DNA from: [Clostridium] colinum
GTDB taxonomy: Bacteria; Bacillota; Clostridia; Lachnospirales; CAG-274
Length of the DNA stretch: 64,000 nucleotides
Direction: 5' to 3'
NCBI RefSeq assembly: GCF_940677205.1
Contig: NZ_OW712331.1
Location: 1,178,001 to 1,242,000, forward strand
In this document: piece after piece, positions 1 to 64,000 of the stretch
Position numbering within the stretch: the first letter of the stretch is position 1
Layout of the letters: every line of letters starts with the position of its first letter
Position numbers and translations under genes: made by a program
The notes under the pieces: model-generated
What the model saw: only the letters and a program-made list of their open reading frames with translations
Databases searched by the model: none
Told to the model about the DNA's origin: nothing

Positions 1-486
1 ATTAAAAAAACTAAATCTAAATCTTTAGCTCCTTTTGGATATACTTTATTTTATACAGACCAAAATACAAAAACAAGAAAATCTAACGTTATATATAAAA
101 AACTTCTATTTTCAGAAAAATATAATATACAAGGTAAACCAGATTTTATATATAAAAAGTTTAAGACTTGCTATGTAATAGAGCTTAAAAGTGGTTTAAT
201 AAAAGATGACCCTATGCCTCATACTGGTGATTTATTACAACTTGTGACTTATTTTTTAATAATAGAAGATTTGTATGGGTATAAAGTAAAAAAAGGAAAG
301 CTTATATACAAAGACTATTGTTTTGTTGTTAAAAATACTAGATATTTAAGAAAATATCTTTTAAGTGTATTATCCGATATGAGAAAAATGTTAAAAACAG
401 GTGATGGTGAGCCTACTTGCAATTTTGCCCATTGTAGGTATTGTATGTGTAGACAAACGGTTTGTGATTTTTATGATAAACTTTAA
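1..486 (+). CDS. Cas4/RecB-like PD-(D/E)XK nuclease, C-terminal part
   Basis: The frame is open from the first base of the window, so the gene begins upstream; 161 residues are visible. They hold the core of a PD-(D/E)XK nuclease: GKPDF (Asp48 of the visible part), the E-x-K motif in IELKSG (Glu61, Lys63), and a QLVTY motif of the Q-x3-Y type used by the RecB/Cas4 class. The C-terminus has five cysteines (C-x4-C-x2-C-x-C-x4-C), as in Cas4-type enzymes that bind an Fe-S cluster through C-terminal cysteines. Known Cas4 proteins act on single-stranded DNA ends. No cas1, cas2 or repeat array is visible here, so a stand-alone DNA-processing nuclease is as likely as a CRISPR role. An unknown 45-residue gene and rlmD follow closely, perhaps in one transcript. 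Confidence 0.7.
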   Translation: MKKTKSKSLAPFGYTLFYTDQNTKTRKSNVIYKKLLFSEKYNIQGKPDFIYKKFKTCYVIELKSGLIKDDPMPHTGDLLQLVTYFLIIEDLYGYKVKKGKLIYKDYCFVVKNTRYLRKYLLSVLSDMRKMLKTGDGEPTCNFAHCRYCMCRQTVCDFYDKL

Positions 487-501
487 AATTTAGAGGTTTT
501 T

Positions 502-639
502 ATGAAAAAAGATATTAAACAAAATAATATTGAAAAAGTTTTAAATATGACAGATGAAAAACTCTTAGCTAAAGCTTTACAACAATATTTAAAATTAGAT
601 AAAAAAGATATAAAAAAAGGTACTAAAAATGAAAATTAA
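502..639 (+). CDS. Small hypothetical protein, 45 aa
   Basis: This 45-codon frame starts at ATG 502 behind an AGAGG-type ribosome binding site near 493 and ends inside the first codons of rlmD (11-nt overlap), so it is probably translated and coupled to rlmD. The product is highly charged and lysine-rich with a predicted helical centre (TDEKLLAKALQQYLKL). No signal peptide, membrane segment or cysteine is present. I do not recognise the family. Its position between the nuclease and the rRNA methyltransferase suggests co-transcription, not a shared function. Confidence 0.55.
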   Translation: MKKDIKQNNIEKVLNMTDEKLLAKALQQYLKLDKKDIKKGTKNEN

Positions 640-1981
640 AAAAAATGATTATTTTAATATAGATATAACTGATATAGGTATAAATGGAGAAGGCATTGGT
701 AAAATAGATAATTTTACTATATTTGTAAACGGTGCTTTATCAAATGAAACCATTAATATAAAAATTATTAAAGTTAAAAAAAATTATGCCTATGGTAAGC
801 TTATAAATATAATTAAACCATCGCCTTTTAGACAAACACCTTCTTGTCAACATTTTAATAAATGTGGTGGTTGTAATCTTCTTCATCTTTCCTATGATGA
901 ACAGCTTAATATAAAAGCTAAATTTATACAATCTAACTTAAAAAAAATTGCTAAAATAGATAATATAAGTGTAAATAAACCTATTGGTATGGATAATCCT
1001 TTTCATTATAGAAATAAAGCCAGTTTTCCTATCAATTTTACAGACAAAATAAATATAGGTTTTTATAAACCTCGCTCTCATAATATTATTAATATAGATA
1101 ATTGTATTATACAACACCCTATAAATAATATTATAATAGAAAAAACTAAAGACTTTATTAAAAAAAGTAATATATCTATATATAATGAAAATAATGGAAA
1201 AGGTGATTTAAGACATATTGTAACTAGAATAAGCACAAAAACAAATGAACTTCTAATATGTGTAGTTGTAAATAATACTAAGTTTTTATATAAAGATTTA
1301 CTTATAGAGTGTTTTAAAGATATACCTAATTTAGATAGTATTGTTATAAATTATAACACCAAAAATAATAATGTTATTTTAGGAAATAAAACAGAAACTA
1401 TATTAGGCAAAGGATATATTGTAGATTATATAAAAGATTTAAAATTTAATATATCTCCCCTATCTTTTTATCAAGTAAATCCTACTCAAGCAGAAGTTTT
1501 ATATCAAACTGCTTTAGATTTTTGTGATTTAAATGGTGATGAAATTGTTTTTGATGCTTATTGTGGTATAGGTACAATATCTTTATTTTTAGCTAAAAAC
1601 TGTAAAAAAGTATATGGTATAGAAATTGTAGAAGATGCAATAAAAAATGCTAAATCAAATGCAAAGCTAAATAATATACAAAATGCAGAATTTTATGTAG
1701 GCAAATCTGAAGAAATTATACCAAACCTTATATTTAAAGAAAATATATATCCAGATGTTATAGTAGTAGACCCACCTAGAAAAGGCTGTGATAAAGCTTT
1801 ATTAGATGCAATAGCTAAAACTTCTATTAAAAAACTTGTATATGTATCTTGTGATAATGCTACATTAGCTAGAGATATTTCTTATTTATCTAACTTTGGA
1901 TTTAAACTTAATAAAATACAACCTGTGGATATGTTTTGTATGACTACTCATATAGAATGTGTAGCACTAATAACTAGATAA
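629..1981 (+). CDS. rlmD: 23S rRNA (uracil-C5)-methyltransferase, RlmD/RumA type
   Basis: This cytoplasmic enzyme transfers a methyl group from S-adenosylmethionine to C5 of a uracil in 23S rRNA (U1939 in Escherichia coli numbering; Gram-positive RlmCD homologues can also modify U747). In order it shows an N-terminal TRAM-like RNA-binding region (about residues 1-62), a 4Fe-4S cysteine set (Cys73, Cys79, Cys82, Cys159), the SAM-binding motif FDAYCGIG (from residue 308), the VDPPRKG motif (about 380-386) and the catalytic cysteine Cys408 in YVSCD. At 450 residues it has the usual family length. The ATG at 629 has an AAGG element upstream and overlaps the end of the preceding small gene. Exact target specificity cannot be read from sequence alone. 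Confidence 0.88.
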   Translation: MKIKKNDYFNIDITDIGINGEGIGKIDNFTIFVNGALSNETINIKIIKVKKNYAYGKLINIIKPSPFRQTPSCQHFNKCGGCNLLHLSYDEQLNIKAKFIQSNLKKIAKIDNISVNKPIGMDNPFHYRNKASFPINFTDKINIGFYKPRSHNIINIDNCIIQHPINNIIIEKTKDFIKKSNISIYNENNGKGDLRHIVTRISTKTNELLICVVVNNTKFLYKDLLIECFKDIPNLDSIVINYNTKNNNVILGNKTETILGKGYIVDYIKDLKFNISPLSFYQVNPTQAEVLYQTALDFCDLNGDEIVFDAYCGIGTISLFLAKNCKKVYGIEIVEDAIKNAKSNAKLNNIQNAEFYVGKSEEIIPNLIFKENIYPDVIVVDPPRKGCDKALLDAIAKTSIKKLVYVSCDNATLARDISYLSNFGFKLNKIQPVDMFCMTTHIECVALITR

Positions 1982-2003
1982 TTTATAATTTTGGAGGACA
2001 ATT

Positions 2004-2861
2004 TTGGAAAATAAAAGACTTAATGAAATAGAACGAAGCATTATAAAAAAATATAGAAAAACTATATGGCGTGGATTTATAAAAGGTATAAAAAAATATG
2101 ACCTTATAAAAGAAAATGACAAAATAGCCGTTTGTATATCCGGTGGTAAAGATTCTATGCTTTTAGCAAAGCTTATGCAAGAACTACAAAAACACGGAAA
2201 ATTTCATTTTGAAGTAAAATTTATAGTTATGAACCCTGGCTATAGCAAAGAAAATATGGACAAAATTTTAGAAAATGCAAAACTTTTAAATATACCTATT
2301 AATGTTTTTGAAACTAGTATTTTTGACATTGTTATAGATATAGAAGATAATCCTTGCTATCTTTGCGCTCGTATGCGCCGTGGACATTTATATAGTAAAG
2401 CTAAAGAGCTTGGTTGTAACAAAATAGCTCTTGGTCATCATTTTGATGATGTTATAGAAACAATCCTTATGGGTATAATATATGGTGGTCAAGTTCAAAC
2501 TATGATGCCTAAACTACATAGCCTTAATTTTGAAGGTATGGAGCTTATAAGACCTATGTATATGGTTAGAGAAGAAGATATTATAGCTTGGGCTAAATAT
2601 CATCAATTAGAATTTTTAAGATGTGGTTGTAGATTTACAGAAAATATTGCATATGAAAATAAAGAACAAAGTGGTTCTACTCGTCAAAATATAAAAAATT
2701 TAATAAGAAAACTTAGAGATGATAATCCTAATATTGAAAAAAACATATTTAATAGTGTAGAAAATATAAATTTAAGTACTATTATTGGATATCATAAAGA
2801 TGGAAATTTTTATAACTTTTTAGATGATTATGATAATCGCGTAAAAAAAATGGGCTTTTAG
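2004..2861 (+). CDS. ttcA: TtcA-like tRNA 2-thiocytidine synthetase
   Basis: An ATP-pyrophosphatase of the TtcA/TilS superfamily, probably thiolating cytidine-32 of tRNAs. The PP-loop is SGGKDS at residues 46-51; a C-x2-C pair (CYLCARMRRG) and a later cysteine pair (RCGC) match the Fe-S-binding cysteines of TtcA, and the GHHFDDVIET motif is typical of the family. The start is TTG at 2004, chosen because GGAGG at 1993-1997 lies six bases upstream. It follows rlmD after only 22 bases, so both RNA-modification genes are probably co-transcribed and end at the same terminator, which overlaps this stop codon. A related CTU1-like specificity cannot be excluded. Confidence 0.8.
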   Translation: MENKRLNEIERSIIKKYRKTIWRGFIKGIKKYDLIKENDKIAVCISGGKDSMLLAKLMQELQKHGKFHFEVKFIVMNPGYSKENMDKILENAKLLNIPINVFETSIFDIVIDIEDNPCYLCARMRRGHLYSKAKELGCNKIALGHHFDDVIETILMGIIYGGQVQTMMPKLHSLNFEGMELIRPMYMVREEDIIAWAKYHQLEFLRCGCRFTENIAYENKEQSGSTRQNIKNLIRKLRDDNPNIEKNIFNSVENINLSTIIGYHKDGNFYNFLDDYDNRVKKMGF

Positions 2862-2873
2862 CTCATTTTTTTT
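2843..2873 (+). terminator. Rho-independent terminator overlapping the ttcA stop codon
   Basis: AAAAAAATGGGCT pairs with AGCTCATTTTTTT around a three-base loop and runs into a T tract. The TAG stop codon of the upstream gene sits at the loop and start of the 3' arm, so translation and termination signals overlap. Confidence 0.75.
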
Positions 2874-2975
2874 ATTTATATGTCTATTTATTTTTTTCTT
2901 TTTAAACTAGAATATAACAAAATTTTCTTTAATTTATCTATATAATCTATATATAAAAGCTTTTGGAGGGATTTA

Positions 2976-3863
2976 ATGCAAATAGAAGTTTATATAGACG
3001 TTTTATTTTTTATAAATTTTATAATGGTTTATTTTATATTTTTTATAGTTAATAAGCTTAATAAAAATAAAACTAGCTTAAAAAAAATTGCATTAGGTGC
3101 ATTTTTAGCAACAATCCTTTACATTTTAACTATTATTTTTGTACCATATAATAAAATATTAAGTATTTTTATAATATTTTTTATTTTTATAATATCCATT
3201 ATAATTAGTTTTAAACCAAAAAATATTAAAGAATTTTCAAAGTTGTTTTTAATGGTAAATATAGTGGCTTTTTGCATTGGTGGCGGAAGTATTGCTATTT
3301 TTTACTATACAAATTTTAACTATTTTTTAAATTTTACATTACAAAATTTACCATTAAAATTTTTAATAATTTCTATCATCTGTACATACATAATAATTAA
3401 AATTTTTCTATCTTGGTATAAAAGAATATTTCTAAAAAAACAAAGCTTTTATAATATTACATTATACAAAAATAATACAAATGTATCATTAAATGCACTT
3501 TTAGACACTGGAAATACCTTAAAAGAACCTATAACAAAAAAACCTGTTATAATTGCAGAATTTGTAGCCTTAAAACCTATTCTACCAGAAAATCTAAAAG
3601 TCATTTTTTATGAAAAACAAGAAAATGACCTATATAAACTAATGGAACTAGGACATACAGCTGATATACGTCTTATACCCTTTAAAAGTGTTGGAAAAGA
3701 AAATGGTATGTTAATTGGTATAAAAATAGATAAATTAGAAATAGATACAGAAAATAAAATTATATTAAAAGATGCAATAGTAGCTATATCAAACTTTAAT
3801 TTATCAAATGATAACTTTTACAATGCTCTTTTAAATCCTGAATTAATAAATTGTTTTAACTAA
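2976..3863 (+). CDS. spoIIGA: Pro-sigma-E processing peptidase SpoIIGA
   Basis: SpoIIGA is the septal-membrane aspartic protease that, when signalled from the forespore, cleaves pro-sigma-E in the mother cell. The first roughly 150 residues form about five hydrophobic membrane segments; the cytoplasmic half carries the active-site motif LLDTGN with Asp177. At 295 residues it matches the family. The start at ATG 2976 has TTGGAGGG just upstream. Its substrate gene sigE follows 30 bases later, the classical spoIIG arrangement, so the two are expected to be expressed together. In Bacillus this operon is activated by Spo0A-phosphate; I could not identify a convincing Spo0A box in the preceding 110 bases. 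Confidence 0.93.
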   Translation: MQIEVYIDVLFFINFIMVYFIFFIVNKLNKNKTSLKKIALGAFLATILYILTIIFVPYNKILSIFIIFFIFIISIIISFKPKNIKEFSKLFLMVNIVAFCIGGGSIAIFYYTNFNYFLNFTLQNLPLKFLIISIICTYIIIKIFLSWYKRIFLKKQSFYNITLYKNNTNVSLNALLDTGNTLKEPITKKPVIIAEFVALKPILPENLKVIFYEKQENDLYKLMELGHTADIRLIPFKSVGKENGMLIGIKIDKLEIDTENKIILKDAIVAISNFNLSNDNFYNALLNPELINCFN

Positions 3864-3893
3864 TACAAGCTCTATAAAAATGGAGGTAATGCT

Positions 3894-4610
3894 ATGCTTG
3901 CTATGAAAAATATATTAAAAAATATTATAAATATTTTTAAGGAAAAAGATGATGATAGTATCTTTTATATAGGTGGTGCTGATGTATTGCCTGCCCCATT
4001 AACAAATGATGAAGAAGCTGAGATAATAGCTCTTTTAGGTACAGACAAAGATGAAATGGCTAAATCCAAACTTATAGAAAGAAATTTAAGGCTTGTTGTT
4101 TATATCGCTAGAAAATTTGAAAATACTGGTATTAATGTAGAAGATTTAATATCTATAGGTAGCATAGGTCTTATTAAAGCTATTAATACATTTAAGTGTG
4201 ATAAAAATATAAAACTTGCTACATATGCAACAAGATGTATAGAAAATGAAATACTTATGTATCTTAGAAGAAATACAAAAACAAAAACAGAAATATCTAT
4301 AGATGAACCTTTAAATGTAGATTGGGAAGGTAATGAACTATTATTATCTGATATATTAGGTACAGATGTAGATATAATATCTAAAAATTTGGAAGAAGAA
4401 ATAGATAGAGAATTATTAAAAAAAGCTATAAATAAACTGGATAAACGAGAACGTATAATAATAGAACTTAGATATGGTATATTTTCTGACGGTATAGAAA
4501 AAACACAAAAAGAAGTAGCCGATATGCTAGGTATATCTCAATCTTATATATCTAGATTGGAAAAAAGAATAATTAGTAGGCTAAAAAAAGAATTTATTAA
4601 AATGATGTAA
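3894..4610 (+). CDS. sigE: RNA polymerase sporulation sigma factor E (pro-sigma-E)
   Basis: The early mother-cell sigma factor, made as an inactive precursor. The N-terminus carries a hydrophobic/basic pro-sequence of about 27 residues before the conserved sigma core, region 2 ([28 protein letters not shown]) and region 4 (helix-turn-helix [19 protein letters not shown] near the C-terminus). The length of 238 residues is close to the usual one. The ATG at 3894 is preceded by GGAGG. SpoIIGA directly upstream is its processing protease. In Bacillus sigG follows; here a chemoreceptor pseudogene follows instead, so sigG is elsewhere or lost from this locus. Confidence 0.95.
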
Positions 4611-4795
4611 TTTATTAATAATAAAATTTTCTTATATTTAAATTGTAAAAAATATAGTAACTCCTTTAAGTTTATTCTAATATAATAATATTATGTTTAG
4701 TATATATAAATTTTTGTATGTTATTAAAAAATTATTTATATTTAGAATATTGAAAATATTTTTATTTTAATCTATAAACTTTTAGGAGGTATAAA

Positions 4796-6634
4796 ATGAT
4801 TGACAAATTACCCATTATGAAAAAAATGGCATTAGGATTTGGAACAACTATATTTTTTACAATTATTTTGTTTTTTTATCTACTTCAACATTAATAATTA
4901 GTAATCGCTTATATTCTAAAGAATTAGAAACTAGCAAAACAGTTATATTTGAAAGTATGAATTCTTTCGAAAAAATTATTAACTTTAGAATTAAATCTAT
5001 ATCATATAAAACCCCATCTGAAATAAATACAAAAGATTTAAATGAAATTAAAAAAATAAAGCAAGACTTAAATACTTCTTATGAAGAAGCTTTAAATAGT
5101 TTAGAAACTTATAAAAATGCTTGCTTAAGTTTAAATAGAACTGAAGATGTTGCTAAAATTGAAGAAAATATCCAAGAATTAAAACAATATAATGATTTAA
5201 ATTTACAATATCTTAATGAAATAAGTAATGAAAATAACTCTGATAAATTAAAAGAAATAGAAAAACAACATAATGAAATAGGAGATAAACTTTTTGATTA
5301 TGCTTATGAAGCACCAAAATCAAGTTTTAATGAATTTTCTATACATCAATCTGCATTAAGTGAACGTATTCAAGATAAAATAACTTTAATTAATATTTTA
5401 TTTATTTTAATATTTGATATAAGTATATTTTTAGCTATAAGAATTTCCAAAAATATTAGCTCCCCTATAAAAGAATTACAAAATGCTATATATCAAGTTT
5501 CTAAGGGAAATACAAACGTTAAACTACCATTAAATTCTAAGGATGAAATTGGCAAACTAGCACAATTTTTTAGCACTATGATAAATACATTAAATAATAT
5601 TTTATTAGACATTAAAACTTTATCTACAGAATTTGAAAAAGGAAATATATCTTATAGAATAGATGAAGGTAAATATGAAGGTGTTTTTAATGATACAATT
5701 AAATCTATTAACATTACAGCTGATAGCCTTATAGATGATTCTTTATATATTATAGAAAAAGTTAAAGAGTTTGGTAATGGAGAGTTTAATAATGATATTA
5801 AACAATTTATAGGTGAAAAATCTATTATTACTACTGAATTATCATCAGTATAAACTTATTTAAAAAATGTATCAAATGACATTGTTGGTCTTATAAACGC
5901 TGGTAATGAAGGAAATTTAAAATTTAGGCTAGATACTTCTAACTATGTAGGACAATGGCAAGAAATAACTAATGGTTTAAATACATTTATAGAAAATGTT
6001 GTTCTTCCTATTAAAGAAACTCAATATATACTTTATGAATTTGCAAAAGGGAATTTTAGCATTAGAAACAAAAGAAAATGCAAGTATTGGTAGTAATCAA
6101 ATGAACAATATGCTTTTGGATATGGAAGAAATTAATGTGTCATCTAATAGTATATACAATATAATAAAAGTAATAGATGATATTGCTTTTCAAACAAATG
6201 TACTAGCATTAAATGCTGCTGTTGAAGCTGCTCGTGCTGGTGACCACGGTAAAGGATTTTCTGTTGTTGCCGAAGAAGTAAGAAATCTTGCCGCAAGAAG
6301 TCATCAAGCTGCTAAAGAAACTACTCAACTTATAGAAAGTTCTGTTCAAAAAGTAGAAGAAGGCTCTAAAATAGCTAATTTAACTGCTGACTCTTTATTA
6401 AATATAATATCACAAATAGATGAAATATCTAATTTAATTAACTCTTGTGCTGTATCATCTAAAGAACAAGAAAAATCTATAGAACAAATTAATATTGGTA
6501 TAACTCAAATATCTAGCGTTACACAAGTAAATACTGCTACAAGTCAAGAATCTGCCGCAGCTTCTCAAGAATTGTCAAGTCAAGCTGATGTGTTTTATAA
6601 TTCTGTTTGCGATTTTAAAACAAAAAAAGATTAA
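4796..6634 (+). pseudogene. Methyl-accepting chemotaxis protein, broken
   Basis: The start ATG at 4796 follows AGGAGG and encodes a typical receptor N-terminus with the first membrane segment, but the frame closes after 33 codons. Sequence resumes in the -1 frame at a run of seven T (4871-4877), consistent with loss of one T. A second lesion is an in-frame TAA at 5851-5853. A third lies around 6055-6085: the frame changes and the usual stretch between HAMP and the signalling tip is missing, so a deletion is likely. The remainder encodes a HAMP-like region (SSPIKELQNAI) and the conserved tip ([34 protein letters not shown]). Three lesions make a functional receptor very unlikely. Confidence 0.88.
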
Positions 6635-6662
6635 AGTATTGAATTTATATGTATATTTTGAT

Positions 6663-6700
6663 ATAATAATAACCATAAGTAAAATTATGGTTATTATTAT
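6663..6700 (+). terminator. Strong hairpin after the chemoreceptor pseudogene
   Basis: A perfect 16-base inverted repeat (6663-6678 and 6685-6700) encloses a six-base loop. There is no clear T tract after it, so it may be a relic terminator or an RNA-stabilising hairpin. It lies directly before the riboswitch. Confidence 0.5.
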
Positions 6701-6702
6701 AT

Positions 6703-6741
6703 AGACAGTTCGAAACCTCCTGTCTTTAAACAAAACTAGGT
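6703..6741 (+). promoter_or_regulatory. preQ1-I riboswitch aptamer
   Basis: AGACAG (6703-6708) pairs with CTGTCT (6720-6725) as stem P1. The loop contains ACCT (6715-6718), which can pair with AGGT (6738-6741) in an A-rich tail (AAACAAAACTAGG) to form the H-type pseudoknot of class I preQ1 aptamers. The unpaired C at 6719 is in place for pairing with the ligand. An alternative terminator lies 35 bases downstream, and the second controlled gene is a queuosine-precursor-type transporter, which agrees with the assignment. The match was made by eye against the known consensus. Confidence 0.8.
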
Positions 6742-6774
6742 CAAATTAAATATTTATTTTTATTATATTAATTT

Positions 6775-6801
6775 GAGCTATTTGTATAGCTCTTTTATTT
6801 T
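6775..6801 (+). terminator. Riboswitch expression-platform terminator
   Basis: GAGCTA (6775-6780) pairs with TAGCTC (6787-6792) and is followed by TTTTATTTT. Upstream, TCAAATTAA (from 6741) and TTAATTTGA (to about 6775) can pair, overlapping both the aptamer 3' end and the terminator base. This layout suggests ligand-dependent transcription termination. Confidence 0.65.
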
Positions 6802-6858
6802 ATAATCTTTCATTAATTTGACATAGTATAGGTTTTACTGTCTAAAAATGGAGGAATT

Positions 6859-7581
6859 ATGGATAATTTAATTAGATATTCCGTTATAAACCAAAAAAAT
6901 AAAAGAGAATTTCTTCTTCTTATTGGTAGTGGTTGTAAATGGAAAAAGTGTAGTTTTTGTGATTATCATACAGATTATAATAAAAATGAAGATTTATGTT
7001 ACAAAATAAATGAAAAAGAACTAAATAAAGTAACTGGAAGATATCATACTATAGAAATAGTAAATTCTGGTAGCTTTGTAGATTTAGATAAAAAAACTAT
7101 GAAAAAAATAGAAGATGTATGTATAGAAAAAAATATTAAAACACTACATTTTGAATGTCATTGGGCACATAAAGATGATATTATCCCTTTAAAAAATTAT
7201 TTTAAAAATATTGGTATAAATGTAAAAACAAAAATAGGTATAGAAACATTTGATTATTACTATAGAGAAAGTTTCTTAAATAAGGGTATAGAAGAGCAAG
7301 ATATTAACATAATAAAAAAATATTTTGATGAAGTATGCCTATTACAAGGTTTAGCTGGGCAAAGTGTAGAATTTATGCTTAAAGATATTGCCTTAGGCCT
7401 TGAACATTTTGAAAGAATATGCATAAATATAATGGTTAAAAATAAAACAAAAATAAAGCCCGACCCTAACACTATAGAAAATTTTATAAAATATATTTAT
7501 CCTATATATAAAGATAATAATAGAGTTGATATTTTATTAGAAAATACAGATTTTGGTGTTGGAGGTACTAAAAATGCTTAA
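6859..7581 (+). CDS. Radical SAM protein, candidate queuosine-salvage enzyme (QueL-like)
   Basis: A 240-residue radical SAM protein. Cysteines lie in GCKWKKCSFCDYH, a C-x4-C-x2-C arrangement instead of the common C-x3-C-x2-C, placed near residue 30 as expected for a cluster-binding loop. A conserved ECHW and a KIGIETFD segment follow. The start ATG 6859 has GGAGG four bases upstream; an ATG at 6848 is out of place for that site. It sits behind a preQ1 riboswitch and overlaps the downstream transporter by eight bases. Some gut Clostridia salvage queuine with a radical SAM queuine lyase (QueL) that releases preQ1; this gene is a good candidate by context, but the exact reaction is inferred. Confidence 0.65.
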   Translation: MDNLIRYSVINQKNKREFLLLIGSGCKWKKCSFCDYHTDYNKNEDLCYKINEKELNKVTGRYHTIEIVNSGSFVDLDKKTMKKIEDVCIEKNIKTLHFECHWAHKDDIIPLKNYFKNIGINVKTKIGIETFDYYYRESFLNKGIEEQDINIIKKYFDEVCLLQGLAGQSVEFMLKDIALGLEHFERICINIMVKNKTKIKPDPNTIENFIKYIYPIYKDNNRVDILLENTDFGVGGTKNA

Positions 7582-8269
7582 TAATGAAATCCTTTTAATA
7601 TTATCAATATTTATTATATATGGAATGGTTTTATTATGGTTTTATATCTTTGGTGATAAAGGTCTTTTATGCTTTACAGTATTTGCAACAATTGCAGCTA
7701 ATATAGAAGTTTTATTAGTTATAAAAGCATTTTCTTTGGAGCAAACTCTTGGTAATGTATTATTCGGAGCAAGTTTTTTAGCTACTGATATGTTAAGTGA
7801 GTTTTATGGTAAAAAAAGCTCTAAACAAGCTGTTATAGTTGGTATTTTAACTTCTATATTTTTTATCATTTTGTCACAAAGTTGGCTTTTGTATGATGTT
7901 GTTAATGATTTAGACAAACCTTTTAAACTAATTTTTTCTAATACACCAAGAATTATGATATCTAGTATAATTGTTTATGCTATAAGCCAATTTTTTGATG
8001 TGTGGGTATATCATAAATGGTGGTCTTTTACTGAAAAAATAAGTGGTGATAAAAGAAAATATCTTTGGTTAAGAAATAATGCTTCTACATTAACATCTCA
8101 ACTTATAAATTCTTTATTATTTACATTTTTTGCATTTTATGGTTTATATGATATAAAAACTCTTATAAGTATATTTTTATCTAGCTACTTTATATTTATA
8201 ATAACAAGTATATTAGATACCCCTGTTATTTACATATCAAGATTTATACATGAGAAAAAATTAAAATAA
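7574..8269 (+). CDS. Queuosine-precursor transporter, YhhQ/VUT family
   Basis: A membrane protein of about 231 residues with six predicted hydrophobic segments, matching the VUT/YhhQ family that imports queuosine precursors such as preQ0, preQ1 or queuine. The conserved segment FLATDMLSEFYGKK is diagnostic. I chose ATG 7574, not the longer frame from 7553, because GGAGG at 7561-7565 lies eight bases before it. It overlaps the stop of the radical SAM gene, so the pair is translationally coupled and shares riboswitch control. Which base it carries cannot be read from the sequence. Confidence 0.85.
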   Translation: MLNNEILLILSIFIIYGMVLLWFYIFGDKGLLCFTVFATIAANIEVLLVIKAFSLEQTLGNVLFGASFLATDMLSEFYGKKSSKQAVIVGILTSIFFIILSQSWLLYDVVNDLDKPFKLIFSNTPRIMISSIIVYAISQFFDVWVYHKWWSFTEKISGDKRKYLWLRNNASTLTSQLINSLLFTFFAFYGLYDIKTLISIFLSSYFIFIITSILDTPVIYISRFIHEKKLK

Positions 8270-8274
8270 AACTA

Positions 8275-8320
8275 TAAAATAAGTTATAATAAATACTGTT
8301 ATTTATTATAACTTATTTTA
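8275..8320. terminator. Bidirectional terminator between convergent genes
   Basis: A perfect 20-base inverted repeat (8275-8294 and 8301-8320) with a six-base loop lies between convergent stop codons and is T-rich on both exits. Confidence 0.75.
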
Positions 8321-8324
8321 TATA

Positions 8325-9263
8325 CTATAATTTATATGAAGATATTACTATATTCTCATTATTATCTACTGCAAATAACATTTCTAAAATTTCACTAAAA
8401 TATGATATAGGAACATAAGCTTTACCGTTTTTTATTTCTGGCGGAAATTCTAATTGTCTTATAATTTTATTGTTTTTATCTGAATACTTATTTTCTCCTA
8501 TAACAAGATATGAAATGAATTTTCCATCTTTTAAAACAGTTATAGAATTTGTACTATTTTGCCAGCTCATACTATATCCAAAATATTCTAAAACATCTCT
8601 TAAAGGTACCATTTTAACATTATATTCAGATTTTTTATAATAGCTATTTTTATTTATTTGATAATTTTTTAAATTATTATAAGGTATTTCAAATATTATG
8701 TTACCTTTTTGAGGAAATGTAATTTTCCCTGCTCCAAAAATAACATAAACATTATTATTTTTTATATAAAAAGGTGTAGATTCAGATACCTTTTTATATG
8801 TAACTCCCAAATCAGATGCTTTATTAGATACAATTTTATTTGTATAATTTAATCCATTTACACCTAAACAAGTATTTATAGAAATAAAACTATTGGTTTT
8901 TATATTAAAATTTATACTATATGGAGTAACTTCATTTGTGTATAAATTTTTAAAATATATAATTACCGATATTATATTCTCATCTTCTATAATATCATAT
9001 GATATTTCTATTTTGTTTGTTGTTTTTTGAGAATACGATGTTATTTTATTTTTTATAGTATCTTCTATACTTTTATTTACATTTTTTTGAAAAGATATAT
9101 TTGAAAATCCAGAAATAATAGGATATTCACCAGTTATAATCGTATTATCTTTTTTTATATTTACAATACTATTTTCTACATTTATATTAGAATTAGCATA
9201 TATATTAAAAGTAAATAAAAATATAAAAATAAAATTAAAAAGTATGCCTAATATTTTTTTCAT
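8325..9263 (-). CDS. Secreted protein with DUF4163/DUF3298-like and stalk domains
   Basis: A 312-residue exported protein. Residues 1-23 form a signal peptide (basic start, long hydrophobic core, cleavage expected after YANS). The middle resembles the DUF4163/DUF3298 pair seen in extracellular Clostridia proteins. The C-terminal 100 residues (VKMVPLRDVLEYFGYSMSW, VPISYFSEILEM) match the copper-amine-oxidase N-terminal-like stalk domain, a wall-associated module without oxidase activity. It is monocistronic and ends convergently against the transporter gene. The phage endolysin at 37.9 kb carries similar C-terminal stalk repeats. Its biochemical role is unknown; envelope binding or scaffolding is the best inference. 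Confidence 0.75.
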   Translation of the reverse strand: MKKILGILFNFIFIFLFTFNIYANSNINVENSIVNIKKDNTIITGEYPIISGFSNISFQKNVNKSIEDTIKNKITSYSQKTTNKIEISYDIIEDENIISVIIYFKNLYTNEVTPYSINFNIKTNSFISINTCLGVNGLNYTNKIVSNKASDLGVTYKKVSESTPFYIKNNNVYVIFGAGKITFPQKGNIIFEIPYNNLKNYQINKNSYYKKSEYNVKMVPLRDVLEYFGYSMSWQNSTNSITVLKDGKFISYLVIGENKYSDKNNKIIRQLEFPPEIKNGKAYVPISYFSEILEMLFAVDNNENIVISSYKL

Positions 9264-9418
9264 TTTTATACCCTTTCTAAAAATTTAATGTGTTATATAT
9301 ATTATTACATTTTTTTTTAAATAATACAATTACAATAATATTACAAATTTATTATAATTTTGTTTAAGTATAAAAATTATTAAAATATATTAAAGCATAC
9401 TATTAAAATTTATTATTT

Positions 9419-9805
9419 TTACTTTCTTTTTATATGCATTTTAGCTGTAGGTTGACGGTCATCATTTGTTATTAAAACACTTGATAAATTTTTTGAAACT
9501 TTATCTGAACAAGCTCGACAATATTGCCCACTTTTTATAGATGTACCACATTTTACACATTTTAAAATTTCACCTATTCCATCTGTAACCTCTAATCTAC
9601 CTTCTCTTAAATATTTAAAAATTTTCTTAGTAGATACACCTGTTTCTTCAGATACAATATTTATATTAGCACCTCTATTTTCTCTTAAATAGTCTCTTAC
9701 TTTTTCAAACTCTTTTTCTTCTTCTTTAACACATTCACTACATATTAAACTGCCACCAACAGGCGAAAATATTTTTTTACACTTAGGGCAATTTTTTATA
9801 GACAT
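9419..9805 (-). CDS. yvyF: YvyF-like flagellar-operon protein, zinc ribbon plus MerR-like helix
   Basis: The 128-residue product begins with a C-x2-C...C-x2-C zinc ribbon (CPKCKK, CSEC), continues with a helix-turn-helix-like segment (IVSEETGVSTKKIFKYLREG) and has a second cysteine set (CVKCG, CRAC). This architecture matches the YvyF family found next to flgM in flagellar loci of Firmicutes. Here it stands alone, without flgM or flagellar structural genes beside it. It has a good AGGAGG site upstream of the start. Its role in flagellar regulation is not established. Confidence 0.75.
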   Translation of the reverse strand: MSIKNCPKCKKIFSPVGGSLICSECVKEEEKEFEKVRDYLRENRGANINIVSEETGVSTKKIFKYLREGRLEVTDGIGEILKCVKCGTSIKSGQYCRACSDKVSKNLSSVLITNDDRQPTAKMHIKRK

Positions 9806-9882
9806 ATAACAAGTCCTCCTTCTAATTTAAATACTTAAAAATACTCATATATTATAATGTTTGCAATAAAAATTGTCAATAA

Positions 9883-10689
9883 TTACTCCAATATATACTT
9901 ATTTACAACTTTTGCTACACCATCATTTTCATTAGTATCTGTAATAAAATCAGCTATTTTTTTTATTTCTTCAATGGCATTACCCATTGCTACACCAAGC
10001 CCTGCAGTTTCTATCATAGATATGTCATTATAACTATCGCCTATTGCTATTGTATCTTCTATATTAATATTTAATTTTTCACAAAGACGTAATATACTTT
10101 TACTTTTATCTACTTCTTTATTCATAAATTCTAAGAAAAAAGGTTTAGTAATTGTCATAGTCATTTTATCTTTTATTATAGGCTTTAACATTTCTTCTAC
10201 TTCTTTTAAATGATTAGGAGATTGTAACATTATAACTTTTACACATTTTTCTGGCAAAGAAGATATAAAGTCATTACACATATTGATTTTCATACCTGTT
10301 ATTTCACTTTCAATATATGTATAAGGATTATCTGTACAAGTTAATATTTCATCACCGTTATATGTATGTATAAAAGTTTCATACTTTAATGATAAATTAT
10401 ATAATTCTTCTACTTGATTTTTAGTTAAATCAATTTCATATAAAACTTCTTTTGTTTTATAATCAATTATTCTAGAGCCATTATAAGATAATACATATCC
10501 ACCAAACTTATCAAGCTCTAACTCATCTGCAATGTTTTTAATAGCAAAAGTTGGTCTACCAGAAGCTAAAACTACCTTAACCCCCTTTTCTTGAGCTAAC
10601 TTTAAGGCTTTTTTATTACCTTCAGATATTTTGCCATTATCTAATAATAACGTATCATCCAAATCTAAAATTATCATTTTATATTTCAT
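9883..10689 (-). CDS. Cof-type HAD-superfamily phosphatase
   Basis: A 268-residue HAD-IIB (Cof type) hydrolase. Motif I is DLDDTLL near residue 9 with nucleophile and acid aspartates, motif II is the ASGRP segment, and motif IV is GDSYNDISM near the C-terminus, with the large C2b cap between. Proteins of this group dephosphorylate sugar phosphates or cofactors such as flavin or pyridoxal phosphate, and substrate cannot be predicted. It follows prfB by 13 bases and is probably co-transcribed with it. Confidence 0.88.
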   Translation of the reverse strand: MKYKMIILDLDDTLLLDNGKISEGNKKALKLAQEKGVKVVLASGRPTFAIKNIADELELDKFGGYVLSYNGSRIIDYKTKEVLYEIDLTKNQVEELYNLSLKYETFIHTYNGDEILTCTDNPYTYIESEITGMKINMCNDFISSLPEKCVKVIMLQSPNHLKEVEEMLKPIIKDKMTMTITKPFFLEFMNKEVDKSKSILRLCEKLNINIEDTIAIGDSYNDISMIETAGLGVAMGNAIEEIKKIADFITDTNENDGVAKVVNKYILE

Positions 10690-10702
10690 AATAAATTACC
10701 TC

Positions 10703-11828
10703 TTAATTAAAATTTTTATTTACAGAATTTATTTGTAAAAGATAGCTATTTATAAATCTATCTATATCTCCGTCCATAACAGCTTGTGTGTTTCCTGTTT
10801 CTTCATTTGTTCTATGGTCTTTAACCATATTGTAAGGATGAAAAACATAAGAACGTATCTGACTTCCCCAGCTAATATCTTTTACTTCACCTCTAATATC
10901 GGTAAGCTTTTCTTGTTGTTTTTCTAATTCTAATTTATATAATTTAGATTTAAGCATTTTCATAGCCGTATCTTTATTTTGAAACTGTGAACGTTCACTT
11001 TGACATTGTACAACTGTGTTGGTTGGTATGTGAGTAATTCTTATTGCAGACGAAGTTTTATTTACATGTTGTCCACCTGCTCCACTAGCACGATAAGTAT
11101 CTATCCTAAGGTCATCTGGGTTTATTTGAAAATCTATTTCTTCACTTATTTCGGGCATAACTTCACAAGATGCAAAAGATGTATGTCTTCTACCTGAAGA
11201 GTCAAAAGGAGATATTCTAACTAATCTATGGATTCCTTTTTCACTTTTTAAATATCCATAAGCATTTTCTCCATTAACTTGTATAGTAACAGATTTTATT
11301 CCCGCTTCATCACCAGCTAAAAAGTCAAGCTCTTCATAGGTAAATCCTGCTTTTTCTATCCATCTTGTATACATTCTATAAAGAATACTAACCCAATCAC
11401 AAGCTTCTGTCCCCCCTGCTCCAGAATGAAGTGTTATTATTGCATTATTTTTGTCATATTCACCATTTAAAAGAGTAGATATTCTAAGGGTTTCATATTC
11501 ATTTAAAAAATTTTCTTTTAAATCTTTCACTTCAGGAATTAAGGTTTCATCATCTTCTTCATTTCCTATTTCTATGAGAGTTATTAAATCTTCGTAGCTA
11601 GTAACTAATGTTTCATACTTTTCTACATTAGTTTTTAATGTTTTTGTTTGTTGTGAAATTTTTTGTGCATTTTCTAAATCGTTCCAAAAGTCAGGGTCTG
11701 CAGATATTTCTTCTAATTCTTCAATCTTTAACAATTTATTATCAATGTCAAAGAGATTCCCTCATTTCTTTTAAATTTTGTTTATAAGGCTGAATTGTAC
11801 TATATATTTGTTCAAGCTCAAATAACAT
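10703..11828 (-). CDS. prfB: Peptide chain release factor 2 with programmed +1 frameshift
   Basis: Release factor 2 ends translation at UGA and UAA. Codons 1-26 start at ATG 11828 and end at an in-frame TGA at 11750-11748 in CTT-TGA-C; a +1 shift there leads into the remaining 348 codons, giving about 374 residues. AGGGAA lies a few bases before the shift codon and can act as the stimulating Shine-Dalgarno-like element. The main part carries the GGQ motif (GAGGQHVNK) that triggers peptidyl-tRNA hydrolysis and the SPF anticodon-like motif ([12 protein letters not shown]). Autoregulation follows: low RF2 favours the shift. Without the frameshift the ORF would look truncated at a TTG at 11734. 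Confidence 0.95.
11745..11765 (-). promoter_or_regulatory. RF2 programmed +1 frameshift site
   Basis: On the minus strand the sequence reads AGGGAATCTCTTTGAC: a Shine-Dalgarno-like AGGGAA, then the slippery CTT codon and TGA followed by C, a weak termination context. This matches the known prfB recoding signal. Confidence 0.9.
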
Positions 11829-11911
11829 TTTATCACTTCCTTTAATAAATTTATAAGCTACTATTAAATATTTTACAAAGTGGTATCTATAATAATAGAT
11901 ACCACAAAAAA

Positions 11912-14482
11912 TTAATTATTTATACCACAACATTGTTTGTATTTTTTGCCACTTCCACAAGGGCATTCATCATTACGACCTACTTTAGGTTCACTGCGTT
12001 TTTTAGGTTGTTTTCCAAAGCTTTCATCTTTATTAGTTGAAATAGGTGTTGCAACAACTTCTCTTTCCATATGAGTTTCAACTCTTAAATTAAATAATCC
12101 TTTTATTGTATCAAATAAAATATTATAATTCATTTCTTCAAACATATCATAACTTAAGTTTTTATACTCTACAATAGGGTCTCTTTGTCCATAAGCCCTA
12201 AGAGTAATACCTTGTCTCATTTGTTCCATATTATCTAAATGGTCCATCCATTTTTGGTCAACTACTCTAAGTAATATTACTCTTTCAAGTTCTCTAAGCT
12301 CTTCTGAACCTATTTCTTGTTCTTTTTTATCATAAAATTCTTTAGCTTGGTTATATATACGTTCAACAAGTTTATCTTTAGTAAGAGTATCTTTATCATC
12401 ACCATCTAAATAAATATTATTTAAGTGGAATGGAGAAAGTGCCTCATTAAGTCCAATTAAATTCCATTGTTCTGGATATTCATCATCACCTATAAATAAA
12501 TCAACTTGACCTTGAATAACATTTTTTATCATAAGATAAATTTTTTCGTGAATATCTTCACCAGTTAAAACTTTATATCTTTCTGCATAAATAGTTTCTC
12601 TTTGTTCATTCATAACACGGTCATATTCTAAAAGATGCTTACGTATAGAGAAGTTATTACCCTCTACTTTTCTTTGAGCATTTTCTATACTTTTTGTAAG
12701 TAATTTACTTTCTATCGCTTCATATTCGGATATATTCATTCTTTCAAAAGTTTTAATAAGATTATCTCCACCAAATAAACGCATAAGGTCATCTTCTAAT
12801 GCTATATAAAATCTAGATTCACCTTTATCACCTTGACGTCCTGCACGCCCTCTTAGCTGGTTATCAATACGTCTAGATTCGTGTCTTTCAGTACCTATTA
12901 TTTTAAGTCCACCTAAATCTTCCACGCCTTCTTCAAGCTTAATATCTGTACCACGTCCTGCCATATTAGTAGCTATTGTAACAGCACCTTTTTGACCAGC
13001 AAGCTCAACTATTTCTGCTTCTTTTTCATGATATTTAGCATTTAACACTTGATGTTTTATACCTTCTTTTTTAAGAAGTTTACTTATCTCTTCAGATTTT
13101 TCAATAGTAACAGTACCAACTAAAACAGGTTGTCCTTTTTCGTAAGATTTTTTTACATCTTCTACTATTGCGTGTAATTTTCCTTTTTCTGTTTTATATA
13201 CAACATCTGGGTGGTCAATTCTTTGTACCGGTCTATTTGTAGGTATAGTAACAACATCCATACCATATATTTCTCTAAATTCACTTTCTTCTGTTTGAGC
13301 TGTACCTGTCATACCAGATTTTTTTGTATATTTATTAAAGAAATTTTGGAATGTAACTGTAGCTAAAGTTTTGCTTTCTTTTTTAACAGTAACATTTTCT
13401 TTTGCTTCAATAGCTTGATGAAGACCATCTGAATATCTTCTTCCGTCCATCAATCTTCCTGTAAATTCGTCTACAATAACTATTTCATCATCTTGTACAA
13501 CATAGTCTTTATCTAAAAACATTGTATAATGTGCTTTAAGCGCATTATTTATATGATGTTGAATTTCTAAATTATCTGGGTCTGCTAAATTTTCTACGTT
13601 AAAGAATTTTTCAGCTTTTTCAATACCCTCTTGAGTTAAAGTAGCTGTTTTAGATTTTTCATCTATAACAAAATCTCCTTCTTCTTTTATTTCTTCTCTA
13701 GTTAAAGGATTTAAAGCTTCTTCTTCATTTAATATTTTACCTTTTTTTAAAGTTTTTACAAATGTATTAGCTACTTGGTATAAATGAGTTGATTTACCAC
13801 TACTACCAGAAATAATAAGAGGTGTTCTTGCCTCATCTATAAGTACAGAGTCAACCTCATCTATAACGGCATAGTTAAGTCCTCTTTGAACAAGGTCTTT
13901 TTCATAAACAGCCATATTATCTCTTAAATAGTCAAATCCTAATTCATTGTTTGTAGCATAAGTTATATCACAAGCATAAGCTTGTTGTCTTTCTGGCTTT
14001 TCCATATTGTTAAGCACTACACCAACGCTAAGACCTAAAAATTCGTGTATTTTACCCATCCATTCTGCATCACGCTTTGCAAGATAATCATTTACTGTAA
14101 CAATGTGTACGCCTTTACCAGATATAGCATTAAGATATGCTGGTAATGTAGAAACTAATGTTTTACCTTCACCTGTTCTCATTTCAGCAATACGCCCTTG
14201 ATGTAATATTATACCACCTATAAGTTGTACTCTAAAATGTTTCATACCAAGAACTCTTTTACCAGCTTCTCTTACAACTGCGAATGCTTCTGGTAACATA
14301 TTATCTAAACTTTCACCATTATTATATCTATTTTTAAATTCTTGTGTTTTAGCCTTTAATTGTTCATCAGATAATTTTGTCATCTCGTCATCAAGTTTTT
14401 CAATTTTATCTACAATAGGCATAATTCTTTTTAATTCTTTTTCACTGTAATTTCCAAATATTTTTTCTATAAGACCAAACAC
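11912..14482 (-). CDS. secA: Preprotein translocase ATPase SecA
   Basis: SecA drives post-translational export through SecYEG by ATP hydrolysis. The 856-residue product has Walker A in MRTGEGKT, the DEAD-like Walker B segment [13 protein letters not shown], the preprotein cross-linking domain, helicase motifs ([23 protein letters not shown] within the second nucleotide-binding fold), and a C-terminal zinc-binding tail [13 protein letters not shown] that contacts SecB or membranes. The length is normal for Firmicutes SecA1. It lies upstream of prfB, a common gene order in Firmicutes, with about 80 bases between them. Confidence 0.97.
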
Positions 14483-14520
14483 TATAACACCTCTTTAAAT
14501 TATTTTAAATATCTCAATAT

Positions 14521-14550
14521 AGTTTAACAGAAAGTTAATAAACTTTGCAA
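14521..14550 (-). promoter_or_regulatory. Candidate secA promoter
   Basis: TTGCAA (minus strand, 14550-14545) and TAAACT (14526-14521) are separated by 18 bases, about 40 bases before the secA start. Matches to consensus are partial. Confidence 0.35.
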
Positions 14551-14629
14551 GAAAAAATTTTAAATATTAAAACATTATTATATCTCTAATATTTACAAAT
14601 ATTAAATATTTTATTAAATTTTTTTATTA

Positions 14630-15118
14630 TTACCAATGATTTTTATGTAGTTGTCCTTCTTTTAATAGATTATAAAAATTATTTTGTCTAAGTGCTTCAT
14701 ATAAAACAATTGCAACTGAATTAGATAAATTTAAAGACCTATATTCTGAAAGCATAGGTATCCTAATGCAAGTTTCTTTATTATTTAATAAAATTTCTTC
14801 TGGTATACCTTTAGATTCTTTACCAAACATAATAAAAGCATCTTTATCATAATCTACTTCTGTATAAGTTTTTTTAGCTTTTGTTGTTCCCATAAGTACT
14901 TTTGGATTATTATTTTTTTGTAAAAATTCTTCAAAATTATCATAATAATAAACTTGTAATTTATCCCAATAATCAAGCCCAGAACGTTTTAAAGCTTTAT
15001 CATCAACAGAAAATCCAAGAGGTCTTATAAGATGCAACTTTGTTCCTGTTGCTACACAAGTTCTGCCTATATTACCAGTATTTGCAGGTATTTCTGGTTC
15101 TAATAATACTATATTCAT
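14630..15118 (-). CDS. trmL: tRNA (cytidine/uridine-34 2'-O)-methyltransferase TrmL
   Basis: A SPOUT-class methyltransferase of 162 residues that methylates the ribose of the wobble nucleotide in certain leucine tRNAs. The N-terminal segment IVLLEPEIPANTGNIGRTC and the C-terminal knot motifs (MFGKESKGIPEEIL; RIPML..YRSLNLSNSVAIVLYE) are typical of the minimal TrmL/YibK family. It starts two bases after the stop of cheX upstream and is likely co-transcribed with it. Assignment rests on family motifs. Confidence 0.92.
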   Translation of the reverse strand: MNIVLLEPEIPANTGNIGRTCVATGTKLHLIRPLGFSVDDKALKRSGLDYWDKLQVYYYDNFEEFLQKNNNPKVLMGTTKAKKTYTEVDYDKDAFIMFGKESKGIPEEILLNNKETCIRIPMLSEYRSLNLSNSVAIVLYEALRQNNFYNLLKEGQLHKNHW

Positions 15119-15119
15119 T

Positions 15120-15569
15120 TTACTCCTCTATCCATACTCCAATTTCAAATATTTTACCAGCTTCTAGCTCCAAAGGTATAGAAACAAACTTATCAACATC
15201 ACAATTTAAATAATTTTCTTCTAATTTAGGAGTTGTAATATCTATAACTTTTCCATTATTAGAAAAAATTGTAGCAATAGCACCAGATATCATATTAGAA
15301 AGCTCACATATTGCACTTTTAGATATATCATCTAAAGTATTAACTTCCATAAACATCATTTTTGATGCTATAAATAATGCTACATTTAAATCAAATGCAT
15401 AATTTACTTTTCCTTTAATATCCCCAACAATACCTATACTTATATTTATTTTATCCTCAAAAGGTTTTGATTTAATGGAAACTTTACCCATTTTACTATC
15501 TAAATTACAAACTGTAGCTAAAACTTGCTTAGTACCTTGTATGAAAGGATTTATAACTTCCACATTCAT
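15120..15569 (-). CDS. cheX: CheX-like CheY-P phosphatase
   Basis: A 149-residue protein of the CheC/CheX family, which dephosphorylates CheY-P to terminate chemotaxis signals. The signature acidic/asparagine motif is in CELSNMISGAI (E-x2-N), with one such copy, as in CheX. I chose ATG 15569 because GGGGAG lies upstream; a longer frame to 15653 would add 28 residues with no homology. It precedes trmL with almost no gap. Together with the broken receptor at 4.8-6.6 kb it suggests that the lineage is or was motile. Confidence 0.8.
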   Translation of the reverse strand: MNVEVINPFIQGTKQVLATVCNLDSKMGKVSIKSKPFEDKINISIGIVGDIKGKVNYAFDLNVALFIASKMMFMEVNTLDDISKSAICELSNMISGAIATIFSNNGKVIDITTPKLEENYLNCDVDKFVSIPLELEAGKIFEIGVWIEE

Positions 15570-15741
15570 TGTAATACATTCTCCCCTTAATATAAATACT
15601 TTTATAATTTTATTTATACATATTATTTTACTATGATTTTTATATTTTTTCAAGATTTATTTATAATCTATACTATTTTTAAATAAAACTTATATATGTT
15701 AATATTATGAAATTAATATATTATATTATTAAAATATAAGA

Positions 15742-15782
15742 AAATCTTCTATGATATTATTAATTTTATCATAGAAGATTTA
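15742..15782. terminator. Hairpin terminator after the SASP-like gene
   Basis: A 15-base inverted repeat (15742-15756 and 15768-15782) with an 11-base loop is flanked by T tracts on both strands. It lies downstream of the small spore gene on the minus strand. Confidence 0.7.
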
Positions 15783-15826
15783 TTTTTAATTATAAAATTT
15801 GCATTTTATATTTATTAAATTTATAA

Positions 15827-15982
15827 TTATTTATTAGTGTTGCAATTACTATGTTTATTGCTATTATATTTATTAGACTTTTTGCTAGAATCAAAGTTCA
15901 TTTCTTCTGCAAATTCTGTTCTTGCTGTAGATTGATTATTATTTTTATTAGCTTTTAAATTTTTATTATTTTTTTTGTCCAT
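15827..15982 (-). CDS. Small gamma-SASP-like spore protein
   Basis: This 51-residue gene has a perfect TAGGAGG site eight bases before ATG 15982. The peptide is rich in Asn, Lys and Gln and contains TEFAEEMN, closely resembling the TEFASETN repeat of gamma-type small acid-soluble spore proteins (SspE), which serve as amino-acid stores in spores. Only one repeat is present, so it would be a minimal relative. It is monocistronic with a terminator downstream. The family is suggested by one short motif and composition, so certainty is moderate; the gene itself is well supported by its ribosome binding site. Confidence 0.6.
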   Translation of the reverse strand: MDKKNNKNLKANKNNNQSTARTEFAEEMNFDSSKKSNKYNSNKHSNCNTNK

Positions 15983-16148
15983 AATAAACGCCTCCTAAAA
16001 AATAAATAAATTTTATTAATTATTCTGTAAGATTAGCTTATATTTTAATTATATATTGTAATAAAAAATATTAACTTACCTTACAATAACTATTATTGTC
16101 ATATATTTATTTTTTATACAGGTTTATTTAAGTAAAATTTATACATTA

Positions 16149-17012
16149 CTAATTTTCAATAAAATCTTCTGGTACTTCTAATGTTATTTTGCCAAGCTTA
16201 CATCCTCTAAATTCATCTATCAATATATATGCAGATCTTGTTAAATCTATTTCTCCACCCTTTGTTTTAAAGCTTCTAGCTATTCCAATATTTTCTAATA
16301 TTTTATCTGCTTTATCTTCTTCATCAAAATCTATATTATATCTTTGTTTTAAACTATCTGGATAAATTTGTTTTAAATATTCTATTAAATTTAATGCCAG
16401 TGTATAAGTATCCAATATGTCATCATTAACTGCTCCTGTAAAAGCTAATTTTAGTCCTACTTTTTGGTCTTCAAATTTTGGCCATAATATACCTGGTGTA
16501 TCTAAAAGTTCAAAATCTTTTTTTATTTTTATCCATTGTTTACCTCTTGTAACACCTGGTTTATCACCAGTTTTGGCTAAAGATTTTCCTACAAATTTAT
16601 TTATTAAAGTAGATTTTCCTACGTTCGGTATACCAACTATCATAGCTCTTGTTGGCACAAAAAGTCGCCCTCTTTGTCTTAATCTTTCTACTTTTTCTTT
16701 CATAAGCTCTTTAGATATTTCTGTTATATCTTTAATACCTTTTCCAGTTATAGAGTTTACCAATATAACTTTGCAATTTCTTTCTTCAAAATATTGCACC
16801 CATAAATTTGTTTTTTTATCATCTGCTAAATCAACTTTATTTAAAATAACTATTCTTTTTTTATTTTTAGCAAGCTCATCTATTTCTGGATTTTTACTAC
16901 TAAAAGGTATTCTACCATCTAAAAGTTCTATAACAATATCTACTAATCCTATATTTTCCTGCATCATACGTCTTGTTTTGGTCATATGTCCAGGATACCA
17001 TTGTATATTCAT
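16149..17012 (-). CDS. rbgA: Ribosome biogenesis GTPase RbgA (YlqF)
   Basis: RbgA is a circularly permuted GTPase needed for late 50S subunit assembly. The order G4 (NKVDLAD), G1 (GIPNVGKSTLINK), G3 (DTPGILWP) proves the permutation. The N-terminus MNIQWYPGHMTKTRR is characteristic, and the C-terminal helical domain contacts the ribosome. At 287 residues it matches the family. It stands apart from its usual neighbours (rplS, rnhB). Confidence 0.93.
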   Translation of the reverse strand: MNIQWYPGHMTKTRRMMQENIGLVDIVIELLDGRIPFSSKNPEIDELAKNKKRIVILNKVDLADDKKTNLWVQYFEERNCKVILVNSITGKGIKDITEISKELMKEKVERLRQRGRLFVPTRAMIVGIPNVGKSTLINKFVGKSLAKTGDKPGVTRGKQWIKIKKDFELLDTPGILWPKFEDQKVGLKLAFTGAVNDDILDTYTLALNLIEYLKQIYPDSLKQRYNIDFDEEDKADKILENIGIARSFKTKGGEIDLTRSAYILIDEFRGCKLGKITLEVPEDFIEN

Positions 17013-17170
17013 TTTACCACACCTTTTTATTATTTTATAAATTAAGATAAATTTTTTATAATATTAAATTATCTAATTTTATATTTGCTAATTTTCAAGA
17101 AAATTTTACTAATTTTTATTAATAAATAATAACATAATCAATTCATTTTTGTCAATATAATCAAAAAAAC

Positions 17171-17219
17171 AAAAATAAGATATACCAAAAACAATATTTT
17201 ATGGTTATATCTTATTTTT
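17171..17219 (-). terminator. Terminator of the murE-ispD transcript
   Basis: AAAAATAAGATATACC (from 17171) pairs with GGTTATATCTTATTTTT (to 17219) with one bulge. On the minus strand it is followed by TTTGTTTTTTTGA. It lies just downstream of the ispD stop. Confidence 0.75.
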
Positions 17220-17224
17220 AATTA

Positions 17225-17893
17225 TCAATCAAAAAATTTTAAATCTTCCTTTGTAGTTATTTTAATATTATCATAATTACCTTCTATTATCATAACCTTT
17301 TGCCCAATATTTTCAACTGCACTAGCATCATCTGTAAAAAATAAATTGTTTTTAATACAATAATCATACGCTTTTTTTATTATATCATATTTAAATGCTT
17401 GAGGTGTTTGAGCAAGCCATATGTCTTCTCTATTAGGTGTATACTCTATAAACCCATTCTTACATATTTTTATTGTATCTTTAGCTTTTACAGCTAATAT
17501 GCAAGCATCATACTTATTAGTTTTATCAATTATATTTATTATATCCTTTTCATCTATAAATGGTCTTACACCATCATGAATAAGAACTATACTATTACTA
17601 CATTTTATACTATTTATACCATTATAAACAGAGTTTAACCTTTCTTTTCCACCTTCTATAACATTTACAATTTTTTTATAATTATATTTTTTTATTATAT
17701 CACTATTAAAATAATCTATGTAATCTTTATTAGTTACTATTATTATTTCATCTATTTTTGAACAATTTTCGAATTTATCTATTGTGTAACAAACAATAGG
17801 CTTATTATTTATTTCTATAAATTGTTTTGGTACATTACTTTCCATTCTTTTGCCTATACCAGAACAAACAATTATTGCTATATTTTTATCCAT
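17225..17893 (-). CDS. ispD: 2-C-methyl-D-erythritol 4-phosphate cytidylyltransferase
   Basis: IspD transfers CMP to methylerythritol phosphate in the non-mevalonate isoprenoid pathway, which supplies undecaprenyl phosphate for the wall. The nucleotide-binding loop reads CSGIGKRM...PKQF at the N-terminus; HDGVRPFI and TDDASAVE are conserved family motifs. At 222 residues the length is normal. It follows ftsW by ten bases, at the end of the cell-wall operon, an unusual but sensible grouping since lipid carrier synthesis feeds MraY. Confidence 0.92.
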   Translation of the reverse strand: MDKNIAIIVCSGIGKRMESNVPKQFIEINNKPIVCYTIDKFENCSKIDEIIIVTNKDYIDYFNSDIIKKYNYKKIVNVIEGGKERLNSVYNGINSIKCSNSIVLIHDGVRPFIDEKDIINIIDKTNKYDACILAVKAKDTIKICKNGFIEYTPNREDIWLAQTPQAFKYDIIKKAYDYCIKNNLFFTDDASAVENIGQKVMIIEGNYDNIKITTKEDLKFFD

Positions 17894-17903
17894 AGTTTCA
17901 CCT

Positions 17904-19103
17904 TTACTCTTTAAAATATCGTGAAAAATTTAATATTAAACCTGTACAAGCCATCATTATTAATAAAGACGTACCACCATAACTAACAAACGGAAGCGGT
18001 ATACCTGTGTTTGGTATAGTATTTGTAACAACTGCAATATTTATAATAACTTGAACAGCAATCATAGTTGTTATACCTACACATACATAACTCATATAAG
18101 TTTTTGGACTTCTAATAGCTGTTATATACCCTCTCCATATAATTGTAGAAAAAAGTAATATAAATATAGTTGCTCCTGCAAGCCCAAGTTCTTCACATAT
18201 AACAGAAAATATAATATCATTTTGTGCCTCTGGTATAAATCCTAGCTTTTGTCTACTTTGCCCTATACCTAAACCAAAAAAACCTCCAGATGCTATTGCA
18301 TATAAGGACTGAACTGTCTGATAACCTGTACCAGTTTTTACAGTATCGGCAAAAGGGTCTAACCAAGCCTGCACCCTAGCCATTCTAAATGGGTCTCCAA
18401 AGGCAATAATACCAATAAGCCCTAATACTCCTACTAAAATTATTGGTAAAAAATATTTCATTGTAGGAGATGCTACAAATATAATAGACATACCTATAAC
18501 ACCCATTATTATTGCCGTACTTGTATTTTCTATTAAAACTAGTCCTGTTGGTATAGCAAGTATGAAACAACATTTAATAAATCCTTCCCAATTATTTAAT
18601 ATATTAGGATTATCTGATATAAATTTTGATAAATACAATATAAGACCTATCTTAGCAATTTCTGATGGTTGAAAATTTATAGGACCTATAACAATCCACC
18701 TTTTAGCCCCATTTACTTCTTTACCTATAAATAAAACTAAAATTAAAAATATAATAGATACAATATATGCTAATCTTGAAAAACTTTTATATACTCTCCA
18801 ATCTATAGATGTTACTACTGGTAAAATTATAAAGCCTAAAATAGCAAATGTAGCTTGTTTTTTGAAAAAAAATAATATATCATCATATTTTGTTTTTCCT
18901 ACGTAATAGCTAGCACTAAATACCATTATTACACCGAATGTAACAAGTATTATAAGGCTTAGTAAAATTATAGGGTCTATTTTCCCTCTATGTATAACAA
19001 CCTCTTCAATTTGCTCTATTTGAAATTTTCTTATATTATCTCTTTTATTTATACGTTGTCTTTCGCTTGCCCTAAGATGTGAGTTTCCTCTTGATGTGGC
19101 CAA
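17904..19103 (-). CDS. ftsW: FtsW/SpoVE lipid II polymerase (SEDS family)
   Basis: A SEDS-family glycosyltransferase with about ten membrane segments after a basic cytoplasmic tail of 45 residues. Diagnostic elements are the loop GLGIGQSRQKLGFIPEAQNDIIFS and the C-terminal IPNTGIPLPFVSYGGTS. It polymerises lipid II at the septum with a cognate class B PBP. Its placement after murD is the standard dcw position of ftsW/spoVE; the PBP partner SpoVD is encoded at 31-33 kb. Whether it serves vegetative division, the spore cortex or both cannot be told from sequence. Confidence 0.92.
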   Translation of the reverse strand: MATSRGNSHLRASERQRINKRDNIRKFQIEQIEEVVIHRGKIDPIILLSLIILVTFGVIMVFSASYYVGKTKYDDILFFFKKQATFAILGFIILPVVTSIDWRVYKSFSRLAYIVSIIFLILVLFIGKEVNGAKRWIVIGPINFQPSEIAKIGLILYLSKFISDNPNILNNWEGFIKCCFILAIPTGLVLIENTSTAIIMGVIGMSIIFVASPTMKYFLPIILVGVLGLIGIIAFGDPFRMARVQAWLDPFADTVKTGTGYQTVQSLYAIASGGFFGLGIGQSRQKLGFIPEAQNDIIFSVICEELGLAGATIFILLFSTIIWRGYITAIRSPKTYMSYVCVGITTMIAVQVIINIAVVTNTIPNTGIPLPFVSYGGTSLLIMMACTGLILNFSRYFKE

Positions 19104-19110
19104 TGTAAAA

Positions 19111-20451
19111 TCACTCCTTCAAATCTCTTACATATTGTTTAAAAATATTACCTCTTTCTTCATAATCTTTAAACATATCAAAACTAGCACAAGCTGGCGA
19201 TAAAAGAACACAATATCCAAATTTAGCATTTTCATAACAATAATCTATTGCATCTAAAAAGCTATCTTTTATTATATAATTATTAAAATTTAAACTTTTA
19301 CAGTCTTTAGCTATTCTATCTCTAACCTGACCTATAACAACGGCTACTTTTACTTTATCTTTAAATTCTTTTATTAGTGGTAAAAAGTCTGAATTTTTTT
19401 CATATCCTCCAACTATAAGATAAGTAGGCTTTTTCATAGCTCTTATTGCTTTTATTGTAGCATCTGTATTAGTTCCTTTAGAATCATTGTAATAATCTAC
19501 ACCTTTTTTAGTAGTAACATATTCTATCCTATGCTCTACCGCTTTAAAAGTTTTAAGTCCTTCTATTATTACATCTAATGGTACATTATAGCATAAACAC
19601 ATTAAAGTTGCTACCATAACATTTTGTATATTATGTTCACCTAGTATTTTTATATCATCTATATTTATAAAAGGATATTCATTTATATATATATAATTAT
19701 CTTTTAAATATGCACCTTTATCTATATGTTCTTTTGTAGAAAAATAAATAACCTTTGCTTTAGTTTTATGCTCCATCTTTCTACATTCTATATCGTCATA
19801 ATTTAATATTAAAAAATTACTTTCATCTTGATTTCCAAATATTTTTTCTTTAGCATTTATATAATTTGTCATTGTTTTATGTCTATTTAAATGGTCTTCT
19901 GTAATATTTAAAACACAAGCTATAATAGGTTTAAATGTTTTTACTGTTTCTAGCTGAAAGCTACTAAGCTCTAAAATTACTATACTATCTTTTTCTATAT
20001 CTAAAGCATATTCTGAAAAAGGTACTCCAATATTACCCGCTACATAGCTTTTTTTATATCTATTTAAAATATGACCTACAAGGCTTGTTGTTGTTGTTTT
20101 ACCATTTGTCCCTGTTATAGCTATTATAGGGGCTTTGCAAACTAAATAAGAAAGTTCTATTTCACTTATGACTGGTATTTTTGTTTTAGCATATTTTACA
20201 AAGTCTAAATCTGTTGGTAGCCCTGGGCTTACAACCATTAAATCAACACTATCAATTAATTTATTATCCGGATTTTTACCTAAATATAATTTTATATTAT
20301 TGTCTTTTAAAATATTTATTTGTTGTATATCTTCTTCTTTTTTTAAATCTTGTATTATTACATTTGCACCTAATTTTTTTAACATTAAAGAAGCACTAAT
20401 ACCACTTCTGGCAATGCCACAAACAAGTACATTTTTATTATAAAATTCCAT
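19111..20451 (-). CDS. murD: UDP-MurNAc-L-alanine:D-glutamate ligase MurD
   Basis: MurD adds D-glutamate to UDP-MurNAc-L-Ala in the cytoplasm. The ATP-binding loop is TGTNGKTTTTSLVG, followed by central motifs ITEDHLNRH and YNDSKGTNTDA. The 446-residue length is normal. It lies between mraY (16 bases) and ftsW (7 bases). Confidence 0.95.
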   Translation of the reverse strand: MEFYNKNVLVCGIARSGISASLMLKKLGANVIIQDLKKEEDIQQINILKDNNIKLYLGKNPDNKLIDSVDLMVVSPGLPTDLDFVKYAKTKIPVISEIELSYLVCKAPIIAITGTNGKTTTTSLVGHILNRYKKSYVAGNIGVPFSEYALDIEKDSIVILELSSFQLETVKTFKPIIACVLNITEDHLNRHKTMTNYINAKEKIFGNQDESNFLILNYDDIECRKMEHKTKAKVIYFSTKEHIDKGAYLKDNYIYINEYPFINIDDIKILGEHNIQNVMVATLMCLCYNVPLDVIIEGLKTFKAVEHRIEYVTTKKGVDYYNDSKGTNTDATIKAIRAMKKPTYLIVGGYEKNSDFLPLIKEFKDKVKVAVVIGQVRDRIAKDCKSLNFNNYIIKDSFLDAIDYCYENAKFGYCVLLSPACASFDMFKDYEERGNIFKQYVRDLKE

Positions 20452-20467
20452 AAAATCCTCCTAATTT

Positions 20468-21445
20468 TTAAAAGAAATTTTTGGTAGCTAAAAATCCAAC
20501 TAGACAAGCTATAGCTGTTATTATATAAAATACTGCAACAACTTTTACCTCTTTCCAACCACATTGTTCAAAATGATGATGAAGTGGTGCCATTTTAAAA
20601 AGTCTTTTACCTTTTGTAGCTTTAAAATATCCTACTTGTAGCATAACAGATATAGCTTCTAAAACATATATTATACCTACAATAATAATAAATAAAGGCA
20701 TTTTCATTATTATTGCTATGCTAGCTACTAATCCACCAAGTGCAAGAGAACCTGTATCTCCCATAAAAACTTTTGCAGGATGTGTATTAAAAAGTAAAAA
20801 TCCAAGTAAAGCCCCAACAGCCGCACCTGTTATAGGTAAAAGTCCTTTATTTATGGATAATGCATTAAATAAAAAGAATATTACAACTAAAACTGTAACT
20901 CCAGATGCAAGACCATCAAGACCATCTGTTAAATTTACACTATTAACAGTACCTACCATAACTATAAAGAAAAAAGGTATAAATAATATTCCTAGCTCTA
21001 ATGTTTTACCATCCGTAAATGGTATATATATATCTGTACCAACATTAGAATAATTGTATAAATAATATAAAAATACACCAGTTATAATAAGTTGACCTAT
21101 TATCTTTTGATAAGCTCTAAGACCTAAAGAACGTTTTTTTACAACTTTTATATAATCATCTATAAAACCTATTATACCATATCCTATTGTAACAAATAAT
21201 ACTGCCATACCGTCTTTATTATCTTTTAAAAAAAATAAAGAAGATATAACTAAACTTATTAAAATCATTATACCACCCATTGTTGGCGTCCCTGATTTTA
21301 TAAGATGTGTTTGTGGTCCATCATCTCTTACATTTTGCCCAAATTTTAGCCTAGTTAAAAATGGTATTATAGTAGGGCATAAAAATATATTGATAACAAA
21401 GGCTATTAATATAGCATAAATAGCAGAATATAAATTAAATTCCAT
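20468..21445 (-). CDS. mraY: Phospho-MurNAc-pentapeptide transferase MraY
   Basis: MraY transfers phospho-MurNAc-pentapeptide to undecaprenyl phosphate, making lipid I. About ten membrane segments are present with conserved acidic motifs GFIDDYIKV and NLTDGLDGLA and the histidine cluster PLHHHFE near the C-terminus. The length of 325 residues is normal. Its start overlaps the end of murF by 11 bases. Confidence 0.96.
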   Translation of the reverse strand: MEFNLYSAIYAILIAFVINIFLCPTIIPFLTRLKFGQNVRDDGPQTHLIKSGTPTMGGIMILISLVISSLFFLKDNKDGMAVLFVTIGYGIIGFIDDYIKVVKKRSLGLRAYQKIIGQLIITGVFLYYLYNYSNVGTDIYIPFTDGKTLELGILFIPFFFIVMVGTVNSVNLTDGLDGLASGVTVLVVIFFLFNALSINKGLLPITGAAVGALLGFLLFNTHPAKVFMGDTGSLALGGLVASIAIIMKMPLFIIIVGIIYVLEAISVMLQVGYFKATKGKRLFKMAPLHHHFEQCGWKEVKVVAVFYIITAIACLVGFLATKNFF

Positions 21446-22823
21446 TGTTTTCTCTCCTCATAATTTCCTCAACTGTATTTTCTAGCTTCATACCTCTAGA
21501 TGCTTTTATAAGTATAATATCTCCTTGTTTTAAAAGATTACCTATTTTATCAAAAAATTCTTCTTGAGTTTTAAAATAATTTAAATTAGATGTATTATTT
21601 TTATTGCTTTTTGCTCCATCTAACATATAATAACTATTATTTCCTATAAATATAAGCTCATCTATACATTTGTCTGAGGCATATTTTCCAATATCATAAT
21701 GCATATCATTTGTATAAGTTCCTAGCTCAAACATATCACCTAATATAGCAACTTTTCTTCCTTTAGTTGTAGCTAAAACATCTAAAGTAGCTTTCATAGA
21801 GTTAGGATTTGCATTATATGTATCATTTATTATAGTATAATTATTTGTTTTTATAATATCCATTCTCATCTTGCTAGGCTTAAATGTTTCAAGACCTGTT
21901 TTTATTTCATCTTCTGTAAGCCCCAAGCTTTCGCAAACTAATGTTACAGCTAATGCATTAGATAAAGTATGTTCACCAGGTATTTTTAAATTTACATCGA
22001 AATTTTTATCAAAGTAGTTAATTGTTGCACTTATTCCATTAATACCATTTTGTTGTATATTTGTAGCATATGCATCTAATTTTTTATTAATGCTATAAAA
22101 ATATGCTTTTGTATTATCACTTTCTTCTTTTAATGTGCATAATATATCATCATCACCATTTAATATTTTTATACCATTATTTTTTAAATAATCAAATATT
22201 TCATATTTTGCTCTTAATATACCTTCTCTATTTCCTAAATTTTCTATGTGAGATACTCCTATATTTGTTATTAATGCTATATCTGGCTTTGCTATTTTGC
22301 TAAGTGCTCTTATCTCTCCAAAATGGTTCATTCCCATTTCCAAAATAGCTATTTCTGTATCTTCTTCTATATTAAAAATAGTTAATGGCAAACCTATTTC
22401 ATTATTAAAGTTACCTTCTGTTTTTACCACTTTATATTTTTGAGCTAAACAAGATGCTAACATATCCTTTGTTGTTGTTTTCCCCGCACTTCCAGTAAGA
22501 GCTACAATAGGTATTTTAAATAAATTTCTATAATACATAGCTAAATCTTTTAAAGCTTCTTTTGTATCTGCTACATTTATTACCATATTATCTGTTTTTA
22601 TAGGCTTTTGACTAAGACAAACGCTAGCACCTTTTTCAAATGCAACATCTATAAAATTATGTCCATCAAAATTTTCACCTATTATAGGTATAAATAAATC
22701 TCCTTCCTTTATGCTTCTTGTATCTGTGGAAATGTTTTTTATAAAAATATTATCCGTATTAACATTTTGGCTTATAGTACCGTTTACTGCTTTTATAACA
22801 TCTTCAATAAAAATAGGTTTCAT
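21435..22823 (-). CDS. murF: UDP-MurNAc-tripeptide:D-Ala-D-Ala ligase MurF
   Basis: MurF adds the D-Ala-D-Ala dipeptide to complete the cytoplasmic precursor. The P-loop TGSAGKTTTKDM, the segment NDTYNANPNSMKATLD and the C-terminal domain are typical of MurF. It starts one base after the stop of murE and overlaps mraY at its end, so this is a tightly coupled operon. Confidence 0.95.
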   Translation of the reverse strand: MKPIFIEDVIKAVNGTISQNVNTDNIFIKNISTDTRSIKEGDLFIPIIGENFDGHNFIDVAFEKGASVCLSQKPIKTDNMVINVADTKEALKDLAMYYRNLFKIPIVALTGSAGKTTTKDMLASCLAQKYKVVKTEGNFNNEIGLPLTIFNIEEDTEIAILEMGMNHFGEIRALSKIAKPDIALITNIGVSHIENLGNREGILRAKYEIFDYLKNNGIKILNGDDDILCTLKEESDNTKAYFYSINKKLDAYATNIQQNGINGISATINYFDKNFDVNLKIPGEHTLSNALAVTLVCESLGLTEDEIKTGLETFKPSKMRMDIIKTNNYTIINDTYNANPNSMKATLDVLATTKGRKVAILGDMFELGTYTNDMHYDIGKYASDKCIDELIFIGNNSYYMLDGAKSNKNNTSNLNYFKTQEEFFDKIGNLLKQGDIILIKASRGMKLENTVEEIMRRENNGI

Positions 22824-22824
22824 T

Positions 22825-24285
22825 TTACAAATCCTCCAAAGCTTCTGTTGCTACCTCTGCATCATCAAAGTGTATTGTCCTATCGGCAAAAATTTCATAG
22901 TTTTCGTGTCCTTTCCCAGCAATTATAATACTATCATTAACATTTGCCATAGAAATCCCTTTATAAATAGCTTCTCTACGTCCTGTTATCTTTTCATAAT
23001 TATTAGTTATTGGTTTAACCCCTTTTTCTATTTCATCAATTATATCTTCAGGTATTTCAGAACGAGGATTATCTGATGTAATTATAGTATAATCTGATAA
23101 TTTTGCAGATATTTCTCCCATAATACTGCGTTTTTTTCTATCTCTATCTCCACCACAACCAAAAATAGTTATAACTCTACCTTTAGTAAATTCTCTAACA
23201 GATTTTATTATATTTTCAAGACCATCTGGTGTATGAGCATAATCTACAATAACATTAAACCCTTTATCATTTGGTATAGTCTGAATTCTTCCTGCTACAC
23301 CTTTTATGTTTTTTATTCCTGCTTTTATAGTCTCCATTGGTATACCTTGCATTAAACAAGCTCCTATAACACCTAGGGAATTATAAACACTAAATCTACC
23401 TGGTATATTTAAAATAAAACTTTCTATTTTTCCATTATATTTTATATCAAATGTTACTTTATCCATAAAATATTGTATGTTTATAGCCTTTAAGTCACTA
23501 TCATTTTCTATACTATATCTAAATACTTTACAATTAGCATTTTTTACTATATCATTTGCATATTTATCATCTGCATTTATTATACCTATTTTACACATAT
23601 CAAATAATTTACTTTTTGCATTACAATAGTTTTGCATATTTTTATGTAAATCTAAATGGTCTTGTGTTAAGTTTGTAAAAATACCTATATTAAAATTACA
23701 TTCTTCTACTTTATAAAGCTCTAAAGCATGAGAAGATACTTCCATAACAATATTTTCTATACCATCATTTACCATTTTATCAAAAAGTTGATTTAATTCT
23801 ATAGTATCTGGTGTTGTACTTGTTGCAAAATCAAAATCTATTTTTTTAGCATTTTCTCTAATTTCAATAGTACCTATAATACCCACTGTTTTTTTATATT
23901 CTAATAATACTTGTTCTAAAAAATAAGTTGTGCTTGTTTTTCCATTAGTACCTGTAACACCTATTAAATTTATATTTTTAGTAGGATTATTATAAAAATT
24001 TTTAGCTATTGTTGCTAAAGCTTTTCTACAATTTTCAACTTGTAAAATAGCTATATTTTCATTTTGGCTTATATTATCTATATCCTCACAAAGTATTAAT
24101 GAAGCTCCACTATTTATTGCATTTTGAATAAATTTGTGCCCATCTACATTAAACCCTTTTATAGCACAATACATTGAACCCTTTTTTACTTGCCTCGAAT
24201 CAATCGTAAGATGTAATACGTCTACATTTTCATTTCCTATTAATTTTATGTATTTTAAATTTTTTAACAAATCTTTTAATATCAT
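22825..24285 (-). CDS. murE: UDP-MurNAc-dipeptide ligase MurE, meso-DAP type
   Basis: MurE adds the third stem-peptide residue. The P-loop is GVTGTNGKTSTTYF; the substrate-selecting DNPR motif (SDNPRSE) identifies the meso-diaminopimelate form rather than the L-lysine form. The 486-residue length is normal. It is the first gene of the run murE-murF-mraY-murD-ftsW-ispD. In most Firmicutes it follows spoVD directly; here spoVD is about 7 kb away. Confidence 0.95.
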   Translation of the reverse strand: MILKDLLKNLKYIKLIGNENVDVLHLTIDSRQVKKGSMYCAIKGFNVDGHKFIQNAINSGASLILCEDIDNISQNENIAILQVENCRKALATIAKNFYNNPTKNINLIGVTGTNGKTSTTYFLEQVLLEYKKTVGIIGTIEIRENAKKIDFDFATSTTPDTIELNQLFDKMVNDGIENIVMEVSSHALELYKVEECNFNIGIFTNLTQDHLDLHKNMQNYCNAKSKLFDMCKIGIINADDKYANDIVKNANCKVFRYSIENDSDLKAINIQYFMDKVTFDIKYNGKIESFILNIPGRFSVYNSLGVIGACLMQGIPMETIKAGIKNIKGVAGRIQTIPNDKGFNVIVDYAHTPDGLENIIKSVREFTKGRVITIFGCGGDRDRKKRSIMGEISAKLSDYTIITSDNPRSEIPEDIIDEIEKGVKPITNNYEKITGRREAIYKGISMANVNDSIIIAGKGHENYEIFADRTIHFDDAEVATEALEDL

Positions 24286-24541
24286 TATTATACCTCTTAA
24301 ATCTTATATTTTATTTATATTAATTATACATCTAAATTAACACTTTGTGTATATTTTTTTAAGACAAAATATTATATCTTTTTATTTATATATACATTAT
24401 ATTTTAATATATCATATTTTTTACTACTTATCCATATAAATTAAAAATTTTTATTTACATTTTATAAAATATACATATTAAAAAATTGTATTAAAGATAA
24501 AAAATATAATAAAATAATAACACCATATTTCAAGGCTTTTA

Positions 24542-24570
24542 TTGACAAAATTTGTATTTTAATATACAAT
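24542..24570 (+). promoter_or_regulatory. Sigma-A-type promoter of the zinc-ribbon gene
   Basis: TTGACA (24542-24547) and TACAAT (24565-24570) are separated by 17 bases, 44 bases upstream of the ATG at 24614. The remaining gap from 24286 is AT-rich and shows nothing else that I can name. Confidence 0.7.
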
Positions 24571-24613
24571 CTTATTAAATTTAAATATTATTTATAAAGG
24601 AGTAAATATTTTT

Positions 24614-24820
24614 ATGAACTGTCCTAATTGTGGAAAAGAATGTCATATAATTACTGAAACAAATACTACTGGTAAAGATTTTTCTGGAGGCAAAGCTTGT
24701 TGTGGTGTTATCTTTCTTGGTTGGATAGGCTTATTATGTGGTGCTTGTGGCAAAGGTAAACAAACTCACACAAAATCTTATTGGGTATGTGGTAATTGTG
24801 GTAATAAATTTAAAATATAG
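24614..24820 (+). CDS. Small zinc-ribbon protein
   Basis: A 68-residue protein with paired cysteines at both ends (CPNCGKEC at the start, CGNCGNKF at the end) and a central glycine- and cysteine-rich hydrophobic stretch (ACCGVIFLGWIGLLCGACG). The pattern resembles small zinc-ribbon membrane-associated proteins common in Firmicutes. AAAGGAG upstream supports the start. Downstream, separated by eight bases, is a DUF2085 gene, probably in the same transcript. Function unknown. Confidence 0.7.
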   Translation: MNCPNCGKECHIITETNTTGKDFSGGKACCGVIFLGWIGLLCGACGKGKQTHTKSYWVCGNCGNKFKI

Positions 24821-24828
24821 GTATAATT

Positions 24829-25182
24829 ATGGTTAATAAAATATGGTTAATATTAATGGAATTTTTTAGCTTTAGTTGTCATCAGCTTCCTGAAAGAAGT
24901 TTTTTTATTAAAGGTTATCAAATGCCTGTTTGTACAAGATGTGTAGGAGTTTTTATATCTTCAATACTTGCTATAATAGTATTTTTTAAGAAAAAAATAT
25001 CATTTATGTTAAGTATCTTAATGTCATTAGTAATGCTTATAGACTGGTCATTACAATTTTTTAATATTAAAAGTTCAACTAATACAAGGCGCCTAATAAC
25101 TGGTTTAATAGGTGGTTTTGGTTATACAATGATAAATCTTAAATTTTTTAAATGGCTATTAAATAAATCTAAAGTTAATTAA
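24829..25182 (+). CDS. DUF2085 family membrane protein
   Basis: A 117-residue protein with the DUF2085 signature: SCHQLPERSFFIKGYQMPVCTRCVG, abbreviated here as CHQ-x-PERSF and C-x2-C, followed by three hydrophobic segments. The cysteine and histidine residues suggest metal binding at the membrane surface. The ribosome binding site is weak, which fits translational coupling to the zinc-ribbon gene eight bases upstream. The family has no established function. Confidence 0.75.
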   Translation: MVNKIWLILMEFFSFSCHQLPERSFFIKGYQMPVCTRCVGVFISSILAIIVFFKKKISFMLSILMSLVMLIDWSLQFFNIKSSTNTRRLITGLIGGFGYTMINLKFFKWLLNKSKVN

Positions 25183-25207
25183 GGTGGTATTAACCACCTA
25201 TTTTTTA
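25182..25207 (+). terminator. Rho-independent terminator
   Basis: AGGTGGT (25182-25188) pairs with ACCACCT (25193-25199) around a four-base loop and is followed by a T run from 25201. It ends the zinc-ribbon/DUF2085 transcript. Confidence 0.85.
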
Positions 25208-25375
25208 TTATAAATATACTTTAATTGTATAATATATAAAGATTAAATACTGTTTTTAATAATATAAAAAAATTATTATAAATCAAAAATAAGATTTTAA
25301 CTAATAAAAATAATACTTTATAATAAATATTTCATTGTATAAATTATATAAACAACTAAATATAAAGTAATAAAA

Positions 25376-25605
25376 AGGTTATTTATCAAAATTAGTGATA
25401 ATTTTTTTAATTTATAAATATAACTAAACCATAATTTAATTTATAAATATCTAAGTATTATAAATATATATATTTTATGATTTTTTAGTAGTAATTTTCT
25501 ATTTTTTATTTGTAAACTATTTTTTAATTATTTATATTTTTTTCTATTGCTAAAAATAGTAAACCCCCAATAAAAAAATTTATCACTAATATTGGCAAAT
25601 AACCT
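25376..25605. repeat. Intergenic element with ~34-bp terminal inverted repeats (MITE-like)
   Basis: The left end (25376-25408) starts AGGTTATTTATC and contains ATTAGTGATAA followed by seven T; the right end (25572-25605) is its reverse complement with few differences. Both ends begin with AGGTTATTT. The ~160 bases between are AT-rich and hold no ORF, but carry two copies of TTAATTTATAAATAT (25408-25445). No clean target-site duplication is visible. Small non-autonomous transposable element or large structured RNA are the alternatives. The rest of the 529-base gap holds terminators only. Confidence 0.45.
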
Positions 25606-25630
25606 AAAAATAATATATAACCAAAATAAA

Positions 25631-25674
25631 TAAGCGATATTTAACCCATAATCATTAGTGTCAAATATCGCTTA
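25631..25674 (-). terminator. Terminator of the infC-rpmI-rplT operon
   Basis: TAAGCGATATTT (25631-25642) and AAATATCGCTTA (25663-25674) form a 12-base stem with a 20-base loop. On the minus strand it is followed by TTTATTTTGG. A second, smaller hairpin (25683-25706) lies nearer the rplT stop. Confidence 0.6.
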
Positions 25675-25711
25675 AAATTGTTCTTTATCAATATTATTTG
25701 ATAAAGCCTTA

Positions 25712-26068
25712 CTATTTAATATTAGCTTTAGCTGTTTCTACAAGTTTAGCAAAAGCATTTGCATCATTTACAGCCATTTCTGCAAGCATTTTTCTGTTAA
25801 TATTAATACCTGCATTTTTAATACCATTCATAAATTTGCTATATGATAAACCATTTATTCTAGCTGCAGCGTTAATTCTTGTAATCCAAAGTCTTCTATA
25901 TTCTCTTTTAGTTTGTTTTCTACCTGCAAAAGCATGAGCCATAGCACGCATAACAGATTGTTTAGCTATTCTGTATTGTTTATTTCTAGCGCCAACAAAC
26001 CCCTTAGCCATTTTTAAAACTTTTTTATGTTTTTTACGTGCATTCATAGCACCTTTAATTCTAGCCAT
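25712..26068 (-). CDS. rplT: 50S ribosomal protein L20
   Basis: L20 (118 residues) binds 23S rRNA early in 50S assembly and, in Firmicutes, represses its own operon by binding the leader RNA. The sequence is strongly basic, with conserved segments [22 protein letters not shown] (shortened), ANKQY-like RNKQYR and the C-terminal globular domain. It is third in the infC-rpmI-rplT operon, with 28 bases to rpmI. Confidence 0.97.
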
Positions 26069-26096
26069 TATAATTTTCCTCCTTATGAATTGTCAA

Positions 26097-26294
26097 TTAA
26101 ATATAAGGTAATACTTTTTTCATTTGTTTCATATTAGATTTATCTACTAAGTTAGATTTTCTAAGTCCTCTTTTTCTTTTTGTAGATTTTTTAGTTAATA
26201 TGTGTTGTTTATTAGCTTTAGTTTTCTTTAATTTACCAGTACCAGTAATAGAAACACGTTTAGAAACTGCTTTTTTTGTTTTTAATTTAGGCAT
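26097..26294 (-). CDS. rpmI: 50S ribosomal protein L35
   Basis: A 65-residue basic protein beginning [14 protein letters not shown] with the KRKRGLRKS segment and the C-terminal MKKVLPYI typical of L35. It is second in the infC operon, with a GGAGG site upstream. Confidence 0.97.
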
Positions 26295-26318
26295 TTTAAA
26301 TGTCCTCCCTTGTAAGAT

Positions 26319-26825
26319 TTATGCTTTAGGCCCTAAAAACATTGCCATAGACTTAGCTTCTAATTTAGGAGCTTTCTCTACAATACCATATTCGCTAACT
26401 TGCTGTGCAAAATTGTCCATAATATCATTTGCAATGTCTGTGTGCCCAAGTTCTCTACCTCTAAATTTTATACTAATTTTAACTTTATCACCATTTTTAA
26501 GGAACTCTATTGCTTTTTTTACTTTAACTTGCACGTCGTGCTTATCTATATTAGGGGATAAACGTAACTCTTTAACAGAAACTACTTTTTGCTTTTTACG
26601 AGTTTCCTTTTCTTTTTTAGCTTTATCAAATTTAAATTTACTATAGTCCATTATTCTACAAACAGGTGGTTTAGCCGTTGGTGAAATTTTAACTAAATCT
26701 AAATTTCTATCATCTGCTAAAGCTTGAGCTTCTCTAGACGACATAATTCCAAGTTGTTTTCCGTCATCACCTATAACTCTAACTTCCCTATCCTTGATTT
26801 GTTCGTTAATCATTAACTCGTTAAT
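26319..26825 (-). CDS. infC: Translation initiation factor IF-3, probable AUU start
   Basis: IF-3 binds the 30S subunit and monitors initiation codons. Conserved segments are INEQIKDREVRVIG, PPVCRIMDYSKFKF and the C-terminal KVKKAIEFLKNGDKVKISIKFRGRE block (shortened). A GTG at 26834 abuts AGGAGG too closely to serve as start. The ATT at 26825 lies eight bases after AGGAGG, the correct spacing, and AUU starts are the known device for infC autoregulation by IF-3 discrimination. The next ATG (26813) lacks a ribosome binding site. With this start the protein has 168 residues. Confidence 0.92.
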   Translation of the reverse strand: MNELMINEQIKDREVRVIGDDGKQLGIMSSREAQALADDRNLDLVKISPTAKPPVCRIMDYSKFKFDKAKKEKETRKKQKVVSVKELRLSPNIDKHDVQVKVKKAIEFLKNGDKVKISIKFRGRELGHTDIANDIMDNFAQQVSEYGIVEKAPKLEAKSMAMFLGPKA

Positions 26826-26984
26826 CGCGAGCACCTCCTAAAATTTGAAAAATAAAAAAAGAGCAATGAAGATGCTCCTACTAAAAAATCCCTAAAATGC
26901 ATAAAACATTAAAGTATGAAATTTTAATAACCTTAAAGCTATATACCGTAAGGTGAGAAGTAGAGCTTCTTCTTTATTCTCATA
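26826..26984 (-). promoter_or_regulatory. infC operon leader (L20-leader-like)
   Basis: About 160 transcribed bases precede infC. On the minus strand an AAGCTCTACTTCTCACC segment and a later ATAGCTTT can pair, and a terminator hairpin follows close to the gene. This arrangement matches the L20-controlled leader of Firmicutes infC operons. I matched layout, not the full consensus. Confidence 0.6.
26854..26877 (-). terminator. Attenuator terminator in the infC leader
   Basis: On the minus strand GAGCA (26877-26873) pairs with TGCTC (26865-26861) over a seven-base loop and is followed by seven T, about 30 bases before infC. An intrinsic terminator inside the leader indicates transcription attenuation. 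Confidence 0.75.
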
Positions 26985-26985
26985 G

Positions 26986-27014
26986 ATTTTATCATATTAT
27001 AATATTTATGTCAA
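26986..27014 (-). promoter_or_regulatory. Sigma-A-type promoter of the infC operon
   Basis: TTGACA (27014-27009 on the minus strand) and TAAAAT (26991-26986) are separated by 17 bases. It places the transcript start near 26979, ahead of the leader. Confidence 0.75.
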
Positions 27015-27093
27015 CAGTTTTTATAATTTTTTCTTATCATTTTTATTTATCAAATAAAGTTTATAGTAATATATAAAACTAAAAATTTTATAT

Positions 27094-27358
27094 TTACCCC
27101 TCAAAATGTGCTAGCTCATATGGATAATAATCACATTCTTTTAATATTTCATCATCTAAATTATACATTTTTACAAGGATTGCTACCTTTATGCACAAAT
27201 ACCCTAACATAGTAATCTCTTAAATGTACTTTTTTATCTAATATACATTGATCATTCTATATATTTAACCATTGCTTTTCTACATATTTTTTAATAGTTT
27301 CGTCGCCTATTCTTTTTTCCTTCTTTTACTAAATCTACTACCTCAATTACTATTTTTT
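27094..27358 (-). pseudogene. Decayed ORF remnant
   Basis: Three successive stretches on the minus strand read as protein but in different frames: EKIVIEVVDLVKEGKK, then GDETIKKYVEKQWLNI (ending in TAG) with NDQCILDKKVHLRDYYVRVF, then MYNLDDEILKECDYYPYELA. Two frameshifts and one nonsense codon separate them, and no start codon is visible at the 5' end. This looks like one small gene in decay. I do not recognise the family. It could also be chance in AT-rich sequence. Confidence 0.35.
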
Positions 27359-27411
27359 CTTAAATAGATATATAAATAACTAGAGTTAATTTTAATAATT
27401 TTTTATATTTT

Positions 27412-27437
27412 AAAAGGCCGAAGATATGTTCTTCAGC
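27412..27437 (-). terminator. Terminator of the rpsU-yqeY transcript
   Basis: On the minus strand AGGCTGAAG pairs with CTTCGGCCT (one G-U pair) and continues into TTTTAAAAT. It lies 15 bases after the yqeY stop. Confidence 0.75.
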
Positions 27438-27450
27438 CTAAAATAAGATT

Positions 27451-27897
27451 TTATTGTTGTAAAAGTTTTTTTACAACTTCACTTATCGTTTTATTATCTG
27501 CTCGACCTTTTGTCTTATCAGAAACTAATTTCATTACTTTTCCCATATCTTTCATAGAGCTAGAATTAGTTTCTTTTATTGCACATAAAACAATTTGGTT
27601 GATTTCATCAACGCTTAACTGTTCGGGAAGGTAAGATTTTAAAATCGTGAGTTTTTGGTTTAATTCATCAATTAAATCTTGTCTGCCACTTTTTTCAAAG
27701 TCAGGAAGCACATCATTGCATTTTTTAATTTCTTTGATAATAACTTCAATAACACCGTCATCTTCAAGTTCAATTTTTTGGTCTTTCTCGATTTGAAGAA
27801 TACCAGCACGAACCATCTGGATGGTATCTTTTAGGATATTATCCTTTTGCTTCATAGCCTCCTTCAAATCAGCAAAAAGCTGTTCTTTTAATGACAT
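27451..27897 (-). CDS. yqeY: YqeY/GatB-tail-like protein
   Basis: A 148-residue helical protein of the YqeY family, related to the C-terminal tRNA-binding tail of GatB. Conserved segments are KDNILKDTIQMVRAGI, YLPEQLS and the C-terminal GRADNKTISEVVKKLL (shortened). I preferred the ATG at 27897 over one nine bases upstream because AAGGG would otherwise abut the start. It directly follows rpsU, a conserved pairing in Firmicutes. Molecular role is not firmly known; tRNA-related regulation is usually assumed. Confidence 0.88.
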   Translation of the reverse strand: MSLKEQLFADLKEAMKQKDNILKDTIQMVRAGILQIEKDQKIELEDDGVIEVIIKEIKKCNDVLPDFEKSGRQDLIDELNQKLTILKSYLPEQLSVDEINQIVLCAIKETNSSSMKDMGKVMKLVSDKTKGRADNKTISEVVKKLLQQ

Positions 27898-27917
27898 ACA
27901 CATCATCCCTTTTATTA

Positions 27918-28094
27918 TTAGTTAAATTTACGTTTTCTAGCTGCTTCAGACTTTTTCTTACGTTTAACGCTAGGTTTATCATAAGCTTCTCTTTTACGAA
28001 CTTCGCCCATGATACCAGCTTTAGCACAGCTTCTTTTAAATCTACGAAGAGCGCTATCTAAAGATTCATTTTCTTTAACTCTAACTTCTGACAT
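27918..28094 (-). CDS. rpsU: 30S ribosomal protein S21
   Basis: A 58-residue basic protein starting [20 protein letters not shown] with the C-terminal [14 protein letters not shown] tail, as in Firmicutes S21. GGAGGG precedes ATG 28094. S21 helps base pairing between mRNA and the 3' end of 16S rRNA. It is followed by yqeY after 20 bases and shares its terminator. Confidence 0.95.
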
Positions 28095-28192
28095 TTGAAT
28101 TCCCTCCCTCCAGTTACATTTTTACATGCAACATGCACTACAAAATTATACACAATTTTTATAAAATAGTCAACTACCTTAAATAAATTTTT

Positions 28193-28657
28193 TTATTTAT
28201 TACTCTTTATATATTCTAAAGTTTCTTTAGGGTTTTCACTTGCTTTCACTTTATCATATATTTTTTCTATGTTTCCTAACTCATCTATAATAAAGGTTGT
28301 TCTCACAACACCCATACTAACTTTACCATAAAGTTTTTTCTCTTGCCAAACCCCATAGTCTTCTATTACTTTTCTTTCAGTATCAGACAAAAGAATTATA
28401 TTTAAATTATATTTTGCAATAAAATTTTGATGTGATTTTTGGCTATCTTTGCTTATTCCAATAATAACTGTATTGTTGTCATTAAATTGTTCTAAATTTT
28501 CAGAAAATCCACAGGCTTGTTTGCTACACCCTGGAGTATTATCTTTAGGATAAAAATATAGTACTACCTTTTTACCTAGAAAATCACTTAAACTAACTTC
28601 TTTACCATCTTTATCTGGTAAAGTAAAATTTGGAGCTTTATCTCCTACATTTAACAT
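28193..28657 (-). CDS. bcp: Thioredoxin-dependent thiol peroxidase Bcp
   Basis: A 154-residue peroxiredoxin of the Bcp/PrxQ type that reduces hydrogen peroxide and organic peroxides. The peroxidatic Cys44 lies in TPGCSKQAC, with the resolving Cys49 five residues later, an atypical 2-Cys arrangement. The conserved [10 protein letters not shown] block precedes it. It is followed downstream by rpsU in the same direction; yaaA, another peroxide-stress gene, lies directly upstream, so both may serve oxygen tolerance. Confidence 0.93.
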
Positions 28658-28703
28658 TTATATCAATCCTTTCACTACTGTATTATTAATAATTTTTTCT
28701 ATA

Positions 28704-29444
28704 TTAATTTGTAAATACAAAGTTATTATCATTAGATAAATTTTTATTGTATTGATACTCATTATAATAAAAGTCTTTTATTTTTTCTATATCGTTTATT
28801 TTATTTTTTATAATAAATTTTGTCATTTGCCCTCTAGCCATTTTAGCAGACGTTGCAACTGTTCTATATTTGCCATTTTTAAAAATAAAAAAATCTATGT
28901 TTATAAATTTATCTGTACTTTTTAAAAATGGAGTTATAGTCTTGCTATATTCTTTAGATGCTAAATTTACTATTGGCTCATTTATACTTGATATTTTCTT
29001 ATATATTTTATCTTCCCAAAATTCATAAAGATTTTTAGCATTATCAATAGATATTTTACATCCCATTTCTAGCCTATAAGGTTGTATGTATGTAAGAGGC
29101 TTTAATACACCATAAAAACCACTTAATATTCTTAAATGTTCATTAGCAAATGTTATATCTTCGTTATTAAATTTTTCTACCTCTATATTTTTAAATACTA
29201 ATCCATCATAAGATTTTAATGCATGCCCTTGTTTTTTATCTATATTAAAGTCTTTAATATTTATAAAAGTTTTAAAAGCAATTTCTTTATTAACTTTCAT
29301 TATACTTTCTATATTATGTGGCTCAAGAGTGTTTAAATTATTATATATTTGTTTTGTTTCTTTATAAAAAATAGGTTCTTCAAAATCAAATCCTTCAAAA
29401 TTTCTAATTTTTATATTTTTTGCTGGAGATAAAATAATAACCAT
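28704..29444 (-). CDS. yaaA: Peroxide stress protein YaaA (DUF328)
   Basis: A 246-residue YaaA-family protein. In Escherichia coli YaaA lowers free iron and limits Fenton damage during peroxide stress and binds DNA. Conserved segments are ILSPAKN at the N-terminus, ALKSYDGLVFKNI, LSGFYGVLKPL-QPYRLEMG and TSAKMARG near the C-terminus. A strong promoter lies 40-65 bases upstream. bcp follows after 46 bases, suggesting a small peroxide-defence unit. Confidence 0.93.
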   Translation of the reverse strand: MVIILSPAKNIKIRNFEGFDFEEPIFYKETKQIYNNLNTLEPHNIESIMKVNKEIAFKTFINIKDFNIDKKQGHALKSYDGLVFKNIEVEKFNNEDITFANEHLRILSGFYGVLKPLTYIQPYRLEMGCKISIDNAKNLYEFWEDKIYKKISSINEPIVNLASKEYSKTITPFLKSTDKFINIDFFIFKNGKYRTVATSAKMARGQMTKFIIKNKINDIEKIKDFYYNEYQYNKNLSNDNNFVFTN

Positions 29445-29480
29445 AAAACACCTCTTTATATTTTAAAAGTATATATTTTA

Positions 29481-29509
29481 ATAATATTTACTTTCCTTTA
29501 CTTTGTCAA
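29481..29509 (-). promoter_or_regulatory. Sigma-A-type promoter of yaaA
   Basis: TTGACA (29509-29504) and TATTAT (29486-29481) on the minus strand with a 17-base spacer, about 37 bases before the yaaA start. Confidence 0.7.
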
Positions 29510-29753
29510 GAACAAAAATTTTTATATATTACTTATTTATTATATTATTTGTTTGTGCTATAATATAAAAAGTTGTTTTTACTTAATAAAAATATTTTTA
29601 ATTAAAAAATAATACTACTTTATATATTAATAAATTTTTATTGATACATATCAATTTAAAGGCACACTTTATATATATTATTCATAAAAATAAGTATAGA
29701 TATAATTATAAATTAACATTTTATGATATTTTTAATAAAATTATTATTAATTA

Positions 29754-29782
29754 TTGCTAAATCTTATAAAATACATTATACT
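29754..29782 (+). promoter_or_regulatory. Candidate lysC promoter
   Basis: TTGCTA (29754-29759) and TATACT (29777-29782) are separated by 17 bases, about 70 bases before the TTG start of the aspartokinase gene. In the whole 29445-29851 gap I see no lysine riboswitch or T-box. Confidence 0.45.
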
Positions 29783-29851
29783 ATAAAAATGTACTTTTAA
29801 ACAAATATTTAATTTTATTAAAATATATCTAATATGAAGGGGGTTAAATAA

Positions 29852-31054
29852 TTGTTAATTGTTAAAAAATTTGGCGGAACTTCTGTTGCCACTCCAGAAA
29901 GAGTTAAAAACGCTGCTAAAAGAATAGTAGATGAATACGACAAAGGTAACAAAGTTGTTGTTGTTCTTTCTGCTCAAGGAGATACTACAGATAAGCTTAT
30001 AGAAAAAGCTAAAGAGATAAATCCTAAATATTCAAAACGTGAAATGGATATGCTCCTTGCTACTGGTGAACAACAGTCCGTTGCCTTGATGGCTATGACT
30101 ATACATGCTATGGGTTATCCTGCTATTTCTTTAAATGCTAATCAATGCGATATTTGTGCAACATCTAATTATGGTAATGCTAGAATAGAAAGTATAAACA
30201 CTAATAGAATTCAGGCCGAACTTGATAAAAAAAATATCGTTATTATAACAGGCTTTCAAGGTATAAACAAATATGGCGATATAACAACTCTCGGTAGAGG
30301 TGGGTCTGACACTTCTGCTGTTGCCCTTGCTGCTACATTAAAAGCGGATTTATGTGAAATATTTACAGATGTAGACGGTGTTTATACTGGTGACCCAAGA
30401 ATTATAAAAAATGCAAAAAAACTTGATGCTATAAGCTATGATGAAATGTTAGAGCTTGCATCTTTAGGTGCTAAAGTTCTTCATAATCGTTCAGTAGAAT
30501 TAGCTAAAAAATATAATGTAAACTTAGTAGTACGTTCTAGTTTAACAAATGAAGAAGGAACTGTTGTAAAGGAGGAAGCTTTCGTGGAAAAAATGATTGT
30601 TACTGGTGTGGCGGTTGATAAAAATGTAGCTAGAATATCTGTAATAGGTGTACCTGATGTTACTGGAATGGCATTTAAAATATTTTCTAACTTATCAAAA
30701 TTCAAAGTTAGTGTAGATATTATTCTTCAATCTATTGGTAGAGATAGCACAAAGGATATATCCTTTACTGTATCTAGAGATGAATTAGAGCCGGCCCTTT
30801 TAGCTTTAGAAGATTTAAAAGGTAAAGTACCTTTTGAAAGTATTAGCTATGATAAAAGCATTGCAAAAGTGTCTATTGTTGGTGCGGGTATGGATACAAA
30901 CTCTGGTGTTGCCTCAGATTTATTTGAAGCTTTATTTTCTTCTGCTATTAATGTAAATATGATATCCACATCTGAGATAAAAATTTCTGTTTTAGTTGAT
31001 GAAAAAGATGCTGAACGTTCTGCTAACGCTATTCACGATAAATTTGTAAAATAA
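29852..31054 (+). CDS. lysC: Aspartate kinase with C-terminal ACT domains
   Basis: Aspartokinase phosphorylates aspartate at the head of the lysine/threonine/methionine/diaminopimelate pathway. The N-terminal kinase fold starts with KKFGGTSV and contains TLGRGGSDTSAVALAA; residues from about 245 on form two ACT domains that bind feedback effectors. The 400-residue monofunctional form resembles Bacillus aspartokinase II. The start is TTG 29852 after AAGGGGG. An AAAGGAGG site inside the gene precedes in-frame GTG and ATG codons, so a separate beta subunit is probably made. Since MurE uses meso-DAP, this pathway also feeds the cell wall. Confidence 0.94.
   Translation: MLIVKKFGGTSVATPERVKNAAKRIVDEYDKGNKVVVVLSAQGDTTDKLIEKAKEINPKYSKREMDMLLATGEQQSVALMAMTIHAMGYPAISLNANQCDICATSNYGNARIESINTNRIQAELDKKNIVIITGFQGINKYGDITTLGRGGSDTSAVALAATLKADLCEIFTDVDGVYTGDPRIIKNAKKLDAISYDEMLELASLGAKVLHNRSVELAKKYNVNLVVRSSLTNEEGTVVKEEAFVEKMIVTGVAVDKNVARISVIGVPDVTGMAFKIFSNLSKFKVSVDIILQSIGRDSTKDISFTVSRDELEPALLALEDLKGKVPFESISYDKSIAKVSIVGAGMDTNSGVASDLFEALFSSAINVNMISTSEIKISVLVDEKDAERSANAIHDKFVK
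30584..31054 (+). CDS. Aspartokinase beta subunit from an internal start
   Basis: AAAGGAGG at 30568-30574 lies nine bases before the in-frame GTG 30584 and 18 before ATG 30593. Translation from there gives about 153-156 residues, exactly the ACT-domain half. Bacillus subtilis aspartokinase II is an alpha2-beta2 enzyme whose beta chain arises this way, so the same organisation is inferred. Which of the two codons is used cannot be decided. Confidence 0.6.
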   Translation: MEKMIVTGVAVDKNVARISVIGVPDVTGMAFKIFSNLSKFKVSVDIILQSIGRDSTKDISFTVSRDELEPALLALEDLKGKVPFESISYDKSIAKVSIVGAGMDTNSGVASDLFEALFSSAINVNMISTSEIKISVLVDEKDAERSANAIHDKFVK

Positions 31055-31081
31055 TATTATTAATATTTTTTATTTTATAGT

Positions 31082-31114
31082 AAAAATAGCTGAAGATTTT
31101 CTTCAGCTATTTTT
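31082..31114. terminator. Bidirectional terminator between lysC and spoVD
   Basis: AAAAATAGCTGAAGA (31082-31096) and TCTTCAGCTATTTTT (31100-31114) form a 15-base perfect stem with a three-base loop, giving U tracts in both directions. Confidence 0.85.
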
Positions 31115-31117
31115 ATA

Positions 31118-33484
31118 CTATTTTACTTTTATTTTTATTATACTTCCTTTTTCTATAAAAATTCCAGCCTCAGGAATTTGTTCAAAAACTTTTTTACTAC
31201 TATTATTTTCTTTTGTTTTATCATTAGAGTTTGCTTCTATATTTTGCTCATCTTCTATATTATTATTATTTTTATTTTCCATATTTTTTTCTTTTTCATT
31301 TAATTGTTCTTGTATAACAGAGGCTTCAAATCCAAGCTCTTTTATTAGCTTTGTTGCCTCATCTAAAGATAAGTTTTTAACATCTGGCACAGCTATAAGC
31401 TCTTTTCCATCACTTTTAGACTGTACGTATAATAAAACTTTACTATCTTTATCTATAGCTGTATTAGGTGCTGGTATTTGTTTTACAACTGTATCTCCAC
31501 CACCACCAACTATTTGAAAGTCTAATCCTGAAGAATTTAACATTTGTATAGCTTCTTTTAAACTTTTGTTTGTATAATCTTTTAATAAAACTTGATTATT
31601 AGATGTTTTATTATCTTCTTTTATCAAGCTTGTATCTGACGGTGGTATAGCTTTATACTCTATAATTTTTTGTGAAAATTCTTTAACCATAGGAACTGGT
31701 GAAACTGTACCAGGAGGTGCTTTTATATAATCTTTCGGTTTATCTATTGTAGCTAACATAAGATATTGTGGGTCTTCTGCTGGTAAATAAGCTGCAAACC
31801 CAAGTGTATATATATTATCCGAACGTCTTCCTTGTTGAGCCGTTGCTGTTTTACCCCCTATATTATACCCTTTTATATTAGCTTTATATCCTGTACCCCC
31901 TTGCTCTAAAGTTTCTATCATAGCAACTCTTAAGAAATTAGATGTATCTTCTGATATAACTTTTCTAACAACTTCTGGTCCTTTTTCTTCAACAATATTT
32001 CCATTTTCATCTATTATTTGAGATACCAAATATGGTCTCATAAGGTTTCCACCATTAATAGTAGCTGCAAAAGCCGTTATTATTTGAATTGGTGTTGCCG
32101 TAAAAGTTTGTCCAAAAGCACTTGTTGCCAACTCTGTAATATTTAATTTTTCTACTGGTAAAATATAAGTATCTGCTTTTACTTCACCATATAAATCTAT
32201 TCCTGTCCTGTATCCAAACCCAAAATCTCTTTGATACTTATAAAAAATATTTCTTCCCATTTTATCTGCTATATCTAACATAGCCATATTACAAGATTTT
32301 TCTAAAGCTTCTGTAAGATTAAGTGTGCCGTGTCCATCTCTTTTATGACACCTTATAGTATAGTCTGCTACTTTTTTATACCCTGCGCAATAAAAAGTTT
32401 GATTAGGGCTTATAATCCCCTCTTCTAATGCCGCTGCAACTGTTATAGCTTTAAATGTTGAGCCTGGTTCAAAAGCATCTGTAATGGCAAAATTTTTCCA
32501 AATTGAATTTTTTATTTTTAATTGTTCATCAGAAGGTAGCTTTTCAAAATTAGCTTTATAGCTAGAGTCTTCTAATAACGATATTTGATTTGGATTATTT
32601 AAATTAAAGTTTGGATATTGTGCCATAGATAATATTTCACCTGTTTTAGGGTTCATAAGTATTAAAGATACATTTTGAGGTGTATGGTTTGGTGATAAAG
32701 ATTTATAAGTATTTTTTACAATTTCTTCAGCATATTGTTGTAATGTAAGGTCTATAGTAGTAACTACATCATTACCTTTTATAGGCTCTATATCATTAGT
32801 AACAATTGAAGTGTTAGTTTCATATGTTCTATAAATTCTACCTGGTGTACCTGTTAATTGTTCATTATAAAATTTTTCTAATCCCCAGCTTGTATCTCCC
32901 ATAATAAATCCAATTGTTTGAGATGCTGTATTATTTTGTGGATAATTTCTTTGTGTATCTGCTTCCAAATGAACTCCTGTTAGCTTTTCTGCTTCTAATT
33001 TTTTACCAACATCATAAGGTATTTTCTTTTTAATAATTTTCCAATGAGTATCATTTTCTGGTTTTAATTTTCCATTTGCATCTTTTATTAAATATTGATT
33101 TAATTCATTAATATTCATATTTAAAATTTTAGATACTTTTGTAAAAATAGTTGTTGTTTCTTCTGGCTTTAGCTCTGATAATATTCGTAAATCTAATGCT
33201 ACATTAAAAACAGTTGAGCTTATTGCTAAAGGTTGATTATTTCTATCTAATATACTTCCCCTATTAGCATTTATTGTTTTATCTGTAACTTTGTTTATTT
33301 GGTTTTCTATTGCCCTTTTTTCAAACTCATCACCACTATTAGTTTTTATAGCCATAACTCTAAATATTCCAACAAATATTAACCCAAAAGTAATAATTAA
33401 CATTAAAAATATTATACGACCTTTTATGTGTCTTTTCTTTTTTTTCTTCTTTGTATTTTTTTTTCTTGTTGTGTTTTTACCCAA
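31118..33484 (-). CDS. spoVD: Class B penicillin-binding protein, SpoVD/FtsI type, with PASTA domains
   Basis: A 788-residue transpeptidase anchored by one N-terminal membrane segment (residues 24-45) after a basic tail. The catalytic motifs are S342-T-F-K (serine nucleophile), S397-C-N and K545-T-A; the third motif reads KTA instead of the common KTG. Two C-terminal PASTA domains follow (about 640-700 and 705-788), the second interrupted by a low-complexity Asn/Glu/Lys insert. It follows ftsL in the mraZ cluster, where the division PBP and SpoVD are both possible; the PASTA tail fits either. It should work with the FtsW/SpoVE protein. Confidence 0.9.
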   Translation of the reverse strand: MGKNTTRKKNTKKKKKKRHIKGRIIFLMLIITFGLIFVGIFRVMAIKTNSGDEFEKRAIENQINKVTDKTINANRGSILDRNNQPLAISSTVFNVALDLRILSELKPEETTTIFTKVSKILNMNINELNQYLIKDANGKLKPENDTHWKIIKKKIPYDVGKKLEAEKLTGVHLEADTQRNYPQNNTASQTIGFIMGDTSWGLEKFYNEQLTGTPGRIYRTYETNTSIVTNDIEPIKGNDVVTTIDLTLQQYAEEIVKNTYKSLSPNHTPQNVSLILMNPKTGEILSMAQYPNFNLNNPNQISLLEDSSYKANFEKLPSDEQLKIKNSIWKNFAITDAFEPGSTFKAITVAAALEEGIISPNQTFYCAGYKKVADYTIRCHKRDGHGTLNLTEALEKSCNMAMLDIADKMGRNIFYKYQRDFGFGYRTGIDLYGEVKADTYILPVEKLNITELATSAFGQTFTATPIQIITAFAATINGGNLMRPYLVSQIIDENGNIVEEKGPEVVRKVISEDTSNFLRVAMIETLEQGGTGYKANIKGYNIGGKTATAQQGRRSDNIYTLGFAAYLPAEDPQYLMLATIDKPKDYIKAPPGTVSPVPMVKEFSQKIIEYKAIPPSDTSLIKEDNKTSNNQVLLKDYTNKSLKEAIQMLNSSGLDFQIVGGGGDTVVKQIPAPNTAIDKDSKVLLYVQSKSDGKELIAVPDVKNLSLDEATKLIKELGFEASVIQEQLNEKEKNMENKNNNNIEDEQNIEANSNDKTKENNSSKKVFEQIPEAGIFIEKGSIIKIKVK

Positions 33485-33517
33485 TCATAATCAGTCCTTA
33501 TTAAATTATTATGTATT

Positions 33518-34039
33518 TTAATTAACTTTATTTTTCAAAACGTTTAAAAACTTTGTTAAAAATGATTCTGTATCTTTAGTGTTGCTTTTTTCAGAATAAC
33601 TTTCTTTAGGAATATCTATATATACAATTTGATGACTGGCTGGTTTTTGCATATCAAGCTCAGATGATGCTATATATTCTACATATTCTAAGTCTAAATT
33701 TTTAGCTAGTTCTGTTTCTAAATTTTTATTATTTTCTGTTATTTCTTTTAAAGCAATATTTAAGCTATCTATCTCAAATCTTTTTTGTACTATAAGTGCT
33801 TCTACAAAAATAATACATACTATAAAAGTTGCTAGCATAATAAATGTTACAAAAAATTTTAGAGAAAAAATTTTTAAACCTTCTTCAACTTTAACATATT
33901 TTTCCTTTTTTACTTTTTTTATTCTTTTATTAGACTTTGTTGGCTTATTATCTTGATATGATGTATAATCGTGTGCTACTGAGCTATAGTTATAATAATT
34001 ATTTTTATTATATTTATAATTATTTTTTCTATATGACAT
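33518..34039 (-). CDS. ftsL: FtsL-like septum protein
   Basis: A 173-residue bitopic protein: a Tyr/Asn/Lys-rich cytoplasmic tail (1-55), one membrane segment (about 60-82), then a coiled coil (FEIDSLNIALKEITENN region) and a short extracytoplasmic end. Sequence identity of FtsL is always low, so the call rests on this architecture and on its place between rsmH and the PBP gene. FtsL recruits FtsW and its PBP to the septum with DivIC. Confidence 0.8.
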   Translation of the reverse strand: MSYRKNNYKYNKNNYYNYSSVAHDYTSYQDNKPTKSNKRIKKVKKEKYVKVEEGLKIFSLKFFVTFIMLATFIVCIIFVEALIVQKRFEIDSLNIALKEITENNKNLETELAKNLDLEYVEYIASSELDMQKPASHQIVYIDIPKESYSEKSNTKDTESFLTKFLNVLKNKVN

Positions 34040-34063
34040 AAACTTGTTCTCCTTTAATATTTT

Positions 34064-35002
34064 TTAACATTTTTCAAAAACTCTAAGCTTAGCACTTCTA
34101 GAACGATGATTATATTCTAATTCTTCATTTGATGGTATAATAGGCTTTCTTGTAATAACTTTACCTAATGATTTTTTACCACAAGCACATATAGGTAAAT
34201 CTCTTGGACATATACAAGGATTTTCTAATTCTTTAAATGTATTTTTTACTATCCTGTCTTCTAAAGAATGAAATGTTATTATAGCTAATCTTCCGTTTTT
34301 ATTTAAAATATTTACCATATTAGTTATAGTGTCTTTTAATATTTCAAGTTCACCATTTACCTCTATTCTTATTGCTTGAAATGTCCTTTTAGCTGGGTGT
34401 GGTCCATCTATTCTAGCTCCCTTGGGTATAGCTTTTTTTATAACCGATACCAATTCAAATGTTGTTTCTATAGGTTTAATTTCTCTTTCATTACATATAA
34501 AGTCTGCTATTCTTTTTGCCCATCTTTCTTCTCCATATTGAGAAATAATTTTTGCAAGTTTTTCTTTAGAATATGTATTTACAACTGTATAAGCTGAAAA
34601 ATCTTGCCTTATATCCATACGCATATCTAAAGGTGCATCTTGCATATAAGAAAATCCTCTATAACCTTCATCTAATTGATGAGATGAAACACCTAAATCT
34701 AATAAAATACCATCTACGCCTAAATTTTTTAAATCTAATGAGTTATATATTTCGTTTATATTTGAAAAATTATTATGTACAAAACTAATATTATTAAAAT
34801 TAGCCAATCTTTCTTTTCCTGTCTTTATAGCATTAGCATCTTGGTCTATACATATCAATCTTCCCGTATTATCTAAAGCTTTTGCTATTTGGGTAGAATG
34901 TCCTGCCCCTCCCATTGTACCATCTATATAAACACCATTTTTTTTAATTTTTAAATTTTCTATACATTCATTTAAAAGTACAGATATATGTTCAAAATTC
35001 AT
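34064..35002 (-). CDS. rsmH: 16S rRNA (cytosine-1402 N4)-methyltransferase RsmH
   Basis: RsmH (MraW) methylates N4 of C1402 in the 30S P site. Motifs are [13 protein letters not shown] at the start, [12 protein letters not shown] for SAM binding, [11 protein letters not shown] and the C-terminal [11 protein letters not shown]. At 312 residues it has the normal size. It lies nine bases after mraZ, the standard head of the dcw cluster. Confidence 0.96.
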
Positions 35003-35010
35003 AATATCAC

Positions 35011-35442
35011 CTATATTCCAAGTTCTGTCATTTTTTCTGCTAATTCATTATCTATAAAATTATCTTCATTGTTATAAGTTTCCCAATTTTCTTTGCTCCA
35101 TATCTCAACTTTATTTACAACACCAATAAATGCTATTTCTTTAGATATGTTCGCATATTTTCTAAGATTTTGTGGTATTAAAATTCTTCCATAGGCATCT
35201 GGCTCACATTCACAAGCACCAGAAAAAAGAAATCTAAAAAAGCGTCTAATGCCTTGGTCTGTGGTTGGAAATTGCTTAATTTTTTCTTCAAATGTGTTCC
35301 ACTCATTAATAGTATATATAACAAGACATTTATCTAAACCTTTAGTAACTATAAATGTTTGTCCAAGTTCATCACGAAATTTAGATGGTATAATAACTCT
35401 ACCTTTAGCATCAATATTGTGATGATATTCTCCCATAAACAT
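35011..35442 (-). CDS. mraZ: Transcriptional regulator MraZ
   Basis: A 143-residue member of the AbrB-like double SpoVT fold. It starts [16 protein letters not shown], the family hallmark, and has the second repeat with DAYGRILIP. MraZ binds repeated boxes ahead of its own operon and represses the division and cell-wall genes. Four candidate boxes lie directly upstream. First gene of mraZ-rsmH-ftsL-spoVD. Confidence 0.96.
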
Positions 35443-35462
35443 ATACTAGCACCAACCTTTAA

Positions 35463-35497
35463 CCACTTTTTGCCACTTTTATACCACTATAAACCAC
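35463..35497 (-). promoter_or_regulatory. MraZ operator: four phased GTGG boxes
   Basis: On the minus strand four GTGG motifs, mostly as AAAGTGG, occur at spacings of 10, 11 and 10 bases, which puts them on one face of the helix. They lie between the -10 element and the mraZ start, as expected for an autorepressor site. Confidence 0.75.
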
Positions 35498-35505
35498 TTT
35501 TATTA

Positions 35506-35534
35506 ATTTTAATATATTTTTTAGATTTTTTCAA
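35506..35534 (-). promoter_or_regulatory. Promoter of the mraZ operon
   Basis: TTGAAA (35534-35529) and TAAAAT (35511-35506) on the minus strand with a 17-base spacer. The predicted transcript start near 35499 falls at the edge of the MraZ boxes. Confidence 0.65.
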
Positions 35535-35701
35535 CTAAAACTTAAAGTTTTTATGATTTTTTATATTTTAGTATTTGATAAATATTTTCAAATTATATCA
35601 AAAATAGTAAAATACTTTTAATTAACCTAAATTTTAAACATTATATAAAAATATTTTAAAATATACCGATATTAAATTATATATATTAAGGAGGTGATAT
35701 T

Positions 35702-37231
35702 TTGAATATAAACAATCAAAATATATTAAATAATACACTTTATAATAATTTAATAAAAAATATGGATATTTCAAATGAAAACTTAGTAACTGAAACATTA
35801 GAAAATATAAATACAAATATTTTAAATAATAAAATTAATGAAACTTCTTTTTCAATTTCTGATGAAGAATTAAAAATATTATTATCTAGTATTAATCAAC
35901 CTATAAATAAAGAAACTTTAAATCAAATTAAAGCATTAATTCAAAATGGTCTACCAGTAAATAAAGAAAATGTTCAAAATATGATTAGAGCTATGAAAAT
36001 ATTTAAAGAGTATCCTTTAGAAAAATCTTTATTTTTAATAAAAAATAATATAACTCCTACGCAAAATATGTGTAAACAACTAGATAATTATATATCAAAA
36101 GATATAAGTATAAATAAACAGATAGAAAATATATTATCTGATATAGAAAATATAGATAATAATCAAGATATTTTAAAAAATATATTTAATGGAACAAAAA
36201 TTGAAGGTTATATAAAAGAAAATAATAATATATTAAAAGATATTAAATTACAACTTTGTAATGATATTTTAAAAAATACTAATTTTAATAAAATAAATAA
36301 ATATTTAGAAGATATAGTAAATTTAAATAAAAATAATTCAAATATTAAACCATCGATAGATAAAACTATATTATTAAATGAAATTTTAGATGATATATTA
36401 CCAGAAAGTTTAATGTTCCAACCTAGCAAATTAGAAAATCTAAAACAAATGCTTAATTTTGATAATGTATATTTACCTACGTTTAATAATAAAAACTTAA
36501 CTAATATATTTGACAATCCTTTAAGTAAAGAAAATTTAAACAAATTACAAAACGATATTTTTAATATAATTAAATCTGATAATAAGCAAATTTCTAAAAT
36601 AAAAGATTTATTTGATAATATTGAAAATACTAAAAATAAAATTAAACACTTTAATTTTGAAAATTCCTCTACAGAAGATTTAAATGATTTTTTTAAAGAC
36701 TTAGATACTATCTCTAAAAACATAAAAGAAAATATGCCTAATATTACTGAGAATAAAAACGATAACATATTAAAAAATTTAGAAAATTTAAATAAAAATT
36801 TAGAATTTATGTCCAATATAAAAGATAGTATTTTTTTACAAATACCTTTAAATATTAATAATTTTTCTACTACTGCCGAGCTTTATGTATTTTCAGATAA
36901 AAAACATAAAAAAAATAAAAATAAAACTGATAGCGGTTCAGCTTTAATATCACTAAATTTAGCATATCTAGGAAAACTAGAAGTATATATTAATAAACAT
37001 AGTAAAGATATTAATTGTCAATTTAGGTTAGAAAAAGAATATTCTAAAAATATGATAAGAGATAATATATCTTTATTAGAATTATATTTGAAAGAAAAAA
37101 ATTTACAATTAAAAGAAGTTTCTTTTCATAACTTAGATGAAAGTTTTACATTAATAACAAATAATATTAATAATGTAAATAATACAAAAAATAATAATAT
37201 AAAAATAAGTAATTTTAATGCAAAGGCGTAG
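35702..37231 (+). CDS. FliK-like / DUF6240-type protein
   Basis: A 509-residue Asn- and Lys-rich protein, start TTG 35702 behind AAGGAGGTGAT. The N-terminal part has the pattern ISDEELKILLSSINQPIN and GLPVNKENVQNMIRAM, resembling a family found in flagellar regions of Lachnospirales-type bacteria; the C-terminal 110 residues (LISLNLAYLGKLEVYI... LELYLKEKNLQLKEVSF) resemble the FliK hook-length-control C-terminal domain. The middle is low-complexity helix. No other flagellar genes adjoin it. It is the last chromosomal gene before the prophage. Flagellar role is inference. Confidence 0.5.
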   Translation: MNINNQNILNNTLYNNLIKNMDISNENLVTETLENINTNILNNKINETSFSISDEELKILLSSINQPINKETLNQIKALIQNGLPVNKENVQNMIRAMKIFKEYPLEKSLFLIKNNITPTQNMCKQLDNYISKDISINKQIENILSDIENIDNNQDILKNIFNGTKIEGYIKENNNILKDIKLQLCNDILKNTNFNKINKYLEDIVNLNKNNSNIKPSIDKTILLNEILDDILPESLMFQPSKLENLKQMLNFDNVYLPTFNNKNLTNIFDNPLSKENLNKLQNDIFNIIKSDNKQISKIKDLFDNIENTKNKIKHFNFENSSTEDLNDFFKDLDTISKNIKENMPNITENKNDNILKNLENLNKNLEFMSNIKDSIFLQIPLNINNFSTTAELYVFSDKKHKKNKNKTDSGSALISLNLAYLGKLEVYINKHSKDINCQFRLEKEYSKNMIRDNISLLELYLKEKNLQLKEVSFHNLDESFTLITNNINNVNNTKNNNIKISNFNAKA

Positions 37232-37375
37232 CATAATTATTATTACAAAAATAACTTATTATTGATGATTTTTAATAAGTTTAATTCATAAATCATCATA
37301 GTAATTAAATTTAATAAATAATTAATTAGTAAAAAAATAGAAAAATTTATGGGTAGGTTTATGTATAAATATAAA

Positions 37376-37393
37376 AGGGAGCAAAAGCTCCCT
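37376..37393 (-). terminator. Terminator at the end of the prophage late operon
   Basis: AGGGAGC (37376-37382) pairs with GCTCCCT (37387-37393) over four A residues. On the minus strand it is followed by TTTTATATTTAT and overlaps the stop codon of the last lysis gene. The bacterial/phage junction should lie in the AT-rich gap 37232-37375; no attachment repeat can be identified without the other end. Confidence 0.75.
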
Positions 37394-37880
37394 ATTTTTC
37401 TTCATCAACCTCGTTAAAGGTATCAACTACACTATTAACATTTTTATCAATCATTTGATTAGCAACTTCAAGACCTTTAATTAACCATTTAGGAACAAGA
37501 TAGCCTTTATCAAGTTCTACCATATTTTCTAAAATACTTCTAAATTCATTTATTATACAATGAGCAAGTATAAACCAACCAATAGATAACATTATATGTA
37601 AATTTACACCTATCACTTCACCTATTTTTTGAAAAGTAATACCAAGACCAAACCCCATAGCTATTAGACACCATATTAAAAACTTTTTAATAAAGCCTTT
37701 CATTGCTTGTCTTGAGCTTTCTTTTTTTAGGTATCTAGCTTTCATTACTCCAGTTGTATAGTCTATTATATTTAAGCCTAGTAAAAATATAAATAAAAAC
37801 CAAAAATCACCTAAAATAGCCGATAATATACCTGTTATTGTAGATATTATATAATTTACTTTAGTTTCAAAAATATTCAT
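37392..37880 (-). CDS. Phage holin, TcdE/Cp-1-like (holin_4) family
   Basis: A 162-residue protein with three or four membrane segments in the first 110 residues (DFWFLFIFLLGLNIIDY with the family's DYTTGVMKA motif) and a polar C-terminus. The family includes phage holins and clostridial toxin-release proteins. It is the last gene of the late operon, eight bases after the endolysin gene, and may pair with the other holin on the far side. Confidence 0.85.
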   Translation of the reverse strand: MNIFETKVNYIISTITGILSAILGDFWFLFIFLLGLNIIDYTTGVMKARYLKKESSRQAMKGFIKKFLIWCLIAMGFGLGITFQKIGEVIGVNLHIMLSIGWFILAHCIINEFRSILENMVELDKGYLVPKWLIKGLEVANQMIDKNVNSVVDTFNEVDEEK

Positions 37881-37888
37881 ACTAACAC

Positions 37889-38689
37889 CTACTTTTTAAA
37901 TATTTTATCTAAAATAGATTGTTTTAGTTTAAAAAATATACTGTTATTAGTTTCATTATATCCTGTTTCAAAGCCTAAAAACTCTGCTAAGTCTCTAACT
38001 TTTACAAAGTTAAAGCCACCACTATTTATAGCTTTAACAGTAGATTTTTTGTTATTTACTTCTACACTAACATTTTGCAATATATCTTCTAAATTAGTTA
38101 TTTTTGTTTTATCATCATATTTAATATTTTTGTTTAAAAGTTCGGCTAAGTCTCTTATTTTTATAAAGTTTTCGCCTTTTTCATTTATTACAGTAAATGC
38201 TTTTGTTTTACCATTATAGCTATAATTTCTAGTTACAAACATATATTTATCAACTTCCTTCCAAGTCTTTTTAAAATTTTCAGGTGTTCCATATTTTTTA
38301 GCAAGAGTTGTTGTATTTCCATATTTAGTAAACTCTATATGTGGTTTGTCGGGAAAGCCTTTCCAATTTCCACCCCATTCAAACCCTAATTTAACGGCTA
38401 TACTTCCTACCTTTGCAAACCAATTGTCTGTATCATTATATATACCTTTTCCATCATTTCTGTAAATATCAAAAGCCATACCCCAGTTATGATTGCTATA
38501 TGGATATTTAGCATTTGTTACTATATTACCTGGCTTTGTTCTACCTTGTGCATATAGGTCATTTTGCTCTTTTTCTGTCCTAAAAGTTTGACTAATTCCA
38601 ACTATCAACCCATTTTTTTTACATTCTTCTAAAAATTTAGGAATTATAGTTTGCACCTCTGGGTGTAGTAATGTTATATCTCTACTCAT
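37889..38689 (-). CDS. Endolysin, M15 peptidase with C-terminal stalk repeats
   Basis: Residues 1-140 form a VanY/M15C-type metallopeptidase that cuts peptidoglycan stem peptides (L-Ala-D-Glu or D-Ala bonds): zinc ligands lie in SNHNWGMAFDI (H and D) and PHIEF (second His). Residues 165-266 hold two repeats of the copper-amine-oxidase-like stalk (ENFIKIRDLAELLNK and FNFVKVRDLAEFLGF), probably the wall-binding part. The same module ends the host secreted protein at 8.3-9.3 kb. It has a good AAGGAG site and lies between two holin genes. Confidence 0.9.
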   Translation of the reverse strand: MSRDITLLHPEVQTIIPKFLEECKKNGLIVGISQTFRTEKEQNDLYAQGRTKPGNIVTNAKYPYSNHNWGMAFDIYRNDGKGIYNDTDNWFAKVGSIAVKLGFEWGGNWKGFPDKPHIEFTKYGNTTTLAKKYGTPENFKKTWKEVDKYMFVTRNYSYNGKTKAFTVINEKGENFIKIRDLAELLNKNIKYDDKTKITNLEDILQNVSVEVNNKKSTVKAINSGGFNFVKVRDLAEFLGFETGYNETNNSIFFKLKQSILDKIFKK

Positions 38690-38700
38690 ATTAACTCTCC

Positions 38701-38931
38701 TTAATCTGTTATACCTTTAGTTACTGGATTAATAATATTATTCCATAAAGATACTAATGCAAGGCCTAAAACATAAGGATTTTTAAATGCATTTAATGCT
38801 AAATTAAATAAACTATCCCAAGTTGTTAAATCTGCTCCATTCATTCCAAAATACGCAAGTATAGGCGTAACAATAGCTAAAAATGTATTTACCCAAAATA
38901 TAGGATTTTTAAAACGTTTTTTCCAATCCAT
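38701..38931 (-). CDS. Phage holin, phiLC3-like family
   Basis: A 76-residue protein with two hydrophobic segments (PIFWVNTFLAIVTPILAYFG and PYVLGLALVSLWNNI, shortened) and the family start WKKRFKNPIFW. The C-terminus resembles phiLC3 holins (NPVTKGITD). It precedes the endolysin by 11 bases. Confidence 0.85.
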   Translation of the reverse strand: MDWKKRFKNPIFWVNTFLAIVTPILAYFGMNGADLTTWDSLFNLALNAFKNPYVLGLALVSLWNNIINPVTKGITD

Positions 38932-38946
38932 AAAATCATCTCCTTA

Positions 38947-40158
38947 TTATCTTTGTAAAGTTTTAATTTGTTCTAAAATTTCATTAATTGCCCCAACAAT
39001 ATTTTTGCTTTTAGTGTTTAATGAATTATCTTCTTTAGCTTGCTTTTTTTCATCTAAAACAATAGTTTTATTTAATGCTAAATCGGCGTTATTATATGCA
39101 TTATTAGAAGTCGTATATACTGTTTTTACTGCTGTGTTATTATCACTTATGCTATCTGTTAAAATGTTTAAAAAGTCCCCCAAAATAATTTCATTATATG
39201 TGCCATTAATAGGGTTATAAGCATAACTAATAACTTTAGCTTTTTTACTAAAGTTCATTTTTTGATTATATATAGTTACTATATCTCCAAGTTTAATATC
39301 TTCTAAAAATTGAAATTGTTCATATTCTTCTGTTTGAGACAATAACACAAAATTTATTTTTATATTGATAGTTGGTGTATCAACTGTTTTTAAAAATTTT
39401 TTTGCCTTTTCTTTTAAAGTAGTTATATCTTCTGCATCACTAAATTCTTGAGTTTTTATTTTAGGGTGTAAATAATTATCTAAATTTTCACTATCTACAA
39501 CAGTACTTATTCCGTCTTTACCATATGCATATAATCTAGTAGCTACATTAGAATAATCTTCATCAACATTTAAACCGATTAAATTTTTACCATATCTAAT
39601 AGTAAATCCTTTATCCATTCCTAAATTTTCTAAAATATTAATATTGAAATTATCTCTCAATATTTCTCCACCAAAACTTTGAATAAACTTTGGCTTTTCT
39701 GCATCATTACCCAATAATGCCGATATAGGATTTTCTTTTTCTATAATAATACTGCCACTTTTATTTAAATTTGTTTCAAAAATAAAATTTGTTGCGTAAG
39801 AGAAATTATTTTTTATAGTATTTAAAACATTATTAGCGGTACCACTTGTAGATATATTTGAAATATAGTTATCTATCAAATCGTAAAAAATATGATTAGC
39901 GTATACTGTTATATCATCAAGTGTAGGATTTGTTCTATATATCCTAAAAGCTTGACGACCATTAGGAGTATTAGCTACTATTATGCGTTCATTTTCTAGT
40001 AATTTATATTTTTCTAAATTGTCATATGCGTGTGTTAGCTGTAATGTATACATACCGTTCAATTCTTCATTTACTATACATTCTGTCGGCAACAACACTC
40101 CTAAGCCTAAATTATCAAAATTAATTGTATCTTTTTCATAAATAGTTATTAAATTCAT
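38947..40158 (-). CDS. Tail-associated protein (Tal/prophage tail endopeptidase N-terminal type)
   Basis: A 403-residue protein whose first 350 residues match the gp27-like N-terminal region of siphovirus tail-tip proteins (start ITIYEKDTINFDN, then ECIVNEELNGMYTLQLTHAYD, YANHIFYDL). It forms the hub of the baseplate; many homologues carry a C-terminal lytic domain, but here only a short helical tail follows, so no enzymatic part is visible. Unusually, it lies downstream of the receptor-binding genes rather than next to Dit. Its start overlaps the stop of a small gene (ATGA). Confidence 0.75.
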   Translation of the reverse strand: MNLITIYEKDTINFDNLGLGVLLPTECIVNEELNGMYTLQLTHAYDNLEKYKLLENERIIVANTPNGRQAFRIYRTNPTLDDITVYANHIFYDLIDNYISNISTSGTANNVLNTIKNNFSYATNFIFETNLNKSGSIIIEKENPISALLGNDAEKPKFIQSFGGEILRDNFNINILENLGMDKGFTIRYGKNLIGLNVDEDYSNVATRLYAYGKDGISTVVDSENLDNYLHPKIKTQEFSDAEDITTLKEKAKKFLKTVDTPTINIKINFVLLSQTEEYEQFQFLEDIKLGDIVTIYNQKMNFSKKAKVISYAYNPINGTYNEIILGDFLNILTDSISDNNTAVKTVYTTSNNAYNNADLALNKTIVLDEKKQAKEDNSLNTKSKNIVGAINEILEQIKTLQR

Positions 40159-40301
40159 TTATTTATCATCTCAACAAGCTCTGTATATTGTTCTAAAGTT
40201 ATTCTTTTAAAATTTAGAAATAAATCAAGTCTTTTTAGCATATCTTCTTTTTCGTATTTATCAGATTGAATTATTATTTTTGAACTTTCATATGTACTCA
40301 T
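40155..40301 (-). CDS. Small phage protein, XkdX-like
   Basis: A 48-residue protein (STYESSKIIIQSDKYEKED start, then KRLDLFLNFKRITLEQYTELV). The helical end with ITLEQYTELVE resembles small XkdX-type proteins encoded between tail-fibre and lysis genes. Its stop overlaps the next start as ATGA, arguing for real translation. Function unknown. Confidence 0.6.
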   Translation of the reverse strand: MSTYESSKIIIQSDKYEKEDMLKRLDLFLNFKRITLEQYTELVEMINK

Positions 40302-40303
40302 TA

Positions 40304-40546
40304 TTAGTTACCGCCTTTCATTGAGTTTATTTCTTGTAAACAAGTTAAATAATCTAATTTATTTAGTATTTCAGCATTTGCTTGGTCTTGCATTGTTATT
40401 TGTGTGTTATTATTTTCTTCTTTTATTAAATTAAGTTCGGGGTTACTATCTATTTCTATATCCGATATAAGATTTTTTGTAATAGTACCATTATCATAAT
40501 ACGTTATTAAATATCCATCTTCTTCAAACTGTTTTTTTACTTCCAT
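40304..40546 (-). CDS. Small protein paired with the receptor-binding gene upstream
   Basis: An 80-residue protein. ATG 40546 is preferred over TTG 40552 because AGGAG lies seven bases before it. Pattern: VKKQFEEDGYLITYYDNGTI at the N-terminus, then an acidic linker and ILNKLDYLTCLQEIN at the end. The layout resembles the 62-residue protein at 41.8-42.0 kb (YEENGKIVQEFQNGIIVKI ... DLEYIKCVLELQYL). Both follow directly after a large tail gene, so they may be paralogous chaperones or accessory tail proteins. No known family is recognised. Confidence 0.6.
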   Translation of the reverse strand: MEVKKQFEEDGYLITYYDNGTITKNLISDIEIDSNPELNLIKEENNNTQITMQDQANAEILNKLDYLTCLQEINSMKGGN

Positions 40547-40556
40547 ATTCAATCTC

Positions 40557-41780
40557 CTAATCTAATGTATAATGCATTTCTATATCCGAAAAATCCTTTC
40601 CACCGTCATTATCTAGTCTTTCTACTATTACTCGTATGTTTCTTTCAAATCGTAGTGGATAATGTAAAAGTGTACCTAATATTGAATGGGTATATGGTTT
40701 ATATGTTACATTAAATACTCTTTCTTTAGGTGATAATGGATAAAAATTTTCTTGTGGTATTAATCTAAATTCTCTATCTGTATAGGTATCTGTTAAATTA
40801 CCATTATATTTCCATCTACCATAATATTCTAATAAAGGATAATATCTAGTTAACATTCCAAAATATGAACCATTCGTTATTGTAGTAATATTATTTTTAT
40901 CATAATCTGGAACATATCCAATTAAATTCTTTTTAGTAACTATACCATACATTGTAAAAGGTGATGAATCTCCAGTTGGTTTATGAGTAATATCATATTT
41001 AAAGATTGTTTTGCCGTCTATTTCTAACTCTAATTTAAATCTTCCTCTACTTGCATATGTATGACAATTATATAAATATCCAGCCCCGTTAACTTCTGCT
41101 AGTACTTTTCGGCTATTTAATTCTAATTTTGGATACCTCATACATTCAATTATAAAATCATAACTTCGGTCATCATACTTAACCAAATTTGTTAAATTAT
41201 CGAGTTTTTGTCCTAAACTACCAACACTATTTTTTTCACTAAAGTCAATTAAGTATTCTATTTGTTCGAATAGTGTGTCTTTTTGAATTTCTTCGCCTTT
41301 ATCTCCAACTGTACCTATTTTCTCTAAGATTTCCGATATTTGCGTTCTAGCTTCATAAATATCTTGAAAAAGAACTACCAAGGCCCCATATTCGTTGGTA
41401 CTTTCTATTGCTTTGTCGTTTTTTAAACTTTTTGTTACAAAAATATTAAAAATATTTGTACTTAAAACTTGCGTTTCTTCATTGTTGTAAATAATAATTT
41501 GACAATCTAATTTACCACATACTGCTAATGTTTGAGAAGTAAGTTCGAATTGAACACGGCCATTAATTGCATCTGTTATTTGTCCGATATTGAATATTTC
41601 TTTCCCATCACTTTTGTTTATATAAATACGTACTTTATGTCCTGTAAGGTCAATAGCAACACCATTATCAAATAAATTTACATCAAGATAACGACTAAAT
41701 ATATCATCTTGAACTGCTGTAATAATGCCTTGTACTTCCTTATTTATTTCAATATCTAATTTATTGTAAGTCTTTGCCAT
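40557..41780 (-). CDS. Baseplate upper/receptor-binding protein with BppU N-terminal domain (copy 2)
   Basis: A 407-residue protein. Residues 1-150 match the immunoglobulin-like BppU_N domain (ITAVQDDIFSRYLDVNLFDNG, IGQITDAINGRVQFELTSQT, KNDKAIESTNEYGAL), a structural base that attaches receptor-binding proteins to the baseplate. The C-terminal half is rich in Tyr and Asn and probably binds the host surface. Its N-terminal domain is closely related to that encoded at 43.8-44.6 kb, including near-identical DNA, so it arose by duplication. Confidence 0.8.
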   Translation of the reverse strand: MAKTYNKLDIEINKEVQGIITAVQDDIFSRYLDVNLFDNGVAIDLTGHKVRIYINKSDGKEIFNIGQITDAINGRVQFELTSQTLAVCGKLDCQIIIYNNEETQVLSTNIFNIFVTKSLKNDKAIESTNEYGALVVLFQDIYEARTQISEILEKIGTVGDKGEEIQKDTLFEQIEYLIDFSEKNSVGSLGQKLDNLTNLVKYDDRSYDFIIECMRYPKLELNSRKVLAEVNGAGYLYNCHTYASRGRFKLELEIDGKTIFKYDITHKPTGDSSPFTMYGIVTKKNLIGYVPDYDKNNITTITNGSYFGMLTRYYPLLEYYGRWKYNGNLTDTYTDREFRLIPQENFYPLSPKERVFNVTYKPYTHSILGTLLHYPLRFERNIRVIVERLDNDGGKDFSDIEMHYTLD

Positions 41781-41830
41781 TTTGAGCCTCCTTTAATAAA
41801 ATATTTTTTTGTTTTTTATATTTATATTTT

Positions 41831-42019
41831 TTATTTAGATAAGTATTGAAGCTCTAGTACACATTTTATATACTCTAAATCTATTATAGTTTGTGCTTTA
41901 AATAGTTCATTTTCATTAATATCTAAATATTTTTCTTTTGAGATTTTAACAATAATACCATTTTGAAATTCTTGTACAATTTTACCATTTTCTTCATATT
42001 CTTTTATAATTTTATTCAA
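41831..42019 (-). CDS. Small protein paired with the beta-helix tail gene
   Basis: A 62-residue acidic protein with KEYEENGKIVQEFQNGIIV at the start and a helical end. It follows the 459-residue tail protein by 13 bases and resembles the small protein at 40.3 kb in layout. See that entry for the possible chaperone or accessory role. The family is unknown. Confidence 0.6.
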   Translation of the reverse strand: MNKIIKEYEENGKIVQEFQNGIIVKISKEKYLDINENELFKAQTIIDLEYIKCVLELQYLSK

Positions 42020-42032
42020 AACTTCACCTGCT

Positions 42033-43412
42033 TTATAAAATATTTATTTTAGCTATTTTAGTTGCATAAGAAGGAGTTAGACTTATTTTTTTGTAACCTA
42101 AACGTATATTGGCATTATACTGGTCTTGGATAAATTCTCCGATTTCTAAATAATTTAACTGGATATTATTTATAATGCTATTTATTTCGATATAAAAAGC
42201 AAAAGTAATAGATTTTAATCCGTCTTCATAATTTTCTTTTATTTTATTAAAATCTATATCTTTTACTTTAGATATATCTATACCATTAGTTGATATGTTG
42301 TTTAATTCTTCTATTTCAATTGTATTTTTTTCAAAGTCATATTTATAAAATAATTCTTGTTTATTAAACTTCATTAAGCATTTAACATTTTTACCATTAA
42401 TTGATAAAAAGTTAAAACGTTCCACCATTCTTAAATCAATAGGGTTAGTAATAACTGTTTTACTCTCTATTTTATAACCATTAATATTCAATTTTTTAAT
42501 ATTTTCATCTTTAAAAATAATATTAAAATTATTAAATTTATCGAGAGGTACAAATGTATCTTGCCCATATTTTACTTCTTTTGTTAATAGTGATAAATCA
42601 AAACTTTTTTCAAAATTTAAAGTTTCAATCGGATTAAATTCTTTAGAATTTGTATTCCAGAATTCTTCGTTTATGGAATAATATTTATTGTCCATTTTTA
42701 TCAAACAATCTTGTGGTGTCCAAGCATATTCTCCAGCATATAGTCCTATTTTACTTCTATCAATAGTAGGGTCTGTTATATTATAAACGTCATCTAACTC
42801 TGCTATAATACCTATTTTATTATTTTCGTTTTCTAAAAAACTACTTTGACATTCGTATACGCACTGAAATTTACCATAATTTCCATAACTTTGATTATTA
42901 TTATAAAAAGTAGTACCTCTTAATAAGCCCGTATCATTATTTTGCACACAATATTGAATTGTACTGGTATCTAAATCTCCATAGAATTTACTCCAAAATC
43001 CATATGTCACGCTTGGAATATCTTTAAATAGTATATTTTTCAAATGTAAATTACAGTTTGCTCCTAAAAAATTTGTAGGGTCATAATCAAGATTTGTCGT
43101 TATTGTAAATTTGTATAGGTGCACATTAAAACTTTGAGTACCATTCCCATAATTATCATTTAAGCTTTTATCAAATATAACAATAGTATCAATTCCTTTA
43201 CCGATAAGATATAAATTTTTAGAAGGAGCTCCCGTAAAAATAATTTTTTTAGATAATAAATATTCGCCTTTATCCAAATAAACTGTAACATCATCATTAT
43301 AAGATTTATCGATTTTTTCAATACAATAATCTAATGTCTTGAATGGTTTAAAAGTGGTTCCAGCATTTTCTTCATCAACACCTAATTTTGCGTCAATATA
43401 ATATTCAATCAT
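42033..43412 (-). CDS. Putative beta-helix tail/receptor-binding protein
   Basis: A 459-residue protein starting MIEYYIDAKLGVDEENAGT, a segment like that opening pectate-lyase-type right-handed beta-helix proteins (tail spikes and surface lyases). Repeats of Asn-rich turns continue to about residue 260, followed by a Lys/Asn-rich domain. SD GGAGGA lies right before the ATG, in the end of the preceding gene. Receptor binding or capsule degradation is plausible; no catalytic residues can be identified by eye. Confidence 0.6.
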   Translation of the reverse strand: MIEYYIDAKLGVDEENAGTTFKPFKTLDYCIEKIDKSYNDDVTVYLDKGEYLLSKKIIFTGAPSKNLYLIGKGIDTIVIFDKSLNDNYGNGTQSFNVHLYKFTITTNLDYDPTNFLGANCNLHLKNILFKDIPSVTYGFWSKFYGDLDTSTIQYCVQNNDTGLLRGTTFYNNNQSYGNYGKFQCVYECQSSFLENENNKIGIIAELDDVYNITDPTIDRSKIGLYAGEYAWTPQDCLIKMDNKYYSINEEFWNTNSKEFNPIETLNFEKSFDLSLLTKEVKYGQDTFVPLDKFNNFNIIFKDENIKKLNINGYKIESKTVITNPIDLRMVERFNFLSINGKNVKCLMKFNKQELFYKYDFEKNTIEIEELNNISTNGIDISKVKDIDFNKIKENYEDGLKSITFAFYIEINSIINNIQLNYLEIGEFIQDQYNANIRLGYKKISLTPSYATKIAKINIL

Positions 43413-43880
43413 TTACATTCCTCCTGTTATTTTTAAAATTTTAACAAAATTATCTTTATTAATGATTTCGCTTTCGCCATTTACAATATTTAAAGTATAT
43501 AAATTTTGTATTTTAATCCCTTCGCTAGATAAAATATTTTCAATATCTAAATTAAAATTACTAATAGAAACTTCAACTTGTTTTTCATTTTCTAATTTAT
43601 AATATTGAACAATACTTTTATGGTTAATATTTTCGGAAGAAATTTCATATTTTGTGCCTGCAACCACATCTTTCAAAATTACTTGCAATATATTAGGATT
43701 ACCCTCTTCGCTTCCAATAACATTAATTTTAGTTTTAAGTCTGCCTTGAGTATCAAATTCAAGAGTGCTATTATCTATTTTAACAGATATATTATTATTC
43801 TGTATATCAATACCGTTGCCCGCTAATAATTCGATAGTTGCGTCGCCTGGGTAATTTCTCAATTTTCCTAATAATTTCAT
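43413..43880 (-). CDS. Tail-fibre-type protein overlapping the BppU gene
   Basis: A 155-residue protein that begins inside the BppU-type gene, overlapping its last 74 bases in the +1 frame, with no clear ribosome binding site. The segment PGDATIELLAGNGIDIQNNNI (shortened: ATIELLAGNGIDI and ISVKIDNSTLEFD) is typical of short tail-fibre modules. A programmed or mutational frameshift could join it to the upstream protein; translational coupling is the alternative. Confidence 0.6.
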   Translation of the reverse strand: MKLLGKLRNYPGDATIELLAGNGIDIQNNNISVKIDNSTLEFDTQGRLKTKINVIGSEEGNPNILQVILKDVVAGTKYEISSENINHKSIVQYYKLENEKQVEVSISNFNLDIENILSSEGIKIQNLYTLNIVNGESEIINKDNFVKILKITGGM

Positions 43881-44556
43881 CAGTACTATTTTCTATTTTA
43901 GCATTTAAGATAATAGTTTGTTCGTCAATTTTGGTATTGATTTGAGAAAAATCTCCACTGCCGCCACTACTATTCTTTACAAATGTTATAATTTTTTCTA
44001 AAGCTTCAAAAATAGTATTTATAGAATTTTCTTGAGAAATTTCTCCAGGGACACCTATTACTTCAACTACATTTGTTAAAAATCTACTTGCCTCAACCAC
44101 GTTTTCATACATTAAAATTAAGGCCCCATATTCGTTGGTACTTTCTATTGCTTTGTCGTTTTTTAGGCTTTTACTGACTAAAATATTAAATTTTGGACTA
44201 GTTAATAACTCGCTTTTATTTTTAATTATTTTTTCAATAGTTACTTCACATTCTATTATGCCAGGATTTTCAAGAAATTCTGTTGTTAAAGCAAATTGAA
44301 CACGACCATTAATTGCATCTGTTATTTGCCCTATGTTATAAATAAATGAATTAGTTGTTGTTTTAGGACAAGGTTCCTTTGCTGGTGGTTTATTCGCGTA
44401 AATTTTAACAACACAATCTGTTAAATCTATTGCTATACCTTTATTTTGTAATTGCATATCAATATATCTTGAATTTTGGTCACCTTGAACTGCTGTAAGT
44501 AGTGATTTAACTGTTCCGCTAAAATCTAAATTTAATTTTGAAAATATCTTTGGCAA
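43807..44556 (-). CDS. Baseplate upper protein with BppU N-terminal domain (copy 1)
   Basis: A 249-residue protein with the BppU_N fold (residues 1-160), start TTG 44556 nine bases after GGAGG and directly after the stop of dit. Conserved segments ITDAINGRVQFAL and SKSLKNDKAIESTNEYGAL also occur in the second copy at 40.6-41.8 kb. The C-terminal part is a helical linker ending in a basic tail that runs into the next gene. As the first protein after Dit it probably connects the receptor-binding proteins to the baseplate. Confidence 0.78.
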   Translation of the reverse strand: MPKIFSKLNLDFSGTVKSLLTAVQGDQNSRYIDMQLQNKGIAIDLTDCVVKIYANKPPAKEPCPKTTTNSFIYNIGQITDAINGRVQFALTTEFLENPGIIECEVTIEKIIKNKSELLTSPKFNILVSKSLKNDKAIESTNEYGALILMYENVVEASRFLTNVVEVIGVPGEISQENSINTIFEALEKIITFVKNSSGGSGDFSQINTKIDEQTIILNAKIENSTDEIIRKIEKLPRRRNYRIISGQRY

Positions 44557-45261
44557 TTATAACCACCTCCAGTTTGGTATTATTTCTAATTTATTTACAT
44601 TACCTGTAAAATCTATGATATTTTTGCCAATATTCAATTTAGGAAAGTCAAAATTGTTATACTTATTATTTTGATTAACATTATCTTTGTAAACTTCTAA
44701 AAAATCACTATTTATAGTGATATATTCATCTATATTTTTTATTACAAAAGTGTTATCATTTATTTTTAAATTTACATCTCCAGCTCCATAAATAGTAATT
44801 ACTGGTAAACTTTCAACAGTACCAATATTATTAATGATTGTTTTTTTATTTATTTCTATATATTCATTTTTAAAATTAATAGATTTTTTTAAAGGTTGTA
44901 CTTCAAATATGATTGTAAATTTTGGGAATAACCAAATCACATCACTAATTGATATTGAGTTCTTAATACAAGCGTTATAAATTTTATCTTTTTCTTGAGA
45001 GATAATAAGGTCTCCAAATCCATTAAGCCAACTTGTTATTTTGTCGATATTTTTTTTATTTTTTAAAGTGTTTATACAACAAGTAATGGAAAGTGTATAG
45101 TTGTTGTAAGTTTTTTGGTCTATGTATAAATTATTACTTCTTCCTGGTATGTTAATTGTTTGTATATTTCTTTCTGGCTTAATAATTTCCGGAAATTGTA
45201 TTATTTCTAGCCCCATATCCTTACTATTTATTCCATTAAAAATAAAATAATAATCATTCAA
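44557..45261 (-). CDS. Distal tail protein Dit
   Basis: A 234-residue Dit (SPP1 gp19.1 type) forming the hexameric ring at the tail tip. Characteristic segments are FNGINSKDMGLEII, IPGRSNNLYIDQKTYNNYTL and an Ig-like C-terminal half. I prefer the TTG at 45261, six bases after GGAGG, over a longer frame starting at 45276 inside the tape-measure gene. It follows tape measure and precedes BppU, the standard order. Confidence 0.88.
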   Translation of the reverse strand: MNDYYFIFNGINSKDMGLEIIQFPEIIKPERNIQTINIPGRSNNLYIDQKTYNNYTLSITCCINTLKNKKNIDKITSWLNGFGDLIISQEKDKIYNACIKNSISISDVIWLFPKFTIIFEVQPLKKSINFKNEYIEINKKTIINNIGTVESLPVITIYGAGDVNLKINDNTFVIKNIDEYITINSDFLEVYKDNVNQNNKYNNFDFPKLNIGKNIIDFTGNVNKLEIIPNWRWL

Positions 45262-45262
45262 C

Positions 45263-48241
45263 CTACACACCTCCAAATGCTAATTCTCTTTGTTTTTGAT
45301 AAAAACTGAACTCTTGCAACATAGTTTTTACATCCATATTGTTTTTAAGCTCTACACCGCTAATGTTTACAACAAAGTCCCCTTGATTATTAGTTATATT
45401 ATTGCTAGACATTGAGTTTGTAACATATTGAGAAGAACGAGGTATCATACTATTAGTAGCGTTACTAATAACACCTTGAATATTCGGAATTTGTTGTTTA
45501 AACGCGTCTATAATACCTAAATTTTTAATCGTATTCAAAATACCTTTTTCACCGTTTTCTATACCTTTTACAAGTCCCTCATCTAGCATTTCTCCTAACC
45601 ATTCTGTTTTGCGACTAGGACTATGTATATCTAAAGCTCTTTGCATTTCATCAATAATATCATTAGCAAATTCGCTAACTTGAGTTTTTATATTTTCCAT
45701 TCTTGAAGTTAAACCATTTTCAAACCCAGTTATAGCCATTAACCCTATTTTATTTAATTCTGCTGGTAAAATTTTTAAAAGTTTATCGATAAATTCTTTT
45801 TGTAAATTAGTTATTTGTGATTTTAAAAATTCAATAATATAATTTGTGGTTTCAGTAGCGTTTGAAATTAAAATTCCTTTAATCTCTACAAAACTTTTTT
45901 GAATTTGCTGTATTAGTGTTTTTTGCATTTCATCAATTTGTTTAGAATCTACGGCTTCTAAATCAAATGGATTAATACTTGTATATTGATTTTCTAATTG
46001 ATTCGACTTCTCTTTTATTTGTGTGCTAGCTTCATCATACGGCGATACAAGACTATCGACTAATTCTCCACTTAAAGAATCAACACCGACAACTGTACCT
46101 TTTACTAGCATTTTACCTATTTCATCTCTAAATACCCTTGAAGGAGAATGTATTCCAAAAAATCCTTTTACATTATCCACAATTCCGCTACAAAAATTTT
46201 TTAAAGTATTATAGATTTCGGAACCCATACTTTTGATACCCTCTATTAAGCCTCTTATAAGGTCTTTACCAGCGTTTAAAAATTCTTTAGGAAATTCTAA
46301 AACAGTCTTAACCATTTCTTTACCAATATCAAAAACGGCCTTTACAATACTTATAGTAGAATTTATAATACCCTCTATTAATGCTAAAATTAACTGTATT
46401 CCAGCATCTATTAATTTAACTCGCATTGTAGGGTCTTTAAAAGCTAAAACAAGCTTTGTAATTATTACTGGTACTTTTTCCAACAATAATGGTATTGCAT
46501 CAATTAACCCAACTGCTAATGCTAATATCAATTCTATAGCAGCATCTATTATTTTATCTAAATTATCCATTAAAGCGTCAACAATAGTTAATATAGCTTC
46601 AACCGCTGCTGGAATAAGTTCTGGTAATGTTTCTACTAAACTGTCAACTAAAGCTAATATAATATCTATACCTGTGTTAACTATTAATGGTAAATTATCA
46701 ATTAAACCATTAACTAACTGCATAAGAATTTCACTGCTATTTTTTAAAATAATAGGTAAATTTTCAGTAATACCTTTAGCTAAATTTTCAAGCATTTTTT
46801 TACCAGATTCTAATAAAGTTGGTAAATTTTGAATAAGTCCTTCTTGAAAATTTATTATTAAATTTGCTGCCGTTTCTATGAATTGTGGTAAAATCTCAAA
46901 AATACCATTAATTAAACTAGTTAAAATTTGTGAACCAGCTTGACCTAGTTGACTAGAATTTTCAGTTATTCCTTGTAAAAAATTCAATATAAACTGTGTC
47001 GCTATTTCTATTAATTGTGGAGCTTTGGCTGCAATATCTGTTAATACTTTAGCTAAAATATCACTAAGTGAATTAAGTACACCCTCAAATCCACCCTCAT
47101 CAAATGCTTTTTGAAGTTCTGTTACAAGTCCTATAATATACTCAGTCACTTCTTTTAATGGTTCCTGAATACTTTCATAAATTTTTAATTGCAAATTTTC
47201 TAATTTAGAAGAAAGCTCTTTAAGTCGCCCTTGTAGATTATCACTCATAATATCAGCCATTTCAGCGGCGGCGCCACTACTATCATTAATAGCTCCTGTT
47301 AGTTTATCAAAATCAGCTTGACTTGCATTAACTATAGCTAAAAGTCCCGACATACCCTCTTTACCAGCTAACATCTCAGCGTATTGAGCCTTTTCTGCCT
47401 TAGTCAATCCATTAAAGCCGTCTCTTAATTGAAGCATTACATCATTAAATGGTAACATATTACCCTCAGCATCTTGTATATTAAGTCCTAGTTCTGCCAT
47501 AGCCTTTGCTGAGTTTTTTGTAGGGCTAGCTAAATTAGTCATTAAAGTTCTTAAAGCTGTACCGCTACTACTAGCTTTTATACCAGCATTAGCCATTAAA
47601 CCTAAAGCTACAGAAGTATCTTCTATGCTATAACCTAATGCTCCAGCGACCGGAGCAACAAATTTAAAACTTTCTCCGAGCATAGATACATTTGTATTTG
47701 CATTACTACTGGCAGCCGCCAAAACATCTGCAAATCTTCCGCTTTCTTTAGCTTTTAAAGTAAAGGCTGTTAGTCCGTCTGTAACAATATCCGATACCAT
47801 TGCCAAGTCTTCTCCAGAAGCAGCCGCTAAATCCATAATGCCACCGATACCGCCAATCATTTGTTCTGTTTTCCAACCAGCCATTGCCATATAATTTAAT
47901 GCTTCTGCACTTTCTGTTGCACTAAATTTAGTGGACGAACCCATTTCTAAAGCTGTTTGTTTTAATTTTTCTAAATCTTCAGTGCTAGCTCCACTTGTCG
48001 CTTGTACCTTACTCATAGCACTTTCAAACTCTTTACCTACGTTTACAGAAGCTGTACCTAAACCAGCTATTCCAGCACTAACTCCACCTATAGCTTTAGT
48101 TGTGGCTGAAAAAACAGTTGACGTTATTTTACCTAAACCAGCTATTCCAGATTTGAAAGTTCCTTGTAAATTATTTAAACCAGTCTTTAATCCAGTATCA
48201 TCTAACTCAACACCTATCTTTACACTTCCGTCATTAGCCAT
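45263..48241 (-). CDS. Tail tape measure protein
   Basis: At 992 residues this is the longest phage gene; its length sets the tail length. The N-terminus holds the TMP core (FESAMSKVQATSGASTEDLEKL, SSTKFSATESAEALNYMAMAGW). Residues 390-690 form a long hydrophobic repetitive stretch with a recurring LPxLIxxGxxIL pattern. Two HSPSR motifs near the end (GIHSPSRVFRDEIGKML and DIHSPSRKTEWLGEML) mark the C-terminal repeats seen in many TMPs. Confidence 0.94.
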   Translation of the reverse strand: MANDGSVKIGVELDDTGLKTGLNNLQGTFKSGIAGLGKITSTVFSATTKAIGGVSAGIAGLGTASVNVGKEFESAMSKVQATSGASTEDLEKLKQTALEMGSSTKFSATESAEALNYMAMAGWKTEQMIGGIGGIMDLAAASGEDLAMVSDIVTDGLTAFTLKAKESGRFADVLAAASSNANTNVSMLGESFKFVAPVAGALGYSIEDTSVALGLMANAGIKASSSGTALRTLMTNLASPTKNSAKAMAELGLNIQDAEGNMLPFNDVMLQLRDGFNGLTKAEKAQYAEMLAGKEGMSGLLAIVNASQADFDKLTGAINDSSGAAAEMADIMSDNLQGRLKELSSKLENLQLKIYESIQEPLKEVTEYIIGLVTELQKAFDEGGFEGVLNSLSDILAKVLTDIAAKAPQLIEIATQFILNFLQGITENSSQLGQAGSQILTSLINGIFEILPQFIETAANLIINFQEGLIQNLPTLLESGKKMLENLAKGITENLPIILKNSSEILMQLVNGLIDNLPLIVNTGIDIILALVDSLVETLPELIPAAVEAILTIVDALMDNLDKIIDAAIELILALAVGLIDAIPLLLEKVPVIITKLVLAFKDPTMRVKLIDAGIQLILALIEGIINSTISIVKAVFDIGKEMVKTVLEFPKEFLNAGKDLIRGLIEGIKSMGSEIYNTLKNFCSGIVDNVKGFFGIHSPSRVFRDEIGKMLVKGTVVGVDSLSGELVDSLVSPYDEASTQIKEKSNQLENQYTSINPFDLEAVDSKQIDEMQKTLIQQIQKSFVEIKGILISNATETTNYIIEFLKSQITNLQKEFIDKLLKILPAELNKIGLMAITGFENGLTSRMENIKTQVSEFANDIIDEMQRALDIHSPSRKTEWLGEMLDEGLVKGIENGEKGILNTIKNLGIIDAFKQQIPNIQGVISNATNSMIPRSSQYVTNSMSSNNITNNQGDFVVNISGVELKNNMDVKTMLQEFSFYQKQRELAFGGV

Positions 48242-48248
48242 TCATTCA

Positions 48249-48851
48249 CTACACCTCCTTTTTAGCAAGTTCTTCAACCTCTTTAAATCGTTTATTGATT
48301 TTATCTCGAATATTATTATGGTATTCGGTCGTTGTCATAACTTCTTTTTTGTCATCTAAAGAGTATATTTCTTTCATTTTTTTGTAAAATTTCTTTTGCT
48401 CTTTATCCATTTTAGAAATATCAATACTACGATATTGAATAATCTTTGTTAACTGGCAATTATCGGACAAACTTTGTAATAAACTTTTGAATTTATGCCA
48501 ATGTAAATAATCAATATCATATAAATCAATGTTATATTCTTGTAAAAAAGCTGAATAAATATATTTTTCATCTTTTTCAAAATCAAACACCTTTTCAGTT
48601 GATATTCCAGAACTTTTATTTGTATTATTTTCATATGCAAAAAACTCTATCACCTGTTTAAATGTTTCATCAAGATGATTAATTTGAAAGTCCAAATTAA
48701 TTTCAAGAAAAAAAGAGAGTAATTTATAAAAACTCTCTTCATTATCTTTCAATTGTTGTATTAGTTTTTGGAATTTAAGCCATATCCTAAAATCAGTAGC
48801 GATTTCATATTCATTACCATTAATTTTAATTGTGTTTTGTAAATTGAACAT
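48249..48851 (-). CDS. Gp15-like tail assembly protein
   Basis: A 200-residue member of the bacteriophage Gp15 family (YEIATDFRIWLKFQKLI, EYNIDLYDIDYLHWHKFKSLLQSL) found before the tape measure gene in A118-like phages. It is thought to assist tail assembly like the G/GT chaperones. The start overlaps the end of the preceding gene by one base. Confidence 0.85.
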   Translation of the reverse strand: MFNLQNTIKINGNEYEIATDFRIWLKFQKLIQQLKDNEESFYKLLSFFLEINLDFQINHLDETFKQVIEFFAYENNTNKSSGISTEKVFDFEKDEKYIYSAFLQEYNIDLYDIDYLHWHKFKSLLQSLSDNCQLTKIIQYRSIDISKMDKEQKKFYKKMKEIYSLDDKKEVMTTTEYHNNIRDKINKRFKEVEELAKKEV

Positions 48852-49228
48852 TACTTTTTACCATTAACTTTTTCATAAACCTTAACAACTTCACTTATGT
48901 TAGTATTTTTAAATATATTATTTATTCTTTCTTGTTCTCTTTTTGTAATTGCATCTTCTAACGGCTTTTCATATTCCAATTTTACATAGAAAAAGAATAA
49001 TTCAAGCTCTTTTGTGTCAATTTCTTCAAAAGAATTCCCTTGTAATATTTCCAAAAGTTTTTCTTCTGTTAATAATTCTGCTAAAAATTCATAACATTTT
49101 TTTAAAACTACTATTCTTGATACTTTTCCTAAAATTAAATCTTTATTAAGTCTTTCTATTTCTTCTATTTTTTCTTCAAAGATTATTGTAAATTTAGGTA
49201 ATTCAATATTTTTATTTTTAAAGTTCAT
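48851..49228 (-). CDS. Tail assembly chaperone-type protein
   Basis: A 125-residue acidic helical protein lying between the tail tube gene and the Gp15 gene, the position of the Gp14-like partner of A118-type phages. I chose ATG 49228, nine bases after AAAGGAG. A GT-type ribosomal frameshift into the Gp15 gene is possible, but no clear slippery heptamer was identified. Confidence 0.65.
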   Translation of the reverse strand: MNFKNKNIELPKFTIIFEEKIEEIERLNKDLILGKVSRIVVLKKCYEFLAELLTEEKLLEILQGNSFEEIDTKELELFFFYVKLEYEKPLEDAITKREQERINNIFKNTNISEVVKVYEKVNGKK

Positions 49229-49823
49229 AAGATTTATCTCCTTTACCAAGTTTTAATGACATAACACTAGGACTTTCTATATCTTTAAGCGTTTTTTCTT
49301 TATCTGTAGTCCAATCAAAAGGAACCGGCTTATCTCCAACCTTTGAAAGGTTAATGACTACTTCAGCTTTTGAACCTGCATCTCCACTTCCATCATTTTC
49401 AATCATAACTGTAGCACGTCCTATTTCTCCTTTTCCTGTTAGAATATTGAAATATGCATATGGTACAATTACTTTTTGTCCAGTTCCGTAAAGCATTTCA
49501 AAACTAAGACAAAAATCTTGAAAAGGGTCTCCAAAATATCTATCAGCTGTAATGCCCATAGTTACTTGTGTTCCTGTTTTTGTTGTAGAATCTCCGGCTC
49601 TTAAATATGTACTTGTTTCCTCCTTTGGATTTAAACTTCTCTCAAATCCCTTTACGCCAAATTGAGCAACTATATAATTTTTAACCGGTGTTGTACTTTC
49701 AGTCGCACCATCTTCAGTTGTATCTATAGCTAAAATATAGTCATCTGAGTTTGCAAAACCTTTGTAGCTTGCATTAGGTGTATATTTGCCCATAATCTCA
49801 TTAAGTGTCATTGTTGCTGCCAT
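49218..49823 (-). CDS. Major tail tube protein
   Basis: A 201-residue protein resembling the major tail protein (Tsh) of Listeria phage A118: IMGKYTPNASYKGFANSDDYIL, ERSLNPKEETSTYLRAG and KAEVVINLSKVGDKPVPFDW. It has an AAGGAG site. Position after the head-tail connectors supports it. Overlaps the next gene by 11 bases. Confidence 0.88.
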   Translation of the reverse strand: MAATMTLNEIMGKYTPNASYKGFANSDDYILAIDTTEDGATESTTPVKNYIVAQFGVKGFERSLNPKEETSTYLRAGDSTTKTGTQVTMGITADRYFGDPFQDFCLSFEMLYGTGQKVIVPYAYFNILTGKGEIGRATVMIENDGSGDAGSKAEVVINLSKVGDKPVPFDWTTDKEKTLKDIESPSVMSLKLGKGDKSYEL

Positions 49824-49836
49824 TTTTTATCACTCC

Positions 49837-50256
49837 TTAAATTAAATATTTTATTCGTATTTGAAACATATATTTTGCAATGTCCCCTGTTTCATTTATT
49901 CCTGAGAAACTAGGTTCATTTTGCAAATTTTCTATACAAAAAACTTCCCCATTTTCAAAAATAGGAAAGTTTTTATTTTTGTTTTGTTCATCTATCCATT
50001 GCATAAATTTTTGAACGTTGAAAATTTCTTCAACATTTAAATCACTCGTGCCTGTATCATAAGGTTTCATAATTGAAATTGCAAAGTCATAATTTTTTAT
50101 GCCACCTCTTAAGTATTTTTGCTCCCAAGTGTCGCTTATTATAGTATTTAAACTAGTATGCTCTGCTTCTTCTTTTACAGTATTAAAATACAAAAAGGAA
50201 GTTAGTTCTGGATATTGTCTTAAATACTCAATTACTGCTTTGTGTTTATTATCCAT
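49837..50256 (-). CDS. Minor capsid / tail terminator protein
   Basis: A 139-residue protein of the A118-type minor capsid series (ending IAKYMFQIRIKYLI, with GGIKNYDFAISIMKPYD). Its place directly before the tail tube gene is that of the tail terminator (tail completion) protein. Start ATG 50256 behind AGGAGGTAG. Confidence 0.75.
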   Translation of the reverse strand: MDNKHKAVIEYLRQYPELTSFLYFNTVKEEAEHTSLNTIISDTWEQKYLRGGIKNYDFAISIMKPYDTGTSDLNVEEIFNVQKFMQWIDEQNKNKNFPIFENGEVFCIENLQNEPSFSGINETGDIAKYMFQIRIKYLI

Positions 50257-50258
50257 AC

Positions 50259-50585
50259 CTACCTCCTATTTATATAATTTTGTATATCATCAATAAGTTG
50301 TTGCTTTTTACTTTGCATAGCAACTTTAGCCCATTTAGCTGTTGCAAGTGGGTGTTTGTCTTTGTTAAAATTCATACCTTGCCCATTATATATTTTCCGT
50401 GCATAAGGACTTTTATAATGTACATATTCCTCATTAATATCTACATTTTGTGAAAGTCCACCATCTTTAAAAGGTACATAAGGGTCACATATTTTGTATA
50501 ATGTATTATTAGCAAATAATTTAACATCATCATTAATAATCCTTTTTGCTGTTTTATTAACATTAATATTAACTTTAACTTTCAT
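50259..50585 (-). CDS. Minor capsid protein 2-type / head completion protein
   Basis: A 108-residue protein with PYVPFKDGGLSQNV and the SPYARKIYNGQGMNFNKDKHP region, characteristic of the minor capsid 2 family in A118-like phages, where it corresponds to a head-tail joining component (HK97 gp10-like). Overlaps nothing, with two bases to the next gene. Confidence 0.82.
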   Translation of the reverse strand: MKVKVNINVNKTAKRIINDDVKLFANNTLYKICDPYVPFKDGGLSQNVDINEEYVHYKSPYARKIYNGQGMNFNKDKHPLATAKWAKVAMQSKKQQLIDDIQNYINRR

Positions 50586-50586
50586 A

Positions 50587-51027
50587 TTACACCCCCTCTA
50601 AATGATAATGCTCCAAAAATTCGATTGTTCCTGTATTATCTTTAAAAAATCTTATTTCAAAAGCATTAGGTTTATATTTTTCGATAATAGAACGTATATT
50701 ATTAGGGTTTATTATGTCTTCCATAACTTCCCCTTTAACAATATAGTCCCCAGTTGAAAAGGTAAAACCCTCTAAATCATTCAACCACTCATTATATGGT
50801 CTATAATTAGCATTTTTAGGTACTCTACAAATGAAATTACTCCCTACTGAAACAGTGCTTCCTGTTATATTTCTAACTGCTTGAGTGCTAAAAAAACAGT
50901 TATACAAAACTGTTTTTTTCCAAACATCTAATTTTGTAGCTGAGTGTGTAGCTTTTAATTTGTTTAATATTGTAATTGTATAATCAAAAGTAGGTAAAAT
51001 TTGTTTTTTATTCCATTTCACTTTCAT
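50587..51027 (-). CDS. Minor capsid / head closure protein
   Basis: A 146-residue protein, third of the connector set. The pattern NCFFSTQAVRNITGSTV and GDYIVKGEVMEDI resembles head-closure proteins of the A118 group. Its ATG overlaps the end of the preceding gene. Confidence 0.7.
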   Translation of the reverse strand: MKVKWNKKQILPTFDYTITILNKLKATHSATKLDVWKKTVLYNCFFSTQAVRNITGSTVSVGSNFICRVPKNANYRPYNEWLNDLEGFTFSTGDYIVKGEVMEDIINPNNIRSIIEKYKPNAFEIRFFKDNTGTIEFLEHYHLEGV

Positions 51028-51392
51028 ATAGCAACACTTACTAACTCTAATGGTAATATTTCAACCACTTTTTGATATAAATCTTGTAGCTTTTGTTCGC
51101 TTGTTTTAGCATCTACAAAACTCATACTTATTCCGTCATTTGAGACAGAAGAAACATCTGCTTCTCCTGTCTCTATTTGATATATTTCTTCAATAATTAA
51201 AAACATACACAACTCTATATCTTCAATAATTTTAAAGTAATGTATATTTTCTTTATTTTTTTCTAAAAAATTTGATATTCTGTCCAGTGTCCAATAATCA
51301 AGTTTTTTTCTAGCTTGTAACTCAAAAAAAGCATAGTTTTTTTCTTCAACTACACCGCCATATTCTTTATATTTTTCATAACTTAAATACAC
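51024..51392 (-). CDS. Head-tail connector (gp6-like)
   Basis: A 122-residue helical protein starting at GTG 51392, ten bases after AAAGGAG. The opening YLSYEKYKEYGG and helical body, with the position directly after the coat protein, match gp6/gp15-like connectors that form the ring under the portal. Confidence 0.75.
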   Translation of the reverse strand: MYLSYEKYKEYGGVVEEKNYAFFELQARKKLDYWTLDRISNFLEKNKENIHYFKIIEDIELCMFLIIEEIYQIETGEADVSSVSNDGISMSFVDAKTSEQKLQDLYQKVVEILPLELVSVAI

Positions 51393-51454
51393 TAATTTTC
51401 AGCTCCTTTTTTAGGTTTCGTTGCCGTTTTTGGAGCTTTTTCCGACAACAACAT
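51392..51454 (-). CDS. Possible micro-ORF, 20 aa
   Basis: A basic 20-residue frame (LLSEKAPKTATKPKKGAEN) lies between the coat gene and the connector gene and contains the AAAGGAG site of the latter. Its own ribosome binding site sits only two bases before ATG, so translation is doubtful. It may instead serve translational coupling, since the stop overlaps the next start. Confidence 0.3.
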   Translation of the reverse strand: MLLSEKAPKTATKPKKGAEN

Positions 51455-52308
51455 TACTCCCCCTGTGTAAAATTAGCAGTTAATACCGCTACCATTTCTG
51501 GTCTTAAAATTTTACCACCAAAAACATGTAAACCTTTTACTGCGTTACCAAATCGTTTTTCTGGTTTATAAATTTCGGTATCAACAATTTGTTCTGCATA
51601 AGTTCCACAATTTTTCCAAGAAGCTATAACTTTATATTTTTCATTACTTGTATTAGGTACATTATTTGATATATATATATCAAAACCAGCAGCTCTAGCA
51701 ACTTTACCATTAACCAATCTATTTTCACTTTGCCCTGTGTTGTAAGCAAATCTAGGGTCAAGTAACATAAATCCTTCGTATTCCGGCGGGAATACTACCC
51801 AACGACCCTCAGCTGGTACATTTTTCTTGTCTAATAAAACTTTCATTTTTACAAGCATTTCATAAGCGTTTTCTTTAGTAATAACAATAGGTGTACTGTC
51901 ATTTCCAAGTTTAGCAGTAGCAGTACCAGCTTTTAAAAGTCCAGCTACATATTTATCCGCTTCAGCTGCTAACATATAAGCTGCATTCATTGAACCTTTA
52001 TCTACCAATTCCAATTTAGACTGTGTTATATCTATTTTATCTACATAAAAATTAAAATAATTACTTTGGTCAATCACCAACATTAATTCGTCAGCATTTA
52101 AAGTTTCTGGAGCGTCAATATCAGTATTTTTTGTGTATTTTTTAACGGTAATATCGTTCAAACTGAAAATTTTAACAGTATCACCAAACTGTTTAATTTC
52201 ACCCTCATAATCTCTGTTTAGCAAATTAGCATAAACTAAACTATTTCTTAAATTTTCTAATATTCTTGCACTCCATATTTTAGGTATTGTAATACTTAAA
52301 TCTCCCAT
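51454..52308 (-). CDS. Major capsid protein
   Basis: A 284-residue coat protein of the P22/A118-like type: IPKIWSARILENLRNSLVYANLLNRDYEGEI (shortened), ADKYVAGLLKAGTAT and AAGFDIYISNNVP. It follows the scaffold gene directly, sharing ATG/TAA bases. The N-terminal segment with the HK97-like fold is expected. Confidence 0.92.
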   Translation of the reverse strand: MGDLSITIPKIWSARILENLRNSLVYANLLNRDYEGEIKQFGDTVKIFSLNDITVKKYTKNTDIDAPETLNADELMLVIDQSNYFNFYVDKIDITQSKLELVDKGSMNAAYMLAAEADKYVAGLLKAGTATAKLGNDSTPIVITKENAYEMLVKMKVLLDKKNVPAEGRWVVFPPEYEGFMLLDPRFAYNTGQSENRLVNGKVARAAGFDIYISNNVPNTSNEKYKVIASWKNCGTYAEQIVDTEIYKPEKRFGNAVKGLHVFGGKILRPEMVAVLTANFTQGE

Positions 52309-52898
52309 TACTTAATCACTCCTTTTTTTATATTTTCCCAATTAGCGTTAATGTCATCTATTGACATACTTTCAATTTGTTTTTCAGTAAAAGAAATACC
52401 AGAACCAGTATTCCCTACTGCTGGAATAGTAATTTTTTCTTGTTGTTCATTAACAAAAATATTTTCAACATCTTTTGTCATTGCGTCAAAAAGTTCTTTA
52501 GCTGACTTACCTTTATTTGTAGGGTCAAGGATAGCCTCTTTTAATTTATTAGCATATCCTTGCTTTGTAATGTCATTTACAAATTTTTTATCTGCAAAAA
52601 CATCAGCTACTACATCATTTAACTGACGCTCTTCAGCTTCTTTTGTATAAATTTCTTCTTGTTCTTTTAGTTTATTTTGCAAATCTTCAATATTTTTTTG
52701 TAATTCTTCAGCATTACCTTTATTTTTTTCTAACTCTTTAATATTTTGAGTTAATTCTGTATTTCTAGTAGTTAAAGAATTATTTTCTTCTTGAAGACTC
52801 TTAATTAAATCTTTATCTTTTTGATAAAAATTATTAATTTGACTTAATTGTTCTTCTGTTGCATTTTCAAATATTTTTTGTAATTGTTCTAGTTTCAT
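52308..52898 (-). CDS. Phage scaffolding protein
   Basis: A 196-residue protein, mainly coiled coil (LQEENNSLTTRNTELTQNI...) with a C-terminal coat-binding-like segment (VGNTGSGISFTEKQIESM). It sits directly before the coat gene, the usual place of the GP20-type scaffold that directs procapsid assembly and is lost on maturation. Confidence 0.85.
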   Translation of the reverse strand: MKLEQLQKIFENATEEQLSQINNFYQKDKDLIKSLQEENNSLTTRNTELTQNIKELEKNKGNAEELQKNIEDLQNKLKEQEEIYTKEAEERQLNDVVADVFADKKFVNDITKQGYANKLKEAILDPTNKGKSAKELFDAMTKDVENIFVNEQQEKITIPAVGNTGSGISFTEKQIESMSIDDINANWENIKKGVIK

Positions 52899-52919
52899 AT
52901 TTCCTCCTATTATTTATTT

Positions 52920-54059
52920 TTAAATCCTTAATTTTTCTGGATATATTGAAAGACCAACCTCTTTGCTAAAATCTTTATACAAATTAGTTAGTTCTTTTAC
53001 CTTGTTTTTACTTTTCTTAATTTGAATATCATCTTTCAAAATTTCAAAGGCTTGTAACTTTTCTTTTTCTTTTCTAATTTTAGTCTCAAGCACTCGTTGT
53101 CTTTGGCTTGCCTCATATCTAGTATAAACTTTATCATCATATATTACCTCTTGATTAGATTTATCTATAATCTTGTCAAGCTCTTTATTAGAATATGTAG
53201 GGCTAGATACCCCTAATATAATCGGAATAGCAATATGCCTACAATTAAGCGTTCCGATAGGTCTTTTCAAACTAGAATTAAGCTCTTCATATTCTTTTTT
53301 AGAATATTGTCGCCCTTGTATAAGTTGGTGGTCGGGCGCGCATAAACTATGAGCCGTTATCTCATAACCATCTGCTCCAAATTCTTTGCTTGTAATATCT
53401 AACATTTCCATATTTAAACGACGCATTCCCTCTAAAATATTCATACGAACTTGACTATCCATTCGTCTTGAATAACCGCTTTCAAAATCAACTGTTCTTA
53501 CGCCACTATTTACCATATCAATAACCGCATTTCTAATTGCTGTATTATAATCCATAACTCCTGTTGTAACTGCTGTTATACCTTTATCAATAATAGATAT
53601 ATACTGTTGCCTAGTATTTTTATATTTACCACCAGTCAAAAAACCTCTTGTTTTACTTATATTTTTATAGTCTTTTTTAGTTTGATTTTTAATAGCTTCA
53701 ACCAATTTAACAAGTTTTTTGTTATCTTTATAACTTTTTAATTCTTTTAAACCTCTGTATTTATAATATATATTAGCAAAATTTATATTGTTTTCAGCTG
53801 TTTCTTCAAAAATCTTGTCTATTTCTTCAAGATTTTGGTTAGTTATTTTAGATATTTTTTCTTCTATAACTTTAAGGTCAAGTCCAGCATATTCAATAGC
53901 ATTTTTTAATTGTGATATATCATAGCTAGATTGTAAATTTCCTATTTCATACAATCTTTTACAAATAACTTCTATCACAAAGTTATTAATATAATTCATA
54001 TTATCATCAATATTTTTAGGCAAATCTTCAAAAAAGTTTTCATCGAACAAATTATTCAT
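52920..54059 (-). CDS. Phage minor capsid / head morphogenesis protein (SPP1 gp7 type)
   Basis: A 379-residue protein. Residues 150-290 match phage minor capsid protein 2 (AVTTGVMDYNTAIRNAVIDMVNSGV, SLCAPDHQLIQGRQYSKKEY and LNCRHIAIP). It stays in the mature head and supports DNA ejection. It follows the portal gene by eight bases and precedes scaffold and coat. Confidence 0.88.
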   Translation of the reverse strand: MNNLFDENFFEDLPKNIDDNMNYINNFVIEVICKRLYEIGNLQSSYDISQLKNAIEYAGLDLKVIEEKISKITNQNLEEIDKIFEETAENNINFANIYYKYRGLKELKSYKDNKKLVKLVEAIKNQTKKDYKNISKTRGFLTGGKYKNTRQQYISIIDKGITAVTTGVMDYNTAIRNAVIDMVNSGVRTVDFESGYSRRMDSQVRMNILEGMRRLNMEMLDITSKEFGADGYEITAHSLCAPDHQLIQGRQYSKKEYEELNSSLKRPIGTLNCRHIAIPIILGVSSPTYSNKELDKIIDKSNQEVIYDDKVYTRYEASQRQRVLETKIRKEKEKLQAFEILKDDIQIKKSKNKVKELTNLYKDFSKEVGLSIYPEKLRI

Positions 54060-54067
54060 AACAACAC

Positions 54068-55375
54068 CTACATATCATCAATTGCTTGAGGTTCACTAGC
54101 TTTTATCTCATAAATATTCTGTTTAGCTGTTTCTATATCTTCATCAAAAATAAAAGCTCTTACTTCTTCTGGTTTAACTACACCAATAGTTTCGCCTTGC
54201 ATAAGCCTGTTAAATTGTTCTGTAAGTTGTTCTATGTAACTTGAACTCCAATCAAATGTAATTTCAAATTCGCCTGTTGGAGCAATATTATTAACATTCA
54301 CAAGAATATTAATTCCATAAAATAACTGTTGAATACCAAGTTCTATATTATGTCTAAATCTAGTCATAAAAGCAAAAGTACTTTGCAAACTAGCACGCAT
54401 TTCTGTTGCCGTGGCAAAATTAGTATGTGGAGCTGTTAAAATACCAGCACTTAACCCACATAACATTTCTAGCATTTTAAGATTAAGCTCTAAACCTCTT
54501 TCTAAAGCATCAACTCTAATATCTGGACTAAAAGTGTCTATTAAATTATTTTCTCCTGTTCCTTTTAACCAATAAAATAATCTATTTTTACCTTTAGGCA
54601 ATGATACACTTCCGTCTTGTTCATTTTTTTTGAATAATGTTTTGTTAGCGAATATCATTGTTTCTTTGTCTTCAAATTCTTGATTAAACCTATTGTAGCT
54701 ATCTATAACATACTTGATAGCTTTATCTAAACTGTTTGTAACACTAACACCATTTACACTGTTAACGCCCTCAACATTAACAGTAGGGCTTTTAATTTTA
54801 CCTATAAGTAATTGATTTACATTAGGTATTATCTGCTCTTCTTTTATATTTGCCCAAGCATCAATTATCGATAAAGGTACTTGAGTTTCATTATTGAAAG
54901 CTAGTTGCTTGATAACTAAATAACTAACCCCTTCAACTTGTTTTAAAGTTTGTACCTCATATCGTGTATAAGTATTAAGCCCTTTTTTAACCTCATCACA
55001 TTTAATTATTATCGATTTAATAAAATTACCTATGCTTTCACAAACAACAAAATCATTATTCTTTATAATATCAATACCAATGTTATTACCGTCTGTATAA
55101 GGCTTTAAAAGACAATCTCCAGTAAGTAAAGCTATCTCACAAGCTACTTCTATACGTTCATAAATATACGACTGTAATATTTCTTGCAAATATGTAGCTC
55201 TTTTATTTACGCCAACAATAGATATATCACTATCCATTAATGTTAAAGTAGATAATTTATTAGATATAGTCCTTGTAATAGGGTATTCTTCAGTTTTTGT
55301 TGTTAAATCTTTTTGTTGAAGCTCCAAACCCATTAATGAACCAATTTTGATAAATAAATTTTTAAATATGTTCAC
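54068..55375 (-). CDS. Portal protein
   Basis: A 435-residue portal of the A118/SPP1 group, a dodecameric DNA channel at one capsid vertex. Conserved features include LTGDCLLKPYTDGN, an AWANIKEEQ segment and the LSAGILTAPHTNFATATEMRA stretch (shortened). Starts with GTG 55375 after AAAGGGG. It is separated from terL by two small genes. Confidence 0.9.
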   Translation of the reverse strand: MNIFKNLFIKIGSLMGLELQQKDLTTKTEEYPITRTISNKLSTLTLMDSDISIVGVNKRATYLQEILQSYIYERIEVACEIALLTGDCLLKPYTDGNNIGIDIIKNNDFVVCESIGNFIKSIIIKCDEVKKGLNTYTRYEVQTLKQVEGVSYLVIKQLAFNNETQVPLSIIDAWANIKEEQIIPNVNQLLIGKIKSPTVNVEGVNSVNGVSVTNSLDKAIKYVIDSYNRFNQEFEDKETMIFANKTLFKKNEQDGSVSLPKGKNRLFYWLKGTGENNLIDTFSPDIRVDALERGLELNLKMLEMLCGLSAGILTAPHTNFATATEMRASLQSTFAFMTRFRHNIELGIQQLFYGINILVNVNNIAPTGEFEITFDWSSSYIEQLTEQFNRLMQGETIGVVKPEEVRAFIFDEDIETAKQNIYEIKASEPQAIDDM

Positions 55376-55420
55376 AAGTTAATCAACCCCTTTCAATAAA
55401 ATCAAAAAATTTTAATTACT

Positions 55421-55723
55421 TCAATTATACAAACCAGAAACTTCGCAAGACCTTCCGCTTGCAATTGCAAATATTTCGTCCATTTCAATCTTTTTTATAG
55501 GCTTTACATTTAAATGTATTTCAGTCACTCCCATTAGTACCACTTTCAATACTGTAATTCTGTTTTGAAGTTCTTCTTCTGTTTCAAAAACTTCTACAAA
55601 TTCACTATCATCTGTAAAAATGTATCTTAGTCTTGTATAATCTCGTACTTGTTCAATCATTTTAATACTGTCAACATTAACTTTTTTAAAGTTTTTGCTT
55701 TTTAATTCAATAAATTTACTCAT
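55421..55723 (-). CDS. Small phage protein, unknown (100 aa)
   Basis: It encodes a 100-residue protein between terL and portal. The N-terminal VNVDSIKMIEQVRDYTRLRY segment resembles the fold pattern of FlbD-like proteins, but similarity is weak. Good GGAGG start. No function can be given. Confidence 0.6.
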   Translation of the reverse strand: MSKFIELKSKNFKKVNVDSIKMIEQVRDYTRLRYIFTDDSEFVEVFETEEELQNRITVLKVVLMGVTEIHLNVKPIKKIEMDEIFAIASGRSCEVSGLYN

Positions 55724-55917
55724 AATTCGCCTCCACTATTTCTAAATAACATATTAAAAATAAACTTTGCCATTAACAATAATAATGGTAATTTAAAATT
55801 CCAATAGTTTTCATACCCTATACACCATAAACCTATGTATGAAAATAAACCAAAGAAGAAATAAAGTATAAAAGGGGTTATTATAATTTCAATTATTTCT
55901 TCTGCATCATTTCCCAT
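55720..55917 (-). CDS. Small phage membrane protein (65 aa)
   Basis: A 65-residue protein with two hydrophobic segments (IITPFILYFFFGLFSYIGLW and LPLLLLMAKFIFNML, shortened) and a strong TAGGAGG site. Unknown role; such genes between terL and portal are often accessory morons or superinfection-exclusion factors. Confidence 0.6.
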   Translation of the reverse strand: MGNDAEEIIEIIITPFILYFFFGLFSYIGLWCIGYENYWNFKLPLLLLMAKFIFNMLFRNSGGEL

Positions 55918-55927
55918 AATTTACCTC

Positions 55928-57154
55928 CTAACTTTGTTTACCCCAATTCAAGTGGTCAAATTCGTGTATCAAAATTGTGTTCACAAAGTAGCGAAAGCTG
56001 TCTTCGCAATGGTCTGAAGCCTTGATAACTGCGTCTTCTAGGCTATCTTCGTCCCAGCTATATAATCCAAATTCTTCGATAAAGTTTTCACATCTACTAC
56101 TAATCTTTATATAGTCTGTATCTAAAAGTGTCATACAGTTACTAATACCACTTATAACATCATTTTTAGCATTTATTACATCATAAATTCCATATCTGTT
56201 TATAGTCTCTTTGAAAGAAGTAGCACTAGGGTCAATAACTACTAATTCAATATTATAACCTTTAGCCATATCGTGAATAGCCTTGTAGTGTTCTTCATCT
56301 GTTCTTTTACGCCCATTATGGTCGTTATGGTCATAATAGTACTCATCAATGCAATAAGCTGTATTGCCGTTAATACACCATAATAAACAAGCAAAAGGAT
56401 TAACTATACCATAGTCTATAGATAAGTAATATATTCCTCTTGTAGGCACTTCTTCAACGATATGCTTATCCTTATTAAACTGTTGATAAACAAGTCCCTC
56501 TGCAAGAACCCATTCTCCTAAAATGTAACGTTGATAAAAAACACCACTATATTGATTTTTATACCTTTGTAATGTTTTTTCACTCAAGCTAGGGTTGTCA
56601 TCTAAAGTAAAATGTAGATATTTAGAATTTCTTTCTTTAGCTTTCTTTATCCACTCATTATAAAACCAATGATTAGGACTATCGGGGTTACAACTAAACC
56701 AATATCTAGCGCCGTCAACAGAACATCTAGACAAAGCTTGATTAACAAAAGATTGTGGTTGAAGTACAACTTCATCTAAAAATACGCCAGCTAAAGTACG
56801 CCCTTGAATTAAAGCGAAACTGCTTTCATCTTTGCCACCAAATACTTCAAATGTATTCGTTATATTGCCTTTAGTAATTGTCAGCAATTTATCACTTTTT
56901 CTCCACTTTAAACCATATTTTTGTTTAGCATAATATAAACTAAGATAAGGTACTATAATGTTTTTTATAGCACTATCAACAGTTTTACCACATATCCCAA
57001 ACAGTTTGTTATTATAGTTACTCATTGCCCAATCAATAAAAGCAACAACAAGCCAGGAAGTTTTACCACTTCTTATAGCGCCACTACAAATTATGCTGTC
57101 GTATTCTTCTTCGTAAGGGAATTTTAAAATCTCTAATTGTTTGTTACTTATCAT
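55928..57154 (-). CDS. Terminase large subunit
   Basis: A 408-residue DNA-packaging ATPase/nuclease of the PBSX/SPP1 type. Walker A is GAIRSGKT, Walker B GVFLDEV with the catalytic glutamate. Nuclease acidic residues lie in LSIDYGIVNPFA (first Asp) and VIDPSATSF (second). It overlaps terS by 11 bases. Confidence 0.93.
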   Translation of the reverse strand: MISNKQLEILKFPYEEEYDSIICSGAIRSGKTSWLVVAFIDWAMSNYNNKLFGICGKTVDSAIKNIIVPYLSLYYAKQKYGLKWRKSDKLLTITKGNITNTFEVFGGKDESSFALIQGRTLAGVFLDEVVLQPQSFVNQALSRCSVDGARYWFSCNPDSPNHWFYNEWIKKAKERNSKYLHFTLDDNPSLSEKTLQRYKNQYSGVFYQRYILGEWVLAEGLVYQQFNKDKHIVEEVPTRGIYYLSIDYGIVNPFACLLWCINGNTAYCIDEYYYDHNDHNGRKRTDEEHYKAIHDMAKGYNIELVVIDPSATSFKETINRYGIYDVINAKNDVISGISNCMTLLDTDYIKISSRCENFIEEFGLYSWDEDSLEDAVIKASDHCEDSFRYFVNTILIHEFDHLNWGKQS

Positions 57155-57620
57155 TTTTTTGCCCCTTTACAAAATCTAAAATAGTTTTGCTAAACTCATC
57201 AACTTCTGTATTTTGGTTAGTATTTTGTTCAACTTCTCTTTTTTCTCGCCATTGTTCTGGTCGCCTATTTTTTAACCAGAAAATAGCTGAAGTAGGGTCT
57301 GGTGGTATTTCTTTAGTTATGGTTATTTCTTCAGTTATTTCACCATATTCTTTTTTAACCTTTTTTTCAGTAGTAGTATAACCTAAAGCCCTTTTTAGAA
57401 GTGCATTTTCTACTTGAATATCCACTATTTCCTTGCCTTTTTTTAAGGTCTCCGAAATCTCCGTATATTTATTTTTCCAAGCATATAAAGTTGTTGTACT
57501 TATTGCCATTTTCACAGCTATCTGTTCATCTGTTAAGCCTTGTCTAGCCCAATCTTCAATCTTTAAAAGTCCCTCTTCATTTAACCAGTATTCATATTTG
57601 CCTTTTGCAATAACCTCCAC
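57144..57620 (-). CDS. Terminase small subunit
   Basis: A 158-residue protein with an N-terminal helix-turn-helix (WARQGLTDEQIAVKMAISTTTLYAWKN, shortened) and the family's IPPDPTSAIFWLKNRRPEQW segment. TerS recognises the pac/cos sequence to start packaging. Annotated start is GTG 57620; GGGGG is too close, so the exact start is uncertain. The hairpin-rich upstream stretch 57639-57917 could be its DNA target. Confidence 0.88.
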   Translation of the reverse strand: MEVIAKGKYEYWLNEEGLLKIEDWARQGLTDEQIAVKMAISTTTLYAWKNKYTEISETLKKGKEIVDIQVENALLKRALGYTTTEKKVKKEYGEITEEITITKEIPPDPTSAIFWLKNRRPEQWREKREVEQNTNQNTEVDEFSKTILDFVKGQKNDK

Positions 57621-57638
57621 CCCCTTTTTTGCATAAAA

Positions 57639-57661
57639 AAAGCTAGAATAAATCTAGCTTT
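57639..57661 (-). terminator. Hairpin with T tract directly before terS
   Basis: A nine-base stem (AAAGCTAGA with TCTAGCTTT) and a five-base loop; on the minus strand a run of T follows. It can terminate transcripts from the early genes before terS, so a late regulator may act by antitermination. A near copy of the stem core (GCTAGA/TCTAGC) lies at 57747-57763. Confidence 0.65.
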
Positions 57662-57669
57662 AAATTTGC

Positions 57670-57710
57670 GACTATAAAATTTTACACGATAAACTAAGTG
57701 ATTTATAGTC
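57670..57710 (-). repeat. Palindromic element sharing a 12-base core with the tRNA-like element
   Basis: A nine-base perfect stem (GACTATAAA with TTTATAGTC) encloses TAGTTTATCGTG followed by TAAAA. The core TAGTTTATCGTG also occurs in the tRNA-like element at 57781-57838. Confidence 0.55.
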
Positions 57711-57746
57711 TAGCTCATAAAATTACTGCCGGTTAACGGCTTTGTT

Positions 57747-57763
57747 GCTAGAGTAAATCTAGC
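57747..57763 (-). repeat. GCTAGA/TCTAGC hairpin
   Basis: A six-base stem with a five-base loop whose arms are identical to those of the terminator hairpin at 57642-57658. Nearby TCTAGCTC at 57709-57716 is a half copy. Confidence 0.5.
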
Positions 57764-57780
57764 TCTTAAAATTAATATAA

Positions 57781-57838
57781 GGATATGGTGGGACTCAAAC
57801 CCACTTATTAATGTTTTATCACGATAAACTACATATCC
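57781..57838 (-). ncRNA. tRNA-like element lacking an anticodon arm
   Basis: On the minus strand the 58 bases fold as follows: a perfect 7-bp acceptor-like stem GGATATG/CATATCC, TA linker, a 4-bp D-arm-like stem GTTT/AAAC with a nine-base loop, eight unpaired bases (ATTAATAA) where the anticodon arm should be, and a perfect 5-bp T-arm-like stem GTGGG/CCCAC with loop TTTGAGT. Loop position C56 and the GG of the D loop are both absent, and no CCA follows. It is therefore not a standard tRNA; a truncated decayed tRNA, a regulatory or packaging RNA, or a DNA recognition site are all possible. Confidence 0.45.
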
Positions 57839-57893
57839 TATTTTTTTGCTTATCTTTTTATTGCATATTATAATTATATCATAATTTAAAATT

Positions 57894-57917
57894 GAACTCA
57901 ACTGAACTCAACTGAAC
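57894..57917. repeat. 10-bp tandem repeat, 2.4 copies
   Basis: GAACTCAACT is repeated at 57894 and 57904 with a partial third copy from 57914. It overlaps the stop codon of the late regulator gene and may be a protein-binding site. Confidence 0.6.
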
Positions 57918-58324
57918 ATTTTTAAAAAACTTTTTTTATGATATTTATAAACTGCTCTTGTACTATACCCCTCAATATAAGCTATCTCTTCAAAGGATAA
58001 AAAATCTATGTACTTAAATCTTAAAATCCTTTTTTCAATTTCTTTTAAATTTGCATTTTCTATAAAGTCATTGACTGAGTGTATAGTACCTGCAAAAATA
58101 CTTTTTAATATATCAATTTCCTCTTCTAACGTTATAAGCTCTATAACATTATCTTCAACTTTTTTTGATATATTACTAGATTTTATACCATTACTAATAC
58201 CCGAATTAATAGTAATATCTCCGTTTTTAACTTCAAACTCTCGTTGTTTTTTATCTAATTTTTTTTTGAGTTCTAAAGGCTCTTTTAAAAATTTTTCTAA
58301 CTCTTTTTTGTTACTAAATTTCAT
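57908..58324 (-). CDS. Phage late-gene regulator, sigma/ArpU-RinA-like
   Basis: A 138-residue protein. The C-terminal half resembles sigma region 4 (EIEKRILRFKYIDFLSFEEIAYIEGYSTRAVYKYHKK, shortened: RILRFKYIDFLSFEEIA and STRAVYKYHKK). Proteins of this group lie just before terS and switch on packaging and morphogenesis genes. A good TAGGAGG site is present. It is followed by the hairpin-rich non-coding stretch. Confidence 0.75.
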   Translation of the reverse strand: MKFSNKKELEKFLKEPLELKKKLDKKQREFEVKNGDITINSGISNGIKSSNISKKVEDNVIELITLEEEIDILKSIFAGTIHSVNDFIENANLKEIEKRILRFKYIDFLSFEEIAYIEGYSTRAVYKYHKKSFLKMFS

Positions 58325-58587
58325 TTAACCCTCCTACCACTAAACGTTGGATTTTCTTTCATAAACGGAATTATTATTTCATCAGAATTATAATTTGATG
58401 CCTCGTCCCTAAGCACCTTTGCTTCTTGAGTTAATTCAAATTTTCTTTTCTTTAGCAATGTAAATTCTTTTATTATTATCTCTTCTTCTGGTATATTATA
58501 TTTTTCTATAAATTCTAAAAGTTCATTTTTATATATTGTGTAACCTGAAAAATTATAATTTTTAAAACAGTAATAATAAATTTTCAT
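58321..58587 (-). CDS. Small phage protein, unknown (88 aa)
   Basis: A frame of at least 88 residues, helical and charged (KIYYYCFKNYNFSGY start). I prefer ATG 58587 because GGAG lies ten bases before it; the frame extends to ATG 58635 (104 aa) without a ribosome binding site. It overlaps the late regulator by four bases. No function recognised. Confidence 0.55.
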   Translation of the reverse strand: MKIYYYCFKNYNFSGYTIYKNELLEFIEKYNIPEEEIIIKEFTLLKKRKFELTQEAKVLRDEASNYNSDEIIIPFMKENPTFSGRRVK

Positions 58588-58733
58588 TTCTATATCACTC
58601 CGTATAACCCCTCTAGCTCGTCCATATAGCCCCATAACATTTTTGTAGTAATAATTTTACATAAAATCGTTTTTCGTTCGTTATAGGGCTTTTTAATGAA
58701 TTTTAGAGGGTATATTAAAATATTAATTGTTTT

Positions 58734-59513
58734 CTAAATCTTCAACCTATAATTCTTTTTCATATCTTTGCCTATTTCAATATTAAAAATTTTAGCCTTT
58801 TCAAATATTCTACTCCCTATTGCTTCATCAATATCTAATATGCTTAATAAAGACTTTTCGCTAGAGAAGATGCAAGGCTTATTATTTAAATATCTAAAAT
58901 TAATTATATCAAACATTTTAGCCTTATCTGCTTCTGTAGGCTCTTTCCTAAAAAAGTCATCAATAAAAAGTAACCCTGTATTTTTTAATCTATACATAAT
59001 ATTGCTATATTCTTCTTGCTTTTCTTGTTTTCCATAAGTTAACTGTTTTAGTTTTTCAAGTTCTTCATCACATTTTATGTACATATAGCTGATGTTGTTT
59101 AACTCTCCTATATTTCTAAGAATAGCTGTACATATATGAGTTTTTCCTGCTCCAACTTGTCCTCCTATGTAAAACCAATTATCTTTAAACTTTGAAACAT
59201 AATCTATTGCTTGTCTTAATATATTTTTTTGCCATTCTTCTACTGCTTTAAAATTTTTAAATGTATAACTATCCTTGTTAGCTATTTCTGTTTTAGAAAA
59301 TCTTTCTTGAGACATTTTTTTCTGTAAGCAAGAACAATATTTTGAATAAGCCTTTCCATTTTCAGCTATAAAAATAATTCCATCTCCTTTGCATATAGGA
59401 CAATTTTTAACACCTAAATGTTCCGTGTGATGTAAGTTCTCTGAGTTCCTCGTAGGTTGTTGATTGATTAGTTGTTGTATTACTTGTAGCTTGTCCTTTA
59501 TTGCTTGATTCAT
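58734..59513 (-). CDS. DnaC-like replicative helicase loader
   Basis: A 259-residue AAA+ ATPase of the DnaC/DnaI/IstB type that loads the host or phage helicase. Zinc-binding cysteines lie near residue 38 (CPICKGDG) and 59-61 (CSCL); Walker A is GGQVGAGKTH, Walker B LLFIDDF, then the SEKSLLSILDIDEAIGSRIFEKA (shortened) sensor region. ATG 59513 has a perfect AAAGGAG site although it overlaps the previous gene by 107 bases. Confidence 0.9.
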   Translation of the reverse strand: MNQAIKDKLQVIQQLINQQPTRNSENLHHTEHLGVKNCPICKGDGIIFIAENGKAYSKYCSCLQKKMSQERFSKTEIANKDSYTFKNFKAVEEWQKNILRQAIDYVSKFKDNWFYIGGQVGAGKTHICTAILRNIGELNNISYMYIKCDEELEKLKQLTYGKQEKQEEYSNIMYRLKNTGLLFIDDFFRKEPTEADKAKMFDIINFRYLNNKPCIFSSEKSLLSILDIDEAIGSRIFEKAKIFNIEIGKDMKKNYRLKI

Positions 59514-60219
59514 TTTGTTTACTCCTTTCTTTTTTGTAGGCTTCTAACTGAATAACAGTTTTTATGTTATTGCTTAACCAGTTATCCAATATAACAGTTA
59601 TGTACTTTAACTTTCTAACATTGTTATTTATAGCTTCATCAATAGCCATACAAATAACTCCATCTTCCATTCCATCATCTTCATAACTTATTAATTTTTC
59701 TATTTCTAAACTAGAACAAGTCGGAAATACTTTCATATATTTTTGAACATAAGATTTAGGGTTGTGGTGGTGGTTGTCATATTCTACTATACTACCACTA
59801 TCCTTACCTATACTACCCTTACCTAACCTAACCTTACCTGCGTCTCCCAATGGTATGTCATCTGGTATACCAACTGTATCCAATGTGTACTCCTTGTTTT
59901 CTGTAGTGCTTAAAAGTGCCTTTTCTTCTAGGTGTATAGTCTCTTTATACCTATCATTTCTAATATAGTTATGTATCTTCCAATGCTTAATAACTACTAC
60001 TCCACTTTCAAATGGTATTAAGAATTTTTTAGCGACTAATAGTTTTAAATCATCATCACTGGCCCCTGTCATTCTCATTATTTTTTTAGGGCTATTAACA
60101 AATCCGTCATCATCTGCTCTCATTGATAAATCATAATACAATAATCTACTACTTGTTGGCATATCTATAAAGCTATCACTGTCAATTATAGATTTTGCAA
60201 ACATTCTTCTTTCTGCCAT
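59407..60219 (-). CDS. Phage replisome organizer (DnaD-like initiator)
   Basis: A 270-residue protein. The N-terminal winged helix (AERRMFAKSIIDSDSFIDMPTSSRLLYYDLSMRADDDGFVNSP, i.e. FAKSIIDSDSF and ADDDGFVNSP) is typical of phage replisome organizers; a DnaD/DnaB_2 region lies near residues 150-230 (YVQKYMKVFPTCSSLEIEKL, DNWLSNNIKT). It binds the phage origin and recruits the loader, whose gene overlaps its 3' end. The C-terminal 35 residues are Ser/Thr/Asn-rich and dispensable-looking. Confidence 0.85.
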   Translation of the reverse strand: MAERRMFAKSIIDSDSFIDMPTSSRLLYYDLSMRADDDGFVNSPKKIMRMTGASDDDLKLLVAKKFLIPFESGVVVIKHWKIHNYIRNDRYKETIHLEEKALLSTTENKEYTLDTVGIPDDIPLGDAGKVRLGKGSIGKDSGSIVEYDNHHHNPKSYVQKYMKVFPTCSSLEIEKLISYEDDGMEDGVICMAIDEAINNNVRKLKYITVILDNWLSNNIKTVIQLEAYKKERSKQNESSNKGQATSNTTTNQSTTYEELRELTSHGTFRC

Positions 60220-60229
60220 AATAACCCTC

Positions 60230-60364
60230 CTAATGTATCCCTAATGGATTTATCAATTTATAACATTCTTTACATATCAATTTATTTCGCACTGGAAAAT
60301 AAGTTTCTCCTGTTTTAAATTTCTTCTCACAAATTACACATATATCTTTAGCTTTTTTACTCAT
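60230..60364 (-). CDS. Small zinc-finger-like phage protein (44 aa)
   Basis: A 44-residue protein with two C-x2-C pairs (CVICEKKF and CKECYK), basic throughout. AGGAG precedes ATG 60364. It probably binds zinc and nucleic acid. Unknown role in early phage growth. Confidence 0.6.
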   Translation of the reverse strand: MSKKAKDICVICEKKFKTGETYFPVRNKLICKECYKLINPLGIH

Positions 60365-60375
60365 AATTACATCTC

Positions 60376-60591
60376 CTAATCATATAATCCGTTTTCTAAA
60401 ATATCTTTTAAAACTTCCATTTTTTTAATTTCTGTTTTTAAAAAAATGTAAAATTCAACTACTGCACTTAAAAATTTTTCACTGTTTAATTCTGCATCAA
60501 TTTCTTTTAGAATTTTCTCGATATCAATATTATTGAATTCTTTTTCTTTCAATTTTCCTATAATCTCTTGTTTTAATTCTTGTAAAAACAT
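60376..60591 (-). CDS. Small hypothetical phage protein (71 aa)
   Basis: A 71-residue, highly helical acidic/basic protein (LKQEIIGKLKEKEFNNIDIEKIL) with an AGAGGG site. No family recognised. Confidence 0.5.
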   Translation of the reverse strand: MFLQELKQEIIGKLKEKEFNNIDIEKILKEIDAELNSEKFLSAVVEFYIFLKTEIKKMEVLKDILENGLYD

Positions 60592-60602
60592 ATTAATCCC
60601 TC

Positions 60603-60956
60603 TTAAATCACATTAAATTCAAATTTTAATCCTTTATTTATCATCATCTTTAAAAACATCTTTTCTTTAAGCCTATATACGTCCGTTTTAAGCCCTTTTA
60701 CATCTTCAATAACTAAAATATCATCTTTAGCCCTAACATAGCTAAAATCGGCAATATATTCAATTTTACGATAGGTCTTGTTTTTATATTTAAATTTATC
60801 TTGCAATAAAAACTTTGGTTGTAAAGTAAGGTTAGTTATTAACCCCGCTTTTTCTATTAATTTAAGTTCTTGATAACGTTTCGCTTCTTTCTTACTGTCA
60901 AAGGTTATGTTATCAATAGTAACTTTTCTGTTACCATATTTGTTGTATTTTCTCAT
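60603..60956 (-). CDS. DUF1064 protein, predicted PD-(D/E)XK nuclease
   Basis: A 117-residue protein of the DUF1064 family of phage early proteins: NRKVTIDNITFDSKKEAKRYQELKL (shortened: FDSKKEAKRYQEL), IEYIADFSY and VIEDVKG. The D...E-x-K arrangement (ADFSY and IEDVKG) suggests an endonuclease of the recombination region. Its start overlaps the previous stop as ATGA. Confidence 0.82.
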   Translation of the reverse strand: MRKYNKYGNRKVTIDNITFDSKKEAKRYQELKLIEKAGLITNLTLQPKFLLQDKFKYKNKTYRKIEYIADFSYVRAKDDILVIEDVKGLKTDVYRLKEKMFLKMMINKGLKFEFNVI

Positions 60957-61132
60957 TCTAAATTCCCCAATTCGTTTATAAAATTTTCTAATTCTTGAGG
61001 TGTTTTTGTATTGATTTTAAATCTATCCCCATTACTTAAATATAAAATAAGTGCAGTATCACTTATTTTATCAAAATAACTAACTTGTAATTTATTATAA
61101 AAAGTATTTTTTGTTCCAACAAATAAGTTCAT
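60953..61132 (-). CDS. Small hypothetical phage protein (59 aa)
   Basis: A 59-residue protein, start ATG 61132 behind AGGAGAT, ending over the ATG of the DUF1064 gene (ATGA). The content FYNKLQVSYFDKISDTALILYLSNGD suggests a mostly beta-sheet fold. No function recognised. Confidence 0.55.
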   Translation of the reverse strand: MNLFVGTKNTFYNKLQVSYFDKISDTALILYLSNGDRFKINTKTPQELENFINELGNLE

Positions 61133-61141
61133 ATTTATCTC

Positions 61142-61549
61142 CTAAAATGGTAAATTATCATCATCTATATTCTCATCTACTATATAATAATCATCATCTT
61201 CCACTACCTCTTGAGTATTTTTTTCTTCTGTTTTACCACCGCAAAATTCTACTTCTTCTGTAACAACATCAAAAGTATATTTTGTGTTACCGTTATTATC
61301 TTTATAACTACCTGTCTGTATTTTTCCTGCAATAGCTATTTGTTGTCCTTTTTTAAAATAATTATTTACAAATTCTGCTTGTTTACCAAAAGAAACACAA
61401 TTTATAAAGTCAACTTCTTGTTCACTATCCTTTTTATATTTTCTATTAACAGCTACACTAAAACGTGTAACTGCTAAAGACTCTTTGCTTTGTGTATATT
61501 TTATTTCTGGGTCTTTTGTAAGTCGTCCGATTAATTGTACTTTATTCAT
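61142..61549 (-). CDS. ssb: Single-stranded DNA-binding protein
   Basis: A 135-residue OB-fold protein starting MNKVQLIGRLTKDPEIKYT; the longer frame to 61621 is ignored because AAGGAGG lies six bases before ATG 61549. The C-terminus ends DDDNLPF, the acidic tip by which SSB docks partner proteins. It likely protects single strands during RecT-mediated annealing and replication. Confidence 0.95.
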   Translation of the reverse strand: MNKVQLIGRLTKDPEIKYTQSKESLAVTRFSVAVNRKYKKDSEQEVDFINCVSFGKQAEFVNNYFKKGQQIAIAGKIQTGSYKDNNGNTKYTFDVVTEEVEFCGGKTEEKNTQEVVEDDDYYIVDENIDDDNLPF

Positions 61550-62189
61550 AACACTCCTCCTTGTTAATATGCATATATATAAATTGACTGTTATACCCGA
61601 TATTACTGTATATAAAGTCATCAGCTTTTTCTTTGCTTAAATGATTTTTTAAAGAGTTATATTCATATACGTACTCTCCGTTTAATTCTTTTTGTTTTAT
61701 ACGTTCCTTTATACCTTTTTCAGTGTAATTAGCTTCAACCATATATAAATCATAGTTTTTAGCTTCTATACCGTTTAAATTATTACAGTCTGTTGCGTAA
61801 AATAATTTAAAATTATTAAAATGAATTTTGTATCCACAATTTTCAACATTATGTTTTAGAAAAAAAGGTATAATTTTAAATGAACCATAATTATATGTTT
61901 TATTCATATCATAAACATCTATGTTTGCTTTATTTATACCTAAAGCTAATAAATCATTAACTAACCATTTACCACAACCAAAACGTACTGTAGGACGTTC
62001 TAAAGCTAAGTTTTTAAGTGTTGTTTTATTAAAATGGTCGCTATGTATATGAGTTAATAAAACAAGTTGTATTTTTTTGTGATACCCCTTTATTTTTTTA
62101 AAGGGGACACCACAATCAATTAATATGTTATCATTTATAATAGTGGCATTTCCGTTACTTCCACTACTTAAAATATTATAATTTATCAA
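61542..62189 (-). CDS. MBL-fold metallohydrolase (phage recombination region)
   Basis: A 215-residue metallo-beta-lactamase-fold protein with the THIHSDH metal motif at about residues 45-51 and further ligands (KHNVENCGY, FYATDCNNL). Genes of this type often lie between recT and ssb in Firmicutes phages and are presumed to act as nucleases or phosphodiesterases in recombination; no substrate is established. Starts at TTG 62189. Confidence 0.75.
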   Translation of the reverse strand: MINYNILSSGSNGNATIINDNILIDCGVPFKKIKGYHKKIQLVLLTHIHSDHFNKTTLKNLALERPTVRFGCGKWLVNDLLALGINKANIDVYDMNKTYNYGSFKIIPFFLKHNVENCGYKIHFNNFKLFYATDCNNLNGIEAKNYDLYMVEANYTEKGIKERIKQKELNGEYVYEYNSLKNHLSKEKADDFIYSNIGYNSQFIYMHINKEECYE

Positions 62190-63087
62190 AATTTATCTGC
62201 TCCGTTTCATTAACTATTTCAGTTGGCGTTGGGTCATCTATAATTTCTGGTGCATCTGGTATATTTTCTGGAGTTTCTCGTAAAAACGAACCATTTTCTA
62301 TATTTATAGAACTGTCTTCAAATTCAATAGCTTGTTGAAGTTCAGTTGACAACATTCCGTATTTTGAAAATAATTGTCTTAATATCGTTTTCTTGCCCAT
62401 CTCATCAAAGTTTTTATACCAATTAGAAGAGTATTTATACAGTTCTTTTTCTGGTATTTGATTATTTTCTAATTTTCTTAAACTCTCTAAATTAAAAGCT
62501 TGTGAATGCTTGTCTGCATGTGTTTCCATTTGTTTTTTGCTCCAATAAATTGCTTTTCTAAAGCCATTCACAAATTCAAACATACCATAATAACCTATTG
62601 TTTTAGCTTGTTCCCTTTTGTCAAAATCTTCTATAAGTTTAACTTCAATTTCTTCTTCTAAAGGATTAAACTTGATAAGTTCCCCCTCTTTTATTTCTGT
62701 TACAACTATTTTTTTATAGTAACCACTTCTAATAGCTAACTGTAAGTAACCCTTATATCCCAATATAAATTGTGCATTACTGTCTACAACTTTCCATTCA
62801 TAACCACCCGTTTCTTTAGGTACTTTAACTTTTTTATCAAAAGGTATAAGATAATACTGCCCTAATACACCTGTTTTTAAGTTTAAAGTTTCTCCTAAAA
62901 GTCCTGCTCCAATAATAGATTTTGCATTACATTTTTGTAATTCTGGATTAGCAATTACTGCTGAACTTATATTTGTGATAAAACTTTGTACTTTTTTTCT
63001 ATCTCCTAAAGTATCTAACATTAATTTTTGAATATCTGTAGTTTGAATAGCTACACTAAATTTACTTTTTTGAACTTGATTACTCAT
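62176..63087 (-). CDS. recT: Recombinase RecT
   Basis: A 303-residue RecT-type single-strand annealing protein (NPELQKCNAKSIIGAGLLGETLNL, NAQFILGYKGYLQLAIRSG, GYYGMFEFVNGFRKAIYW). The start ATG 63087 follows GGAGG; a frame starting 15 bases earlier is not needed. It normally works with an exonuclease, RecE or an equivalent; none is visible here, so it may lie beyond the window edge or be replaced by the DUF1351 and MBL partners. Confidence 0.92.
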   Translation of the reverse strand: MSNQVQKSKFSVAIQTTDIQKLMLDTLGDRKKVQSFITNISSAVIANPELQKCNAKSIIGAGLLGETLNLKTGVLGQYYLIPFDKKVKVPKETGGYEWKVVDSNAQFILGYKGYLQLAIRSGYYKKIVVTEIKEGELIKFNPLEEEIEVKLIEDFDKREQAKTIGYYGMFEFVNGFRKAIYWSKKQMETHADKHSQAFNLESLRKLENNQIPEKELYKYSSNWYKNFDEMGKKTILRQLFSKYGMLSTELQQAIEFEDSSINIENGSFLRETPENIPDAPEIIDDPTPTEIVNETEQINFDKL

Positions 63088-63898
63088 ACTTATATCCTCC
63101 ATTATTTAAAAATTCTTTTAATTGTCTTAACTTTTCCTTTGTTCCTATAACTGTGAAAGTTACTTTATATTCTTTTTCTTTCTCTTCCTGTATAATAGGT
63201 GGTGCTAGTTCTTTTTGTACCTCTTCAACTTTTTTAACAGTTTCTTGTTTTTCTTTTTCTTTTTGCTCTGCTAATTCTTTTACTTTTTGTTGTTCTTCAA
63301 TAGTTTTTTTTCTCTCATTAACTATTAACATTGAATTAGTTAAATCTAAACTTTTAGAATATTCGAACATTAAATCATCACTATGTACCATATTTTTAAT
63401 AACTTGAATATCATTATTTGACTTATCTAAAAATTCTTTAACCTTTTCTTTAAGACTTTTTAAACTAGCTGTTAAAGTAATGTTTAGATTTGCTTTTTCA
63501 TATGTAATAAATTCATATTGTAAACCTAAGTTTGCTTTATATTCTTCAAAATATAGTCTAACTTCTTGTTCTTTTTCATCTTTTAAAGCTAGTTCTACAT
63601 CTTTTATTCTTTTTGCTAGTTCTCTATCTGCAATATTGTAGTGTCCTGTTACCTCTTTATATACTTTTTCAAAATCTTCGTAAGGTTTAAGAACTTGTGA
63701 TTTTATTTTTTTTCTTAAATCTTCAAGTTCCTTAAATTCTTTATTAAGCTCTGCTCTAGTTTTCTTAATTTCTTTAAAAGTATCTTCTGTAACAACTAAA
63801 GATAAAGCTGTATCTGTTTTTTGTTTTATTGTAGTTTCTAATTCTTTTAATCTTTCTTCAATAATAGGTAATTGTTTTATCTGTATAATTTCACTCAT
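63080..63898 (-). CDS. DUF1351 phage protein
   Basis: A 272-residue protein of the DUF1351 family, found next to recT in Firmicutes phages. It is coiled-coil rich (LPIIEERLKELETTIKQKTDTA; RAELNKEFKELEDLRKKIKSQVLKPYEDFEKVYKEV, shortened) with a C-terminal beta region (EYKVTFTVIGTKEKLRQLKEFLNNGGY). Probably assists recombination or the nuclease partner. Its stop overlaps recT by eight bases. Confidence 0.85.
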   Translation of the reverse strand: MSEIIQIKQLPIIEERLKELETTIKQKTDTALSLVVTEDTFKEIKKTRAELNKEFKELEDLRKKIKSQVLKPYEDFEKVYKEVTGHYNIADRELAKRIKDVELALKDEKEQEVRLYFEEYKANLGLQYEFITYEKANLNITLTASLKSLKEKVKEFLDKSNNDIQVIKNMVHSDDLMFEYSKSLDLTNSMLIVNERKKTIEEQQKVKELAEQKEKEKQETVKKVEEVQKELAPPIIQEEKEKEYKVTFTVIGTKEKLRQLKEFLNNGGYKYE

Positions 63899-63907
63899 AT
63901 AAACCTC

Positions 63908-64000
63908 CTATAAACATCTGCATTCAACTACTGTAAAATCATCTAATTTATACTTTTCTTTAAATGCTAAAGCGCTTTTCTCACAACTAAATTTATAGGC
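63908..64000 (-). CDS. Unknown phage protein, C-terminal fragment
   Basis: Thirty residues and a TAG stop are visible, ending FTVVECRCL with cysteines nearby (KFSCEKSALAF). The gene begins beyond the window. The two cysteine pairs could bind a metal. It precedes the DUF1351 gene and is probably part of the same operon. Confidence 0.5.
   Translation of the reverse strand, partial: AYKFSCEKSALAFKEKYKLDDFTVVECRCL

Follow-up and report, generated by a model that had tools for sequence, protein, structure and literature searches.

A tRNA-like element without an anticodon arm in the predicted leader before terS of a [Clostridium] colinum prophage, possibly a non-translating tRNA mimic

The window, that is, the whole stretch of 64,000 nucleotides of [Clostridium] colinum DNA that we analysed, carries on its minus strand a late-gene regulator gene followed by terS (Table 1); TerL and an SPP1-type portal lie 3' of terS, and the window TerS is HTH-type. 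The features follow one another on the minus strand as repeats, promoter, tRNA-like element, hairpin GCTAGA/TCTAGC, hairpin GCCG/CGGC, element 2, terminator and terS. Judged from these motifs, the region reads as a promoter, a leader of approximately 230 nt, a terminator and terS. The leader region folded better than all of 100 shuffled sequences (z -3.7).

Table 1. Features in and around the gap between the late-gene regulator and terS (positions are those of the window).
Feature	Position	Strand	Evidence
Late-gene regulator (sigma/ArpU/RinA-like fold), upstream gene	57908..58324	-	PHROG_36 transcriptional regulator 1e-13; weak RinA and sigma-70 matches
10-bp direct repeats GTTCAGTTGA x2.7, overlapping the 3' end of the regulator gene	57917-57891	-	sequence
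Putative promoter: TTGAGT (57901-57896), 17-nt spacer, extended -10 TGATATAAT	57873..57901	-	consensus match only
Predicted leader RNA, ~233 nt, putative start to terminator	57634..57866	-	inferred from promoter and terminator
tRNA-like element without anticodon arm	57780..57838	-	Rfam RF00005 39.2 bits; SpF41-family model R1 20 bits
tRNA-like acceptor GGATATG/CATATCC, 7/7 pairs	57838-57832/57787-57781	-	
tRNA-like D-stem GTTT/AAAC	57829-57826/57816-57813	-	
tRNA-like linker ATTAATAA, 8 nt replacing anticodon arm and variable loop	57812-57805	-	
tRNA-like T-stem GTGGG/CCCAC	57804-57800/57792-57788	-	
tRNA-like elbow bases G18, A19, U55, U56	57820, 57819, 57798, 57797	-	
Hairpin GCTAGA-TTTAC-TCTAGC	57747..57763	-	sequence
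Hairpin GCCG-TTAAC-CGGC	57728..57740	-	sequence; kept in L057 and L080
Element 2: GACTATAAA-(T)CAC..GTG-TAAAA-TTTATAGTC	57670..57710	-	conserved in genus
Intrinsic terminator AAAGCTAGA-TTTAT-TCTAGCTTT and T-run	57635..57661	-	GCTAGA/TCTAGC arms at 57658-57642
terS (small terminase subunit), next gene	57144..57620	-	PHROG_309 terminase small subunit 1e-58

The 10-bp tandem repeat described in a sequence-only reading of this DNA was confirmed. The repeats are probable binding sites of the regulator and, together with the extended -10 (TATAAT at 57878-57873, minus strand), form a late-promoter-like site. In own2, own3 and one sister-species prophage, a TGATATTAT box is likewise preceded by repeats of 10-bp period, at a similar distance from the -10 and with different repeat sequences. 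In L002 and L003, the repeats and the end of the regulator gene have changed jointly, which would fit regulator binding sites. Element 2, the terminator, HNH and the Terminase_4 TerS are almost identical in L003 and L002, two other prophages of this genome (1087927-1088032 and 1939924-1940029), the differences being in the regulator C-terminus and, together with it, the promoter repeats. The search for viral relatives of the late regulator found none. L057, L058, L060 and L080 harbour, at ~1180-1380, an opposite-strand short hydrophobic ORF between the regulator and the late promoter; it resembles a type I toxin or a holin-like peptide.

The tRNA-like element is present as the sequence-only reading had described it: 58 bases on the minus strand, with perfect acceptor-, D- and T-arm stems and eight bases replacing the anticodon arm. 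The Rfam tRNA model scored it above the gathering cut-off (39.2 bits and E 5e-7 on 351 nt; cut-off 29), with an alignment of 57780-57838 covering all but the anticodon arm and the variable loop. It shares three of the four arms of tRNA (RF00005), as well as the elbow contact 19-56, and has no cloverleaf with an anticodon arm and 7-nt anticodon loop; because the anticodon arm and the variable loop are missing, it cannot decode. ARAGORN called no tRNA at the element, and a whole-window Rfam scan with default filters missed it although its score exceeds the gathering cut-off. The energy of the isolated cloverleaf was -12.8 kcal/mol, against a minimum free energy of -13.0 kcal/mol. When 150 simulated 64-kb windows were searched with a descriptor that requires a perfect acceptor, D-arm and T-arm, it matched 10 times, a chance of approximately 0.07 per window and far lower for the 280-nt gap.

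The tRNA-like element occurs once among 295 genomes of the order, and no relative with the same armless layout was found among them. There was no exact match to its D-arm in viral contigs and no armless element in 48 viral loci collected by TerS. Of the tRNA-like matches in these 48 loci, that of L026 alone is near terS on its upstream side, and its anticodon arm is normal. Within the host genome, the T-loop core GGGTTTGANTCCC is present at the window element only, which rules out a copy of a present host tRNA.

The D-loop ATCGTGATA of the element gives G18 and A19, and the T-loop TTTGAGT gives U55 and U56. The loss of the D-loop GG and of C56 had been called consistent with relaxed or altered tertiary contacts. 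A19-U56 can replace G19-C56, and is better read as a compensated pair, which leaves relaxed contacts unsupported. All tRNA-Val(gac) and tRNA-Thr(cgt) that we found in the order with the T-loop TTTGAGT carry GATA, and hence A19, in the D-loop. Since A19 and U56 are also coupled in these chromosomal tRNAs, the elbow of the window element is intact. The chromosomal tRNA-Val(gac) and tRNA-Thr(cgt) with A19-U56 in place of G19-C56 are those of one family in the order (L196-L211).

The two hairpins with identical GCTAGA/TCTAGC arms, one of them a terminator, were also found as previously described. A hairpin comparable to the first of them (AGCTGG/CCAGC) occurs in L057 and L080. An attenuator switch between the GCTAGA/TCTAGC arms was rejected, as the second partner hairpin is missing in several relatives and hence not conserved. 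The second palindrome had been said to share a core with the tRNA-like element; this core, TAGTTTATCGTG, is indeed present twice (57831-57820 and 57696-57685, minus strand), but the 12-mer is not conserved in own2, own3 and the sister species, which rules it out as a functional site.

Element 2 has seven further copies in three species of the genus, with two pairs of the outer stem changed on both sides, and the terminator stem is invariant across six distinct copies. Two more prophages in the genome have element 2 and the terminator at approximately 95% identity; both features also occur in two other species of the genus, and are absent from the other genera of the family. Conservation in related prophages, proposed earlier as a test of the element, holds for element 2 and the terminator but not for the tRNA-like element, which is not conserved in the genus. 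These two features are followed by an HNH and Terminase_4 module in L002/L003 and by another TerS-like start in L057/L080 (first codons, by eye); in L059 and L060, TerS of the same type stands behind the terminator, with neither element 2 nor a tRNA-like element. The cargo between promoter and terminator is variable, since sister prophages differ in the contents of this slot (none; element 2; hairpins and element 2; all of these and the tRNA-like element). In element 2, an AATTTTA lying upstream can pair with TAAAATT (57678-57735 and relatives), which might make a pseudoknot or an alternative hairpin with GACTATA/TATAGTC; the register varies among relatives.

The second-best Rfam match was SpF41_sRNA (RF02435; pneumococcal F41, srn277), aligning through the tRNA-like element (21 bits, E 0.54). 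SpF41_sRNA likewise has an acceptor, a D-arm and a T-arm with no usable anticodon and, like the window element, lies in the gap between an upstream gene and terS with a promoter before it, a terminator after it and no encoded CCA. Unlike the window element, it has a bulged acceptor, a 4-bp stub anticodon arm (CCTTGATNGAGG, where the window has ATTAATAA) and a constitutive-looking promoter inside phrog_9479. The window element differs from it in the missing anticodon arm, the 7-bp acceptor, the longer leader and the model score (20-21 bits); with the SpF41-family model it reaches 20 bits, against approximately 28-30 bits for ordinary tRNAs. Because both the gathering score (52 bits) and the stub arm were looked for and neither was found, we did not file the window element as an SpF41 member. 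The earlier statement that no described element has this layout was nearly right, the closest one being SpF41_sRNA with its stub arm. Pneumococcal F41 was verified by Northern analysis as a transcript of 103 nt; it is listed among the sRNAs of pneumococcus, and its deletion attenuates sepsis progression (PMC3395615). Our literature search found no account of SpF41 as tRNA-like or linked to phages, and likewise no description that connects tRNA-like RNAs of phages to packaging, satellites or anticodon stems.

The SpF41 consensus search returned 27 Streptococcus records, approximately one third of them satellites. SpF41-type RNAs lie directly before terS in phages phiNJ2, Javan115, A25, Javan377, MissD, Javan258 and phiST1 (in Javan377, the 3' gene is annotated as hypothetical but precedes terL), and in Dorea phage DO134P1 a real tRNA-Met stands between the RNA and terS, which lies 3' of both. 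In the phages, SpF41 follows phrog_9479, which is absent from the genome of the window. Satellites Javan734, 198, 160, 421, 16 and 468 harbour an SpF41-type RNA near the 3' end of the satellite element and have no terS annotated; in most of the six, the RNA comes directly after a gene noted FIG01118498, which in Javan734 encodes a phrog_3511 protein. Class-wide and pattern searches added Clostridia loci, Peptostreptococcus loci with tandem RNAs, one Aerococcaceae locus and more streptococci. An Aerococcaceae genome (L230:5353-5497) carries an SpF41-type RNA and a second tRNA-like RNA directly after a miaA-like gene, outside any obvious phage. L118 (reverse strand, RNA 1501-1572 and the next 75 nt), L225 and L227, which are Peptostreptococcus-type prophage remnants, harbour two tRNA-like RNAs of different classes in tandem with one shared terminator.

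In an alignment of 12 SpF41-type RNAs (A2), 96.7% of the cells were paired, and double changes affected 10 pairs (27 cells); none of 500 shuffles attained this pairing percentage or this covariation score, and slid structures collapsed. Contact 18-55 was G-U (19) or A-G (7) and contact 19-56 was G-C (20) or U-G (6) in 26 scored distinct SpF41-type RNAs, a one-sided change never being seen; the D-loop position numbers rest on the alignment of 9-nt loops, leaving two RNAs with 10-nt loops unscored, and the sequences behind the covariation and elbow counts are related and represent few independent events. The second RNA of L118, L225 and L227 has U19-A56. TerS proteins that are 93-98% identical (NJ2, J115, A25, MissD) accompany RNAs of classes I, II and III, while the class III phages MissD and ST1 have TerS 76% and phrog_9479 93% identical. 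Satellites carry the phage classes: Javan160 has a class II RNA (93% identical to that of A25) and a class III RNA, the Javan16 RNA is class III, and the other satellites have class I. In Javan160, a third T-arm-like hairpin (GACGGTTGAAATCCGTC) lies between the class II and class III RNAs (L110:2961-3340).

Two other kinds of phage RNA were compared with the window. In the lambda 6S RNA leader (pR' to tR') and the HK022 put RNA, a late-operon promoter is followed by a short structured RNA, a terminator and the late genes. The window has the same late-operon leader plan, but there is no sequence relation and a Q-like gene was not identified in the window. The phi29 packaging RNA (pRNA) is a phage RNA tied to the packaging region, a location that it shares with the window element; the Rfam search gave no pRNA match, and the class of the tRNA-like RNAs is not linked to TerS.

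Our preferred reading, held tentatively and a little short of an even chance, is a phage-encoded non-translating tRNA-mimic RNA in the small-RNA slot heading the late operon. The window element is best read as a further variant of the SpF41 kind and is probably a working phage RNA; the likeness, drawn by analogy, is one of kind and place and does not imply common ancestry. The RNA role suggested in the sequence-only reading gains support from the promoter, the terminator and the analogues with covariation. Anticodon-defective tRNA-like RNAs recur in the gap between an upstream gene and terS with a promoter and a terminator, which argues for a functional RNA, as does pneumococcal F41 being a verified transcript with a deletion phenotype. 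The late promoter would make the RNA during lytic growth. The RNA might then act in trans, offering an acceptor/elbow surface on which no anticodon can be read or cut, and might occupy a protein that binds the top halves of tRNAs, as a decoy for a tRNA-targeting toxin, a defence nuclease or a host tRNA enzyme. We chose a trans-acting mimic or decoy because satellites carry the RNA without terS, and because the classes diversify independently of TerS with no anticodon kept.

The match to the SpF41 model is weak, the neighbouring gene is different and the element is a single copy, all of which count against the mimic, as does the fact that a single recent deletion in a tRNA would leave the same perfect stems. 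We did not rate the mimic higher because such a deletion explains the facts in the window nearly as well: one recent event would have removed the anticodon arm and variable loop from a phage tRNA in the gap, which would now be functionless. This decay is a serious contender, if a rather doubtful one. The acceptor, T8 A9, the D-arm, the T-arm and the discriminator are all in place, the T-arm GTGGGTTTGAGTCCCACC resembles GCGGGTTTGAGTCCCGCC of a tRNA-Thr(cgt) of the same order that also has A19, real tRNAs occupy this locus elsewhere (the tRNA-Met of the Dorea phage, the tRNA-like RNA of L026), and the element is not conserved in the genus; the search for homologues of this layout found none, which also keeps decay in consideration. 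It fits less well with 16 of 16 stem pairs and the elbow being intact, with a position between promoter and terminator amid other structured elements, and with the recurrence of anticodon-defective tRNA-like RNAs in the same gap of unrelated phages.

An effect in cis is improbable. The tRNA-like element would be a processing or stability signal (RNase P/RNase Z), and element 2 and the terminator would exert control by attenuation or antitermination, in the manner of lambda pR'-6S-tR' or HK022 put RNA. All late transcripts from this promoter must cross the terminator before terS, conserved element 2 lies immediately before it, and L059 and L060 keep the terminator alone; however, sister prophages have terS behind the same terminator without the tRNA-like element, satellite SpF41 has no terS downstream, and no described antitermination protein adjoins. 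The packaging site bound by TerS of the sequence-only reading, which would be a pac or cos in the DNA, is highly improbable despite the position directly before terS and the SpF41-type core in satellites dependent on helper packaging: phages with three different TerS types have element 2 and the terminator in common, the SpF41 class changes at nearly constant TerS so that co-variation with TerS type is not seen, and the covariation of helices and elbow is an RNA signature. The least credible explanation is chance resemblance in AT-rich sequence. Loose descriptor matches arise about once per 15 simulated windows, but this does not account for the tRNA covariance score or for a locus where tRNA-like RNAs recur.

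A wider reading, unlikely to hold in all its parts together, is that non-decoding tRNA-elbow RNAs form a broad family, located beside terS in Bacillota phages and satellites, that coupled changes at 18-55 and 19-56 create orthogonal classes, that the window element is an extreme armless member, and that the RNAs serve as class-specific mimics or decoys in trans in conflicts among phage, satellite and host. The comparison itself links SpF41 with an RNA slot of phages and satellites that adjoins terS; the covariation of tertiary tRNA contacts there is near-diagnostic. If the window element is of the SpF41 kind, it shows that the anticodon arm can be stripped this far with the elbow kept, and offers a clear test of what cell component reads an anticodon-less tRNA elbow.

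We also considered phrog_9479 as a toxin with the RNA as its antitoxin. The attraction of the idea is that chromosomal relatives have a small protein gene replacing the RNA. It was rejected, as the satellites and the window are without phrog_9479 and the predicted fold is poor (pLDDT 65), with no match in the PDB. The phrog_9479 family search of 398 genomes gave three loci; two had no SpF41-family model match, and the third had a 24-bit match, within the range of ordinary tRNAs. In L154, L155 and L156, chromosomal DUF4417-like/phrog_9479 pairs are followed by a gene of ~100 aa at the position of the phage tRNA-like RNA; the arrangement could be that of a toxin and its protein partner. In L086 (3132-3515) and its relatives, the codons for the conserved C-terminal WYN of phrog_9479 (TGGTATAAT) also serve as the -10 for the SpF41-type RNA, and the phrog_9479 stop codon lies inside that RNA.
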